From Micrasema longulum (lineage: Eukaryota > Arthropoda > Insecta > Trichoptera > Brachycentridae), in the NCBI GenBank assembly GCA_022494885.1, contig JAGVSM010002840.1, forward strand, positions 186,001 through 250,000: a DNA stretch of 64,000 bases, given 5' to 3'. The notes beneath the pieces were generated by a model. The model searched no databases, was not told the origin of the DNA, and saw nothing but the letters and a program-made list of their open reading frames with translations. Every line of letters starts with the position of its first letter. The stretch's first letter is position 1. This document shows, piece by piece, positions 1-64,000 of this stretch. Both the position numbers and the translations under genes were made by a program.

Positions 1-172
1 TTGCGAGAAAAAACAGGCATATCGTCAGAAAAGGTGTGATTTTCTGATAATAAACGTTATCCTGCTCCATGACAACGCCCAGCCCCATACAGCTGCCCTT
101 ACTTGGTAAAAACTTGGAGTGTTATCCTGGGCTACACTGGAACACCTTTTTTATAGTTCGGACCTGTTATCA
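1..172 (+). pseudogene. Tc1/mariner-type transposase remnant
   Basis: A plus-strand frame reads LLHDNAQPHTA at about 65-97, the hallmark around the second catalytic Asp of Tc1/mariner DDE transposases. After an in-frame stop (TGG TAA) comes a degraded LEHLFYSSDL block, matching the family's 'HPPYSPDL' third-Asp region. The spacing between the two blocks fits the family. The fragment is open at the window edge, so its N-terminal part may lie outside. Transposase would cut and paste the element at its inverted repeats; this copy is dead because of the stop and the decayed third motif. Confidence 0.7.
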
Positions 173-274
173 AATATAAGTAAAAGCGTACATTATTTTT
201 TTCATTAAAATATAAGTGATTATTTTGTATTTATTTATTTATTCGTTTACAAAAATAACAGATAAATATACATG

Positions 275-594
275 CGTTAACAAATGTCTCCACACTGGAA
301 GAACTCAACATAAAAGTTCGCCTATCGGCCATATGCTGCCAATGTATGCTGCAGTTCTTCGGTCACATAGCTAGACGTGACCCAGAAAATCTGGAGAAAA
401 TAGTAATCACGGGCAGTGTGACAGGACGAAGAAGCGGAGGCAGAGTTGCAGCTCGATGGATCGACCAGGTGAAAACAATCTCACGGGCGATCCTATATGG
501 AGCTGTGGAGAGGGCGCAGAGCAGTGAAGAGTGGAGACGCTTTGTCAATGGAATGGCTGATGAGAGTACCAATGATCACAACCCTCAGAACTGA
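275..594 (+). pseudogene. LINE reverse transcriptase C-terminal fragment (FGHIARRD type)
   Basis: An open frame runs from about 278 (VSTLEELNIK...) through LQFFGHIARRDPENLEK to a TGA at 592. The pattern 'FGHIARR...NLEK...VTG...GRR..GR...RW.DQ' followed by 'EEWRRFV' is the conserved C-terminal tail after the RT domain of insect LINEs related to RTE/jockey endonuclease-RT proteins. The RT and endonuclease domains are absent, as expected for a 5'-truncated copy. The first ATG in this stretch (346) is internal to the homologous block and is not a real start. The next 130 bases look like a 3' UTR without a clear tail repeat. Confidence 0.7.
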
Positions 595-730
595 GGAATG
601 ACAGAGAAGAAGATACATGCATACAGGTCAAGACTGCTAAATTGCAACTAATTATATTTTTAAATAAAACATTTAAGTTTGTAAGTGGAAATTCATGATG
701 GAAGTTCATTGTAATTTATTATAGAAAAAA

Positions 731-1012
731 AAGACGAGTGATACTTTAATCCACAAATTTGGAATATCCAGTGATCAGTTTCATCGCTCTCGCGACATCT
801 TCGAGACTGGTATCTTTATTAAGGAATTCAATGTATTTATACAAAACAGAAAAAAAATTACTTTCATATAATTTTGAATTATCTATCCATACCTCCTTTT
901 GTATAAATACATTGAACTCCTCAATAAAGATACCAGTCTCGAAGATGTCGCGAAATGGATGAAACCGGTCTCTGGATATTCCAAATTTGTGGATTTAAGT
1001 ATAATTCGTCTT
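731..1012. repeat. Long foldback (inverted repeat) element, 116-bp arms
   Basis: Bases 731-846 are the near-perfect reverse complement of 897-1012, with a loop of about 50 bases. Both arms carry the block around TTCGAGACTGGTATCTTTAT. A transcript from either strand would fold into a hairpin of about 115 bp. Open frames on both strands here are mirror images of the same arm (both contain TSSRLVSLLR), which shows they are artefacts. It could be a foldback transposon, a MITE or a recent inverted duplication. Confidence 0.85.
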
Positions 1013-1019
1013 TTTTTAA

Positions 1020-1880
1020 TATTTTTTTTAATAAATCCTAGCAAAAAATTGGTAGCCATGTTACAGATGCTACATATTATAGGTATATTTAAAAAAATAT
1101 ATTGTACCGTCATTCTAATTAGGGTCAGTGCCTTGCGATTAGAAAAAATTATTACAAATTGTTTAATTAGTTTAAAAAAATATTCTAGTAACGCTTAAAT
1201 TAGCTGAGAAAGTATTGCATTCGCGTATTATAGACAGAAATCAAGGTTAAATTATGCATTTGTGGGCAGATTCAAATATCAATGAGAAGCGATAAAATAG
1301 TTTTTATACATTAAATGTTTTTCCTGAATGATCAAATATATTACACCTGTAAGTAGAATGGACGTTTCGGCTTAAAAACTTTTGATACAGTACATTAGCT
1401 TAGATTTATTCGGACCAACTTTCAAGAGTAAATGTATATATACCTATCCATATCTGTCCAACTTCTCATTTCCTAACTCAACTCCACACAATAATTATAA
1501 CGCGCGTTATGCTTGCAAAAAAAACTTTAAATTCAGTATTAAACGAGCATCGAACAAAAAAAGTGTTCCCAGCAAATTGACAACCACCGATCTGTGCCAG
1601 CGTCTACTTCGACCCCCAGCTCCAAACAAAAGCTGTGCCAGCGTCCAATGACCGCCAGTTTCTTCACCAGGTTCCAGCACAACGTCACTTCTCATCATCA
1701 CCAGGTACGTGGAGTTGCGAAACCATCCTACCCTAATAATAAAGTAGTGGCGAGCAGCTTTTTTTAGCGATTTTTTTGAATAGAAAATCTTCAAAAAAGG
1801 TTTATTGATTTGTATCTACTATAAGTCATAAAATTATAAATGGCTATTTTTGCCATAGTTCTGTAAAAATTAACTAAAAG
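1020..1880. other. No recognisable gene
   Basis: AT-rich DNA. A less AT-rich patch at 1560-1700 has short open frames on both strands without recognisable motifs. Confidence 0.4.
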
Positions 1881-1883
1881 AAC

Positions 1884-2275
1884 AATTGAACGTAGTTATG
1901 CAGAAAGCATCCAGCCATAGAAAAGTGAAACTGAGTTAATAGCACTTGTGTGAAAAGACTGAATAATCAAGTCTACACAACAGTTGGAATATTTTTGACT
2001 TTAACAAATTATAAACAATGAAAACAATAGTTTTTTTAAATGGCAAACAAGAATCTAAGTATGTATTTGACCGGTTTAATGATTTTTAAAGAACCGTAAG
2101 ATTTTTCTAATGCTGTGGGTGTTTTTAGAAAATTGAAAAATGTCGTATTTACAGAAGGTGATTATACGGATCTTAGTATGTAAGTGGGCTGTTTTTAGCA
2201 GAACATAGAATTGACCTTACTGCACCTGATAACATTAATATCTCATTTTTGCTTTCTGCTTAACTAAGATCAATT
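1884..2275. mobile_element. Non-autonomous TIR element (MITE-like), copy 1
   Basis: The ends are inverted repeats of about 26 bp: the left begins AATTGAACGTAGTTATGCAG, and the right (2250-2275) is its imperfect reverse complement. The interior aligns over nearly its whole length, in reverse orientation, with 25171-25603, which has the same ends. No coding capacity. The superfamily is unknown; no clear target duplication was seen. Confidence 0.7.
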
Positions 2276-2279
2276 ATTA

Positions 2280-3285
2280 TTAACTTTGCAATATATTTAA
2301 CTTTATTCTACACTATTTTAAAACACTTGAACCAAATTTTATTAAAACAACACCACAGTGACATTCTGTCGTTATTTTCATTATTATTGAAATGTCATCA
2401 CTAAGCCCTAGTCGATTACTAACTTTCAAAATAAGTAATATCAAAAAAGGCCATTTTGAATGCCACTTGTTCTATGTGATACATAATATTATGTCAACGG
2501 AATCCAATAAAAAAAATGGTCGTTTGGAAATTCAGTTCGAAATACTTGTTTCTAAATAGAGAATCTTCAAATAATATTTGTGTTCTGCAAGCTTGTTTCA
2601 GTACTTAAAAATCGCGACTGAGTTAAAGATACAAAATAAAATGTACTTTATTGCATAAAGAAATAAGCTCAGGTAATCAGCTAGTTTTATCTGAGCGCAA
2701 TTAATTTTTTTTTTTTCTAGAAATATATGAACTGTGGTGATGATTTATAATAAATTCAAATTATTTTATTTCTTTTTCCATAAACATGGTAACTATAAAA
2801 CATTATTTTCTAAATCAAAATATAATGGTAAACTGTGCATAATCGCTTATTTGAAAGATTCGCTCCTGCAATACAGTCCACTCTCTGAAGAGACATCTCT
2901 TCGCTATCGCACTGAGAGTGTTCAATATTTTGGAAAAGCATTTTAAGCTCCTAAGGACAAAAAATATTTTCCGGAGAGGTGTTAAGGACCGGATTTTCCT
3001 TTGCGGGAGGAATGCTTTGTTGATTTTTCAAATTTATATTTTTTCCTTTTTTCTATTTTTTTATTATTTTTATTTAAATGTTTGTGTTTGCTGTTTATCA
3101 TATTGATATACACATGCATTTGATTTTTTTTATTATTATATCTGATTTTAAATAATATTTGGGGCGATATAATATGTCTGTGTTAATGAAATATTATTCT
3201 TTCTTTGGCCCCATGAAGTAAGCATATATGTCTCAAAAAACTTATGATAAGCTGCATGTAAATAAATTAATCAATATAAATAAAA
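2280..3285. other. No recognisable gene
   Basis: Very AT-rich. Short open frames (for example 2734-2946) have low-complexity, K/F/Y-rich composition and no motif. Confidence 0.4.
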
Positions 3286-3289
3286 AACG

Positions 3290-3790
3290 TTGCGTACACG
3301 CTATGTTTACTTATTATATAAACTAATATCACTTTCGGACAAAGGGATTTTAAGTATTTTTCAATTAAAATTCCACCTACTTCCACTATCTATTAAATCA
3401 ATTTGTAACGAGAAAATGTTTAAACAGGCTATAAAAATATGGATATTGGAACTAGGTAGAAGTAAAATGGATTGTCTCATTCGCCCAAACCAGTATTGAA
3501 TCAACTGCTCCACAAGTGTATAGCTTATGTTAGGTTTTTGTTATTATATGTTATTTTATATATTTTATAAATAATATAGATTTACATATATATGTATCTA
3601 GTCTGAATATTTTGTTAATTATCTCTGTTTATTAAGTTAGTCTTCTTTGTTTATTCTCAAATGTAAAATCATTAAAAAAAAGTATATTGTTAAGTGTCGT
3701 TGGCGCGGATAACCCCAGTGAGGTCACATTATTTTTATTATTATTTATAGTTTGTATGAGTAAAATATGAATAAATAAAATAAATAAATT
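3290..3790 (+). mobile_element. 5'-truncated LINE 3' end (family with CGGCACGGGTAACCCC tail)
   Basis: The frame ending at 3499 finishes LPLSIKS...FKQAIKIWILELG, like the last residues of jockey/CR1-type RT proteins (LP..I....FK..LK.W). A 3' UTR follows, containing the GTTAAGTGTCG...GATAACCCCAGTGAGGTCACA segment, and the copy ends in AATAAATAAAATAAATAAA. The same UTR recurs at 7708-7905 (minus) and 30360-30770 (plus). Confidence 0.65.
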
Positions 3791-4403
3791 CAATGAAAGA
3801 TGAATCTGCTAACTTCTCATTCTATTCGGGATCCAGGAGGGCTATTACAAAGGCTGTCTTCATCGGTACATATTGAGATGATATACTTATTTTTTTAACT
3901 ATATCTATCTACCTCGGTATTGCGAAATCTGCTCCATCGACACGGCGATACATGTTTTTAGGAAGACAAATGATAAAAACAAAGGCGTTGGTAATATTTA
4001 TTTTTCGTAGTGGCAAATTTGTGTCATCATTAGATTGACAAGGAACAGTAATACCGATCAAAATTTCTATTGCACTATTTCCTTTATTTATTTTATTGTT
4101 ATTTGTTTTTTGATAAACAATCATCGTTTAAATTCGTCTGTTGTCATTATGTGGTCCAATATAAAACATAAATTAGACGGATTTATATTTTTAGATCCTG
4201 TACATTGAAGTTGATATCCGCTTCCAAACCTTTTCCGGTTTAAATTCCATGTAACATTTTTTACTAGTGAAAAACCCGAGTGCATATTTTAGAATTATAC
4301 ACACACACGTATTGACCAAGGACGAATCGCTAGTAAAGATTACTCGTCTTATTTCATTTTGAAAGTGTATCGTAACTGAGATGGAGAACGTGTTTGACAA
4401 ATA

Positions 4404-4636
4404 TAATATTATCACTATCGTTATACTTCTTTCTGCACCCAGTGATCCATAGGGTACTACAATTATGAACCAAATGTGATTCGTCCTATGATTTTGACGC
4501 CAATCAAGACACAGTGAAATACTGCATTTCAAATAACCTTTATAATCAATATTTCACTACCCTGCCAGGAATCGAACCCAAGACCTCAAGAATAGTAGGC
4601 GACTGTTCAAACCACTACACAACGAGGCAGACTTAC
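4404..4636 (-). mobile_element. tRNA-derived SINE (family 1)
   Basis: On the minus strand the head contains an A-box-like TAGTGGTTTGAACAG and a B box GGTTCGATTCC about 45 bases later, the internal RNA polymerase III promoter of tRNA-derived SINEs. The body ends in ACCCTATGGATCACTGGGTGC plus an AT-rich tail. The tail resembles those at 22573-22696 and 39491-39628. A second head lies at 26880-26985. Confidence 0.7.
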
Positions 4637-4678
4637 GTCTACCGATTTCCTTATTCCGGATTTTTTTTTAAACTAGAA

Positions 4679-6283
4679 GGGCCTTACTTATAAATCAGGT
4701 ATAAAATTAAGCTTGAGAATAGTGGTAGAAAAATGATGGTATAGCAAAAAGTATTACTTATAAACCTCGTATAGAGTTAAACTTGGTTTAAATCTGGGAT
4801 AGTGAACATAGAAACTTATACCTGCACATATGTGGTTTAACGCTGGAATAAGCACGCGATCTGTCAAAAGTCATATATTTCGGTAATCAAAATGGATAGT
4901 TTTTTTTCAATTTTAAAGAATTTCGAAGTCTTGCAACCTTCTCAATGCGATTCAAGTGATTTATAATTATTTGTTTAAATAATATCTGAAATATTATATG
5001 TATGTATGTGTTTTAATTAATTGTGATAAAAAACAAACACGAATAAACTATGGAATTCGTTTTTAACTTCTCCTCTTCTTTATAATTTTGATTTCTTTTT
5101 CTAACGGTTTTTGTTTTTTTTTTTTATTATTTTATTCCACAATTTTTTAACATAAAAAGACCAATTAAGTTTTCATAAATGAAAAAGATATAAACATTAA
5201 ATGTGACAAAAAATAAAAAATAAATAAGAGTTTTAAGTGAGAAAAGAATAATTGTTGACATTTGCGTTTTCCATGGAGGTAATAAATTAAAATAAATAAA
5301 AATACCGAATGTACACTCCGAGCCATCCACGCACACACATGAACGCACATATAAAACATACACAAACATATACATTACATGCGGCACATATACATAGCAT
5401 AAACCACTCAAGATGCACATTCAGCAACTATCCCAAATAATCGACCCCATGAAGAAATTTTCTGTACAAATGCAACGTGCAGTTAAAAATGTCTACATCA
5501 ATACTGAGGCCGTTATAATTTCTACATGTACGTCTAATGAATGAATTCGAGGTATAATTGTCTTTACAAGTTGGTACATAAAAAAGGGAATTTAATCTAG
5601 TATAGCGAAGAGGACAACGGAAACCAATATTTTGTAAAAGATACGGCGAATCAACTATGTTATTGAGAATTTTGAAAAGAAAAATTAAATCATATCTAAG
5701 GCGCCTTTTTTGTAGTGATTCTATATTAAAATTGTTCAAAGATGCGCCGTAATCATTTTCAATGTTGCCAAAACGATATTCCAGGCTCCTTATAAATTTC
5801 TTTTGAATGTTTTTAATTTGATAAATATATACATTATATTGAGGGGACCATACTAATGAAGCGAATTCGAGTTGACTTCGCACATAAGTATAGTAAAGAA
5901 GTTTGAATGTATTTGGTGATGAGAATGGCTTGGAGATTCGTAAGATAAACCCTAGAAGTCTGTACGCCTTATCTACTATTGTATTTATGTGATCTCTAAA
6001 TAAAAGCTTATCATAGCTTTTCTTCATGTTCTCAATTACACTGACAGTAGTCTTGATTTGACTTTGACGTTTATTTGTGTTGTTATAAAAGTTACTGCGC
6101 ACGCGCACATATCAGTGTTGACTGTTAAAAAAAAATAAGCGTGAAATAACCTGTGAATTGTTATTCTAGGTAATAAATATTTTTATGAGTAAGCTTTTTT
6201 TTATATCGATTACAAATAGTTAAACCGGGTATAGTTATTTCTTAATATAAACCTGGTATAAGGAAATCTAAAAAGTAAGGCCC
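4679..6283. mobile_element. TIR element with GGGCCTTACTT ends, split by a LINE
   Basis: The left end begins GGGCCTTACTTATAAATCAG and the right end (about 6233-6283) is its diverged reverse complement, ending AAGTAAGGCCC. Both ends share an internal AGGTATAAA/TTTATACC motif and AT-rich flanks at 4690-4900 and 6130-6240. The middle is occupied by the LINE at 5110-6115. No transposase is visible, so this is probably non-autonomous. Confidence 0.5.
5110..6115 (-). pseudogene. Jockey/CR1-like LINE RT C-terminal fragment with 3' UTR
   Basis: The minus-strand frame 5428-6108 (226 codons) contains the post-RT region of insect jockey/CR1-like LINEs: AYRLLGFILR near residue 48, KLLYYTYVRSQLEFASLVW near 70-86, then IKNIQKKFIRSL and a C-terminal RRLRYDLIFLFKILNN...LL...FRCPLR block. 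The fingers and palm (YADD) are missing through 5' truncation. The frame is uninterrupted, making this one of the better preserved copies. About 300 bases of AT-rich 3' UTR follow down to about 5110. It lies inside the GGGCCTTACTT element. Confidence 0.8.
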
Positions 6284-6284
6284 G

Positions 6285-6895
6285 GAGTGTGGCTAGAAAT
6301 AGCAGGCGTCACGTTCAACAATATGAAAGCTGTCTGGAGATCGGATATTTACTTAGTGAAAAGCCACTTATATAACGCCTGCATAACACCTATTCTCCTC
6401 TATGGATGCAAATCGTGGCACCTCCCTAGGGCCCAATAGAGTAAAATACTCAGTTTTGAGAATAAGCGTCTCAAAGAATCTTTCGTGTGTGGTGGTTTGA
6501 CTTTGTGCGGAATGAAGAAATAAGAGAACGGACCCAGAGAACTCCGATGGCAACTGTCATCAAGCGGAGGCGATACGGTTGGCTTGGCCATGTACTGCGG
6601 ATGCCTCCTGAAAGCCTTAATCACGCTTGCCTACTTTACAAGGCATCAGATTCTCGACGTCTTGGACGTCGGCTGCTGACTATCCGTCGGCAGTTTTTGT
6701 CAGCCGACAGAGATGCCTGGAGGATCTTCGTGGACACCATATGCCCCAACTGGAGAGTGGTTATGGTCAATATAGTGCAGGCAATTGGTAAAATAAACCA
6801 AAGTAGGGAAGAAAATGCCGAACACTCCTCAAAGGGAACGGAAGGCCCGTTGACTACTGCCAACAGGCCGGCTTCTCCTAAAGAGTGTTAAGTGG
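6285..6895 (+). pseudogene. RTE-like LINE RT C-terminal fragment (WLGHVLRMP type)
   Basis: The first part (6290-6440) reads NNMKAVWRSDIYLVKSHLYN and then TPILLYGCKSW, the conserved 'LYNACI.PILLYG.E.W' block after the RT domain. After a stop and frameshift the frame 6487-6891 gives NEEIRERTQRTP, RRRYGWLGHVLRMPPESL and a decayed GRPRLTWRR-like segment. This matches the C-terminal tail of RTE/Rex3-like retrotransposons. It abuts the right end of the GGGCCTTACTT element. Confidence 0.7.
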
Positions 6896-6904
6896 TTTCC
6901 TCTC

Positions 6905-7700
6905 CATATGAACAAATGCTGAGAAGTTCCTGATTGGCCCACATTAGTATATTTCTCCTGATCCCAACAGTTTAGATAAATTTAAAGAAATTTAGTTGCA
7001 GAAAAATCCACTTTTGAAATATAAACCATGTATATTATAAGCAAGGTAAATAATGAAGCAACTGGACATATGTAGAATGATGATTATGATGCAGTCATCG
7101 AGTCGAAAACACTTTTCAAGGATTTTGCTTGTATTTCACACCCAGAACTGTATTTTTCATTTGCCTGAACACAGGTGTATTAGATTACTGATATTTTGAA
7201 TTATTGATATTTTAAAAATGTTTTTATTAAATTGACAGCTTTTGCCAGTCAACCAAAAAACTTTTTTCCATGTATTTGCACTTATGGATAATTTTAATTT
7301 TAAGATACTCGTATGTGTATATAATATGGTTTTATTATTTCAAATAATTGAAAAACAAGTTTTGTTAGAAGATTTTTGTTTTTTCTTATTTAAAACATTT
7401 CCGCAGAACGGGAGTATTTAACCGAATAAAAATGTATTTATTGTATTGAAACAAATAAAGAAATGTTAGAATATTAACAAGTTTGACTTAAGTCTAAGAC
7501 ACATTTGATTCTGCCTATATTTAAGCCCTCCAATAATTGTTTTTTTTTTAACCCGTTTGAAAACATTTTTCGAGAAGAGAATATGGAAGCCAGAAGCCAA
7601 ACTCAAAACATTGTTGAATGTATTGTGTTGTATTTTTCGAAGATTTAGAAACTAAAATTAAACCTTTAACTTCAGTAGGAGTTTTCAAAACTTTTATTTT
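6905..7700. other. No recognisable gene; small repeat near 7090
   Basis: AT-rich. Around 7090-7160 the segment CATCGAGTCGAAAACACT with a following TATTTCACAC motif resembles 55363-55430, so a minor repeat of unknown type is present. Confidence 0.35.
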
Positions 7701-7707
7701 TTAGAAT

Positions 7708-7905
7708 TTTATTTATTCATATTTTACTCTTCCAAACTATAAACAATAATAAAAATAATGTGACCTCACTAGGTTTACCCGTGCCGAGGATTCTTAACAA
7801 TATACTTTTTTTAAATGTTTTTACATTTGAGAATAAACAAAGAAGATTTACTTAATAAAAAGAGAAAATAAACAAAATATTCAGACTGCTTTAAGAACTA
7901 TTGGA
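7708..7905 (-). mobile_element. LINE 3' UTR fragment (CGGCACGGGTAACC tail)
   Basis: Reverse complement of the tail at 3620-3790. It shares TCTTCTTTGTTTATTCTC, then AGTATATTGTTAAG, the hairpin-like CGGCACGGGTAAACC and AGTGAGGTCACATTATTTTT. No coding part is retained. Confidence 0.65.
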
Positions 7906-8212
7906 CATGATCAATTCGCCGAAATGATTACAAAACTTTATAAAAGCCTTGAAATTATTTTTGAAAGCCACCAAATCTGCATATCTGACAGGACCTATAT
8001 CAGGGCCCCGGATAGTAACGAGAAGCTCCATTCGGGAATCCTAGAGAGGGGGAAAGAGACAAGATCACAGAATGTGTTCAGAAGATGGATGAGGATATCC
8101 GCTGCAGAACGGAAGGGAAGCTCAGTAAGGGGTACAATGAAAACTTTTAAATGTACTGTTTTTTTTGCGGTTTGATTGTGAAGAAATATTACAGTTTCGA
8201 CTAATTAGTTTA

Positions 8213-9250
8213 CTACTGCTACCATTACACCACTTCTCCGTTAGGGTACGCAGATAAGATGGACCGCCACACATGTCTATTCTGACATACATCCCAACTT
8301 CTTCATTCATACAAGAAATAAGTATTTATTTCATCTGCCAGTATGTAGCACTAACTATGCACAACACTCTTTCCTCTATCGTTCTTGCTCAAACTAAAAT
8401 GCTTTTTTTCGTCTATTGATATATTTAACATATCCCTTAATTTATTTAAAAATAAATGAAGACATCATTCTTTCCGGCTGCGATACGCTCCCACATACTT
8501 TTTAATGATGCTCACGATTACACACACCTAAACACTTACTCCCACAAAAATACACACAAACACACCTCTACACTTACTCTCATACAATTACTCACGAACA
8601 AATCCTTTTGTTGTACCACAGTTGAATATGTATGATTTTATTTAGAAACTTCGCTGGTCTGTCTTTAAGCCGTAACTTTTTTATGTTATTATATCATTGT
8701 TGACTGTTTGTTTCTGTAAAATAAATAAATGAATACATCTTGTCATATATGTTTTTTAGTACTGCCTGCTTTTGACATGACCAAACTTAAGATTTTGATT
8801 TATCTGATCTTGCCACGTCTTTCTTGGTCGTCCTCGTCCCACGTTACCTTTCATTCTCGCCACATTTACCTGTTTTACTATTCTTTTGTCATCCACTTTC
8901 TCCATCTTTCAAATAATACGTGACTCAGTTTTACTCTTTCGTCTAACTTAATTATTCGTAACCCTGTTATACATTAATTTCCCACACATTTATCTAAGTG
9001 GTCGCATTTCAATCGCGTTCACTCTGCTTTTATCTTTTTTCTGCCTGTTCTATGTTTTACTTTCATACATAGGTGATGGGACCAAAACTCCATTGTGCAC
9101 GGCCAATTTGGCTTTGATTGACGTATTTTCATTATCAATTACTGTGCTCAGTGCGGCGTTCCTTTTGTTGCCCGCATTTGCTCTCCTCTCAACATCTTTT
9201 TCTACTCTTCCATCCCTTGGAAACATGTTTCCTCGATACACAAATTATTT
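8213..9250 (-). pseudogene. RTE-clade LINE fragment, subfamily 1, interrupted by a LINE tail
   Basis: The minus strand carries the same ORF 3' end as 56424-57113: the terminal CCAGGATAGAC/WRSILSAY block at 8213-8313, then, after the insertion at 8314-8732, the KTWHDQ...GHVKSR, RWFGHVERMDD and VYLGS...GRVEKDVERRANAGNKRN blocks as far as about 9250. Several frameshifts and stops are present. RTE endonuclease-RT would nick genomic DNA and copy its RNA in place; only the post-RT tail remains. Confidence 0.75.
8314..8732 (+). mobile_element. 5'-truncated LINE 3' end inserted in the RTE copy
   Basis: The insert splits the RTE sequence and is bordered by short repeats ATACA (8309-8313 and 8733-8737). 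It holds a Thr/His-codon-rich CACAC stretch, then a UTR with TTTAGAAACTTCGCTGGTCT and GACTGTTTGTTTCTGTAAAA, ending in AATAAATAAAT. The region 8395-8600 recurs inverted at 13030-13235, and the terminal 110 bases recur inverted at 62340-62455. The LINE clade is not identified. Confidence 0.65.
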
Positions 9251-9429
9251 TACTTGTTCAAGACATTAGACAATATTAAGGAAATTAATAATGAATTTGT
9301 GAAAACGAAGGAAGACTCTAGTCTTTACGAACAGTTTCGGGAAGCGGCGGGCGCTTTTACTACTACCCACTAAATAAATTTAAAAAATACAGTAAAAATA
9401 AACCCACTTTAAGTTATTTTACCATGTCG

Positions 9430-9565
9430 CGTAGATATCCATCAAAGCTAGACTAGCAGTGCACACCAGTATGGAAGGGAAACGTGGAATGGCAGAGGAA
9501 ATTTGAAAGCAGTGTAATCGCGGTCGAAATTCGATATCTAAGACGAATGTTTAGGGAGAGAATGT
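9430..9565 (+). pseudogene. Short RTE fragment, subfamily 1
   Basis: A plus-strand match to the RTE middle section (KAKLAVH...YGSETWNWQ, then VEIRSLRRM), very decayed. It is followed directly by an oppositely oriented copy at 9566-9813, forming a head-to-head pair. Confidence 0.5.
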
Positions 9566-9813
9566 ATGCCACACGGTCTATCCTGGCATACAATCAGGCG
9601 AGACTTCAACATCTTCATCATAAATGCTGATTAGGATGACCAGACATGACCAGACTTAAGATTTTGGTTTATCTGATCATGCCACGTCTTCCTTGGTCGT
9701 CCTCGTCTAACGTTGCCGTTCATTTTTGCCATATATAGTTGTTTTACCATTCTTTCGTCGTCCATTCGTTCTACGTGACCAAACCATCTCAGAGACCCTT
9801 TCTTAATCTTATT
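9566..9813 (-). pseudogene. RTE fragment, subfamily 1, cut by the RNase H LINE
   Basis: The reverse complement reads the RTE C-terminal blocks CQDR, then GHV/KSR, KTWHDQINQ, and finally IDKIKKGSLRWFGHVERMDDERMVKQ up to 9813, where homology stops abruptly at the start of the RNase H LINE. The apparent coding sequence from ATG 9739 is a chance fusion of antisense RTE with the LINE downstream. Confidence 0.65.
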
Positions 9814-11015
9814 ACTGACATATTGACAAAAAATGACATAAACAAAGACTTTTTAGACCTTAAAATTCAAGAAAGGAAGGAGATTTATAATGTCAAGAAA
9901 TTTGGTAAGCTGTATTCCATTCCAGATGATCGCAAGTATCAAGGAGCTGCAAACTATTTCGATTTACCTCACCCGTGCGAAAGAATTCCCGAAAGTATTC
10001 TTTTACTTGACAAAGATATACCTCCTTACGCTCCCAATGAAATTAGAATCTTTACGGATGGTAGACTGCTCGACGGAAAAGTGGGAGCGGCATTTGTTCC
10101 TTTTGAGAGTGATAAAGAATTACCAGGCAGAACATTTAAATTTGATAATTTCTGCTCAGTTTTTCAGGCTGAACTACTCGCAATACGAGAAGCTCTCGAA
10201 TGGTTATTGAAAAAACCACCAGAGAGATGGGTTATTCCAAAAATATTATCAGATTGTCGTTCGGGCGTTCAAGCTATAACGGATACTCGGTCGGTAAATC
10301 CATTCATTGTAGATATTCAGAGTAAAATTAAGCATCTAAAAATAAGAGGGATGAACATTCAAATATGCTGGATAAGAGGACATGCTGGTATCGTAGGAAA
10401 TGAGAGAGCGGATGAACGAGCAAGAGCCGCAACTTGTAAAAGAACGGCACCTTTCTTCTCAGAATTTCCCCTTAGCTTTGCTAAACGCTGTATAAAACAA
10501 AATACGCAGCAGCGTTGGGAGGATCATTACCGCGCTTCTTCTACAGGTAAAATCACTAAAATGTTTTTCCCAACGCTGGCTGATGCAGCAAACTTCCGTC
10601 ATCATCACCAAAGTCCTTTTGAAACGACCCAAATTTTTACCGGACACGGAGCTATGAGAAGTAATCTATATAGGTTTAAATTAAGGACTGATGACTATTG
10701 TCCATGCGATGATATTTCTTCACAGAGTATCGAACATCTGTTATTTCAGTGCCCATTTTTCAGTTTGCAACGCCATAATCTTGAAGCAGAATGCAAGAAA
10801 GATGGAATATCCTTAACAGATATCCACACTGTAGTTCAAAGAAGTTATCACGCGCCATTGTTCTTGAACTTTGCAACAATGGTGATTGGACTCATAAAGG
10901 TAATAAACCAAAATCAGTGATCGAACATCCCATTTCCAAGACAAACAAAAACGATTTTTTCCGAGTACCTTAGCCTTATACATGACACGTAAGGCTACTA
11001 AATACAGGGGTCCAA
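9814..11015 (+). CDS. LINE ORF2 C-terminus: RNase H domain plus CCHC zinc knuckle (I/R1-type)
   Basis: The frame is open to TGA at 10918-10920. Counting residues from ATG 9739, the RNase H1-like catalytic set is complete: Asp107 (FTDG), Glu145 (FQAELLAI), Asp172 (LSDCRSG) and Asp225 in GNERADE, with His215 in IRGHAGIVGNERAD. A CxC-x9-H-x4-C knuckle (C321, C323, H333, C338) follows, as in the I/R1/Loa group of arthropod LINEs. RNase H would remove the RNA strand during target-primed reverse transcription. The RT and endonuclease are missing by 5' truncation, so the true start is unknown and the first 25 codons belong to antisense RTE. The 3' UTR ends near 11015. A second, decayed copy lies at 33397-33518 and 34650-34925 (minus). 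Confidence 0.85.
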
Positions 11016-11084
11016 ATATATATATATTTATAAAAAAACAAAGATCTTAATATACTGACTAAATGGACAAACACAAATTTACTT

Positions 11085-11137
11085 ACGCTATTATCACATA
11101 TACAAAATTATTATTTTTTGTATATGTAATAATAGCG
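11085..11137. repeat. Short hairpin inverted repeat
   Basis: ACGCTATTATCACATATACA is followed after about 14 bases by its near reverse complement (TGTATATGTAATAATAGCGT). Arms are about 22 bp with one mismatch. It lies between the RNase H LINE and the tandem-repeat region. Confidence 0.75.
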
Positions 11138-11149
11138 TTGCTTTAACTA

Positions 11150-11670
11150 TCTAACAAGGGTTTTTTACCCTATTCTAAGACAGTCGAAAAAATTTATAAC
11201 ATCAGTAAACAATGTATAGAAACAGTTATAAAGATAGTGGACAAAGTGAAAAACAAAGTAAAAAATGGAATAAAAACATGGTAAAAAATGTAGTAAAAAC
11301 ACAGTAAAAATGTATTAAAAAATGAAGCAAAAAAATAGTAAAAACAAAGTAATAAATGCAGTGTAAATATAGTAAAAAATGTAGGGTGAACAAAGTTAAA
11401 AACATTTATGTTTAAATATTTTAAAACTCAGTAAAATGTGAAGGAAAAACAGAATACATTGTAAGAAACACATTTGAAGTCGTAGTAAAAAAATAAATGC
11501 ATGTGTATAGCAAAAAGCATATTATAAAAACATAGCAAAATACAGAGTAGAAAGAGAAAAAAAAACAAGGTAATTAATAAAGTAAAAGATGTAATAAAAC
11601 AAAAGTGTAAGTATATAGTAAACAAACAAAAAAATTAAATAAAAAAAACATAGTAAAAACAAATTAAAAA
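11150..11670. repeat. Degenerate tandem repeats (AAAAACNNAGTAAAAAATGTAGT-like)
   Basis: Diverged units of roughly 20-25 bases alternating 'GTAAAAA', 'ACA(A)AGT' and 'ATGTAGT' cover most of 11220-11660. The leading segment (AAACAGTTATAAAGATAGTGG) and the same units recur at 63790-64000. Not coding. Confidence 0.65.
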
Positions 11671-11689
11671 GTTATGAACGACTAATTTA

Positions 11690-12375
11690 AATTGAGCATG
11701 TTAAATGCTCAGAACTAACAATAGACAGACAATCGACATGGAAAGTTTATATCAATAATTTAATTAGTAAAGTGGCGACATTATTCGAGTCTTTTTTTAA
11801 AAATCAGAAACTTTGTTCCAAAAACGAGAATAATTCTAATCTATGAAGCTTATGTTAAAACTAAAATGTGTTATACACAACTACTATGGGGAACAGGAAA
11901 TAAAAATGATATAAACAGATTATACAGACAGCAAAATAAAATATCAAAGTAAGTATATGATCTTCCCCTTATCTAAAGCAACTAAAGAACTTTTCAAACA
12001 TAAACATTTTAATGTTACTGAACTCTTTCAACTAGAATCTTTAAAATTTATTTAAAAATTAGCCACTTGTGTAATTGTAGACGAAGAACTATTTTTTTTT
12101 TTTTAATGTAGTAAAGATGGACCCAATTCGAGAATAACAGAACAATATCAAATACAACATTCTAAAATGCGACAAGGACAGTCAAGACAAATAAACTGGG
12201 GACTGGCATTATACAATAAAGTACCAGACAACTAAACAAAAGACTCGGACAACCTTTACAAAATATGTTAGAAATATTATAATTAAAAATAGAATATGAA
12301 TTTAAAAAGAAAACATATTTTTTAATGAACGTAAATGTTATGAATGTAATGTTTATGAATAAATAAATTTTAAAT
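11690..12375 (+). pseudogene. Decayed jockey-like LINE C-terminus and tail
   Basis: Broken plus-strand frames give CYTQLLWGTGNKNDINRLYR, YDLPLLSKATKELFKHKHFN, ELFQLESLKFIYK and KMRQGQSRQINWGLALYNKV. This is the order seen in LINE C-termini (wG...i.rLqr.Q...R, l....l.sl...R, ..N.lP). The last part (YNKVPDN, then a UTR ending in AAATAAATTTTAAATAAA) recurs at 20925-21085 (plus), 30190-30345 (minus) and 63465-63730 (minus). Confidence 0.6.
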
Positions 12376-12384
12376 AAAAAGAAT

Positions 12385-12568
12385 GAAAGTGGTACAAAAT
12401 ATATGTATGGTAAAAAATAATGACAACATAAAACGAGAGCGACCAAGAATGATGTGGCGGGATCAGATAAACTAAAATCTCAAATCTGGTCATGTAAAAA
12501 GCAGACAATCGAAAGGCATGTTTGGCAATGGTGGCGGTCCATCCTCTCTGATGGTAGTAGTAGTAACA
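12385..12568 (+). pseudogene. RTE 3' end fragment, subfamily 1, with (TAG)n tail
   Basis: Decayed copy of the RTE terminus: RPRMMWRDQ, then SGHVKSRQSKGM and WRSILS, followed by GGTAGTAGTAGTAA. The short trinucleotide tail instead of poly(A) is typical of RTE elements. Confidence 0.6.
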
Positions 12569-12569
12569 T

Positions 12570-13025
12570 GGATTTATTCTGAAATATTTCTTTTGACGTT
12601 ACGAAAATGATACTACGATAATAATAATCGATAAACATCGTCAAAATTCCTATCGTTTTATTGCAATATAAACCCTATTTAATAAGGTTTGCCACCGTTC
12701 CCCGTGGGTACGGAAATGCCAGTCTGGCCCTTACGATAATGTGTCCAGGGTCAGATGAAGGTAAATTAATCGTATCGATTTACATTTCAACTTCAAAAAC
12801 TGCCGAATCATACAATGCCCTCGAAATATTAATTTGATACCACAGTGTACACTGTACAGTCACTAAGCTATTAACTGCGAAGGATAGTTGTCTGTATTTT
12901 TTTTTATATGTAGTTCATACCCGAGCGGTAATCATTATGAGAACTACAAAACTTATTAATAATACTGTGCTTCTACTTGTACAAAATCTTCCTAAAAAGA
13001 CAAAAAATGTTTGAAAGAAAAAAAA
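12570..13025. other. No recognisable gene
   Basis: AT-rich, with a GC-richer patch at 12690-12765 (CCACCGTTCCCCGTGGGTAC) that I cannot assign. Confidence 0.35.
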
Positions 13026-13029
13026 ATGT

Positions 13030-13240
13030 TTTCCAAATATCATGAGAGTAAGTGTAGATGTATGTTTATGTGTAAGTGTTTAGGAGTAAGTGTTCAGATG
13101 TGCATAAGTGTGAGCATCATTAAATAGTAAGTGGGATCGTATCACAGACAGAAATAATGAGTCTTAATTTATTTTTTAATAAATTAAGGGGCATGTAAAA
13201 TATATCAATAGATGGAAAAAAAGCATTATAGTTAGAGCAT
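13030..13240 (-). mobile_element. LINE fragment, inverted copy of 8395-8600
   Basis: The reverse complement matches the CACAC-rich and AATTTATTTAAAAATAAAT segments of the 8.3-8.7 kb LINE, including the TCTATTGATATATTT block. The terminal UTR and tail are absent. Confidence 0.6.
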
Positions 13241-13254
13241 ATGTTATTGCGATT

Positions 13255-13400
13255 TAATGGCATATGTAGAAGAGTATAAGTATTTAGATATTTTTATAGA
13301 TCATCATTTTAAATATTGTAAAATATTTAGACTTCGTGATCGATTGCGGACTCTTGTGATTACTTTTAAGAAATTATTTTTTATTTTGTCCAAAAGATGA
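13255..13400 (+). pseudogene. LINE RT fragment (EYKYLDIFID block)
   Basis: The frame reads VEEYKYLDIFIDHHF and then LRDRLRTLVITFKKL. This matches the segment after the RT catalytic domain of jockey-like LINEs ('V.EYKYLGL.ID..L.W..HI..L..RLR'). It is cut at about 13400, where the next repeat starts. Confidence 0.5.
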
Positions 13401-13414
13401 ATCCCCTCACAACA

Positions 13415-13505
13415 ATTAAGGTTTCAGCCTTTTAACTTCACTTAAATCAACAAATGGAAGATTTGAAGAAATATGGATGTTAAAAATACAAAATGTAATT
13501 ATACT
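13415..13505 (+). repeat. CTCCCTGGGGAG repeat family, core fragment
   Basis: Contains the core 'AAGGTTTCAGCCTTTTAACTT...TCAACAAATGGAAGATTTGA...ATGTGGATGTT', shared with 28990-29175, 41745-42003 and 59935-60056. Confidence 0.5.
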
Positions 13506-13509
13506 AAGT

Positions 13510-14080
13510 TTAAAAGATTAAATAAATAAATAAAAATTACCCTTCTTATTTTAAAAAAAATGTCCCTTTAATTTAGCTTATCTACTCTATCTCCCACTTT
13601 CCTTGTCTAATTTTTTTCTAAATATGATATTGAACAAGTGAAAAGTTTTTGAGACAGGTGTATCGAATTAAAATAACCCTCACTTTTGTCAGAGATAAAA
13701 TATAATTCCCTGATGAGTAATTTAAATATTCCTTTACTACTGAGCAGGAGAACAAGAACTGAAATCTTGTTAATTCAAAACTCATAAATTACAAAATAAT
13801 AAAAAAATGTGTTCTGAAATGTTTAGTTTCACAAAGTTTCATATTCCATATTAAAATAACCCGCCGCGCGCCGGTTCGTTCCTGTGATTTAACCGGCGTT
13901 GCAAATTGCAAATGCATTTAATTCATTAATATCTCGGCAACTAAAATAAATATTACAACGAAATTTTTCGAAACTTTCAAGTAAACCTTAAAACATAAGA
14001 CAAAAATAATATCAACCATATAAGTATATTCAATATTTTTTTATGAAATATTTTGTCCATTGAAAATGAGGAAATATCGA
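13510..14080. other. No recognisable gene
   Basis: AT-rich. The short GC-rich run at 13860-13905 (CCGCCGCGCGCCGG) stands out but has no assigned role. Confidence 0.35.
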
Positions 14081-14084
14081 GTAC

Positions 14085-14995
14085 TCTGAGACTTTATTTT
14101 TCTTCAGACTTGTTCTCTCTCCTGCTAGATAAAGGCCTCTTCCAAATGTCTCCATTCCTTCCTATCAACCACTTTTATAATCCATGTTTCACCGGCTATA
14201 GAGGCAATGTCATCGACCCATCTTTTCTGTGGCCTTCCAACTTCCAACACTTCTTGCCCATGATTTATTATTCTGGGTGTCCACCTGTCATTTTTTTGCG
14301 TCGCTAAGTGTTCGGCCCACTCCCATTTTAGTTTTACTGCACGACCCATAATATCCACAACTCCAGTTTAGCGCCTTATTTCTTAATTTCTTATTCTGTG
14401 CCTTAGACATACACCGAGCATCTGTATTTCCATAGATCGTTGAGTGCGTTTTAACTTCTGGCAACTTTTCAGTGTTACATACATGGTTTCTAGCCCGTAT
14501 GTTGTCACTGGCAATATGCACAATTTATCGACTTGTCTTTTTAGCACATTGTGACTTCTTTATTTTTAAAAATGTATTTTAGTTTGCTGAAAGCAGGCCA
14601 ACTAAGCCCTTTTCTTTTTGGTAATCCTGCTGTCTGGTTATCTTTACCGAGTTAGATTTTGTGTCCTTGATATTTGTATTCATCAACCATTTAGATTTTA
14701 CCATTGTCAATGAAAATGTCTCTCCCTGTAGGACTCATAATCTTTGTTTTGTGAATATCCATTTCCAAACCAATCCTTTTTGAAGCCTCGTGTAGTTCCG
14801 TATTCATTTCGCCTAGTTTACCCATGTCTTTACTTGTGACCACTATGTCATCTGCGAATCTGAGGTGATTCAAGTATATGCCGTTAATCTTTACACCCTT
14901 ATTTTCCCAATTCAGGGTTTTAAATACATACTCCAAGACTAGCGTAAAGAGCTTTGACGATATTGTATATCTTTAACTCTGTTGATTTTGACCTG
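14085..14995 (-). pseudogene. RTE-type LINE RT fragment with FADD motif
   Basis: The minus-strand frame 14691-14936 reads VFKTLNWENKGVKINGIYLNHLRFADDIV. FADD at about residue 29 is the RT palm catalytic motif and is followed by the expected ASKRIGLEMDIHKTKIM primer-grip region. After frameshifts, 14125-14358 gives KWEWAEHLATQKNDRWTPRI, then EVGRPQKRWVDDI and DRKEWRHLEEAF, the conserved C-terminal tail. The intervening section is decayed. The order and spacing show a single element. Confidence 0.8.
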
Positions 14996-15002
14996 CTTCT
15001 CG

Positions 15003-16344
15003 CTGTCTAGCGAGTGTCAAGTTCTCAAGTCTTTAAGTTTTTAAATGTTTGTCAGAAAAATTGGTTTTCAACGTATTTATTTGGCCGTCAACAATGCGTT
15101 AAAATGGCAGATGTCTTTTCATATTGGATTGATCTCACCGCTGGTGGGTCACAAGGGGGAATACTTTCTCCACTTTTATTTTTCCTTTTTGTCAATACAA
15201 TAACAAAAAACCTCCCATGTTCGTACCATTTATATGCCGATGATTTGCAATTGTATATTCATTTCGAACCCGTCGACATTGTTGAAACACATAGAGTAAT
15301 GTCACTTGCACTCGAGCATATCTCTTCATCGACAAAAAAACATGGACTTTTCATAAATTCAACAAAAACCCAAATTGTACTTTTTGGTAGTAAAAAATGA
15401 ATTCAAAAGTGAATTTTTCCACACTTCCTCTTTTCAAAATAGATGGTACAGAAATTCCATTCATGACTTCAGTCAAAAACTTAGGTATTATCATTCATAA
15501 GCATTTAGAGTGGCACGATCAGGTTACCGAAGTTGATCGTAAACTTTAAAGCAGTTTGCACTCATTTTCCCAAAAGATTACAGAATTTCTTGCCAATTAA
15601 TGTTAAGCAAACATTAGTCCAGAGCTAACTTCTTCCACTCCTTGACTATGCGAATGTATGTTATCCAGATGCTAACTGTGAATTACTTGATAAGTTAGAA
15701 CGATTGCAGAATGTTTGTATAGGTACGTTATATCTTTGATCTTCGCAAATTCGACCACATAACCGAATATCGCACGCAACTACACTGGCTCAGTATCAGG
15801 CATAGAAGAAACATTCACATTCTATCACTTCTTCACAATATTTTAAATAATCCCACTTCGCCTGTTTATCTGAGAGAGCTCTTCCAACTTCTGTCACAAC
15901 ACGAACTATCTCTTCATTCTAGTAACGAGAGAACCCTTTTAATACCCTTTCATCACTCTATATTTTTGGCCTCCTCTTTCACAATAGTAGCTCGATTGTG
16001 GAATAAACTACCCACTAATGTTAGAGACGCCCCTTCTTTAATTACATTTAAGTCAATATTGAAATGTCACTATCTAAATATTTAAGTTGTTCCTTTATCC
16101 TTCTTTTTTTCTTCCCATCCCCTCTCCTCTCTTCATAGTTTAGTGTTAATTTTCATGTATTTTTATTTTGTTAATCTTTGTTTTTAATATTGTATGAAAT
16201 TGTAAGATTCAATATGTCCATTTACTTGTAATTTTCTCAAACTGAACGGTTTGGGTAGGTAGAAAGAAATTGCCTTAAGGCAATATACCCGCCCTTATAT
16301 GTATATAATTTGCATATGTATGTAAAGTGTAAAATAAATCAATA
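15003..16344 (+). pseudogene. CR1/jockey-like LINE with YADD RT motif and hairpin 3' tail
   Basis: Frame 15014-15400 (128 codons) includes AGGSQGGILSPLLF at about residue 43 and HLYADDLQLY at about 73, RT motifs 4 and 5 with the catalytic YADD. After a stop the reading continues in another frame with VKNLGIIIHKHLEW and, much further on, YLRELFQLL, FTIVARLWNKLPTNVRDAP and a final FKSILKCHYLNI. About 160 bases of UTR carry the stem-loop AAATTGCCTTAAGGCAATA at about 16270 before an AAATAAAT end. Related copies are at 37318-38003 and 45022-45117. A 447-bp repeat has inserted at its very end. Confidence 0.8.
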
Positions 16345-16352
16345 TATCTTGA

Positions 16353-16799
16353 CATATTACAACAGAGATGAAGAACATTTATGAGAAGGTAATATAGAAG
16401 TCTAGGCACCTACAGGGCTGGTTTAAGTGGCCACTTTACACACTGAGTAACATTCACCATTCTGCCCATATTTGAAAATCTATATTCCTTCAATTCTTTC
16501 ATCTGTTGATGTTTGTGAAGTTAGAGATCTGAAACCTCTATTTATGCGGGTGAGATTCATCTAATTGAATTATTTCACCTACATACTAGGCAACGCCTGA
16601 AAATGTTATTTTTTAAATTTCTATACTTCTTCATGGACCAGGTGGATTTATCAACAATATTTTGATGATGCCTAGACTTCTATATTACCTTCTCTTAAAT
16701 GTTCTTTATCTCTGTTGTAATATGTTAATCTAAACAGCTCCCCAGGGAGTTAAATCCAGTCCTTGTCTACAAAAATTTGGACGAACTCAAATTATTGTT
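16353..16799. mobile_element. CTCCCTGGGGAG repeat family element with 12-bp target duplication
   Basis: The insert is flanked on both sides by AATATATCTTGA (16341-16352 and 16800-16811). Its ends hold an inverted repeat: CATATTACAACAGAGAT...AGAAGGTAATATAGAAGTCTA on the left, and its reverse complement at 16671-16728. The core has the GTGGCCACTTTACACA...CATCTGTTGATGTTTGTGAAG block. No ORF. Family members occur at about ten other places in the window. Confidence 0.7.
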
Positions 16800-16854
16800 A
16801 ATATATCTTGAGACCAATATAATACAAAACATTCATTTGAAAGGAAGGGGTGTA

Positions 16855-17010
16855 TCTAATTAGATCACTAGGTAAGACACACATACATAATCATTTTAAT
16901 GAGATGAAAAGAGACTGATTATGAGGTGATAATTTGCTAAGGTAACCTCAGGTTACCACACAGTGGCTCAAGGGAATTTTTTCACACAGTTTGTTAAATG
17001 TTTAATTAGA
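16855..17010. repeat. Interspersed repeat, inverted partner at 54365-54565
   Basis: Shares the segment around AATTAGATCACTAGGTAAGACACACAT...GAAAAGAGACTGATTAT...GGGAATTTTTTCACACAG with the reverse complement of 54370-54560. Non-coding; type unknown. Confidence 0.55.
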
Positions 17011-17014
17011 CTTA

Positions 17015-17675
17015 ATTTTTTGTCTCACAGTCATCATAATACTACTAATTATCAATTGAATTCACCAATCAAACTTTTGTAGCGGCTACAATTCAATACG
17101 GTGCTGATTTGGGTTTAAATTTGACTCACCGCCGATGATCAAGTCCTGTATCCTGAAAAAGAATCAATCGTTGCAAATTCAATGAACAATTTGGTTTCCA
17201 CTCATAGGTTTTTATCCTGTTTTATTTTTGTATGCTAATTTGCATTTGTACATACATAAATTAGGCGTTAACGTAAGTTGCGTACGTTTTTTTTTCAAGT
17301 TTAAAAATGAGCACCAAAAGTAAAACAAAATGGTAATACAAGATATTCTATAAGTTATTGTGTTTTTTTTTACGTTACTAATATTGTTTTATTTTATTAC
17401 AAACCTTTAAAACGTAATGTCAAGTAGACAAAAGTGAGCATTTTCGACACTTCCTTCTGTTCTGTTCAACAAAGTAAACTGTTTTACTGAAATTACAAAG
17501 TAAAAATAATATAAATTTGTTTATAAAATCCTTTTATTGAGCGCCTTTGCGGTATTTTATTACATAATTAGCGCAATATAAGTAACCCATAATAATAACA
17601 GTGACCTCACATTCATTTATACGTTAATTTCTTTAAAAAACCATTACATTCAATTTATCGAAATTTAAGTAAAAC
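17015..17675. other. No recognisable gene
   Basis: AT-rich sequence with no motif or repeat partner that I could identify. Confidence 0.35.
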
Positions 17676-17679
17676 ACGG

Positions 17680-18158
17680 AACTGGGAGAGGAAGGATAAA
17701 AGCAGAGAGAACGCGGAAGAAATGCAATAGACGAATGTGTGGAAATTTAAGGTATGTCAGTATTACGAATGATGAAATCGAACGAACGAACGATGAAACG
17801 ATGAACGAACGAACGATGGACGAACGATGAACGAACGACGAAATCTGAGTCAGGTACGATTGATAAGATTAAGAAAGGGTCAGTGAGGTGGTTTGATCAT
17901 GAGGAACGAATGTATGACGAAAGAATGGTAAAACAGGTATTTATGGCGCAAATGAACGGTAACGTGGGACGACCAAGGAAGACGTAGCATGATCAGATAA
18001 ACCAAAATCTTAAATCTAGTCATGTTAAAAGCAGGCTAAACCGAAGGGGACAAGATGTATGAATGAAGAAGCTAGGAATGTATGCCAGGATAGACGCGTG
18101 TGGCGGTCCATTCTCTATGCCTACCCCTACACAGAAATAGCACGATAGTGGTAGTAGT
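17680..18158 (+). pseudogene. RTE fragment, subfamily 1, with internal minisatellite
   Basis: Follows the RTE order: KAERTRKKC..RMCGN, then ITNDE, SESGTIDKIKKGSVRWFDH, RMYDERMVKQVFMAQMNGN, GRPRK, SGHVKS and CQDRRVWRSILYAYPY, then GGTAGTAGTAA. At 17779-17840 the stretch encoding NDEI has been replaced by an AACGAACGATG-type tandem expansion. Multiple frameshifts; non-functional. Confidence 0.75.
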
Positions 18159-18164
18159 AATCAG

Positions 18165-18855
18165 TAAATCGCTGCTCTTTGCGTACTGCCAAAATATTAT
18201 ATCTTTCACGAGAAGCATTTGGTATGTTATTTAAACTTAAATTTTCCTAATTTACATTCCGTCATTCCGTAAAGGGAATTATTTTTAAAAGTAATGTAGC
18301 TGATTACAAATGTAACAAAAATAAATAAATAATTTATGACCATAAGTATCTTGGCCATTTGTAACCTTGATAAATGTTTCATTTTTTGTGCTTTTTTTAT
18401 CTTGACAAAGGTAATGCAATTCCGGATACCAGGCTGCATACGCTTTATATAATAAATATGCATTTATTAAAGTCAATAATAAACAAAGTACTATACATCG
18501 ATTGGGCAATTGAAATTAACGTAATTCTTTGCGGTGCATTTTAATTTGATTTTGTTTATTATTATCAATTGAGATGCATTTTTTAAAAGAAATACTTGTG
18601 TTCATTTTGCATTTGACTATAATAACAAATATTTAGACTTCAAAGCCATTCTGAACTAAGGGGTGTCTTAAAACTGACTAGAATTTGTTTTTTTTTATTA
18701 ATACACATAAAACAGTCGAATTTTGAGGGTGTTTTATTTTCAATGTAAAATATGAACACGGAGGTTACGTGCGGAACACAATATCCGACAAATGCCCGCC
18801 TTGGCTTTGTTGGCAAACGTTCACCCTTTTCATGAAATTTTCGATCACATTTTTA
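18165..18855. other. No recognisable gene
   Basis: AT-rich. Short minus-strand frames at 18227-18509 overlap in two phases and show no motif. Confidence 0.35.
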
Positions 18856-18859
18856 TTTA

Positions 18860-19731
18860 TTATGGATAACTTATATAGCGCCATTTTTGTAATAAAATAC
18901 CTCAAAGGCGCTTTACATGGTGATTCTATTGTTAAGTTAATTTAATTGAAGCTTTTAAATTTGTAATTTAATAAAAACAATTCATTTTGTTGTCACGTGC
19001 TACGGATTTATTCAAATGATTTAGAGAACAAGTGGGTTTTAAGTTTTTTTCCGAAACATCATTTCACCTTCACAGCCTCGCACCTCTGCTGGGAGAGCAT
19101 TCCATGCCATAGGGCCTGCGACCGCAAATGCGCGTTCACCAAATTTAGTGCGCTGCTTGCCTAGAGGTATAATAACTTTTCCTCTCGCCGTAGACGTAGC
19201 TGACCTAAGCGTGAGACGCCTGTCAGCTAGTTCATCTGGAATGCATAGTTCCCTTAGATATTCCGGAGCCGAGTTGTGCAGTGACTTATACATAAGCCAA
19301 CAGAGCTTGTATTCGACCCTCTGTGGAAAACGTAGCCAGTGTAGTTCCCGAAGTAGTGGAGTGATATGACTGAACTTAGAGATTCCGAAAATAAGTCTCG
19401 CTGCGGCATTCAATACAGATTGTAGGCGAGTCATTTTGTTCATTGGTAGACCTGCATACCATTACAATAATCGACTCTAGACACTACAAACGCATTTATT
19501 AATTGACGGGCGGCATCAACTGGCAAATTTTTGCGTATGCATTTAATCTGTCTCAGCTGGTAAAAGCATGAACTTATCGTTCTACTAATTTGAGCGTCAA
19601 GAGAAAGGTCAGAATTAAGGAAGACTCCCAGTAGTTTAACGGTGGGTAAAGCGGTACTCCCTACATTAGGTAGAGCCGTATCCTGGATCAAATTCTGTCG
19701 TCTGGCTGAAGCCACCCACAGTTGTTAACTC
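18860..19731 (-). pseudogene. L2-clade LINE, ORF2 C-terminus and 3' tail (copy A)
   Basis: Reading the minus strand from 19715: MASARRQNLIQ, VKLLGVFLNSDLSLDAQI, RQLINAFVVSRVDYCNG, then (frame 19443-19039) RLQSVLNAAARLIFG, HITPLLRELHWLRFPQRVEYKLC, YLRELCIPD and FGERAFAVAGPMAWNALPAEVR. This is the standard C-terminal region of L2 elements. A 4-bp deletion relative to copy B (near 19455) causes the frameshift. The tail GCGCCTTTGAGGTATTTTAT...GGCGCTATATAAGTTATCC lies at 18862-18912. The YADD palm is missing. It abuts a mariner fragment at 19731. Confidence 0.85.
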
Positions 19732-19732
19732 G

Positions 19733-19866
19733 TCGAATTTTTGTTTTGTGTTTCGGAATTGTCTGTGATATATTTGCACACACTTTTTTTTTCGACAACC
19801 CCTAAAGAAAAAAGTCCAGAGGTGTTAGATCACACGATTTTGGTGGCCAGTCAACTTCTCCTCTAT
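19733..19866 (-). pseudogene. Tc1/mariner-like transposase C-terminal fragment
   Basis: The minus strand reads VDWPPKSCDLTPLDFFL, a stop in place of the usual Trp, then GLSKKKVCANISQTIPKHK. The 'WPPRSCDLTPLDFFLWG.VK..VYA..P.TI..LK' pattern is the third-Asp region of mariner-related transposases common in insects. It is squeezed between the L2 copy and a jockey-like LINE. Confidence 0.7.
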
Positions 19867-19874
19867 ATACCGAG

Positions 19875-20795
19875 ATAATAATATGTTCATGTTTATAATA
19901 TAGAAAACATTCAACATAAATTTCTACGATATATAAACTACAAACTAAACATTCCAATACAAAATGTGAATTATGACTATTTATTAACACTGCTTAACCT
20001 AACAACACTTTCTGAAAGAAGAACTATTAATGATCTCATTGTACTGTATAAAATTGTAAACTCTCTTTTTGACGTTCCAAAAATACTTGAATTGATTAAT
20101 TTTAGAATACCTGCTGTAAACACTAGGAGTACTTTATTGTTTCATTGCTCCATTTCTTCTTCCAACCAACAAAACAATTCATTGATACCGAGACTGCATA
20201 GGTTAGGTAACACTTATGGAACGGCTGCAGACATTCTGTCCAATTCTTTACCATCTTATAAGTCCACAATATCAAGTTTATTTGTAGCTGCTCGTCAAAC
20301 AATTATTGACAATTCAATTTCATAAATTAAAAAAAAATACTTACTTGTTTATTTTTATTACCTTATACTTGTTTTTTATTTTTTACCATTATATCAAATT
20401 GCACTGTAGTATTGGCAAATACGCATTTCATAGATACATATTTTTATTTCTTATTTTTTCGTGATAATATATGCTTGCTTGTTTATTAATTTAACTTAAA
20501 AATGTCTTTCTTGCTTACCGTAACACTTTATTTATTGTTTGCCTTACAGAATTTATTTCATAAGCTTATATCTTTGCATTTTTTGTTTATATGCTTACTG
20601 TTTTTTCTTGCATACCTTTGTTATTATTGTTTTTTTTTTTACTTTGTAAAACTTTTAATCATATCCTTTTTAACTAATTTCACAATTTTTTTCTGTATAT
20701 TCTGTTTATTATTTAGTATGTTGGCATGTATTTCATTTTTATTTTTTGTAAATGCCTTTTGGGCGTTAATGAACAAAATAAATAAATAAATAAAT
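19875..20795 (+). pseudogene. Jockey-like LINE C-terminus with (AAAT)n tail
   Basis: From about 19885 the frame reads VYNIENIQHKFLRYINYKLN and continues without a break into LSERRTINDLIVLYKIVNSLFD, INFRIPAVNTRSTLLF and NSLIPRLHRLGNTYGTAADIL to the stop after 20322. This is the terminal domain after RT in insect jockey/CR1-like LINEs. The ATG at 19966 is internal, not a start. A UTR of about 450 bases contains TGCCTTTTGGGCG and ends in AAATAAATAAATAAATAA. A related terminal fragment is at 62895-63100. Confidence 0.75.
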
Positions 20796-20924
20796 AACTC
20801 GTCCTGGAAATTTCGTCTGCCATAACTGCATTGTTTTTGCCGCAGTGTGGCAGGTTACACCATTTTGTTAAAACTGAATATCACTAACATCAATTTTATC
20901 CAACGCAGGCCACGCATTAAGGTA

Positions 20925-21085
20925 GGAACAATAAGATTACAATAAACTACCAGACAAAACTAAACAAAAAACTCAGACAAACTTTTCAAAATATGTCAAA
21001 AATATTATTATCAACAACAGAGTATTTTTGTAAAATCAATGTAATACTCTGTAAGGGTTAGTAAATAAATTTTCAAATAAAAAAA
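20925..21085 (+). mobile_element. LINE 3' tail fragment (family of 11690-12375)
   Basis: Shares CAATAAACTACCAGACAAAACTAAAC and the downstream TTTTCAAAATATGT / GTAAATAAATTTTCAAATAAAA end with 12195-12375. Coding part limited to a YNKLPDK-like remnant. Confidence 0.55.
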
Positions 21086-21094
21086 AAGTTTTTA

Positions 21095-21360
21095 AAAATA
21101 ACTGCAGAGAGGCGAACAACTTTTGCACTAACGATAAAAATATTTAATAAACATAAATGTGCCAAATAGCGAATTGTGCTAAAGTAGAATGCGTAAAAAT
21201 CGAGGACCGCCTGTACATGCCATTATATGCAATAAATTATAACTAATTTAATTTTTAGATCTTTTTAAAAGTTTTATGAACAGTTGTTATATGTAGCTCC
21301 GCGTCATTTTTAGTAACAATGGAAACATTTCAAAGTGGCGTGATGATATTTTTTTAATTT
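21095..21360. other. No recognisable gene
   Basis: AT-rich, no assignment. Confidence 0.3.
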
Positions 21361-21362
21361 AT

Positions 21363-21460
21363 AAAAAAACTATTCGCAAGATGCGAACCCAGATCTAAAA
21401 GATCATTTTCACAGACATCTGCCGCCCATTAATCATGGAACCTAATTAAGTACTTAATAT
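21363..21460 (-). repeat. Possible degenerate tRNA-like SINE head
   Basis: The minus strand contains TCTGGGTTCGCATCTTGC, close to a polymerase III B box (GGTTCGANTCC), about 40 bases after GCGGCAGATGTCTGTG. No tail or second copy was found, so this is weak. Confidence 0.25.
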
Positions 21461-21689
21461 ATCAGTAAGCTCCCTCGCGAAGGGAGGGCAGTCCTAACAT
21501 TATTTAAGAAATGAAACATCTGGGGTAGTTTTTTGCGCCATATGAAAAAGAAAATTTAGCGTGATAAATACATATTTATTTTTATAAATGATTTATAGAG
21601 ATAGGTATATAAGTAAGAAAAGTTCATTCAAATCTTTGGTTTTGTGTGTGAGAGTAAACAAAAATTAATGGGTCGGTTTCATGTGGATT

Positions 21690-22519
21690 TTATCTTATAT
21701 TTTGTTGACAGTAATGTCTAAACAATGCTTTATTTATTTCGAATTTTATTGTTTACTTTTTAGTAAGAACACTAAACCAATTTTCTACCCAGCTCAATGT
21801 GTATTTTTTTGTAAATTTATTGATATAATTTTAAGCTGCTAGAATTCTACTCGTCGATAAACTTTGTTGCTGCAAGACGATTGGTAATATAGCTTCATTA
21901 TTTATTTATTTGTTTATGCTTTATTAAGTTAGTACGTAACATCTTAAAAACTAATATAAACTTTTATTACCATTCCTATTTTTTTTTAATTTCTCAATGA
22001 CATATATTTTCATATTAATTTTAAATAATTCAGTTCATTTTATATCTTTTGAGGAAACTCATTGTACAGCTTTAATTCATTGTACAATGAATTTTCCGAT
22101 TCTGTTTTTCTGCTCCATACATAAATTTTATTAACTATCAAATACCTGAATTTTGTAAATGGGGTCTAGAATTTCAACCATCCATGCACTCAGTAGCTGC
22201 AAAACTTATTTCAATCCTACTCCTAGTTTTTATATCTATTTTAATGTCATTAAAACACAAAACTTTACGGTCAAATTGAAATATAATGTAAATAGAAGCT
22301 AGATGTTTTAACGCTCAAGCGCTCTGTAGCTGCAAGACGTGCTGTAATCTAGCTCCTATCGGTTGAAATGTGAATAGTCAACATTGAAAACAAGGAGCTA
22401 GAATCCCAATTGTCCATGCGCTCTGTAGCTGTAAGATGTGCTGGGATATTTATTTACTGTACAGGTACAGCGCCCTTAAGGTTATTTTTACAAAAACGGC
22501 GCTATAAAAATTATCAAAC
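21690..22519 (+). mobile_element. Module retroposon with L2-type tail, copy 1
   Basis: Three or four repeats of the module TAGAATYCCAAYCGTCCATG / GCGCTCTGTAGCTGCAAGACG lie at 21838-21880, 22166-22205, 22312-22350 and 22402-22445. They are followed by AGCGCCCTTAAGGTTATTTTTAC...GGCGCTATAAAAATTATC, the L2 LINE 3' end. The 5' part (ATTGTTTACTTTTTAGTAAG...GTAAATTTATTGATAT) matches copies at 34370-34460 and 50670-50775. It is interrupted at 21898-22120 by a LINE tail. No ORF and no tRNA-like head. Confidence 0.8.
21898..22120 (-). pseudogene. LINE C-terminus/tail inserted in the module retroposon
   Basis: Reverse-complement copy of 58270-58495: LYNEFPQ-type remnant, TGTCATTGAGAAATT, AAAAGTTTATATTAGTTTTTAAGATGTTACG and a terminal AAAGCATAAACAAATAAAT. 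The surrounding module sequence resumes at about 22125. Confidence 0.7.
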
Positions 22520-22572
22520 TGTCATAATAATATTTGTTTTTACGACTAGAATATTTCATAGTCATTTAAAGA

Positions 22573-22696
22573 GTGATCATCTTACCTTTATGTAATAAAA
22601 AAATATTAAGATTTGCTGCGATTGGTGTACCAATGCAGTGCCCTACGCACTATTGGGTGCGGAAAGGGAATGATGATGACGATAGCAATAATATAC
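22573..22696 (+). mobile_element. SINE-like tail fragment (ACCAATGCAGTGCCCTA)
   Basis: Shares TGATCATCTTACCTTTATGTAA and GGTGTACCAATGCAGTGCCC...TTGGGTGCGGAAA...GAATGATGATGA with 39491-39628. The end resembles the tail of the tRNA-derived SINE at 4404-4636. Head missing, so 5'-truncated. Confidence 0.55.
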
Positions 22697-22699
22697 AAT

Positions 22700-23155
22700 G
22701 GATGTGACAATATTGTCTTGTCCCAGCTCCGTGAATAGCCTCGACCGCGCGGGACAGAACGCTGCGCTGGGACAATACGAAATTTTGGCCGCAGTTTACG
22801 AAAAACATAATTTATTTTATTTTTATTCGTTTATTGTGTGAAGTTTTTAAAACTGTTTTTTTTCAAGCTTTTACAAATGACTAAGGACGAATAATGTATG
22901 TATATTGTATAATAACTCAGTTTTGTGCCAGGATTTTAATTGCGGTTATTTTATGACGGTGGTTTACCAAAGCTTTTTAAAGTGTAACAGGGATGACTGG
23001 GAAATACCAAGACTGAAAATATCCCGCCTGATAACGATAAACCGTCTCGACGTTTCCGTCGTGTATTGAAATTATTCAAGGATTAAGAAGATATATGAAT
23101 GTAGAAACGGCGTGATGGTTTGTTGTTTGTTTGTATAAGTGTACTAAAGTGTTAA
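22700..23155. other. GC-rich patch in AT-rich DNA, unassigned
   Basis: 22715-22790 contains CCTCGACCGCGCGGGACAGA and an imperfect dyad GTCCCAGC...GCTGGGAC, which differ from the surrounding DNA. It could be an element end or an old 5' exon. No protein motif. Confidence 0.3.
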
Positions 23156-23159
23156 ACAG

Positions 23160-24015
23160 TGTCATTATTATTATTATTTTTTGTTTTTTTTTGTTTTTTT
23201 ACAATAAACATAATAATAAAACAGAATATTGAAAAAATAAAGCATAATTACATATCAATGAAATACGTATTAAAAGAAAAATAGTAAACAAAAAAATCCC
23301 ACAAAGGCATGGCCTGTTCGTGGGTATACAAGAAAATGTTAATGAATTTTTGCCCCTATAATAAATAATGGACCGTTATAATATTTTTGTGTAACATACG
23401 AAAGAAAAAAATAAAATATTCTTTAAAAGATAATAAGGTATTTTTTTTTATAGAAGTTAAAAAGGAAATAAAAAATAAATAAAAAAAATTCCTTATTATT
23501 AAAGGGCAACAAAATAAATCACAGAAAAAAAGAGTTCATGTCTTTAGTTTGAATCCAGGATTGTGCATGTTATTTAAAAGAAGGAAAATTTTGAAAGTTT
23601 GGAATCAATGAAATATTATCAGTAAAAAATGATAAAAAAAATTTTGGCCCATAAAATATGCATGTCTCTGTGCGAGCCTCGTTTTACAATGTGGCATTTC
23701 TAACACACGATTCCTTCTTTGACTTGATCTATTTGAATTACTTGTAAATACATTTTGGTTCTAAAATATATATTTTTAACATTGAAAACAATATATTTGT
23801 CTTAGATCTAAAAGTTAAGCGTCTTGGAATATTTGGAAAAAGGGAAAAGTGCGATTTTTGTAAAGCATTATTTTAAATATAAATTTTTGAACAGTTTCTA
23901 ATGGTTTAAAATGATTGCTGTAAGTTCCCCCCCATCCAATTATTCCATAGGAAAGCGATGACTGTACAAGTGCATAATATAACATTTAAATCGTATTTAG
24001 CTGGGCGTAAATACT
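23160..24015 (-). pseudogene. CR1/jockey-like LINE C-terminus and AT-rich UTR
   Basis: The minus strand from about 24000 reads LYYALVQSSLSYGIIGWGG, then FKPLETVQKFIFKIMLYKNR and, after a stop, LRQIYCF and a REMPHCKTRLAQRH-like block. The 'YYAL.QS.L.YGI..WGG......L...Q..I.KI' order is standard for LINE post-RT domains. The rest (23160-23630) is decayed and AT-rich. No recognised ORF of useful length survives. Confidence 0.65.
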
Positions 24016-24019
24016 TAGT

Positions 24020-24845
24020 ATTTAAAACATATTTGTGTTATTTTCATATTGGAGTTTAGTTGAGGTGATTCTAAACGAAAATATGAAACTAATTATTTAT
24101 AGATGGCGCTTTAATATTTTTCATTGAAAAATGACATTTTTACGTTTATTTTCAATGGAAATTTTACAAAACTTGGTTTGCGGAAACTTTACACAATATT
24201 GATTGTAACAAATACTATAACCGTATAAGTTACGTCCTTTTGTCAAAAGTCAGATTGTTGTTGGTAGTTGTGTAAGGCGGTCTCAGCAATGTTTATCATA
24301 TAACTAATTAAAAAACAAAATAAATATTTTAAAAAGTTTCGTTGCTTTCTCGTCGAACCGACAACAAACTACCCCGAGTTTACAGGGATGTGATCCCGTT
24401 ACCTTATCGTTGGGTAGGTACCACCCGGAAACAACTGTTCTTCGACCAATAATTATTTCACCGCAAAAAATTACCCGAGGAACCCGGAAGAGATGCGAGC
24501 CTTAAATGAAACCAACTGAATTATTGCGTATAGTTCGGCAAGCCTCATTTTTTTGAGCTTCAGAATTCAAAAGACTTTTTATGAAAAATAACGGGAAAGG
24601 TTTTTGTGAAGTCCGGTTATCTGTTATGTGGCAGTAGGGTCTCTATTGTGAAAAGTTTTATAATTTTAACTGTATCTTTACCATCTTTGCTTTTGTTTAT
24701 ATTCAAAACAAAGCGGTATGTTTGTATGCAAATGTTTTTATTATAATCCAAAAATTCATAAATTCTTTTACATAAATTTATTTTGACGCTGCACTGGCGC
24801 TGTTTAACTATGTTTTTTATTTATTTTTTATTATTATTATTATTT
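24020..24845. other. No recognisable gene
   Basis: Includes a GC-richer stretch at 24345-24500 (ACTACCCCGAGTTTACAGGG, then GGTAGGTACCACCCGG) without recognisable function. Confidence 0.3.
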
Positions 24846-25018
24846 TATTTTTTTGCACTACAACAGGCCAGGAGGCCTAATTACAGTGGTGAATTACATC
24901 ACAGAGCACCCAGGCTTGAGAAAAATCACATTTTATTTTTGTGTTCTCACCGGGAATCGAACTCGGAACCTTCCGTGCGTGAGTCAAGCGTCTTGACCAC
25001 TACACCACGGAGGCCGTC
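24846..25018 (-). mobile_element. tRNA-derived SINE (family 2)
   Basis: The minus strand has a TAGTGGTCAAGACGCTTGAC A-box region and a B-box region GGTTCCGAGTTCGATTCCCG, then a body GTGATTTTTCTCAAGCCTGG and the end GGCCTCCTGGCCTGTTGTAG before an A/T-rich tail. A second full copy is at 44526-44716 (plus). Confidence 0.8.
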
Positions 25019-25064
25019 GACTTTTATGTACTTCTTCTTATTCTTAGTGGTGGGGGTTAGTGCT

Positions 25065-25150
25065 ATGCAAGCTCCTGACGTCACTGCGATCTGTAAAGAT
25101 CTTTTGTGATGGGTCTCCGTGAATAGTTCTCGCCCTCTAAGCCCTGAGTA
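25065..25150. repeat. Interspersed repeat (GCTCCTGACGTCACTGCGA)
   Basis: Aligns with 45119-45205, with the shared motifs CTCCTGACGTCACTGCGA, GTAGATCT/GTAAAGATC, GTTCTCG and CACTGAGT/CCCTGAGT. Type unknown. Confidence 0.5.
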
Positions 25151-25170
25151 CGTATTCTGACGGTAAGTTT

Positions 25171-25603
25171 AATTTGAATGTAGTTATGCGGAAAGCATAA
25201 CTCCACAATTTCGAATAAATGAGATTTTGGAATTATCGGGTACAGTAAGGTCAATTCTATGTTCTGCTAAAAACAGCTAGCCCGCTTTCATCCAAAAAAA
25301 CTAATAATACCTTGTAAAAATAGTGTTGATTTTAAAAACAACATTTTTTTATTAGCAGAAAACACCCACAGCTCAAGAAAAATCTTAAGGCACTTTAAAA
25401 TTACAACGACTACCGGTCAAACAGTAATAAAATACTTGTTTGAAATAAAAAAAAACTAATGTATTTATTGTTTATCATCTATCAAAGTCAAAAACATTCG
25501 AATTGTTGTGTAGATTTGATTATTTACTGTTTTCACGAAAGTGCTATTTTCTTAATTTCACTTTTCTATGGTTGGCTGCTTTCTAAAACACTACGTTCAA
25601 TTT
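25171..25603. mobile_element. Non-autonomous TIR element (MITE-like), copy 2
   Basis: Inverted relative to 1884-2275. The ends are AATTTGAATGTAGTTATGCG and CACTACGTTCAATTT. Internal matches include ACAGTAAGGTCAATTCTATG, GTTCTGCTAAAAACAGC, TTGTTGTGTAGATTTGATTA and TCACTTTTCTATGGTTGGCT. Confidence 0.7.
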
Positions 25604-25813
25604 ATCTTCAAAATTATCTACAAAAAAAAATTAAATTTTCTGTATGAAAATTATAATATGTTTACAATATTTTTATCAAAACATGTTCAATTACCGGATA
25701 ACGACGAAGATATTTTGAATTTTCATACAAATATACACACTTTCGTACATAATATCGATATTGCCGTCTCAGTATATACCGATGAAGATAGAGGTTTATA
25801 ATATTGGCTCTAG

Positions 25814-25891
25814 GGCGGTATCCTGAACCACTCTCGTGGCACGAGAAAACAATTCTTCTCTAGTGCCACGAGAGTGGTTTAGGATATCACC
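25814..25891. repeat. Strong short hairpin (29-bp arms, 20-base loop)
   Basis: The left arm 25814-25842 ends CCACTCTCGTGGCAC and the right arm 25863-25891 begins GTGCCACGAGAGTGG. There are three mismatches over 29 positions, two of which would be G:U pairs in RNA. The size is like a microRNA precursor or a very short palindromic element. Confidence 0.8.
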
Positions 25892-26089
25892 CCAGGTCTA
25901 TAAAAAGCCTGGCTACTATAAAGAAGGTGAGCGTTTACATTTAGCCAAATCTCCCCCTCCAAGCCCAGATCCGTAAAGTAATCTCAAGAGTCCCAATCAG
26001 AACTAGCTTCCCCGGTATATTTGAAAATCTTTATGTATAATCTATAAAACAACTTTATATAAAAGCTCTGTTAATATACGCACGTAAAC

Positions 26090-26878
26090 ATTATTCTCTA
26101 CCTTCCGTTACAAATACAAGATTTTCTAGATATTCCACCCTGATGCTGCAAAAAAATTAATACAACGTTCGGTCAAAGAGGATTGGCCTACTACTCGGTT
26201 AAAGTATAGAATCTACTTCCATTATCCATAAGGACAATTAGTAAGTTCTCACAATATAAAATTGCTATTAAGAAATGGATAGTGGAGGTGGGTTGCACAC
26301 GAATCGATGAGGATTTTTACAAAACCGGTGCTATATACATTTTCCAAATACATAAATATTTATAAATATATAAAGATCAAACCAAATAGGTAAAATGTGT
26401 GTACTGTTTATGAAATTTGTTCTATTGGTCAATCGTATCTAAATATATTCTAGCAATTCAGTAATGAATCGTCCACATGCGCTGGGTAATAAACATTCGG
26501 ATTTAGGTGACATATTTTTATTGAAATTTCCAGCTTATAAACAATTACTTGTAAAACATTTTAGTGTGGAATCAATATTTTAATTGTGTTCTTTCTAAGT
26601 AAGCATTGAAAAAGTTGTTACTGTATATACTCCACTGTAAATACTTATGTATGTATGTAATGTAAAAGGTACTTGTACCGTTAATTCTTGAAAAAAAAAA
26701 TAAAAAAATAAAATGTAAATTGGTTATGTTTTTTTATGATTATTTTAGTTTTTTTTACTGTTAATTATGTTAATGATAATCTGGTTAATTGGATTATAAA
26801 AGTTTTTTTTATTGTTATGTAAACTTTGTCAAATAGCTGATTTAAGGCATGTTTCATATTTTGTGAAATGTTTCCCTC
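26090..26878 (+). pseudogene. LINE 3' end (family of 47595-48125)
   Basis: Remnant frames give LKYRIYFHYP and YKIAIKKWIVEVGCTRIDE, the terminal 'FK..IKKW' block of a LINE protein. The UTR continues to TTTGTGAAATGTTTCCCTCG at 26878, where a SINE fragment begins. The reverse complement of 47595-48125 shows the same order. Confidence 0.6.
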
Positions 26879-26879
26879 G

Positions 26880-26985
26880 AACAACTATAAAATTCAATAT
26901 TTCTCCTCCTCCCTGCCAGGAATCGAACCCTTGACCTCAAGAATGATAGGCCATCACACCAACCACCACACAACGGATATTATTA
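26880..26985 (-). mobile_element. tRNA-derived SINE head (family 1), truncated
   Basis: The minus strand shows a GTGGTTGGTGTGATGGCCT A-box region and GGTTCGATTCCTGGCAGGG, matching 4555-4636. It continues GAAATATTGAATTTTATAG before joining LINE sequence; the 3' part is missing. Confidence 0.6.
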
Positions 26986-26987
26986 TT

Positions 26988-27160
26988 ACTTTTAAAGCGC
27001 CATTTTTGTAATGCAGTTCCTTAAGGGCACCTTACAAAGTGATTTCATGATAACGAATACGGATTTTAATTTTATTTAAGTAACACGTTTGGTAACACAC
27101 TGTTTAGCGCTCTTGAGGTTACGAAAATTTTGTTATATAAGCTATCCGTATTAAGAATAA
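26988..27160. mobile_element. Two L2-type tails in inverted orientation
   Basis: 26988-27045 is a minus-strand tail (AAAGCGCCATTTTTGTAATG...AAGGGCACCTTACAAAGTG). 27110-27160 is a plus-strand tail (TTTAGCGCTCTTGAGGTTAC...TTATATAAGCTATCC). Only about 65 bases separate them. Confidence 0.6.
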
Positions 27161-27164
27161 AATA

Positions 27165-27550
27165 ATATTTTTAATTTAAATGTATCCACCTGCCTTTTTG
27201 AGAAGAAATCAGACTTTTTTTAATATACTACCATATGCTACCTTTTAGGTATAAACATTTATTTAAATAATTAGGTATGTCAATATTAAGACGTTTCCTC
27301 TTTAAACAGAAGTTAGCGTGTTAATTCAACACTTAGCCTAATAATCGTTATTGTAAAGTATCAATATGACGTCATAAATCTTTAAGAGGGTGCTTTCAAT
27401 CTGATGACAAGCCAGGGTACACCAATCTTGTGGTCGTAAATAAATATTTTTCTTAATATATTTTTTAATCCGTGTCAGTGTCAAATGAAAAGTACAGTTT
27501 TCACCATGAATTTAAAACAACTCTGGATAAGTTGCTTTGTTTAATGTGAC
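27165..27550. other. No recognisable gene
   Basis: AT-rich, no motif found. Confidence 0.35.
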
Positions 27551-27555
27551 ATATT

Positions 27556-28503
27556 TATTATTATTATTATAGATTACTTATGCAGCGCCATTTTCGTAAT
27601 ATAATAGCTCAAGGGCGCTTTACAAAGTGATTATATAAATATATAAATTTAAAAGTGAAGGAAAATAATGTACTTTGTCACCACATGCTAAGGATTTATT
27701 CAAATGATTTAGGGAACAAGTGGGTTTTAAGTTTCTTCCGAAACATCACTTCACACTCATAGTTTTGGACCTCTGTTGGGAGAGCATTCCATGCCGTAGG
27801 GTCTGCGACTGCAAATGCGCGATCGCCGAATTTAGTGCGTTGTTTGCGTAGAAGTACAATAACTTTTCTTTTCAACGTAAATGTAGCTGCTCTAAGCGTA
27901 AGACGTCTGTCAGCCAGTTCATCTGAAATGCAGAGTTCCCTTAGATATTCCGGAGCCGAGTTGTGCAGTGACTTATACATAAGCCAACAGAGTTTGTATT
28001 CGACCCTCTGTGGAAAACGTAGCCAGTGTAGTTCCCGAAGTAGTGGAGTGATATGACTGAACTTAGAGATTCCGAAAATAAGTCTCGCTGCGGCATTTAA
28101 TACAGATTGTAGGCGAGTCATTTTGTTCATTGGTAGACCTGCATAGATACCATTACAATAATCGACTCTGGACACTACAAACGCATTTATTAATTGACGG
28201 GCGGCATCAACTGGCAAAATTTTGCGTATGCATTGAATCTGTCTCAGCTGGCAAAAGCATGAACTTATCGTTCTACTAATTTGAGCGTCAAGAGAAAGGT
28301 CAGAATTAAGGAAGACTCCCGGTAGTTTAACGGTGGGTAAAGCGGTAATCCTTACATCGGGTAGTGCCGTATCCTGAATTAAATTCTGTCGTCTGGCTGA
28401 AGCCATCCATAGTTGTTCTGTTTTAGATTGGTTGACTCTATTTTCAGCCATCCAGTTTCCTATTTTCTCAATGCATCCATTAATCAAATTAACAAGCACA
28501 TTT
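27556..28503 (-). CDS. L2-clade LINE ORF2 C-terminus, longest copy (B)
   Basis: The minus-strand frame 28499-27696 (267 codons) is uninterrupted: INGCIEKIGNWMAENRVNQS and KTEQLWMASARRQ (the segment just after the RT palm), VKLPGVFLNSDLSLDAQISR, INAFVVSRVDYCNGIYAGLP, LQSVLNAAARLIFG, ELHWLRFPQRVEYKLCWLMY, FGDRAFAVADPTAWNALPTE and a final FRKKLKTHLFPKSFE. The catalytic YADD is not included, so the copy is 5'-truncated. The tail at 27565-27628 is GCGCCCTTGAGCTATTATAT...GGCGCTGCATAAGTAATC plus (ATA)n. The shared tail links it to the module retroposons. Confidence 0.85.
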
Positions 28504-28509
28504 CTCTCG

Positions 28510-28885
28510 CTCGGTTTACAACAAAAATAAATAGTGAGACCTTAGCTAATAGTTAGTTTGTCAGATAGGTCAAAATTATTGAGGTAAGCATTTTTACTAT
28601 TCAATATTGCAGTGAAAACACTCCCTTCACATACCCGAAATCCATTTAAAGCCTAAGGGGGTATTTCATCATCTCTTTGTTAACCCTGATTTACAAAATG
28701 TAAGTTAAAAACATCAATGTAAAATGTAATCAAATAGCAGATTTAAATTACATTTACAACCAACCAATTTCACCTTTGAATTTATGCTATATACATACAT
28801 TCGTCTGACAACATATCCGCCGAAAGCACAGACTGCAAAAATCCATGCATTTGTTTTCAAAAATCGTATATCTTTCAACTCTGGA
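28510..28885. other. No recognisable gene
   Basis: AT-rich, no motif found. Confidence 0.35.
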
Positions 28886-28887
28886 TT

Positions 28888-29765
28888 TATTTAGATCTGA
28901 ATAACTCCCGAGGGAGGAAATCCAGCCTGTCTGCAAAAATTTGGACATACTCAAAACATTGTTGAATTAACTAACTGGTTATTAAAGAATAAGTATAAAA
29001 ATTGTTTTTAGGCGTCGCCTTGTGGTTATGCCGGATGAATCTCACCCACGCGATAAAGGTTTCAGCTCTTTTATATCACAAAACTCAACAGCGAGGAAGA
29101 GTTGAGGATATGTGGATGTTTAAGCATAGGTAGAATGGTGAATTTTACACAGTGTGTAAAGTGGCCACTTAGATTATTTATTTTATTGGGTAAACTAACA
29201 GTATATAGAGAAATATTGTCAATTTATTTGTATATTATATTAGGACACTCATGCACACATGAAAAAATTGTTCATACTTAAGACAATAATTTAAATTATA
29301 TTAAATTTAACAAATGTAAAAGATAACAAATGAAAAAATATGTAAATAATAATAATAAAATAAAAATCTGCTTCTCTCAATATTTTAATGATTTTTTTTA
29401 CTTAAATTTACGTACATTGTCATAAAAAATATCAGCCTTAGTAAATCTATTGTTATATTGCTTGCATATTCTAGGTATTGTCGATTGTTTGCAATAGTTT
29501 ATTGACGCGTTGTCTGTGTAAAACAGAAGATTTTGTCTTGTAGGTCTAGATGGCACACGGAATGGAAGTCTCTTAAGTAGATTAGTGGAATCAATTTTAT
29601 TATTTATTAATTTGTATAAAATATACCGGTCAAACACATTTTTTTGATTTTAAAAATAGTTTATTATTAAACCAGCCAATGATAGGTCAGCCCTGTTGAT
29701 GCCTAGACTTTTATATTTCATTCTCAAAAATGTTTTTGCTCTGTTGCAATAAATTTAGATCGTTT
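28888..29765 (+). mobile_element. CTCCCTGGGGAG repeat family copy, split by a LINE
   Basis: 28888-28970 carries AACTCCCGAGGGAGGAAATCC...CAAAACATTGTTG; 29010-29175 carries the core (GGCGTCGCC, CACCCACGCGATAAAGGTTT, ACACAGTGTGTAAAGTGGCC). The family sequence resumes at 29668 (AACCAGCCAATGATAGGTCA) and runs to GCTCTGTTGCAATAAATTT at 29755. Removing 29176-29667 rejoins it cleanly. Confidence 0.65.
29176..29667 (-). pseudogene. Jockey-like LINE C-terminus inserted in a repeat
   Basis: The minus-strand frame 29637-29398 reads DRYILYKLINNKIDSTNLLK, LPFRVPSRPTRQNLLFYTD and IPRICKQYNNRFTKADIFYD, the LINE terminal domain. The UTR ends in CCAATAAAATAAATAAT. Both borders are set by the interrupted host repeat, giving a 492-base insert with at most a few duplicated bases (TTA). 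Confidence 0.75.
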
Positions 29766-29779
29766 ATTTTTAATTCAGA

Positions 29780-30095
29780 TAAAAGTGAATGAATACCCCT
29801 GTCTTAAATGTGTATTCCAGAACGAATCTACGAGTATGTTTCCTGATTGGACCCAAAGCGTTTTGGTTTTGTGGTCTGCAAATGTTTCGAAACGTATTAT
29901 GTTTCACACCCTCAGAGCACCAATCTGGTACGTTTGGCCAACCCATCTGTCAAAGATTGTGTTTTGCCTTTTCAAAACGAAAAAAGTTGCACTCTAAATG
30001 ACGTGTAACTGTCAAAAACATTTAACATGTGGTGACGTGGTGTCTATTAAGATCTATATAATCTATCTGGCAACAATGACCCATGACCTAAGCTC
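29780..30095. other. No recognisable gene
   Basis: Overlapping frames of about 70 codons in two phases (29785-30001) lack motifs and are probably chance. Confidence 0.3.
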
Positions 30096-30097
30096 GT

Positions 30098-30345
30098 TAC
30101 AAGGAGCTATTAAGAAATGGATAATGAAGGTGGGATTACTTTCGGATTGATGATTAGATCAGTGTTTTTGTTTGAACGTTTATAAATATATTTTTTATAT
30201 TTGAAATTTATTTATTAAACCTTTCATTCACTTAACAAAAAAATATATATATTTTCTATTCATATTTTGTTGTTGATAATATTTTTTTCACCTATTACAA
30301 AAATTGTCTTTTATTTAGTTTTGTCTGGTAGTTTATTGTATAATT
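30098..30345. mobile_element. Two small LINE fragments
   Basis: 30098-30165 (plus) encodes LQGAIKKWIMKVG, the terminal block of the 26.1 kb LINE family. 30190-30345 (minus) is the AACTACCAGACAAAACTAAA...AATAAATTTCAAATATA tail seen at 20925-21085. Confidence 0.5.
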
Positions 30346-30359
30346 TATAACCTATCTAT

Positions 30360-30770
30360 CTATCTATAACCTACTTTTACAATCTATTAAAACAATTAGT
30401 AACGAGAAAATGTAAAATGTAAAATAAAAGGCTTTAAAAAATGGATAGTGGAGCTAGGTAGAAGTAAAAAATGGATTGTCTCATTCGCTCAAACCAATAT
30501 TAAATCAACCGATCCACAAGTGTAAAGCATATGTTAGGTTTTTGTTATTTTCATTGTGCGTTTTGTAATATAAATAATATAGATGTACATATATACCTTG
30601 TTTTTAAAGCTGTGAATACTTTGTTAATTATCTCTGTTTATTAAGTAAGTCTTCTTTGTTTATTCTCTAATGTAAAAACATTTCAAAAAAGTATATTGTT
30701 AAGTGCACTCGGCACGGGTAACCCCAGTGAGGACACATTATTTTTATTATCAATGATAGTTTGTAAGAAT
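30360..30770 (+). mobile_element. LINE 3' end (CGGCACGGGTAACCCC tail)
   Basis: Contains AAAAATGGATAGTGGAGCTA and GGATTGTCTCATTCGC, decayed copies of the 3290-3499 coding end, and then the UTR with TCTTCTTTGTTTATTCTC, GTTAAGTGCACTCGGCACGG and CCCAGTGAGGACACATTATT. Ends at about 30770, just before the THAP-like exon. Confidence 0.65.
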
Positions 30771-30784
30771 TACAAAAATCGACT

Positions 30785-30855
30785 ATGGTGAGTTGCAGTA
30801 TGTTTGGTTGCAGCAGTAGGAGCGTCAAATGTGTTAAAGGAGTCAGTTTTCACAG
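30785..30855 (+). CDS. Candidate first exon of a THAP zinc-finger protein
   Basis: ATG at 30785 opens 23 codons plus two bases ending CACAG|GTAATTG, a good splice donor at 30855/30856. The peptide MVSCSMFGCSSRSVKCVKGV continues SFH(R). C4 and C9 give the C-x4-C start of the THAP C2CH finger, and the spacing to the VSFHR motif fits the family (M..C...GC..R......SFHRFP). THAP domains bind DNA and occur in cellular regulators and P-element-type transposases. No second exon was found within the next kilobase; the acceptor-like CTTCAG at about 30966 leads to a stop. Could be a gene, a transposase exon or a relic. The donor is required for the fit and is inferred. Confidence 0.5.
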
Positions 30856-30859
30856 GTAA

Positions 30860-31845
30860 TTGATTTCGAATATTTTCCCATGATTTACATTGATTTTTGG
30901 CATTTATTGTCCCGACACGTGTATTATGTTGCTTAAAAACTTTCCGTGTTTCACCATATTTGCTTCAGATACTATTTTTTCTCAATTTGGGAGTAATAAT
31001 ATAATTATAATAAAATAAAATAAATAAACGAATTAAAGTATGTTTACTATTGATAATGACAGTCGATTATATGTCGGGGCCGCACTAGGCATCCATATAA
31101 AGTTAAAGTTTTTATCGAGTAGAGGTCGATTCGAATTTTACTCGAAAATAGCAATGTTAAAATTGAAATCGCATCTAAAATGACGTGTCCGAATTTCAGG
31201 CCGCTATGACTCGCCATTTCGGAGATGTGACGGACAAACAAACAAACTCAACACAGGACTTTGGTTCCATGGAGTTGGAATTTGTCTCAATAAATGTAAC
31301 AGACGTATATTGTGAATAAAATTAAAAAAGAAAATAAAAAAATAAACACACAAATTTATTTTCAGTTTTATAAAATAAATATGGGCAAATTATAAAAAAA
31401 TAAATTGGAATAACCCTGCAATAATAAATACACAGATTCACATAAAAAAATATTGACCATGCAAATTAATAGCCATTTGGCAATTCTCGACCTGAGTACG
31501 GCCCATTGTTTTGTTGCGAACTCTAGATTACTTAATATCCAATAGTCATAGAATAGTTTTCTTACGTTTGGGCTCCTCTATAGCTTGGCGCATTATTACT
31601 CTGAGCGTACAACTGTATCAAATAATTACGGTTTATGGAGTTTTCCACGTAACTCTTTATGGTGACTCAGAATTCGAAATACGTGTTTTTTTTATTATTT
31701 CCTTGGTCGTGTATATAAGTACATATATATAGCAAGCAATGAACAAACTGTCAACGAACTGAAGGAAAAAAGTTTGAGAATATTTACAGTCATTAGATGC
31801 AGAGCTGTACTTAAAAATACCTAGCTAAAATAAATAAACAAAAAA
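30860..31845. other. No recognisable gene; possible intron
   Basis: AT-rich. If the THAP-like exon is real, this would be its intron or flank. No exon with THAP continuation (FP, AVPTM-like) was seen. Confidence 0.3.
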
Positions 31846-31849
31846 ATAT

Positions 31850-31930
31850 ATCAACAATGTTCTGAGTTTTTCTAAGTTTTTGTAGACAAGGACTGGATTC
31901 AACCCCTTAGGGAGCTGTTTAAACAGGGTG
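31850..31930 (+). repeat. CTCCCTGGGGAG repeat family, terminal fragment
   Basis: AACAATGTTCTGAGTTTTTC, then TTTTTGTAGACAAGGACTGG and CTTAGGGAGCTGTTTAAAC: the end motif of the family. Confidence 0.5.
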
Positions 31931-32099
31931 TTCTTTAAACCCTGTCACATCCGAAACCACGATGATCAGTATAAGCAAGAAGACATATTGGCACATTAAA
32001 ATAAATTTTTAGAACGAATAAAATTATAAAATTGCAGGGGCGTCAAATATGGAATAAAATAGTTTTTATAAATTTATTTAATCTGTTTTATATATATAT

Positions 32100-32190
32100 A
32101 TATATATTTGGATAATTTATATAGCGCCGTTTTTGTGAAAATCACCTCAAGAGGGCGAAATCACCTCAAGGGCGCTGATTCTTTTCTATT
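32100..32190 (-). mobile_element. L2-type tail fragment of a module retroposon
   Basis: (TA)n, GGATAATTTATATAGCGCCG and two copies of AAATCACCTCAAG, a local duplication, ending GGGCGCTGATTC. Extremely 5'-truncated. Confidence 0.65.
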
Positions 32191-32217
32191 TTAGTTCTGT
32201 TTTATATTTTCATGAAA

Positions 32218-32790
32218 ATTGCACTAAGCACAGTAATTGCTCATAAGAATATGTCAATCAAAGCTAAACTGGCAGTGCACAACGGAGTTTTAGTCCAAAC
32301 ACTTATGTATGGAAGTGAAACATAGAACTAGCAGAGGAAGGATGAAAGCCGAGTAAACGCGGTTGAAATGCGAACTCTTAGACGAATGTGTGGGAAATCA
32401 ATGTATGGTAGGGTTACGAATGATGAAAGCAGGCGAGAGTGTTAATCTCAGTCAAGTATAATTGATAAGATTCAGATAGGGTCTCTAAGATGGTTTGATC
32501 ACGTAGAACGAATGGACGACGAAAGAATGGTAAAACAAGTATATATGGCGAAAATGAACGGTAACGGTAGACGAGGACGACCAAGGAAGACGTGGCATGA
32601 TCAGATAAACCAAAATCTTAAGTCTGGTCATGTCAAAAGCAGACAGATCCGAAGGGCATGTATGACAGGATGTATGAATGTAAAAGAAGAAGCTAGGAAC
32701 GTATGCCAGGATAGACGTATGTGGCGGTCCATTCTCTCTGCCTACCTCTACGGGGAAATGGCGTGATGGTAGTAGTAGTAGAAATCTTTT
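32218..32790 (+). pseudogene. RTE fragment, subfamily 1
   Basis: Reads ALSTVIAHKNMSIKAKLAVH, YGSET, RRMCGKSMYGRVTNDE, then frame 32512-32766 with MDDERMVKQVYMAKMNGNGR, GRPRKTWHDQINQNLKSGHV and CQDRRMWRSILSAYLYGEMA. Stops occur upstream (CATAGAACTAG). Ends at GATGGTAGTAGTAGTAG. The last 85 codons are intact. Confidence 0.8.
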
Positions 32791-32879
32791 TTTAGTTTTC
32801 CTTTCACTTAATTTTTTAAATTAAAGACTGTTCCACTAAATGTTTTTAAATATTGTACATAACCACTAACCAACTTTTC

Positions 32880-32940
32880 TATGCCTACCGGTTTCGAGAC
32901 GTACCATCTATATCTTTGTCAGGACACTAATTAAACCAAC
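32880..32940 (-). repeat. Hammerhead-like core motif (CTGACAA...CGAAACCGG)
   Basis: The minus strand reads GTCCTGACAAAGATATAGAT and then TCTCGAAACCGGTAGGC. The pairing of CUGA-box and GAAAC-box resembles Penelope-type hammerhead ribozymes but has a changed conserved base (G8 to A). Sequence alone does not prove activity. Confidence 0.3.
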
Positions 32941-33510
32941 ATGCAAGACCTACTATACACAATATAAAAAGCCACTATATACAAACAATTTTTATATCCT
33001 GTCAACAGTACTTATCTAATTACTAATAATGATAGTAAATGGAGATAAATTCTTAACGTAAATACTATATCCACAAATGTATCCTAATTTTTACTAAATA
33101 CTTTGAAACCTGCTTTTTATACCAAAAACAATATTTGTAAATTGGTGTAATATTTTCCACGGTCAGTGTTACAAATATGTAGCTCTTTTGGGTGATACCG
33201 TGTGTGTTGGATTTGTTCCGACGTTTCGGCTACCATTGCAGAAGCCATCTTCAGGGTAAATACACGGACACCCAAATAACACAAACAAAGATGGTGGGCT
33301 CAAATTAAACTCAACATGGTTCCCAGCACTACATACTACGCAAACTAATCGAAATGTGCCTACTGCCGACTGCGACACGGTAAAAATTACTGGTACTTAA
33401 AAAAAACATATGTAGCCTTACGTGTCATGTACAAGGCAAAGGTACTCAGAAAAAACCGTTTTTGTTTGTCTTGGAAATGGGATGTTAGATCATTGATTTT
33501 GGTTCATTAC

Positions 33511-33518
<8 letters not shown>

Positions 33519-33545
<27 letters not shown>

Positions 33546-34649
33546 GATAATTTATATAGCGCCGTTTTTGTGAAAATCACCTCAAGGGCGCTGTACAATA
33601 AATAAATAGCCCACTACGTCTTGTAGCTACAGAGCGCATGGACGGTTGGGATTCTTGTTCCTCGTCTCCAATTATGATATACAAGAGCTAGATTACAGCG
33701 CGTCTTGCAGCTACAGAGCGCATATACAATAAGAAATCTATGCCCTATTTACATTTTTTATTTGATAATAAAGTTTAGAGATTTAGTGAAATTTCAAAAA
33801 AATATATAAAAAAGAAATTTATAAAAATAGAAGTTAGATAACAAGTCTTGCAGCTACTGAGCGCATGGACTGTTGGAATTCTAGACCTCATTTACTAAAT
33901 TTGGATAAATTTGGAATTAGAGCAGAATGCAAGGCTGAGTTAAGCATTATCGACAAAATTAAGAAAGGTCTTTTGCGATGGTTCGGTCATGTGGAGCGAA
34001 TGAATGATGAAAGAACAGCTAAAAAGATTTATGATGCGAATGTGTCTGGTTGTAGAAGTCGAGGAAGGCCGAGAAAGACATGGCATGATCAAGTACAACA
34101 AATTCTTGAAAGTGGTCATGTGAAAAGTCGGAATAATCGACGTGCGTGCATGAGAAGATGTATGAATGTGAAGGAAGCAAAGGAAGTGTGCCAGGACAGA
34201 GTGGTGTGGCGTTCTATCTTCTCTGCCTACCCCTCTGGGGAAATGGCGTGATGGTTAGTTAGTTAGTTAGTTGATGGTTGATAACATTTACCTATTGAAG
34301 CTATAATACTAATCGTCTTGCAGCTACAAAATGCATGGACAAGTGAAATTCTGGTAACTTGAAATTATCAATAAATTTACAAAAACAAACATTAAGCATA
34401 ATAGTAAATTTGTAAAGTGTTCGTGCTAAAAAGTAAACAATAAAAAACTAAACAGATAAAACACTTCAACACTATGGATATCATAACAGATAAAAATATC
34501 CGAAGGGTAGCTTTTGTAGATGTTCGGTAGTCACTAGTCACTGTCGCAGTATCGCACAAGTGCAAACACATGTTGTTTGCTAAATTCCTAGAAGATGGTC
34601 CGGTCCACGTGTAGTTGCCGGAGGGGGGAAAGAACTATTGTTCCAACGA
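33519..34649 (-). mobile_element. Module retroposon, copy 2, near full length with 8-bp target duplication
   Basis: CTTTATAT at 33511-33518 is repeated at 34650-34657, and joining them restores the RNase H LINE. From the 3' side: (TA)n, GGATAATTTATATAGCGCCG...CTCAAGGGCGCTG, then modules at 33620-33660, 33700-33730, 33840-33885 and 34305-34355. A unique 5' head follows to 34649 (reads TCGTTGGAACAATAGTTCTT on the minus strand). An RTE fragment sits at 33907-34275. Without it the element is about 760 bases. The head shows no tRNA- or 5S-like promoter. Confidence 0.75.
33907..34275 (+). pseudogene. RTE fragment, subfamily 2, with (TTAG)n tail
   Basis: An intact frame from about 33910 reads RAECKAELSIIDKIKKGLLR, WFGHVERMNDERTAKKIYDA, GRPRKTWHDQVQQILESGHV, then CQDRVVWRSIFSAYPSGEMA and TGA at 34249-34251. 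It differs from subfamily 1 by AKKIYDANVSG and a tail of TTAGTTAGTTAGTTAG instead of (TAG)n. Inserted in the module retroposon. The ATG at 33865 belongs to module sequence, not to this protein. Confidence 0.8.
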
Positions 34650-35049
34650 CTTTATATCCAATCACCATTGTTGCAAAGTCCAAGAACAATAGCGCGTGAC
34701 AACTACTTTTAACGACAGTGTGGATATCTGTTAAGGATATTCCATCTTTCTTGCATTCTGCTTCAAGATTATGCCGTTGTAAACTGAAAAATAGGCACTA
34801 AAATAACAGATTTTCAATACTCTGTAAAGAAATATCATCGCATGGACGGTAGTCACCATTCCTTAATTTAAACCTATATGGGTAACTTCTCATGGCCCCT
34901 TGTCCGGTAAAAGTTTTACTTAGTCGTTACTTGTACTTAAACGCATATTATTTTCAATTAAACTCACAGTTAATCCTGAAAATGGCTCCTGCAATGGTAG
35001 CCGAAACGCTGGAATAAATCCAACAATCACGGTATCACCTAAAAAAGAA

Positions 35050-35355
35050 ACATGTTAACAATATTGGTAATTTATTAAATATTTAAAAATATAAATAAAG
35101 TCGTACAGTAAAAAATAATCCACCTTCTGAGTTTTTGATGCTGTGTGGACCCTTTAGGTTTCATTTAGATTTTATAATACCACCAGTAAATGTTTCAATT
35201 CGGCTCTGTTTTCTTACGGTTTATACCATAATCTTGTACGGACATACCTTTCTGTGATATATACTATATAGTGCGTGTTCTACACGGACCATTTATGTGT
35301 TATAACAGTCCATCTCGAGTACAGTTATATGTTACAGTAACCTACCGCAACTGTG
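35050..35355. other. No recognisable gene
   Basis: AT-rich, no motif found. Confidence 0.3.
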
Positions 35356-35359
35356 AAGT

Positions 35360-35644
35360 GTGGGGAGACCTTTACTCGCAAATGCGGTACTGAAGATCAA
35401 ATTAATCGAATCCATCAATTTATTTATTTATAACACATGCGGCCTTAGCCAATTGCAACAGTTATTTGAAGAAAGATATGTACAAGAAAAGAAAAAAAAA
35501 ATACAATATATTCATAAACATGAAAAACAAATAAGACTTCGAGGTAAACCATGCAAATCGATCTTCATCTCACACTGTGGCGAAGTGATCTACGAAAAGC
35601 CGGAAGATCTATCCCAAAAAATGCCAAGTTATGTGACGAATTGA
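35360..35644 (+). CDS. Unassigned 94-codon ORF
   Basis: ATG to TGA, with a charged middle (LFEERYVQEKKKKIQYIHKH) followed by KQIRLRGKPCKSIFISHCGE and EKPEDLSQKMPSY. The composition is more protein-like than most chance frames here. I do not recognise it. No signal peptide, membrane segment or repeat. It ends five bases before an antisense LINE fragment and could be part of a retroelement ORF or an exon. Confidence 0.2.
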   Translation: MGRPLLANAVLKIKLIESINLFIYNTCGLSQLQQLFEERYVQEKKKKIQYIHKHEKQIRLRGKPCKSIFISHCGEVIYEKPEDLSQKMPSYVTN

Positions 35645-35647
35645 CTA

Positions 35648-35870
35648 ATCTACACATTTTGGACATTGGGGCATAAAAACAAACATTTGCTTGATGATTT
35701 GATAAATAGCAGAATTTGACTTCTGGTGACATGGTTGGGAACATGAAAATAAATTGATTGCAACAGATATGGGAGATAACTTATAGAATCAAGTATTTCG
35801 AAAATGCATATAAGGTTCATATCAGTTCTACGTTTCTCCAGTGAAGACATATTAAGAGATTGTTCTTTTT
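35648..35870 (-). pseudogene. Jockey-like LINE C-terminal fragment
   Basis: The minus strand reads MSSLEKRRTDMNLICIFEIL and LPYLLQSIYFHVPNHVTRSQ, the 'L..RR...DL...FKILN...P.LL..I.F.VP...TR' terminal block. The second copy is 58510-58695 (minus). Confidence 0.6.
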
Positions 35871-35874
35871 CAAA

Positions 35875-36835
35875 AATTTTTTTTTATTTAAATAATATAA
35901 TAATACATTTTAACAATTTAAAAAAAATTTCAAATGTTTTTTTTTTACTAAAACTAAAATCCCACCAAGCCACTTTCTGTAGCTTGTTGGTGAAGATTAT
36001 ATTTATATTAACTTATTTAATATTAATTACATTTATAAAAACAACGAATAACAGATATAAATTAAGAGCCGGAAATATACATGTATATTCTAGTAATATA
36101 AAAAAAAAAATTGAAATACAAGACAATATAAAAAAATTAAAATAACTACTCATAAGCTACTATTCATATTTAAACTTTTGATCGAGTAGCCGCTCTCTTA
36201 TTTTGCTCTTGTTACAATAAGAGTTAAATTTAAGTTTTTTCGCAATAAATTAAAAATGCAAGGCACTAAATATTTGAGAGTTCTATTTCCATATTTATTA
36301 CATACTTTTGGTACTACCAAGCCATCATTAGACGTGAAGCGTGTATTATGGTTATGTTTGAGAGGAAACTTGAATGTATTACTATTAAATTGCTCAAAAA
36401 TGATGCAAAGCCACTAATAAAGCAAAAATCAATATTATAACACAGATGGAAAAGTAAACTAAGAGAATAAGTAAAATGTCAATATTTTGCGAATTACAAC
36501 TACCCAAGTTTATTCAAGTTTTACACACTGATTTACACAATGATATTCAATTCCCGAAATGGTTGGTATGAAATATTTATTTAAAAGGGTGTTTTTATAC
36601 GAAAAATATTTCATAGTCCCTGGACTGGTACCTGAGGCGTGAGACTATCATCTTAATCGGATTGATGATGCTGCTGTTTTGTTTTTGAAATTATTTTTGA
36701 ATGTACATTGTTTATTAGTTAAGGTATAAACTAGGAGTTTATATTTTATTTGTGTAACTATCTAAAAAAATACGTTTGATTACATTACAACAATGGGAAC
36801 GTTGGTGCAGAAACCGAATAAGGCCGAATGTCTAA
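35875..36835. other. No recognisable gene
   Basis: Strongly AT-rich. The frame at 35804-36145 is low-complexity F/L/I/K and probably chance. Confidence 0.35.
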
Positions 36836-36839
36836 TATA

Positions 36840-37085
36840 GAGGTCTGATATATTTTTTTACTATCTCGTTTAAAATACTTGCCATTTGCGACGAAACATT
36901 ACTGACAACGCTTAATCCAATTGTCCGTGCACTTTTCATAGGCCTGCAAAGGTATGGCCTTTTGCTCTTGCAGCGAATTCTCTTCTCTAGCAAATCGTCT
37001 CAAAGCGCATTCTTCTTAAAAGCAATTTTTGTCTTGGGGAAAAAAAAGTCAGACAGGGCCTGGTCTGGAAAATACGATACTTGGC
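36840..37085 (-). pseudogene. Mariner-like transposase C-terminal remnant
   Basis: In more than one frame the minus strand gives PDQALSDFFF(P)KTKIAFKK, RRFARE.NSLQEQKAIPLQA and YEKCTDNWIKRCQ.CFVANG plus KYF. This matches the mariner end 'SPDLAPSDFFLFPKLK..LKG.RF......AIP...Y...F..W..R...CI...G.YFE'. The third catalytic Asp is still visible in SDFF. Confidence 0.65.
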
Positions 37086-37112
37086 TGATGAGATAAGTCA
37101 AATTTTCGGCCA

Positions 37113-37213
37113 AATGCGCTCTGTAGCTGCAAGACGTGTTCGGATATTTATTTATTTTACAGCGCCCTTGAGGTAATTTTCACGAAAATAGCGCTATATA
37201 AATTATCCAAACA
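37113..37213 (+). mobile_element. Module retroposon, copy 3 (5'-truncated)
   Basis: One module (AATGCGCTCTGTAGCTGCAA) followed directly by ACAGCGCCCTTGAGGTAATT and AATAGCGCTATATAAATTAT. About 100 bases. Confidence 0.75.
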
Positions 37214-37317
37214 TAACATTATCATTAAAAACTCCAAAACAATTACCGCTGTATAAGACGGTGTTTTATCGTGGTGTAATATTATGTTTGCGGGTAGTCA
37301 AATATTGCTTAGTAAGC

Positions 37318-38003
37318 TTCACTTGATTCTTTTAATGTCAATGGTACCAATATTTAATACAGGAAATTCGTGAAAAATCTAGGAGTACTAATGGATGAAC
37401 ATCATTGCTTGCGAGCTCATACTAATGAATTAAGCCTCAAAATATATTTCAGTCAACACTAATTTAGAAGGTTGCAAAAATTCTTACCCATTATTACTAA
37501 ATGCACTCTTGTACAATTATTACTACTACCCATTCTAGATTACAATGATGTTTCCATGACTGATTTAAGCTGTGAGCAACTCCATAAACTTGGACGACTT
37601 CAGAGTACATGCATGAGGTACAATTTTGGTCTTAGGAAATATGACCACAAATGGCTCAAAAAATGTTACTACATTATCTCTGTTTAAATCACGTCTGAAG
37701 AAACATCTCCTTTCTCTTCCTTAATCTCTCCTCCTTTCCTTTTTCCTCTTTCCTCTTTTTTCCTTTTTCCCATTGAGTAATAGTTTTTATTTTAGGTAAT
37801 TTATAAAAAAAAACGTTTTTTTTCTATTTTCATACATCTTAAGCTTTTTAATTTTTTTTTTCTATTGAATATGTTCTGTAATTTGAATTATAAAAAAAAA
37901 ACTTTTGTTTTATTGGTTGGTTGGAAGAAATTGCCATTTGGCAATAAGCCCACCAATGTACAAATAACATTCTGTACAAAAAGTTGAATAAATAAAAATA
38001 ATG
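37318..38003 (+). pseudogene. CR1/jockey-like LINE C-terminus with hairpin tail
   Basis: The order FVKNLGVLMDEHHCLRAHTN, FRRLQKFLPIITKCTLVQLL, LPILDYNDVSMTD, LGRLQSTCMRYNFGLRKYDH and, in another frame, TTLSLFKSRLKKHLLSLP matches the family at 15.0-16.3 kb. A deletion removed the section between KYDH and the final FK block. The UTR has the stem-loop GAAATTGCCATTTGGCAATA at 37926-37945 and CCACCAATGTAC before AAATAAAAAT. Confidence 0.75.
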
Positions 38004-38342
38004 TCTAATACCATGCGAGCGAAGCCGTGGTTAAAAGTTAGTAATAATAAAACAGTTAAAAGATTTTAAGATGGCTTTTATAATTAAACAAAAAAAAATG
38101 TCTTTATATTACTTTAATGCGGTTCTAAGGTTTTCGGTAATACGTGTACGAGGTTTTCTCGTAATTTGAATTATTTAATACCAAAAACACGTACAACTTT
38201 TGCTCGGAGAAATTTATTTTTTGTGCCCCCAAGAGTGTTCAATGAACTATTAAGTTTTTCTTCAAAACAAAAACCATTTTCAGGAGATTTGTACAAGTTT
38301 GGATTTTGCCTAAGAAAAGAGACCTAAAAATTTTATATGATT

Positions 38343-38735
38343 ATATATATATATAATTTATACAGCGCCATTTTTGTGAAAATCACCACAAGGGCACTGT
38401 ACAATAAATTAATATCCTAGCACGTCTTGCAGCTACAGAGCGCATGGACGATTGGGACTCTAATTCTTTGTCTTTAATTATAATATATTACAATTCTCAT
38501 ATATAGAAACTAGATTGCAGCACGTCTTGCAGCTACAAAGCGCATGGACATTTAGCAATCTAGCCCCTATTTGCATTTATTTTTATTTTATGTGACAACG
38601 AAGTTTAGAGCTTAAGTGATATTTTAAAAAACTAAATAAAAAACAAATTTATTAAAATAGAAGTTAGATTACAACAAGTCTTGCAGCTACTGAGTGCATG
38701 AACGGTTGTAATTCTAGACCAAATATTAAAACATA
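38343..38735 (-). mobile_element. Module retroposon, copy 4
   Basis: (TA)n and ATACAGCGCCATTTTTGTGA, then three modules (38418-38455, 38520-38562, 38685-38722), each with CTTGCAGCTAC. 5'-truncated near 38735. Confidence 0.75.
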
Positions 38736-38752
38736 TCACCCAATCGAGTGAT

Positions 38753-38822
38753 TTGTGAAATAAACCCGCCAATGTACAAATCGCATTATGTACAAAAAGT
38801 TAAATTAATAAATAAAATCCAA
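38753..38822 (+). mobile_element. LINE tail fragment (CCCGCCAATGTACAAAT)
   Basis: Matches the last 70 bases of 37318-38003 (CCACCAATGTACAAATAACA, TGTACAAAAAGTTGAATAAA) without any coding part. Confidence 0.6.
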
Positions 38823-38869
38823 GAATTGTCCTTCCACATTCCTTCAGTGTTTTAGGACAAGGGGGGCAG

Positions 38870-39025
38870 TGACGCGTTGTGTACCCAAAACATCTCAATG
38901 ATGACATACTCAATAGCAAGCTTTTAGATTGGTACACATCGAGTTTTCAACACAATTTGTTTTGCCGATTCGATGTTTTCTTTGGTACTTGACGTTGCTG
39001 GACGTCCAGTTTTTGGACTCACTCA
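38870..39025 (-). pseudogene. Mariner-like transposase N-terminal (HTH) fragment
   Basis: The minus strand reads SKTGRPATSSTKENIESAKQ followed by IVLKTR, matching the linker before the second helix-turn-helix of mariner-type transposases ('GRP.T..T.ENIE.V..LV...R'). Frames break after KTR. Confidence 0.5.
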
Positions 39026-39206
39026 AACAGACACTGACCAAATACTGAGTATCTAATCGCCGTCAAACTTTGACAGATTGTCAAAAACAACGCTGTCAAC
39101 GTGACTACAAAAAAACAATTGGTACAGCGCGGGCATTTCAAATTAGAAATTCCCTTTTATTTTTGATCATATGGACATATATATGCAGAAAAGATCCAAC
39201 TCACTT

Positions 39207-39275
39207 TGGATCTTTTTTGAATTTATTGTCAAAATCGATAGAGAATATCTCATTTATATTTAATCAAAAAAGATC
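39207..39275. repeat. Small inverted repeat GGATCTTTTTTGA
   Basis: GGATCTTTTTTGA at 39207 and TCAAAAAAGATCC ending at 39275 are perfect 13-base complements around a 43-base loop, immediately inside the left repeat of the larger pair. Confidence 0.6.
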
Positions 39276-39490
39276 CATCCAGTTAGACCAACACTTACGT
39301 AGTGATTCAATTTTAAAACACTGTTCATAATGCAATACTAGAATTTTACATTTTGCACAAAGAGTCCAATGATATTCGGTCTTAATGTAGTTGAAAAATG
39401 TTCTCGTATAAAAGATATGTAAAAGAAATTTTTGCATCAGGAATAGCGCAAATGCAAATATTCCGTCTACTTCATATAATTACATAAAAC

Positions 39491-39628
39491 TGATCATCTT
39501 ACCTTCATGTAACAAAAGTGATCAATATTTGCTCATAATTCTAAATTATCCCTGGATACGCTACGATAGGTGTACCAATGCAGTGCCCTATGCCCAATTA
39601 GGTGTGTAAATTGAATGATGATAAATTA
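39491..39628 (+). mobile_element. SINE-like tail fragment (ACCAATGCAGTGCCCTA)
   Basis: Second copy of 22573-22696, with TGATCATCTTACCTTCATGT, GGTGTACCAATGCAGTGCCC and GAATGATGAT. Confidence 0.55.
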
Positions 39629-39629
39629 C

Positions 39630-40735
39630 AAATACATTTGTATGTCTGCATAGGCAAACAAAAAAATGGCATATTTCATGGATATAATGACGTGTCCACT
39701 AACTAATTATTCATAATAAATCCAATATAATAATCAAAATAATGACAATCATGGTTTATTAACAAAAAAATACAATATTTACATACATACTTAGGTAATA
39801 GATTTTTCTGGATTTTGTCTAGTCTACAACCTGTTTTAAGGCAGACATTTTTATGCAAAATAAACCATAACGTGTCATTAATTTTGAAGATGTTTTTTAA
39901 ATTGACCTAAATTTAAATTTACTGTCTTATATTTCACTTAAAGATTCTTCTCATCGTTTCTTTGAATCCCTTAAAATAAATATGTGTTTATGTTTTTCCT
40001 TTTTTAAAAAAAATGTTATTACTATTTTATTTTATTTTTACATCTGAGCATGTTTTTCATTCTTTATTTCCATTCTTAATTCTTAATTACTCTTACAAAT
40101 TTTCTTTATTTTTAATATTATTTCCATTTGTAAATACTCACTACAAACTACAAACCTTAAAATATATTTTTTTCACTTAAATTTTAATTTTTAAACAACT
40201 TTCATTTATGTTTTCTTTTTCCTTCTCTTTTTTATACTTTCATAATTAACCTTACATTTAATTGCTTTTTAATATGGAAACTTCACTGGTCCATTAGAAT
40301 TAAGTCCAATTGTGTAAAATATTAAACTTTGTAACTGTGCTGTATGTTTCCTGAATAAAAGAAAAAAAAAAAAAATAACATGACTACCTACTGGTCAATT
40401 TATTAAAGAGTTATACAACATTGATTTATACGATTTATTATTTTAGAGGATTTTTGAGTAAATTTTCCGATTTTTCTCTATACAATCCCAGTAGCCAAAT
40501 TTTACAAAATGTAGTTTGAACTTTTTTTGTATTTCAAAATCTTAAAATTTGTTTAAGCAAAAATGATCCAGCTCCATAATAGGCATGTAGCTCAATAATG
40601 AAATGTTAATTTGAACAAATGAAACACCATTGGCAAGAAAAATATTATTTCCATCATTAACAATAATTTTTAAATCAAGTAGATATCTGTAATTTTATCT
40701 TAGGGTGATTTCCTCAAATATCTCAACACTGTAAT
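39630..40735. other. No recognisable gene
   Basis: Very AT-rich interior of the inverted-repeat pair, with poly(A)-like AAAAGAAAAAAAAAAAAA at 40357. No transposase motif. Confidence 0.35.
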
Positions 40736-40785
40736 TTGACAGTTGGATCTTTTCTGCATATATACGTCCATATGGCAAACGGAAA

Positions 40786-40845
40786 TACAGAGTAAAATGG
40801 CGTTCTATCATCTTTACCCAACCGTACGGGGAAACGCCTTAAAGG
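40786..40845 (+). pseudogene. RTE 3' end scrap, subfamily 2
   Basis: AGAGTAAAATGGCGTTCTAT...TACGGGGAAACGCC corresponds to the terminal RVMWRSII..YPYGKT codons of the element at 45414-46035. About 60 bases. Confidence 0.5.
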
Positions 40846-40849
40846 TGTG

Positions 40850-41440
40850 TTTGTCCCTGGCACTGAGAGATTTGAGAATATAGTATCCAGTTCGACCTAT
40901 ATTGTACAAGGCTCGTTAACAGAGAATTTAACGTAACGGTTCTGTGATATTTTGAACCCACTAAGTAAAGGATGATTCTTCAAGGATGGGGAGATACCAC
41001 TAATTTACCGCTTCTTCAGGAAGTCTGTGATTCCTTTATCTAAATTCTTTACATTAAAGTTAGTTATTGACAATCAATTGTTAATGGAACTCCATCGTAA
41101 TTAAAAAGTAACGTACCTATTATTTTATTTAATGTAACTTTAAGAAAATTTAAAATTAAATATAAAATTAAAATTAATAATAATAAATTCAAAAGGGAAA
41201 TAAGCGACAGCATGCAGGCATTGTAGTGATGAGTAAATATGATATTGTTTTTACATTTTATTTTGAATTTACAATGATAAATATCTATAAACATTTTATT
41301 TATGGTTTTCCAAACTCTTTTCTTGTATAATATAACTTTATTCATGACACATGAAAATTACTAGGAAAAATCCTGCATTGGAATTTTTGTAGCGCGATGA
41401 CCCAAAAACTTAGAAAATATGTCAATAAACACAGACCTTT
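40850..41440. other. No recognisable gene
   Basis: AT-rich. The frame 41064-41345 (minus) is low-complexity. Confidence 0.3.
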
Positions 41441-41443
41441 AAT

Positions 41444-42003
41444 GAACAATGTTTTGAGTATGTCCCAACGTTTGTAGACAGGCTGGATTTAAATTAACTG
41501 GTTATCTAAGAATCGGATTGTTGTCTCGTAGCTAGTGTTTTTGACTCACGAATCAAGGGTCCGTGTTACTATACTCTATCCTAACTTGATCCCCTTTTTT
41601 TAGTAGTGAGTCATTTACAAATCATTAAATACTTTCATCATGAACTTTCATCATGAATGAAATATTTGGATACATTATAAGAAAGTATTTACACCTTTTC
41701 TTTATAAAGAAAAAAAAAGAAAAATTGTTTTTATTTCAGTCGTTTTCTAGTTGGTGAATTGGTTCAGCTAATTAAATCTCACCCATATGGTGAAGGTTTC
41801 AGCTCTTTTACTTCTCAAAAGTCAACAGATGGAAGAGTCGAGGAAATGTGGATGTATGGCAGAATAGTGAATGTTACACAGTGTGTAAAATGGCCACTCA
41901 AACCAGCCAATGATAGTCATAAGCCTTGTAAATTCCTAGACTTCCATATTCCCTTCTCATAAATGTTTTCCCTCTCTGTTGAAATAAATTTAAATATAAA
42001 TAA
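41444..42003 (+). mobile_element. CTCCCTGGGGAG repeat family copy, split by a SINE
   Basis: 41444-41515 holds AACAATGTTTTGAGTATGTC...AGGCTGGATTTAAATTAACT. After the SINE the family core resumes at 41727 (AAATTGTTTTTATTTCAG), then CTCACCCATATGGTGAAGGT, ACACAGTGTGTAAAATGGCC and TTCCCTCTCTGTTGAAATAA at about 41970. Confidence 0.65.
41517..41722 (+). mobile_element. tRNA-derived SINE (family 3), decayed copy
   Basis: Aligns with 53885-54095: GTAGCTAGTGTTTTTGACTC (A-box side), a damaged B box (GTCCGTGTTACTATACTC), GTGAGTCATTTACAAATCAT and GAAATATTTGGATACATTAT. Nested in the CTCCCTGGGGAG repeat. Confidence 0.6.
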
Positions 42004-42052
42004 TATGAAGTTTATATTTGAAGCACTAACTTTGTGATTATTCGTTATATTA

Positions 42053-42388
42053 AATAAATAAAACAACTTTGTTTTTAACCGCTAATTTTTATTTTTCATT
42101 GACCAGTTTCAAAGCAAACAAGCTTCTTCGACAAGCCAAATAAACAATATTTCTTTTAGTCCTCTCCTGTCTTATTTTGAAAATAATGATATCAAATTAC
42201 CACCCGTATAAGGGAAAAAAAAACTTGATTTATTGGGTCCACGTGTAGTATTTAGTGAACATGATAAAAATAAAAAAGGAATCAATTCATTAGTTACGAA
42301 AACCTTGACGAAGAAGCTTGTTTGCTTTGAAACCGGTCGGTGAAAAATAAAAATTAGTGGTTAAAAACAAAGTTGCTTTATTTATTTT
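42053..42388. mobile_element. Inverted-repeat element with 85-bp arms and hammerhead-like motif
   Basis: Arms 42053-42136 and 42302-42388 are near-perfect complements (AAACAACTTTGTTTTTAACC and so on). The right arm reads CTTGACGAAGAAGCTTG...GCTTTGAAACCGGTCGG, resembling the CUGANGA and GAAAC boxes of a hammerhead ribozyme around a GAAGC/GCTTT stem, although the first box has an extra or changed U. The centre is AT-rich. Confidence 0.6.
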
Positions 42389-42394
42389 ATTATA

Positions 42395-42945
42395 AATAAA
42401 AGGATTTATTTTTAAATTAAAAAAAGTTGAAGCTTAAAAAAATGCCAAAGATTTAAAATAAATTTCAAAGGGCTTCCCAAATAGCTTTCACTATACAAGT
42501 ACAGTTAGATATTTTAGGATGATAAAAAAAAGACTCCTAATAACAGACGGGGTGGATAGTTACATACAAGTATTTACTACTACTTACATTTACATATATA
42601 GGACTATCTCGAAGGGTAATGGCTCTATGTATGAAGTATATAACGGGACTATATTATCAAAAGGATAATGACCCTTTTTTGAAGGTATTTATAGAGCATT
42701 ACGCCTTATGCCCTATTCTCAAAGGGTCAATAACACATGGAAGAAATTGACGGTCGCTAAGAAAAGCATTATATGATGCATCTTTAAATCTGTTATAAAT
42801 CAGTGTGATTCCCGATAATGTCGACATGACTTATTGCCCGTTATAGTTTGGGGATTTGATTACTATGCAGGAGGTTTAGGGATCAATTCCCGACAGGGTT
42901 AGAATAACATCAGTGACAGCACTTCCTCCACAGATCCGAAAACCG
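42395..42945. other. No gene; weak tRNA-like B box
   Basis: Near 42877-42900, GGGATCAATTCCCGACAGGG resembles the B-box region of SINE family 1, but no A box is convincing. Confidence 0.3.
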
Positions 42946-42947
42946 TT

Positions 42948-42948
<1 letters not shown>

Positions 42949-42979
<31 letters not shown>

Positions 42980-43131
42980 TATTATTATTATTATTATTAT
43001 TATGGATAACTTATATAGCGCCATTTTCGTAAAAAATACCTCAAGGGCGCTTTACATAGTGATTCTTTTAAATTTGTAATTTAATTAAAATAATTTATTT
43101 TGTTGTCACATGCTACTGATTTATTCAAATG
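42949..43131 (-). mobile_element. L2 tail fragment (copy C) with AAT/ATT palindrome
   Basis: About ten (TAA) units at 42949-42978 run directly into about eight (TTA) units to 43003, then GGATAACTTATATAGCGCCA...CTCAAGGGCGCTTTAC, with UTR as in copy A to 43131. No coding part. Confidence 0.75.
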
Positions 43132-43406
43132 TGAAGATCTTCTCATCGGTTTCGCTTAAACTAAAAACATATTTGTATATTTAATTTCATAAATAACAAT
43201 TTCATTTTATTTTATTGGAATGGAGTTATGGACACTGGCAACCATCTAACATTAAATACCAGGTCCACGTATACCAACCTAACATATTCTTACTGGATGT
43301 CGAAAATAAAATATGAAAATAAAGAATAATTTGAATATATATATATATATATATATACAGATGGTAACCATGAAATTTCGCATTATAAATAAATTATAAT
43401 GATAAT

Positions 43407-43892
43407 TATGGATAACTTATACAGCGCCATTTTCGTAATATAATACCTCAAGGGCGCTTTACAAAGTGATAATATAAAGATTTAAATTTAATTTTAACTT
43501 TTTAATTTAAGAAAAATAATGTTCTTTGTCACCCATGCTAAGAATTTATTCAAATGATTTAGAGAACAAGTGGGTTTTAAGTTTCTTCCGAAACATCACT
43601 TCATTCTCACAATTTCGGACCTCTGCTGGGAGAGCATTCCATGCCGTAGGGCCTGCGACCGCAAATACACGTTCGCCGAATTTAGTTCGCTGTTTGCGTA
43701 GAGGTATAATAACTTTACCTTTCAACGTAGATGTAGCTAATCTAAGCGTAAGACGTCTGTTTGCTAGTTCATCTGGAATGCAGAGTTCCCTTAGATATTC
43801 TGGAGCAGAGTTGTGCAGTGACTTATACATAAGCCAACAGAGTTTGTATTCCACCCTCTGTGGAAAACGTAGCCAGTGCAATTCCCGAAGTA
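43407..43892 (-). pseudogene. L2-clade LINE, ORF2 C-terminus (copy D)
   Basis: The minus-strand frame 43881-43546 reads LRFPQRVEYKLCWLMYKSLH, APEYLRELCIPDELANRRLT, FGERVFAVAGPTAWNALPAE and FRKKLKTHLFSKSFE, closely matching copies A and B. The tail is at 43408-43470. Truncated at 43892 and joined to a scrap of module retroposon (43886-43950). Confidence 0.8.
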
Positions 43893-43960
43893 GTTCCTTG
43901 TTTCCAATTATAATTTAATTTAATAACCGATAATAATTGAAGCTAGACTTCATCATACAT

Positions 43961-44420
43961 ATTTTTTTTGTATACCGCCATTTTTGTAAAAAATCACTTT
44001 AAGGGCGCTTTACAATTCTATATCTAAACTTACACTATAACTAAACTTAAGTGATATATTATATTTCCAAATTTCAAATTGAGGGTATGATAGTTTAAAG
44101 AAGTGGGATTTTAGTTGGGATCTGAACTAACTGGAACTGTCGATGATTCGTAACTTTGAAGGCAATTGGTTCCAGGCAGAGGGGCCGGCGGCGGCAAAAG
44201 CACGATCTCCAAATCAAGTGTTTGAGAAGTGCCGGATTTCGACAAGTTTTCTTCTTCCTGAATCAAATGCTGACCTAAGAGTAGATTTTCTTTGACACGT
44301 ATTTTCCCTAATACAAAGGTCCGATAGGCATTTTGGAGCCATTTCATGAAGGGATTTGAATACTGTCCAGCACAGCTTGAATTTTATTCTCTCTGGGCTT
44401 TTTAACCAGTGTAAATTTGT
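43961..44420 (-). pseudogene. Diverged L2-like LINE C-terminus (copy E)
   Basis: The true frame reads NLHWLKSPERIKFKLCWTVF, then KSLHEMAPKCLSDLC, LRSAFDSGRRKL, a stop, FGDRAFAAAGPSAWNQLPSK, another stop and FRSQLKSHFF. This is the same domain as copies A-D but a different subfamily. The longest open frame here (44111-44347) is in the wrong phase. The tail at 43970-44015 has CCGCCATTTTTGTAAAAAAT...AAGGGCGCTTTAC. Confidence 0.75.
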
Positions 44421-44480
44421 GCCTTTGAGGTATTATATTACGAAAATGGCGCTATGTAAGTTATCCAAAATTATTATTAT
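44421..44480 (+). mobile_element. L2 3' tail only
   Basis: GCCTTTGAGGTATTATATTA, then GAAAATGGCGCTATGTAAGT and TATCC plus (ATT)n, in opposite orientation to the adjoining copy E. Confidence 0.65.
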
Positions 44481-44482
44481 TA

Positions 44483-44810
44483 TAAGGAACTTGAATCTCA
44501 ACCGTGAATGCGCTATGTAGCTGTTGGCGGCCTCCTCGGCGGGGGTGTAGTGGTCAAGACGCTTGACTCACAGACGGAAGGTTCCGGGTTCAATTCCCGG
44601 TGAGAACACAAAAATTAAAATGTGATTTTTCTCAAGCCTGGGTGTTCTGTGATGTAATTCACCGCTGTATTTGGGCCTCCTGGCCTGTTGTGGTGCAAAA
44701 ATAAAATAAAAAAATAAAACGTGTTGGAATACTAATTGTACAGCACCCTTGAAGTGATTTCACAAAAATGGCGCTAAAAAATCATCCACAATGATAATAA
44801 CAATAATAAT
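44483..44810 (+). mobile_element. Module retroposon, copy 7, interrupted by a SINE
   Basis: One module (TGAATCTCAACCGTGAATGC / GCTATGTAGCTGT) is cut at 44525 and resumes at 44717 with ACGTGTTGGAATACTAATTG and CAGCACCCTTGAAGTGATTT...GGCGCTAAAAAATCATCC. Confidence 0.7.
44526..44716 (+). mobile_element. tRNA-derived SINE (family 2), complete
   Basis: A-box region GTAGTGGTCAAGACGCTTGA, B-box region GGTTCCGGGTTCAATTCCCG, body GTGATTTTTCTCAAGCCTGG, end GGCCTCCTGGCCTGTTGTGG plus AAAATAAAATAAAAAAATAA. The inverted mate is at 24846-25018. Confidence 0.85.
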
Positions 44811-44812
44811 AT

Positions 44813-45013
44813 ACTACGTGGCATGATCAGATAAACCAAAATCTTATGTCTGGTCATGTCAAAAGCAGACAGAACCGAAGGGCATGTATGACAAGATGTA
44901 TGAATGTGGAAGAGGCTAGGATTGTATGCCAGGATAGACGTGTGTGGCGGTCCATTCTCTCTGCCTACCCCTACGGGGAAATGGCGTGATGGTAGTAGTA
45001 GTAGTAGTAGTAA
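44813..45013 (+). pseudogene. RTE 3' end, subfamily 1, (TAG)n tail
   Basis: Begins in the TWHDQINQN codons, continues SGHVKSRQNRRACMTRCMNV and CQDRRVWRSILSAYPYGEMA to TGA, then GGTAGTAGTAGTAGTAGTAG. Heavily 5'-truncated but open throughout. Confidence 0.8.
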
Positions 45014-45021
45014 TATACTAC

Positions 45022-45117
45022 TTGTTTTCTCAAACTGAAGGGTTTGGGTAGGTTAGAAAAAATCACCTTAGGGCAATATGCTCGCCCTTAAATGTATATT
45101 AATATAGAATAAATAAA
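45022..45117 (+). mobile_element. LINE tail (family of 15003-16344)
   Basis: TTCTCAAACTGAAGGGTTTG, then ATCACCTTAGGGCAATATGC and TCGCCCTTAAATGTATA, ending in AATAAATAAATT: the same hairpin tail as at 16235-16344. Confidence 0.7.
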
Positions 45118-45118
45118 T

Positions 45119-45411
45119 TAGCTCCTGACGTCACTGCGACCTGTGTAGATCTATTGCGACGGGTCGTCGTAAATAAGTTCTCGTGCCTTGCCACTGAGTG
45201 GAAAGCGAGGAACCACTCGTAACGAGTTATTAGAAATGTATGGTTGAATCGCTCGCTTTTAGGCCCTAAACATTCATTTGTCGCGACTGCCACAGGCCAA
45301 GTGTGGCGGTTTTCATACGTTTTCGTAAGTTTGAAATTTCGCGCCCGCTGTCGCTACCGCGTTAGGCCTCTACCCTGGACGAGCCCCAAGCGTTCTACAA
45401 CAACAACAACA
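45119..45411. repeat. Interspersed GC-richer repeat ending in (CAA)n
   Basis: The first 87 bases match 25065-25150. The remainder (AGTGTGGCGG, GCGCCCGCTGTCGCTACCGC, GACGAGCCCCAAGCGTTCTA) leads into CAACAACAACAACAA. It may be a SINE with a CAA tail, or the (GTT)n may belong to the adjacent antisense RTE. Confidence 0.45.
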
Positions 45412-45413
45412 AA

Positions 45414-46035
45414 CCATCACGCCGTTTTTCCGTAAGGGTAGGCAGATATGATAGAACGCCACATCACTCTAGTTTTGCATACAGATCTCGCTTCTTCTAC
45501 ATTCATAAATCTTCTCATGCACGCGCGCCTATTATTCCGACTTCCGACATGCCCATCTTCAAGTATTTGTTGGATTTGGTCATGCCATGTCTTCCTTGGT
45601 CTACCTCTATTTCTGCATCCATCAACATTCGCATTGTAAATATTCTTAGCCGTTCTTTCGCTGTCCATTCGTTCTACATGTCCAAACCAGCGCAGAGCTC
45701 CTTTCTTGATTTTGTCGATAATGCTTGTCTCAGCCTTACATAAGGTACTGATCTCAACATTTGTGCATCTATCGTACATAGTTTTACCACACATTCGCCT
45801 GAGAGAACGCATCTCGACAGCATTCAGCCTACTTTCATCCCTGTTTTTCCAACTTCATACTTCGATCCCATACATCAGGGTCGGGACCAGGACTCCGTTG
45901 TGAACTGCTAATTTTGCCTCTTGCGACAAACATTTATTTGCCAAGGTTGATTTAAGTGCTCCGTTCACTCTGTTCCCAGCACTCACCCTCCTTTCAATAT
46001 CTTTCACAGTCATTCCATCCCTAGTAAACATATAA
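45414..46035 (-). pseudogene. RTE fragment, subfamily 2
   Basis: The minus-strand frame 45812-45417 is open for 131 codons: MRSLRRMCGKTMYDRCTNVE, KAETSIIDKIKKGALRWFGH, VERMDSERTAKNIYNANVDG, GRPRKTWHDQIQQILEDGHV and VMWRSIISAYPYGKTA. Upstream, decayed frames to about 46035 carry RDGMTVKDIERRVSAGNRVN and EAKLAVHNGVLVPTLMYG. Only the post-RT part of the element remains. Confidence 0.8.
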
Positions 46036-46039
46036 TCTA

Positions 46040-46680
46040 GTTAATCTCTCCCCTCTGCATAGGTCATAAAATAATCGGGCTATTAGGTCAGAGACTACCG
46101 CTCTAACACCTTCGGGGCTAACCAGCGGTCGCTCAAAGATAATTATCATAATCACATATTTTTCTGAAATGTTGATTATCCCAAAAACAAAATGGTCACG
46201 TAACAAATTATTAACACTTTAAAAAGTGATATCTTTGTGACAGCCGGCACTAGAAGCCAGTGTAATTTTACTGAGCTATTTTCAATGTTGGCCGTGTATA
46301 TTAATTAAATTATACGAAGGTAATTAATTAATTAACAGCTTAGTATGTATAATATTACACTCGTTCTCTTTAATTACCCGGAATTATATTTATTATTTAT
46401 CCATATTTTTTATTTATTCCAATGCGTATTTTACTAATAAATGAAATAAGATTAAAATAAAAATTTATAAATTACGAATAAAATACACAGGTATTATCAT
46501 CGTTATCATAATTCAAATACAATTTTTAAAAAACAAAATGTAAAATGTACATTTTATCCTACTTTTTTCATCAAACCCATTTTGACGAAAAAGCGAAAAT
46601 CATTTTGCTTTGAACTTTTTTGACTTTAAATTCCAATTTATTTTTATTGGACAAAAATAACATAGAGTATATGATATATG
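46040..46680. other. No recognisable gene
   Basis: AT-rich, no motif found. Confidence 0.3.
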
Positions 46681-46684
46681 CCTA

Positions 46685-47300
46685 GTGGGCCCGACAGACG
46701 TTGCCCTGCCCAAACGTTGGCTTGCCTGCTATTAGCTTGGAAAAATATTTTTCATTGATAAGTAGGTACCTAGGTACTTGTTTATGGTTGAATTCCAAAA
46801 CATAATATACATATTTTTTCGAATATGGCGTTCTTTTTGCAAACGTCAAACTCCGGTTTTCTCACCAACAGAGGGGTGTACTTATGCAGGAATACGATTT
46901 TAAAAGATGTATTGAATTGAATATTATTTTAGCATTACCTAAAATTTAGTTAATTTTTTTTTATAAGGAATTAAAGGAAATAATCTGATCGAGATCCACA
47001 AAAAACAAATGTTGTTTGTAAAAATTCAAAAACATTTTTTTTTTGCACAAAAAACAACATCTTTCCATTTATTGTACATGCATTCTCGTCGAATGCAACC
47101 CTGGTAGGTCGATGAAAAAAATATTTATATTCCTATTTTTTTTTTACAGATTAATCGAAAATTTTAATATCTACAAACACGCACAGCGCAAAGATCTACA
47201 TTTCGCTGAAATCAACACGTAAATCGGTTAAGCCGTTTAGGAGTTCAGTGACATCACAGTCATCACACGTACAGGAGAATTATATGTATAAAGATAAAGA
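46685..47300. repeat. Possible non-autonomous element (CCCGACAGACGTTGCCCTGC ... AATCGGTTAAGCCGTTTAGG)
   Basis: One side has GGGCCCGACAGACGTTGCCC; the other, about 530 bases on, has TAAATCGGTTAAGCCGTTTAGGAGTTCAGTGACATCACAG (in two pieces here) and TATATGTATAAAGATA. These two motifs recall a repeat widespread in arthropod genomes, but this is from memory and no second copy exists in the window. Confidence 0.35.
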
Positions 47301-47594
47301 TATATATTTAAGGCGTTAAATTGGGATAGAATATCAGGCCAGGAACCCTTGAGCAACAGCCTGATATTATGAAGACGTAAGACTCTCCGATAGCAAGGCG
47401 CAAGGGTATTTGCTTCTTAATTCACTGATGTAAAATATATCAATCTTCAGAAATCATGTTTAGTTTCAACTCTTCGTTTTGGCATGAACAGAGGCAGGTT
47501 GAATTTGGAAGCTGGGAGGTAAAACAGTCTGTGCTGAAGCTGTCGGAACATAAAAAAAGATACTGAACAAAATGGCCGCCCTATTTTTATTTAT

Positions 47595-48125
47595 TTATAC
47601 TTTTACAATGTTTGTTTCCTTTTTTTATACATAATAATATTCCCTCGTTGGGGTGTCTGTCCCGTGCCGAGGGAAACATTTTACAAAAAGTGAAACACGC
47701 CCTTAATTAGTTATTTAACAAAGTCAACATAATAATAATAAAAACAACGTAATTTATGTAATTAACTTTTTCATTAAGAAAATAAGAAATATAAACTAAA
47801 TAAAAAAACATAGCCAATATATATGGACCAATAGACCAAATTTCATAAACAGTACACACGTTTTACCTATTTGGCTTGATCCACTCATCGATCCGTGTGC
47901 AATCCACCTCCACTAACCATTCCTATTAGCAATTTTATATTGTGAGTACTTAGTAATTGTCCTTATGGATAATGGAAGTAGATTTTACACTTTATTCGAG
48001 TAGTAGACCAATCCTCTTTGACCGAAGGTTGTATTTTTTTTTGCAGCATCAGGGTGGAGTGTCTAGTAACTCTTGTATTTGTGAAAGAAATTAAGTAATC
48101 TATTCCTATATAATAATTTAGTAGT
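47595..48125 (-). pseudogene. LINE 3' end (inverted mate of 26090-26878)
   Basis: The minus strand matches 26100-26430 (KIYFHYP, LLIGMVSGGGLHTD-coding segment, GTAAAACGTGTGTACTGTTT), then a UTR with GTTTCACTTTTTGTAAAATG, TTTCCCTCGGCACGGGACAG and AACGAGGGAA, ending near AAATAAATAAAAATA. Confidence 0.6.
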
Positions 48126-48374
48126 CAGATTGAATCCGGCACCATCTGTGCTTTTCAAAAATGTTAAAGAGAGCTGAAATAAGACTCAATTTCGAGACTT
48201 TAATCGACAAACGGAAATATTTTAGTTTTCATTTTCAATAATTAATTATCACTTTAAATTATGCAGTTATGCTGTTTTTTTCTATTCATATTTACTGAAA
48301 TATCTATGAAAACGAAAAAATTAAGGATGGTTTCTTTTGCCATCTGACCACCGAATTATCAGCTTCTACCCCTA

Positions 48375-48850
48375 TACGGAGTTCGAACTGTCAGTACGGT
48401 CGCAGTGAGTCACATCTTGCTGGAGGATGCGATTCTATAAAATGCTGCAAACGCCCAGTTGAATTCCATCGGCAGCACTACTGACTAATCCAACTCGTTA
48501 GTGCCCACGTCGCAAACCCTGGGCAATGGGATCCCACTCATAGCGGTGTGATCACAGCAGATAACGAGAGGGTGAAAGGCGAGTTTTTGGCGCCTCAAAA
48601 CCAAAAACCAACCAGCTAAAGGAAGGTAACCCCGACAGAAAAATCCACCAAAAAAAGCAACGGGAAAACACTCTGGTCATCTTTTCCCAGGAATCGCGAT
48701 GGCGAGTATATAAATAAGCAGTCGTCCTAGCTGCGAAATATAAAAGTAGCGCAGGATAGATACATATGCTATCGCTGTAGTGATCGCCAATGTCGGGGGG
48801 ACCCGGCAAGGCACTAGAAGAAAAAAACCCTATACGAATCCGATAGTGCA
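48375..48850 (-). repeat. About 450-bp interspersed repeat, inverted mate at 61130-61595
   Basis: Shared blocks include GTCGCAGTGAGTCACATCTT, GATTCTATAAAATGCTGC, GTGTGATCACAGC, AGGTAACCCCGACAGAAAAA and GTAGTGATCGCCAATGTC. GC-richer than the surroundings. Frames on either strand are not conserved between copies, so it is probably non-coding. Type unknown. Confidence 0.65.
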
Positions 48851-48929
48851 AGACACTGCATTGGTAAACCAAATATAGCGTTTTTACCATCAGGTGCATG
48901 GATAAATCGACGGTCCCTGCGTAAACTAT

Positions 48930-49515
48930 CAAATCTGCTGTAATGGAATCTGTTTCGTTTGGTAATGAAAATCGTATAGAATTATTATTTACCTAATGTT
49001 TTGTTGCAAGATTACGTGTATAAAATAAAAAAATTCAACTTACATCTTTTGTCTGGAGTTTTATTTACAACTTAATCAACATTCAATTAAATAAAATACA
49101 AAGAATGAACACCGAACAATACTGTTTGAACCTAGCCGAGGAAATTAGAACAAATCAATGTTGAATATTACAAAAAAGAAACAATGTCGTTTTGAAGGCA
49201 ACCGGAATCAATGGTGGCCGAGAGGGTCTGTCTTAGGTTTCCGGCCGTAAGCGCCGTGTTTCGTCTCTGTGTTGGCAGGCCTGTCACCTGGAGTTTGATG
49301 CGTCTAGTGTTGCTAGTGCCCATATTGCATTTTTGCAAGGTTTACAGGAGAGCGAAAATAAAACTTAATGTTTTTTTAAAAACTATCATATACTGTAGAA
49401 TTGCCAAACATGTGTCTATTGAAATACGATAAATATATATTTAACAATTGTGCAGTATCTGATAGGTTTTTTAAAACAAATAACGGTTTATTTTTGTTAT
49501 TACTTTTATTTTTAT
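48930..49515. other. No recognised gene; GC-richer patch at 49205-49350
   Basis: The patch has a plus-strand frame of 73 codons (MVAERVCLRFPAVSAVFRLC and so on) without recognisable motifs. It may be a repeat fragment. Confidence 0.3.
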
Positions 49516-49915
49516 AGTTGGATAATGAATACAGCGCCATTTTTGTAAAAATCACCTTAAAGACACTGTACAGTAAATAAATATCCCAGCACGTCTTGCA
49601 GCTACAGATCGAAAGGATGATTGGGATTCTAGTTCCTTCTTTTCAATTATGATATATTTAAATTAAAACAGATAGGAGCTAGATTACAGCACGTCTTGCA
49701 GCTACACCATGCATGGACGGTGAGTAATCTAGCCCCCATTTACATTATGTTTTAATTTTACAATGTAGTATAATTTTTGAATAATATTAAATTTAAATAA
49801 AATATTTTAAAAACTCATTTTTAAATATAGGCGTTAGATTATAATAAGTCTTGCAGCTACTGAGCGCATGGACTATGGAAATTCTAGACACCGTTTGCAA
49901 AATTGATGTATTTTG
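49516..49915 (-). mobile_element. Module retroposon, copy 5
   Basis: GGATAATGAATACAGCGCCA...CTTAAAGACACTGTACAG, then modules at 49590-49625, 49690-49725 and 49848-49885, each with CTTGCAGCTAC. 5'-truncated at about 49915. Confidence 0.75.
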
Positions 49916-49919
49916 TGGA

Positions 49920-50300
49920 TGGTAAAATTTACATTCCTGTAAAAAAAGTTATCCTGTAAACCTCGCAAACTGCAGATTCTATAGTATATTTTGGGACCGT
50001 CGAATGAATTGTTAAGTCAAATCAACATATCACTAGGCATAAAGCCGCGTGTTGAAAAATAGTAAAATTATGGAGTTTTAATAAGGTATTCTATCAACAG
50101 GGTTTGACATAATTAAGACGTCATTAATAATCCGTCATTCCATATAAATATGGTAAAAAATATACATATTTTATACGCATTCAGACGTAGGTACTTGTTA
50201 TTATGATCAAGTTTTCTTCAATCAAGGGCCGTTTTTAATCGCTGCAAGTTATTGAAATACAAACATAAAATCATATGAATGCAAAATTATAAGCTTCATT
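49920..50300. other. No recognisable gene
   Basis: AT-rich, no motif found. Confidence 0.3.
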
Positions 50301-50304
50301 GATT

Positions 50305-50480
50305 TGATCAACAATGTTTTGTGTAGGTCCAAATTATTGTAGACTGGCTGGATCTCCCTCCCCGGGGAGTTATCAAGATCAAAATTTGTTGCAACAGAGA
50401 GGGAAAACGTTTTGGTGAAGGGAATATGGAATTCTAGGCATTTACAAGGCTTATGACCTGTCATTGCTCTCTTCTCAACA
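50305..50480 (+). repeat. CTCCCTGGGGAG repeat family, terminal part
   Basis: CAACAATGTTTTGTGTAGGT, CTCCCTCCCCGGGGAGTTAT, TTGCAACAGAGAGGGAAAAC and TCTAGGCATTTACAAGGCTT, in family order. Confidence 0.6.
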
Positions 50481-50669
50481 AATCTCTGTGGGCAACAGCA
50501 CATATTTATATTTGCTACCAGTGTGTAAGTCAAGAAGCGTGCATAGTCTACACACGTCCGTTTCCAGAAATTCTCCAGCAGCCTAGTGGACCACATGGTG
50601 ACGATATCTACCTACTGTCTACAAAAGATTCTCTTCATACATCTATCTCCCTTTGTTAACCATAGAGTT

Positions 50670-51110
50670 GATACAGTGCTTTATTTATTTAGTTTTTTAT
50701 TGCTTAGTTCTTGGCATGAACTCTTGACAAACTTACTACTATGCTCTATTTTTTATAAATTTATTGATATCATTCTAACTTTGCTAGAATTCCACTCGTC
50801 CATGCGCTTTGTAGCTGCACGATGATTGGTTATCTAGCTTTCATATACCAACTTAAAAATACCTCAATTTTATAAATGGGGTCTAGAATTCCAATCGTCT
50901 ATGCGCTCTGTAGCTGCAAGACGTCCTGTAATCTAGCTCCTATCTGTTATAATTATTTTTTGATCTTAATTGAAAACGAGAAACTAGAATCCCAACCGTC
51001 CATGCGCTCTGTAGCTGCAAGACGTACTGGGATATTTATTAATTGTACAGCGCCCTTGAGGTGATTTTCACAAAAATGGCGCTATATAAATTATCCAACT
51101 ATATATATAT
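50670..51110 (+). mobile_element. Module retroposon, copy 6
   Basis: The 5' part (TGCTTTATTTATTTAGTTTT, AAATTTATTGATATCATTCT) is followed by modules at 50782-50822, 50882-50925 and 50988-51030, then TACAGCGCCCTTGAGGTGAT, AAATGGCGCTATATAAATTA and TCC plus (TA)n. A clean reference copy, though its own 5' end is not delimited. Confidence 0.8.
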
Positions 51111-51345
51111 AGGATAACGAAGATAACCCTGGACAAGACCATTATTTGGACTGTATTGGCGTATGGATTCGCCCCTGACAGTAAGGTCCACTGAGATGCT
51201 GACCATATTTGAAATGAGAGTTCTTTGCCGAATCTGTAGTCCAAGTGGTCGAAGAGGGGCGCATTAAGCAAAACGCCGAATAGTACAGCATATATGATGA
51301 ACGCTATCTTCATCTGTATATATCGAAACGGCAAACTTAACTTCA
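51108..51345 (+). pseudogene. LINE post-RT fragment (YG...FEMRVLCRICSP)
   Basis: The frame reads KITLDKTIIWTVLAYGFAPD and, after a shift, TIFEMRVLCRICSPSGRRGA. It resembles the 'LYKTLIRPVLLYGSE.W....L..FERR.LRRI.GP' segment of RTE/jockey-like LINEs. Very decayed. Confidence 0.5.
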
Positions 51346-51349
51346 TTAC

Positions 51350-51960
51350 TATCTGTACCTTACCTCGATATGTTCTATCTACTTTTCATATCGACATATG
51401 ATCGAAACAAGCCAATGGAATGACCGCAAACAATTAGTCCACGTTTCTTACGTCATTAGCATTAAAAATAGTTCTCATTATAAACTCTAATGAATCCCAA
51501 TTCAAGCAAAAAATGCTCGCTTGAACATGAATTTTGTATGAATTTTGGAAATCACCAGACGGTACGCTCAACGATTGTCTGTATGTATCTACCAATCAAC
51601 TACAAAGCCGGCTTCTTTAACGTTACGATACATACACTCGGAAAGATAGTAAAGCAGAAGGAAAAAATATAATAACCAAATATTTTTTTTAGAGTGGTAA
51701 CTTTCTAATGCCTAGATACTCATATTTGTTAATAGGGCAGAATCAAGTGACAATATTTTTACATCTAGGCTGTTATGTCGGAATTTAATTTGACTTAAAA
51801 ATGTACTTATTTCATTCTCATATTTTTAATAGGCGTTTACAAAAAGTGCTAACCTCAAAACGATTAAAAATTTGATAATTCATAATTAAAGGAAAAATTG
51901 CTAAGCGTAGATAAACGTATCGAGGGGTTCTTGACCAGTTGGTATAAACCGATATACTTA
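51350..51960. other. No recognisable gene
   Basis: AT-rich, no motif found. Confidence 0.3.
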
Positions 51961-51969
51961 TTTCAAAAC

Positions 51970-52205
51970 TTAATGGTGGGGGTATCGGTAGTGTATCTTT
52001 ATAGTCGGTCGGGAGACTTTTATCTTCAACTATGACGCCATACTGAAGCTATGTCATTTTAGAGCGTAGGTATGTGTACCGTGACGTATGCTTCCCCTTG
52101 TTTCATATCGATGTACCTACCGAAAACTTGGGGGTCTATAGTATATCTTTATAATCGCAAGAGGGAATTTATCTTCAACTATACCGTCAAAGTGAAAGTA
52201 TGACG
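51970..52205 (+). repeat. Diverged tandem duplication, period about 130
   Basis: GGTAGTGTATCTTTATAGTC...TTTTATCTTCAACTATGACG at 51990-52040 recurs as TATAGTATATCTTTATAATC...TTTATCTTCAACTATACCGT at 52137-52190. Confidence 0.55.
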
Positions 52206-52224
52206 TCTTTATCTCCCCATCATA

Positions 52225-52510
52225 ATCGAGCCCTAGGTATCTCAACCCACATAAAACTGCTCAGGTTGAGATGGGCCGGGCACGTAAAAAGAATGTCTCA
52301 TACGCAAGTAACTAAGAGAGTCATGACTGGACATCCAGGGAGTAAAAGAAGGATTGGAAGACCTAGACTAAGGTGGGAGGATAAAGTAAAAAAAGATGCA
52401 GCACAGCTTCTACAAGTTGCGAATTGGAAAATGGCTGCTGAGGACAGGCGGAGTTAGGGGGAAAAATTGAAGGAGGCCAAGGCTCGATTTGGGCTGTAGC
52501 TCCATCAAAG
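52225..52510 (+). pseudogene. LINE RT C-terminal tail (LRWAGHVKRM type)
   Basis: Reads ISTHIKLLRLRWAGHVKRMS, IGRPRLRWEDKVKKDAAQLL and WKMAAEDRRS, with a stop at 52455 where the family has Trp, then GEKLKEAKARFGL and the expected stop at 52497. This 'RW.GHV.RM...GRPR.RW.D.V..D......W..A..DR..W......A...GL' tail ends many RTE-like LINEs. The ATG at 52200 is upstream of the homology. The tail is GAAGAAGGAAAAGAAGATGA. Confidence 0.75.
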
Positions 52511-52554
52511 AAGAAGGAAAAGAAGATGACCTGTCATTGACTGGTTTCACTTCA

Positions 52555-52775
52555 GTTCTCTTTGCTACTCTTTTACTTCACAAAAGTAAACAGATAGAAG
52601 AGTTAGGGCAGTGTGGATGTGGATGACAAGCAGAATAGTGAATGTTACACGGTGTGTTAAGTGACCACTAAAACCAGACAATGATAGGTCATCAGCCCTT
52701 TAAATGCCTAGACTTCCGTATTACCTTCTCAATTTTTTTCCTCTCGATTGCAAAAAATTTAATTCATTGATTTAA
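52555..52775 (+). repeat. CTCCCTGGGGAG repeat family, core part
   Basis: CTCTTTTACTTCACAAAAGT, ACAGATAGAAGAGTTAGGGC, GTTACACGGTGTGTTAAGTG and GCCTAGACTTCCGTATTACC, in family order. Confidence 0.6.
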
Positions 52776-52954
52776 TTTGCTTAAGATTCCGATTTGACTA
52801 AGCCATGTTTTCCCTATGTTGCTTCCTTTTTTTTGCCTTCTCTTTTACAGCAGTTGCTGTTTGACTGTGGAATTATCTACCTACTTTCCATTTCCCCTCC
52901 TTTCTTTATAGTATAGAGTCGATTTTTAATTAAATTTCAAAAAACGTGAGTTCA

Positions 52955-53125
52955 AAACTACATTTTTAATATTATTAATGGAAATTGAGAACAACAATGG
53001 ACCCAGGTTAGAGCCTTGCGGGACACTCGAGAAAGTATGAAAAAAACTCTGACGAAAATAGACCGTAGGAGACGTATTGGTTTATATTTCGGAGGTAGCT
53101 CGCCATTAGTTTTAACATACCATCC
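52955..53125 (-). pseudogene. LINE RT palm fragment (VPQGSNLGPLLF)
   Basis: The minus strand reads MLKLMASYLRNINQYVSYGL and SSEFFSYF, then, after a one-base shift, SVPQGSNLGPLLFSISINNI. This is RT motif 4 with its preceding 'YL.NR.QYV..G...S......SGVPQGSNLGPLLF' segment, jockey-like. It was too broken for a simple ORF search. Confidence 0.75.
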
Positions 53126-53129
53126 GAGA

Positions 53130-53880
53130 AACCGATCGCTTACATCAAAAGTAAAAAGGCAGCTATTTGTTTAAAGTCATATTTTGAGATGATGCTTTTT
53201 AGGATTTTTTAACAAATATTTTTTTTTAAAACTGTAACAAATCACAAGTAAAAACGTAGTATGTCAATTTTTAGCAAACGCTTAGAAAAAACAGAATGAG
53301 TCATATCTTCATTGCGTTTTTATTTATGAATCTACAGATTCTGTGTTATATCTTAAAGAAACATTATATCGATTTTCGTAATGAACCTTTTTAAACTGCT
53401 TTTTGCTTTATATCAAACGGTTTGAAAATTCTTATAAAACACAATTTCATACTTAATTTTGTAATTTTTGTCGGTTTTTGCCGAAGGTCTGATTTAAGTG
53501 CAAAAAGTCTTCTAACGTCATAATATTAATATTAAGATCATATATGGATGTGTTTGATTGAAGGCAAACATGTTCCTACTACGTTTAGTAACTGCATACA
53601 GATATGCATTTGATTAAGTTAATATACATATAAACATTATAATATTATAGTGTGTGCAACCTTAATTAAAATTGACAAATATTTTCAACCAAGACGGAGA
53701 ACCGATTTAAAAAGGAATTTTAATGTGTTATTTTATTATTACTCGAACACGTCTAGAAAGCTTTGTTTTTCTATCTGCATACTTTCTGTTTATTATAGGA
53801 GTCAAAAAATATATCTTAACCTTAAAGGATAAATCACAAAAGTCTCGCAGCTCTTGGCTTACATCGTTTTAGTTTTTTAG
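53130..53880. other. No recognisable gene
   Basis: AT-rich, no motif found. Confidence 0.3.
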
Positions 53881-53884
53881 TTTG

Positions 53885-54095
53885 TTTGAAGTCATATGAT
53901 CGGGTTGTGGTCCTGTGGCTAGTGTCTTGGACTCACGGACCAAAGGTCTGTGGTTCGAATCCCACTCTACTTCAACTTAATTCCATTTTCTAACAGTGAG
54001 TTATTTACAACTCGTTGAAAATGGCCGTCAAAATGAAATATTTGAGTAAATCATAAGAACGCAAATATTATTTTTTATTTAAAATATATATATAT
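53885..54095 (+). mobile_element. tRNA-derived SINE (family 3)
   Basis: A-box region GTGGCTAGTGTCTTGGACTC, B-box GTGGTTCGAATCCCAC, body AACAGTGAGTTATTTACAAC and TGAAATATTTGAGTAAATCA, AT-rich tail. The decayed mate is at 41517-41722. Confidence 0.8.
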
Positions 54096-54364
54096 ATGTA
54101 ATTTCAAATGTATGAGAATAAATCCCCATTAAAGCATTAGACCGCGTGGGATATTTAATTTACAAATTTTGCAATTTATTTACTCTAGTAGGTGCCTGCC
54201 AAAAATTAAATACAGAGAGTTTTTTATTTTATTAATTGTATCCCCAAATACGAATTATTTTTTGATTAAGTTAGTAGTATGCATTAAATGGAAATATGAG
54301 TTTTTATCTAACAGGTGGTTTGTTTGATTTAGAGCGAATTCCTGTCGTTCTAAATTAAACATAT

Positions 54365-54565
54365 TTAGCTTTTCACATACTGTGTGAAAAAACTCCCTCA
54401 AGTCACTATGTAGTTACCCGAGTTTAACTTTGGTTAACCTTAGAAAACGCGAGGTTAGGAAATGATCGCACGATAATCACTGTCTCTTTTCGTCCTATTA
54501 ACATTATATGTGTGTCTTGCTTGGTGATCTAATTGGATTACACATCTTTTTCTCAAATAATGGAA
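54365..54565. repeat. Interspersed repeat, inverted partner of 16855-17010
   Basis: ACTGTGTGAAAAAACTCCCT, GTCTCTTTTCGTC and GTGTGTCTTGCTTGGTGATC match the partner's reverse complement. Confidence 0.55.
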
Positions 54566-54569
54566 ATAT

Positions 54570-55650
54570 TCATAGTAGTTGCCGAGCTATTAATTTTAGT
54601 ACAGTTTTAAATGACAGTTTACTAAAATGTAACTAATTCAATAAAACAAATAAAAAATAATTCAACTTAAAGGAATCTTAAAATACAATTATTTATTACC
54701 TCTTGACGTCACATTAGTCTACATACGATACACGACTTAATACATCTCTCTTATTTTTTTTAACCTTTCTCTCACTAAGCATCCAAAAATTACACATTAT
54801 CCGAACGGAAGGATCAAACGACCCCAGCGCCTACTTGTATATGGCGTCAGGAGAATAAAACGTTGGAAGTGTTTATGACTGTGCAATAATTTATTAATGT
54901 TTTCGCGTACACATATTTTACTCATTCGTGTATTTTATTCATTTTTGTTAGTTTGCCAAATGCTTATGAACATCAAGTCTTTATTTCTTTTAATATTGAA
55001 AAAAAAACAACTATTTCAAAATTTAAAAACAAAAACATCAAAATGCTTCTAGCTATTAATTTCATGTTTACACAAAATATACGGCAAATAGCTTTAATAA
55101 TAATTGAGTTATTGAATTAAAATCGGTCTATGGGGAATTCGAATCCCCCCCCCTTCGATTCGGCTAGGTTAATGATGAAATCATATTTTTCAAATGGACA
55201 ATTTCACACCGGATTTGGAAAGTAAAAGTTGAATTACTATACTGTATTTAATTACCAAAAATATTTATTCTGGCTAGTGAAAATACAGAAAATAAATATG
55301 TTTAAGAGAGATTTACTTATCTCCACTCGATTCTTCTTTCCAGGATTTTTACTTGAGAGTAGCCATCGAGTCGAAAACACTCGTCCGAGGATCTGGTTCT
55401 ATTTCACACACAAATTTATATTCACCGCATATGTGTTATGTCCACATACTGAAAAAAATACATAAACATTGGTAAGTAATGCAAAAAAAACATATTTCCT
55501 ATTTACAGAGATAATCTGATGAAGATAGTCGTACAAATAATTACAACGAAAATAATAATTGGAAGGATTGGTCTGGCAAAAATATGTTGAGTCACAAAAT
55601 CGGAAAAAAAAATTGTGTCAGAATCATCATCCAAAAGTTATATTCTTACT
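54570..55650. other. No recognisable gene; small repeat near 55363
   Basis: CATCGAGTCGAAAACACTCG at 55367 resembles 7093. The frame at 55229-55465 lacks motifs. Confidence 0.3.
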
Positions 55651-55654
55651 TTGA

Positions 55655-55865
55655 AACATAGTTTGAATACAACTCGGTTATATGGTCACCATATTATAAA
55701 GTTCATAAAAATAATATCGAAAGAATTCAACATAAATTTTTTACGTGTCGTTAATTTTAAATTTGGTATTCCAGTTGAAAATATTAATTAAAAAAACTTA
55801 AATAAATATTTAAATTTACACTCATTAAAAACTAGAAGAAATATAATTTTTTTATTTTTTTTTAT
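55655..55865 (+). pseudogene. LINE post-RT fragment (YNSVIWSPYYKVHKNN)
   Basis: Reads FEYNSVIWSPYYKVHKNNIE followed by RIQHKFF, the 'LEY.S.VW.P.Y..H...IE.IQ..F.R' block of jockey/CR1-like LINEs. Decays into AT-rich sequence after 55760. Confidence 0.65.
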
Positions 55866-55869
55866 TTAA

Positions 55870-56420
55870 AATATTAAATTCAATATTTTACTGTTCCGAA
55901 CAGTAAAAATTAATTAACTTGCGAGTGCCCGGCCGGATTATTCAATTTAATAAACTCTTCTATATAAATGTATCTATAACTAACTACAGTGCACACTCGC
56001 CTATAAAAAGAATTCATGTGTTTGCAAATGAATTCGCAAATGTGTAGATATATTTAATCCAACACTTTTGAATATTAAAAGTGTTTCAATTTATTATCTC
56101 AAAATTTAAATACCTAAATAATATTTTGTATGTTGTTATTTATAGTATACCTTTTATTAGCTTATATCTGTATTCATAATTATTATTTTTCTACATTCTT
56201 CTAATTTAAAGATTGTTTTAATATAACCGATTGGAAACAATGAACATCTGTTCTCTCTACTGGATTATATGTGTGTTTTTATATTTTTATTTTCTTTTAT
56301 TAAGGAAACATACAGTACAGTTATAGAGTTTTATATATATATATATATTACACAGTTAGACTTAACTCTATTGGACCAGTGAAGTTTCCATATTATAAAG
56401 TAATTAAGGGGAAGTGAGGT
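55870..56420. other. No recognisable gene
   Basis: AT-rich, no motif found. Confidence 0.3.
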
Positions 56421-56423
56421 TAC

Positions 56424-57113
56424 TGACTGCAAAATAAATGTAAACGACGAATGTCTCGAGCAAGTAGAAGAATTTGTGTATCTGGGAAGCGTGTTTTCAA
56501 GAGATGGAAGAGTAGAAAAAGATGTTGAAAGAAGAGTGAATGCGGGCAACAAAATGAACGAAGCACTAAACACAGTAATTGATAATAAAAATAAGTCAAT
56601 GGAAGCTAAACTGGCAGTGCACAACGAAGTTTTAGTCCCAACACTTGTGTATGGAAGTGAAACATGGAACTGGCAGAAGAAGGATGAAAGCCGAGTGAAC
56701 GCGGTTGAAATTCGATCTCTTAGACGAATGTGTGCGAAATCAATGTATGACAGGGTTACGAATGATGAAATCATGCGAGAGTGTAAATCTGAGTCATGTA
56801 TAATTGATAAGATTATGAAAAGGTCTCTGAGATGGTTTGGTCACGTAGAACAAATGGACGACGAAAGAATGGTAAAACAAGTATATATGGCGGAAACGTG
56901 AGACGAGGACGACCAGGGAAGACGTGGCATGCTCAGATAAACCAAAATCTTAAGTCTGTTCATGTCAAAAGCAGACAGAATCGAAGGGCATGTATGACAA
57001 GATGTATGAATGTGAAAGAATCTAGGAATGTATGCCAGGATAGACGTGTGTGGCGGTCCATTCTCTCTGCCTATCCCTACGGGGAAATGGCGTGATAGTA
57101 GTAGTAGTAGTAG
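56424..57113 (+). pseudogene. RTE-clade LINE, subfamily 1, longest copy
   Basis: Open from about 56440 (LEQVEEFVYLGSVFSRDGRV) through NAGNKMNEALNTVIDN, KLAVHNEVLVPTLVYGSETW, RVNAVEIRSLRRMCAKSMYD and LRWFGHVEQMDDERMVKQVY to 56901. A short deletion then shifts the frame, and 56880-57095 gives VRRGRPGKTWHAQINQNLKS, CQDRRVWRSILSAYPYGEMA and stop. The (TAG)n tail is at 57097-57113. The endonuclease and RT catalytic domains are absent. Best reference for the seven or more other copies in the window. Confidence 0.85.
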
Positions 57114-57119
57114 TAATAT

Positions 57120-57835
57120 GTAAGGTTATTAATGAAGATACATAAAAGAAAAGGAAAAAAAAAACATAAATGGAAGTTGTTTAAAAATTAAAATTAAAGT
57201 AAAAAATGTCTTATTATTATTACATCATTTCAATTTTGTGCTACTTTTGTGTAAAATATATGTCTGTTCTTTAAATATAAATATATGTAAAACATGTAAA
57301 AGTCTACAAGGTATTTAAATAAATCAATAAATAAATGAGACTAAACTTACAAATTCTCTGTAATATCTCGATGTGTTTACCAAAAACCATGCAACTGGAC
57401 TAAAAACAATGTAACATTGCTTTAAGATGCTAAAAATATTGTTGCAAATTAAGATCAACACGTGGCTAAGACGCTTTCTTTAACAACATTGCCGACTGCC
57501 ACTTTTGTTATTTGGGGATTCATATTGGTAGTAAAGTAAATCCCAGAACGAAGTTTTTGTCATTTGATTAAATTTTAATTTTTACTTGAAAATTTGCATC
57601 ACAATAAAATTATACACTGTTGATAATTTTACATAAAAAAAACAAAAACTATTGTTTTTTTTAATATTTATATTTTAAAACATTGCTTAAAGCATTTTTG
57701 CAATATTGTTATTGCAGGGGTAAAAGTTTTTAAGATGTTCTGTTAAAATGTACTATCCTACTTTTTTTATACATATTTATATTCTAAGATAATAATAAAA
57801 TAAAAAAATGATTACCCTTTTTCTTTTCTGGTTTT
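57120..57835. other. No recognisable gene
   Basis: AT-rich, no motif found. Confidence 0.3.
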
Positions 57836-57837
57836 CC

Positions 57838-57928
57838 CTCTCTGTTGAAATAAATTTAAATATCAATAACTCCCTGGGGAGGAAATCCAGCCAGTCTGCA
57901 AGCATTTGGACATACTCAAACATTACTG
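57838..57928 (+). repeat. CTCCCTGGGGAG repeat family, terminal part
   Basis: CTCTCTGTTGAAATAAATTT, AATAACTCCCTGGGGAGGAA and CTGCAAGCATTTGGACATAC, ending CAAACATT. Confidence 0.65.
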
Positions 57929-57929
57929 T

Positions 57930-58500
57930 TCATTCATGCTTTTTTGTGTAATGAAGGAGAAATTAAAAATATACAAATTCTTCAAAATAAGGCAATGAGG
58001 ATTATATTCAAAAGAAATATCTATTATTATGTAGAAATAATGCACAAAAAAATTCGCTTGCTCACAGTAAAGCAGCAAATTAAATATAATGTAGCAATTT
58101 TTATGCATAAAATAATTAATTGGATGAATAAAATAAAAACAATAATAACATTTAACCAACAATATCATACACTTTGTTAAGCGCCCTTGAGGTATTATAT
58201 TACGAAATGGCACTATATAAGTTATCCATAATAATAATAATATAAAACAAGGGATAAAAAAAGATAAGATTACCAATGAGGAGAAAAACAGAATCTCAAA
58301 ACTCATTGTACAAGGGATTGAAGCTGTACAATGAGTTACCTTAAGAAATAAAGGATAAAGAAAATATCGAAATATTTCAAATTAATTTGAAAAAATATGT
58401 TATTGAGAAATTTTGATAAAAAAATTGTAATGTTATTAAAAGTTTATATTTGTTCTTAAGATGTTATGAACTAACTTTAGAAAGCATAAATAAATACTAG
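57930..58500 (+). pseudogene. LINE C-terminus (EIKNIQILQNKAMR), split by an L2 tail
   Basis: 57945-58160 encodes NEGEIKNIQILQNKAMRIIF, RLLTVKQQIKYNVAIFMHKI; after the insert, 58245-58415 encodes LYNELP-KEIKDKENIEIFQI and LKKYVIEKF. This is the LINE terminal domain. The UTR (AAAAGTTTATATTTGTTCTT, AAGATGTTATGAAC) ends in AAAGCATAAATAAATA. The tail recurs inverted at 21898-22120. Confidence 0.7.
58161..58240 (+). mobile_element. Minimal L2 tail insertion (about 80 bp)
   Basis: CACTTTGTTAAGCGCCCTTG, GGTATTATATTACGAAATGG and CACTATATAAGTTATCC, then (ATA)n, inside the LINE frame. No module or coding sequence. Confidence 0.7.
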
Positions 58501-58509
58501 AATTCCAAG

Positions 58510-58695
58510 AAAGTTGCTCTTAGAAGATTTGATAAATAGCAGATTTGGTCTTCTGGCGACATGGTTGGAAACACGAAAATAAATTAATTGCATCAGAGAT
58601 GGGACATCACTAAACTTAAAGAATTAAGAATTTTGAAAATGCATGAAAGGTCCATCTCTGTTCTACGTTTCTCCCTTTTCAGCCCTTAACAAAAT
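58510..58695 (-). pseudogene. Jockey-like LINE C-terminal fragment
   Basis: Minus-strand copy of the 35648-35870 family, sharing GATTTGATAAATAGCAG, GGCGACATGGTTGGAAAC and TGTTCTACGTTTCTCC. Confidence 0.55.
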
Positions 58696-58699
58696 CATG

Positions 58700-59635
58700 G
58701 ATCCTTTTTTATCGCGGAAATAGCTATGCGTTATAATTAACATGTTTTATGTGTAACACCTACATAAAAGCATTTTTTTGCATTGCCTGTGTAATAATAA
58801 CGCCGCATTTCTTCAAACAAAAATGTGGTTCACATAATATTTTATCTAACTAGCTATTTATATTTCTATTCATTACAAGTATTTCGAACGCTATACATTT
58901 ATGATTGGCAAGCAAAAAAGCTAAAAAAAACTAAACTTTTGTTAGATTATTCATAAAAATAAAAATATATCTCTTTGTCGGTTCGTTTTGACGTTTTTTT
59001 GGTAAAAGTGCGCTCTGTTTTTGTGAAAGTTTGTACAATCTTTGTCAGGTAAGGAGCATAAACGAAGAAAAGAATTGAACTAATTTTTACAGCGCTGTAA
59101 AAATGCAGTTTTTCTAAGAACGTCCGTGGGCATTCGAGCTAATTGCGCCCCTAAAATAAGGTCCTTACGTAATTTGCAAGGACAGAATTCGCAAAGTTGT
59201 AAAAATTTCGTAATCTTAAAACAAATTTGACAGTCCTCGTTGAGAAAATGCACAAAGGAAGTTACCCGTGTACCTACATCTTTTAAAATGTTTTTTAAAA
59301 CGTCATAAATTACTTTAAAAAATATATCTCGAGTTGCGTTTTTTACAGACTTAAACAATGCGTGTTTCGCAATTTTTAACTGCGTGTTTTGCGAATTCTT
59401 AACACAGGTTTTTAAAGAACTATTTGAGATTTTTTTGCCATTATTTGGGCGTATTTACCTAGATTAGTCGAAGGTAATGTATTTGAGTTGTGATGCATGT
59501 CTAATTATTACATCTTGAATGATAGTCCTTGAAAAACTGGTTATAAAGATGTGTATTTGGTAGAAAAAAACGTCAAAGCTTTTTTTGTACATTTTTTTAA
59601 GTTTATATCTTATTTGAAAATATCACTTAGGGTCA
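58700..59635. other. No recognisable gene
   Basis: The minus-strand frame 59358-59080 (92 codons, LQLCEFCPCKLRKDLILGAQ) is not recognised and may be chance. Confidence 0.3.
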
Positions 59636-59639
59636 GTTG

Positions 59640-59812
59640 TACCTTAAAAGTTAAGTTTAATCAAAGGTGGAGGTACCACTCTGAGAATGATATCTTGTGA
59701 CTGCGACCCGACCCGGGACGACAGCCATCTAGTTACATGCCCGCTCATAGGAGAAGGCTACACTCCTGGGGACCTAATTGTGGCAAAGGCTATATCCGTA
59801 GCTGCATATTGA
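59640..59812 (+). pseudogene. LINE zinc-knuckle C-terminus
   Basis: The frame ending TGA at 59810-59812 reads CDCDPTRDDSHLVTCPLIGE followed by YTPGDLIVAKAISVAAY. The CxC...H-x4-C knuckle and trailing helix match the end of I/jockey-type LINE ORF2 proteins ('C.C....T..HLL.CP'). Only this end is present and no ATG precedes it. Confidence 0.65.
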
Positions 59813-59934
59813 AGTAACAGGATTTGATCCAACTAGACACGTTAAGTAAATAAGTAAGTATTGTACTTCAACGAAACGAAGAAGTATAAGAAGAAGTAAA
59901 AGAAGAAGTATAAAAATTGAAAAATTGTTATCAG

Positions 59935-60056
59935 GCGTTGCCTAGTAGGTGATTTGGTTTAGCCGGATGAATCTCACCCACGTGATAAAGGTTTCAGCTC
60001 TTTTACTTCACAAAAATCAACAGATGGAAAAGTTGAGGAAATGTGGATGTTCTACT
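59935..60056 (+). repeat. CTCCCTGGGGAG repeat family, core part
   Basis: GGCGTTGCCTAGTAGGTGAT, CTCACCCACGTGATAAAGGT, TCAACAGATGGAAAAGTTGA and ATGTGGATGTT. Confidence 0.65.
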
Positions 60057-60059
60057 TTG

Positions 60060-61125
60060 TAGTTAAAAAAATTTATTAAATTGTTTTTTTTTTTAATATT
60101 ATAATCAATATTTTTATTAATAAAAATAAAAAATAAAATAAAAAAATAAAAAATAAAAGTCAATATACTTATTTAACAGTTTTAATGTAAGTTAAAAAAA
60201 ATAACAGTATATATTTTTTTAATATTTAAAGTTTCATACGAAAACTACAAAAAATGCATTTTTAACTAATCTAGCAATGCCAAAATCAAGAATGTGATAA
60301 AAATAAAACCAAATTAATTTTAAGTAATTTAATTTTTTAATAAGTCATCTTAATTTATATATTATTTAGATAGTCACTATATGAAGCTGGTTGAGTAACA
60401 ATATAAATAGATTTATGACACCAAATCTAAACTTCAAATCGCAATATGATGATTTTGCACATTCGTGACTTTGGCATTGACCCGACGCAACATTATGCAG
60501 TTTGATTATATTCTTCAGACTTAAAAGGACAATAAATCATTAAAAAATTTTAGAACCAGACGATTCTGGCCGTGGTTTCTACTTTAGTAATGGCGCCCTA
60601 TTTTTTATAAACATAATTATAACTAGATATTTATATTTTTTCTGACAATTATTGACGGAATTCCATTATAATTATGTAATAACTTATGGTTTTGTATACC
60701 AATTCACAAGAAATGATATGTTTATTTAAACGTGGTTGTTTTTTAATATTGACAATTCACTGAAGGCTATGCATGCATTATTCTTTTAGTCTATTTTACA
60801 TCTCAATGAATTCAATTATTATCGTACATATATGAAGTTGGAAAAGATCTAGAATAAATGTGCCGTATGTAGTAAAATGAAAGACAAATGTGACTCGCAT
60901 GCGGAAGGGAGCAACATGCTGAATAAAAATCACAGTAGACCGATATAAATAGTCCGTGCTTTTTAGGGCACTACGTGTTTTTCTTGCCAAAGTCAATGTG
61001 ATATGACGTGATGACACTTGCATCCCCCGCTGGCCATTCCCCTATCTTTTGGGGACGACTTTTTAGCTCGGATTTGTATAGAGTGTCATGGTCGCAAGTC
61101 GAGATGTTAGCAGTTAAAAATGGAG
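60060..61125. other. No recognisable gene
   Basis: Very AT-rich (60080-60240 is nearly A/T only). No motif found. Confidence 0.35.
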
Positions 61126-61129
61126 TCCT

Positions 61130-61595
61130 GGGGTGGTATTCTGAAATTGTCTACCCCCTTCTTCTTCTTGCTGTGCCTTGTCAGGTCCCCCCGACGTTGG
61201 CGATCACTACAGCCAAAGTATCTCGGTCCTGCGTTACTCTTGTATTCTGCAGCCAGGACAACTGCTTATTAGGAAAAGTAACCAGAGTGGTTTCCCGTTG
61301 CCTTCTCTGGTAGATTTTTCTGTCGGGGTTACCTTTCTTCAGCTAGATAGTTCTCGTTCGGAGGCGCCAGAAACTCACCTTTCATCCTCTCGTTATACGC
61401 TGTGATCACACCGTTATGAGTGTGATCCCGTTGTCCGGAGTTCGCGACGTGTACGCTAACGAGTAGGACTATCCAGTAGTGTTGACTGGTGGAATGCAAC
61501 TAGGCGTTCGTAGCATTTTATAGAATCACACCTTACAGCAAGATGTGACTCACTGCGACCCTGCTGACAGTTTGAACCCCCCTAGGGAGTGGTTA
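61130..61595 (+). repeat. About 450-bp interspersed repeat, inverted mate of 48375-48850
   Basis: GTTGGCGATCACTACAGC, TTTTTCTGTCGGGGTTACCT, GTGATCACACCGTTATGAGT, GCATTTTATAGAATCACACC and AAGATGTGACTCACTGCGAC, in family order. Confidence 0.65.
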
Positions 61596-61599
61596 ATTT

Positions 61600-62035
61600 G
61601 AGGATTTTATTTGTTTGAATGCGATGACATTTTACCTCATTAAAAAGCCACATTGATGATTAAACGCCAAATGATGTACTGAACTGTTTAAAAAACGAAA
61701 GAAAACTAATCCGGTTTTATCAGTTAAACCTAAATTATTGTTTTGGGTAATGCCTATGGTCGCAATAATGGTTTGAATGAAAATTTTCATATTTAATTCC
61801 ACGTGTTCGTATTGGTTTGACGTTTAATCATTAGTGTGGCTATAAATGAAATAAAGTTTAAGTGCATGCAAAAAAACCCCCAAATTAACCACTGTCTAGG
61901 GGAAAGAGAAAATTCATAACACCACTACTCATTCCGATCATTATGTTTTATGCAATTCTAAACACAAGAATGAAAGTAAACAGAATGCCATCAAAATGCA
62001 ATGTTTCTCAGGCGAATGTAAGATAAATAAATAAA
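61600..62035. other. No recognisable gene
   Basis: AT-rich, no motif found. Confidence 0.3.
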
Positions 62036-62039
62036 CTCA

Positions 62040-62870
62040 TGTTATGAATATATTACAACAAAGATGAGGAACATTTAATAAGAGAAAATATAGAGGTTTA
62101 GTCATTTGCAGGGCTTATAACGTATCAATGGCTGTTAACATATTACAACAGAGATATAAAACATTTTAGAGAAGGTAATATAGAAGTTTAGGCAACTATA
62201 GGGCTTATGACCTGTCATTGGCTGGTTTAAGTGGCCTTACACACTATGTAACATTCACCATTCCGCATATGTTTAAACATTTATATTCCTTCAATTCTTT
62301 CATCTGTTGATGTTTGTGAAGTTAAAGAGCTGAAACATTTATTTATTTTAAAGAAACAAACAGTCGAAAAACATATTAACATTTTTAAAAAAATACGGTT
62401 TAAAGACAGACCAGAGAAGTTTCTAAATAAGAATCAAACATATTAATGCGGGTAAGATTCATCTAATTAAATTATTTAACCTGCATAGTAGACAACACCT
62501 AAATTTTTTTCAATTTCTATACCTTTTCATGGACCAGGTGGATTTATCAACAATATTTTGAGTTTGTACAAATTTTTGTAGACAAGGAGTGGATTCAAAA
62601 CCAGCTAATGACAGGTCGTAAGCTCTGTAGATGCCTTGACTCCCATATTACCTTCTCTAAAGTGTTTTTTATCTCTGTTGTAATATGTTAATATTAACAG
62701 CTCCCCGGGGAGTTGACTCCAGTCCTTGTCTACAAAAATCTGAACAAAATCAAAATATTGTTATCATTCACTGGTTCAAGTGGTCACTTTACACACTTTG
62801 TAACATTCACTATTCTATCTATGTTTAAACATCTATGAAATGTTCTTCATCTCTGATGTTCATATTAATA
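62040..62870. mobile_element. Composite of CTCCCTGGGGAG family units with an inserted LINE tail
   Basis: Two tandem ATATTACAACARAGATG starts (62050, 62143), core (CACCATTCCGCATATGTTTA, TTTCATCTGTTGATGTTTGT), GGACCAGGTGGATTTATCAA, the inverted end (62640-62765, AACAGCTCCCCGGGGAGTTG) and a further half core to 62860. 62340-62455 is a foreign LINE tail in minus orientation, matching 8620-8728. Confidence 0.6.
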
Positions 62871-62894
62871 TTACTGATATAATTACTGATATTA

Positions 62895-63100
62895 TTGTAG
62901 CAACAATTCACGTACAATGTATACTTGTAATGCCGTATTGAATAGACTCCATGAACTTGGCAATAGTTATTCTTACGTATCTGATATATTTAGTGTGGGG
63001 TATTGTTTTTTTGTTCACTTTTCCCAGCTGTATGAAACAGTACTTATGATTTTCTTGTTGTATTACTAAAGAATGTTTTACTATATAAACTTTCTACTGA
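62895..63100 (+). pseudogene. Jockey-like LINE C-terminal scrap
   Basis: Reads TCNAVLNRLHELGNSYSYVS and DIF, matching NSLIPRLHRLGNTYGTAADI of the 19.9-20.3 kb copy. Confidence 0.5.
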
Positions 63101-63464
63101 ATATGCTTTATAATTTTTAGGTTAATTTTTTTAAATATAAATCTTGTATAATTTTTAGGTTTAATTTTTTTTAATAAATCTTGGAAATAAGGAAATTTAT
63201 GATTTAAAAAATATTAAGCCAAATATGTTTGTATTATAAATGTTTGTAAAAGGCAGATTTGCCGTTTATGTCAATAAAATAAAAAAATAAAAAAAATAAC
63301 CAGCCGGTCCAAAAAGAAGCATAAACATTCAAAAATATTTTCAGACGCTGCCTAGTTTGTAGATGAAATAATTTGGTCAGAATATCACCCACAACTATTG
63401 CATAATCCGTAATTATTGCATTCATTTTACTAAAATAATACATCATGTTTTATTGGTAAAAGTT

Positions 63465-63730
63465 TTTCTGAGTCTTTTTTTTTAGTTTTGTCTGGTGATT
63501 TATTGTATAATTTCATTTCGTGATTTATTAGCATTGATTGTTCTTGTCATCTTTTGGAATCTTGTATGGGATATTTTTCTGATATTCTTGTATTATGACC
63601 ATTTTTATTACAATTTTTTCAAGTTTTAGTTCTTAATCTACAATGATATCAGTCTCTTACTTATAAATAAATTTTAAATATTCTAATTGAAAATTTTTAT
63701 AAACATTTAATTGAGATTTTTATAAAAGTT
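63465..63730 (-). mobile_element. LINE tail fragment (family of 11690-12375)
   Basis: The reverse complement contains AATTATACAATAAATCACCA followed by GACAAAACTAAA and AT-rich UTR, like 20925-21085. Confidence 0.4.
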
Positions 63731-63784
63731 TTTTATTTATTTATTATCATATAATGTACAAAAACTTAATTATTTATACAAAGT

Positions 63785-64000
63785 TTCTTTGACTTTCTAA
63801 CTAGTTTTAAGCCTGTTAAATAACCACCTTAAAAACAGTTATCAATACATCGAAATAATAAAGGTGGTAGACATAGTGAAAATATAGTGAAAAACGTAGT
63901 AAAATTTAAAAAAATGCATTTAAAAACAAAGTAAAAACTTAAGTTAATACGTATTTAAAAACCCAGTAAAATACATATATTTAATAAAAAGAAAATACAT
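63785..64000. repeat. Degenerate tandem repeats, second locus
   Basis: AAAACAGTTATCAATACATC, GTGGTAGACATAGTGAAAAT, then GTAAAA/ACATAGT-type units to the window edge. Same family as 11150-11670. Confidence 0.55.

What the first reader, a model, noticed from the sequence alone, without database searches (positions are those of the whole stretch)
33519..34649. Non-autonomous retroposon built of repeated GCAAGACG modules with an L2 LINE tail
Seven copies or parts in the window (21690-22519, 33519-34649, 37113-37213, 38343-38735, 44483-44810, 49516-49915, 50670-51110) share three or four internal repeats of a module with GCGCTCTGTAGCTGCAAGACG (given here as one motif of about 21 positions, core TAGCTGCAAGACG), then the 3' end GCGCCCTTGAGGT...GGCGCTATATAA.TTATCC. 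The same 3' end closes the L2 LINEs at 18860, 27556 and 43407. Known biology: SINEs borrow their partner LINE's tail. The head has no tRNA-, 5S- or 7SL-like promoter that I can see, so its origin and transcription are open. A modular internal-repeat SINE of this kind may be undescribed.
Basis: partly seen in the sequence, partly recalled or inferred. Interest (0 to 1): 0.75.

Follow-up and report, generated by a model that had tools for sequence, protein, structure and literature searches.

The report
Hairpin-array retroposon with LINE tail
This eukaryotic genome carries a small repeated element made of up to four related hairpin-like units, ending in a tail shared with a larger L2-type jumping element that probably copies it.

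Summary
A repeat family has eight copies in the window (the seven listed plus a tail-only copy at 32094-32195). It is a 5' head, an ordered array of up to four modules, and a ~47-bp 3' end like that of the L2-type LINEs. Copy B (33517-34649) has an empty paralogous site and a 6-bp target duplication; the tail-only copy has a 12-bp one. So it is a retroposed unit, not a satellite. Each of 16 modules is nearest to one of the same position: the array was fixed in the founder; copy G has lost one unit by fusion of m2 and m3. Modules are probably hairpins. Between positions the 28-nt core is kept (23/28) while arms diverge (10/32), and arms pair best with their own partner (rank 1 of 24). Against this: covariation is not above shuffles, and the opposite strand folds more stably in 12 of 17. 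No module was found above five L2-type tails, and a strict Pol III B box is lacking. Best reading: a non-autonomous, L2-mobilised retroposon. The rival, the 3' end of an unseen L2 LINE, is not excluded; the genome search did not complete.

The parts
33517..34649 (-). Copy B: head, modules m1-m4, L2-type tail, (AT)n; nested LINE fragment at about 33927-34260
   Evidence: empty paralogous site within 10870-10920; ATAAAG at 34650-34655 and 33511-33516
33545..33591 (-). L2-type 3' tail of copy B
34314..34341 (-). inner core of module m1, copy B
33844..33871 (-). inner core of module m2, copy B
33701..33728 (-). inner core of module m3, copy B
33617..33644 (-). inner core of module m4, copy B
21701..22519 (+). 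Copy A: part of head (5' edge uncertain), m1-m4, tail; nested insert about 21907-22115
37114..37213 (+). Copy C: truncated inside m4, plus tail
38343..38722 (-). Copy D: m2-m4 and tail
44483..44810 (+). Copy E: m4 and tail, m4 split by a tRNA-like SINE (about 44518-44717)
49516..49915 (-). Copy F: m2-m4 and tail
50618..51110 (+). Copy G: part of head, m1, fused m2/m3, m4, tail
32094..32195 (-). Tail-only copy, not in the finding, with a partial extra tail at its 5' side and a 12-bp target duplication (32082-32093, 32196-32207)

Best explanation
It is a non-autonomous retroposon family that borrows a LINE tail. Its RNA ends in a stem-loop that an L2-clade ORF2 protein accepts as template, so it is reverse-transcribed at a nicked target and often truncated at the 5' side. 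Its body is an ordered array of four diverged copies of a unit with inverted arms (GG.CTAGA / TCTAG.CC) around a kept 28-nt core (CGTCCATGCGCTCTGTAGCTGCAAGACG) that can itself form a hairpin. The core is probably kept for binding a protein of the host or the L2, or for stabilising the RNA. Shown: repeat anatomy, fixed order, tail sharing, two target duplications. Inferred: use by L2, the hairpins and their role, and that the family has no ORF.
For: Empty site and 6-bp duplication for B, 12-bp duplication for the tail-only copy. L2-like tail in 8 of 8 copies. Same-position module nearest in 16 of 16 (G's fused module, C and E left out). Core 23/28 against arms 10/32 identical between the four position consensuses (Fisher p 8e-5, columns taken as independent). 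Own-type arm pairing ranks 1 of 24. The three modules and the tail of copy G fold as hairpins in its whole RNA. No core within 12 substitutions in the 600 bp above five L2-type tails, and no module by model elsewhere. No L2-like coding in any of the 8 copies on its own strand: matches of 120 L2-related proteins lie elsewhere. Longest stop-to-stop frame 80 aa in B and 68 aa in G, B's insert removed. Binding of the cognate tail stem-loop by L2-type ORF2 is published for zebrafish LINEs (PMC4176376, abstract read).
Against: Covariation does not exceed shuffles. Mean fold z is -1.6, with 7 of 17 modules above -1, and the complementary strand folds more stably in 12 of 17. At least three of the four loop-stem pairs checked appear in 10 of 17 folds, at least three of CGTC/GACG in 10, five or more arm pairs in 12. 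In whole copy D, m2 and m3 fold so but m4 is drawn otherwise. Rank 1 of 24 is p about 0.04 on related modules. Only one copy has the outermost head. The exact partner L2 is not identified.
Confidence: 0.6

Rival explanations
1. The element is the long 3' UTR, or an internal-deletion derivative, of an L2-clade LINE subfamily with no ORF-bearing copy in this window; the copies are 5'-truncated LINEs.
For: 5' ends are scattered as in truncated LINEs; the tails form a slightly distinct set, so the exact partner is unseen; no strict B box. Cetartiodactyl 'SINEs' proved to be LINE fragments (PMC2996970 section 14).
Against: Four L2-type ends have 70-96 bp from stop to tail and a fifth has L2-like coding to about 40 bp from its tail; none has a module. 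B carries about 730 bp above the tail with no long frame and no L2-like match on its strand. These L2s may not be the partner.
Confidence: 0.3
2. The modules are DNA elements, such as repeated promoter or protein-binding monomers, rather than RNA hairpins; the inverted arms are incidental or act as DNA. This can hold together with the best explanation.
For: Core kept by sequence; covariation not above shuffles; opposite strand folds more stably in 12 of 17. The parallel with mouse L1 promoter monomers is recalled, not tested.
Against: Arms pair better with their own partner than with others; the three modules of copy G fold in its whole RNA. Modules sit next to the 3' tail.
Confidence: 0.3
3. 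A tandem repeat, satellite or DNA transposon with a chance L2 tail.
For: Internal repeats.
Against: Fixed module order across dispersed copies, target duplications at two copies, tail at the 3' end of 8 of 8 copies.
Confidence: 0.03

Closest known systems
EhSINE1 of Entamoeba histolytica (PMC2996970: passages seen and section 14 read)
   Same: Non-autonomous, shares only its 3' end with its LINE, one to four internal repeats in some members, no known small-RNA parent, only limited likeness to Pol III boxes
   Different: Repeats 26-27 nt, against units of about 100 bp or more here; partner EhLINE1, shared 3' end about 70 bp, not an L2 tail
Tail-sharing SINE/LINE pairs of the CR1/L2 group, e.g. 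UnaSINE/UnaL2, HAmo SINE/HAmoL2, Nve-Nin-DC-SINE-1/L2-22_NV (PMC3747384, passages and part of a table)
   Same: L2- or CR1-type LINE tail on a non-autonomous element
   Different: The L2-paired entries in the part seen are listed as tRNA-derived; no such head was recognised here, and the body is a module array
L2-type LINEs in this window (18864, 27572, 43409, 43967)
   Same: 3' end of about 47 bp
   Different: No modules and L2-like coding close to the tail
SVA and other VNTR composites (PMC4432496, search listing and start of abstract only)
   Same: Composite retroposon with internal repeats
   Different: L1-driven with a poly(A) tail and many similar VNTR units (recalled); here up to four diverged, ordered modules and an L2-type tail

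Membership tests
SINE (tail-sharing type) | 3' end shared with a LINE of the same genome | tested here: met
SINE (tail-sharing type) | Head from tRNA, 5S or 7SL RNA | tested here: inconclusive
   No match at Rfam threshold or by ARAGORN, sub-threshold hits only in G and B; both tools also missed the window's tRNA-like SINEs, and the head may be incomplete
SINE (tail-sharing type) | Internal Pol III promoter (A and B boxes) | tested here: not met
   GGTTCGANTCC with up to 2 mismatches in 0 of 7 stretches from copies A, B, D, F, G and in 2 of 2 tRNA-SINE controls. A looser 9-base B-box pattern with 1 mismatch did match once in B's head, once in A and twice in B's nested insert. A-box matches do not tell elements from controls
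SINE (tail-sharing type) | No ORF; non-autonomous | tested here: inconclusive
   No frame above 80 aa in B or 68 aa in G, no L2-like match in the copies on their own strand, but full length is unknown
SINE (tail-sharing type) | Target duplications | tested here: met
   Two of eight copies: B 6 bp, tail-only copy 12 bp. Short shared words at A, E, F may be chance; none found at C, D, G
L2-clade LINE | ORF2 upstream of the 3' UTR | tested here: not met
   No match of 120 L2-related proteins inside the copies on their own strand; heads of A, B, G full of stops
EhSINE-like internal-repeat SINE | Variable number of internal repeats | tested here: met
   4 in A and B, 3 in G by fusion; shorter copies are truncated
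Structured RNA | Compensatory base changes beyond chance | tested here: inconclusive
   Shuffles reach the observed covariation; arm-swap test rank 1 of 24

The most novel reading that the evidence does not exclude
A Pol III-independent class of animal-type retroposon whose body is an ordered array of co-evolving RNA hairpins with a kept core, a docking array for a host or L2 protein, joined to an L2 recognition tail.
Probability: 0.22. Interest if true: 0.65.

Novelty: new variant of a known kind. Interest (0 to 1): 0.4.

Why it matters
If the family has no ORF, it would show that L2 machinery can be used by an RNA with no evident Pol III-gene parent, and would offer a natural series of repeated units for asking what such a body adds to retroposition. 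It would be an L2-driven counterpart of EhSINE1, whose parent is unknown and for which SINE or LINE fragment is debated.

Tried and rejected
Genome-wide copies: the genome search on the window's own assembly was sent 12 times and never answered. Viral contigs: four patterns and one L2 protein (two pattern stretches, none confirmed) gave nothing. Prokaryote genome contigs: 11 records with one exact match each to a 20-base pattern, taken as chance because the titles are of unrelated bacteria and one archaeon; not opened. Rfam at relaxed threshold gave only far sub-threshold hits (PreQ1, IsrM). An idea that modules mimic the L2 tail hairpin was dropped by eye. Paper searches; no L2-tailed module-array retroposon was seen in those listings, which is not proof of absence in print; Repbase and Dfam are not on hand.

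Full report
What is there. TAGCTGCAAGACG occurs 18 times with up to two mismatches, 0.46 expected. Self-comparison (output cut at 14,000 characters) shows the seven listed copies and an eighth, tail-only copy at 32094-32195. Written 5' to 3', the element is: head; modules m1, m2, m3, m4; an L2-type 3' end; often an (AT)n run. A and B carry four modules, D and F carry m2-m4, E and C only m4 or part of it, G carries m1, a fused m2/m3 and m4. Nested inserts interrupt A, B and E.

It is a retroposed unit. Copy B lies in a copy of an RNase H-bearing LINE (Pfam) whose relative at 9739-10930 has the empty site. The tail-only copy has ATATAAAACAGA on both sides. Its tail agrees with that of B over 63 of 63 bases, partly AT run, so these two may be younger than the rest. 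No duplication was found for C, D or G, and short shared words at A, E and F may be chance.

The tail. Element and L2-type 3' ends align over about 47 bp. The sets overlap: 0.876 within elements, 0.899 within L2-type tails, 0.854 between, with the L2 at 18864 at 0.885 to the elements. The L2-type end at 43967-44013 has an element-like GTGATTTT. Body identity among A, B, D, F is 0.80-0.85; three L2 copies are 0.89-0.91 alike, so these four element copies look older.

Modules. Without G's fused module and those of C and E, each of 16 modules is nearest to one of the same position: the array was set up before these copies spread. G's middle module matches m2 best on its left (0.82) and m3 best on its right (0.92). 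I read this as loss of one unit by recombination or template switching; the reverse, an ancestral three-module form, is not excluded. The 17-module model found those 17, C's, and two weak antisense echoes.

Structure. The drawn hairpin has outer arms GG.CTAGA / TCTAG.CC, then CGTC/GACG, TGC/GCA, GCT/AGC and a four-base loop. Single 60-nt folds keep at least three of four loop-stem pairs in 10 of 17, at least three of CGTC/GACG in 10 of 17, and five or more arm pairs in 12 of 17. Mean z against dinucleotide shuffles is -1.6, with strong cases (G1 -4.8, D3 -4.5, F3 -3.7, G4 -3.1) and 7 of 17 above -1; the opposite strand is more stable in 12 of 17. Between the position consensuses the core is identical at 23 of 28 columns and the arms at 10 of 32 (p 8e-5). 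With a fixed core, each left-arm type with its own right-arm type gives the best of 24 assignments. Column covariation was not above shuffles on either alignment. In whole copy G all three modules and the tail fold as drawn; in whole copy D m4 does not. RNA hairpins are likely, not proven.

Promoter and coding. No Rfam family reached threshold in the window and ARAGORN found no tRNA; both also passed over the two tRNA-like SINEs, so they prove little. A strict B box with up to two mismatches was found in 2 of 2 tRNA-SINE controls and 0 of 7 element stretches; a looser pattern matched once in B's head and once in A. The longest frame is 80 aa in B and 68 aa in G. L2-like coding (120 proteins against the window) lies at 14954-16109 and 37319-37675 (+) and at 18951-19829, 27612-28640, 43537-43914 and 44052-44594 (-); none falls in a copy on that copy's strand (the last, as merged, runs under copy E on the opposite strand). 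Five L2-type tails have no module core in the 600 bp above them. Four of the five have 70-96 bp from stop to tail; one of these four, at 43003, shows no coding match.

Reading. The anatomy fits a non-autonomous element copied through an L2-type tail. Recognition of the tail stem-loop by ORF2 is published for two zebrafish LINEs (PMC4176376, abstract), and tail sharing between SINEs and LINEs, CR1-group ones above all, is widespread (PMC3747384, passages). EhSINE1 is the nearest precedent in design, and its authors faced the same question of SINE or LINE fragment (PMC2996970, section 14). That question stays open here because no genome-wide search was answered.

Noticed in passing
24831-25006 (-) and 44544-44717 (+): Two copies, 92% alike over 177 columns, of a tRNA-like SINE with a near-consensus B box; the second splits the module of copy E. 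Rfam and ARAGORN did not report either.
   Followed up: partly
32094-32195 (-): The tail-only copy begins with a partial extra copy of the tail, as template jumping or restart during reverse transcription would give.
   Followed up: partly
26312-26372 (+): Tail-like stretch 85% like the tail of copy B over 61 columns; possible further tail-only copy.
   Followed up: no
58181-58227 (+), 44421-44468 (+): L2-type ends cut off close to the tail itself; the second stands directly before copy E, inside L2-like coding on the other strand.
   Followed up: no
37319-37675 (+): Weak L2-like coding match (E 4e-8) just downstream of copy C.
   Followed up: no
32446-32766, 33838-34251, 45417-45854, 56404-57099: Several copies of the C-terminal end of another LINE (FGHVERM); one fragment is nested in copy B.
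   Followed up: partly
9739-10930 (+): LINE 3' part with an RNase H domain (Pfam E 4e-11); a relative of it is the target of copy B.
   Followed up: partly
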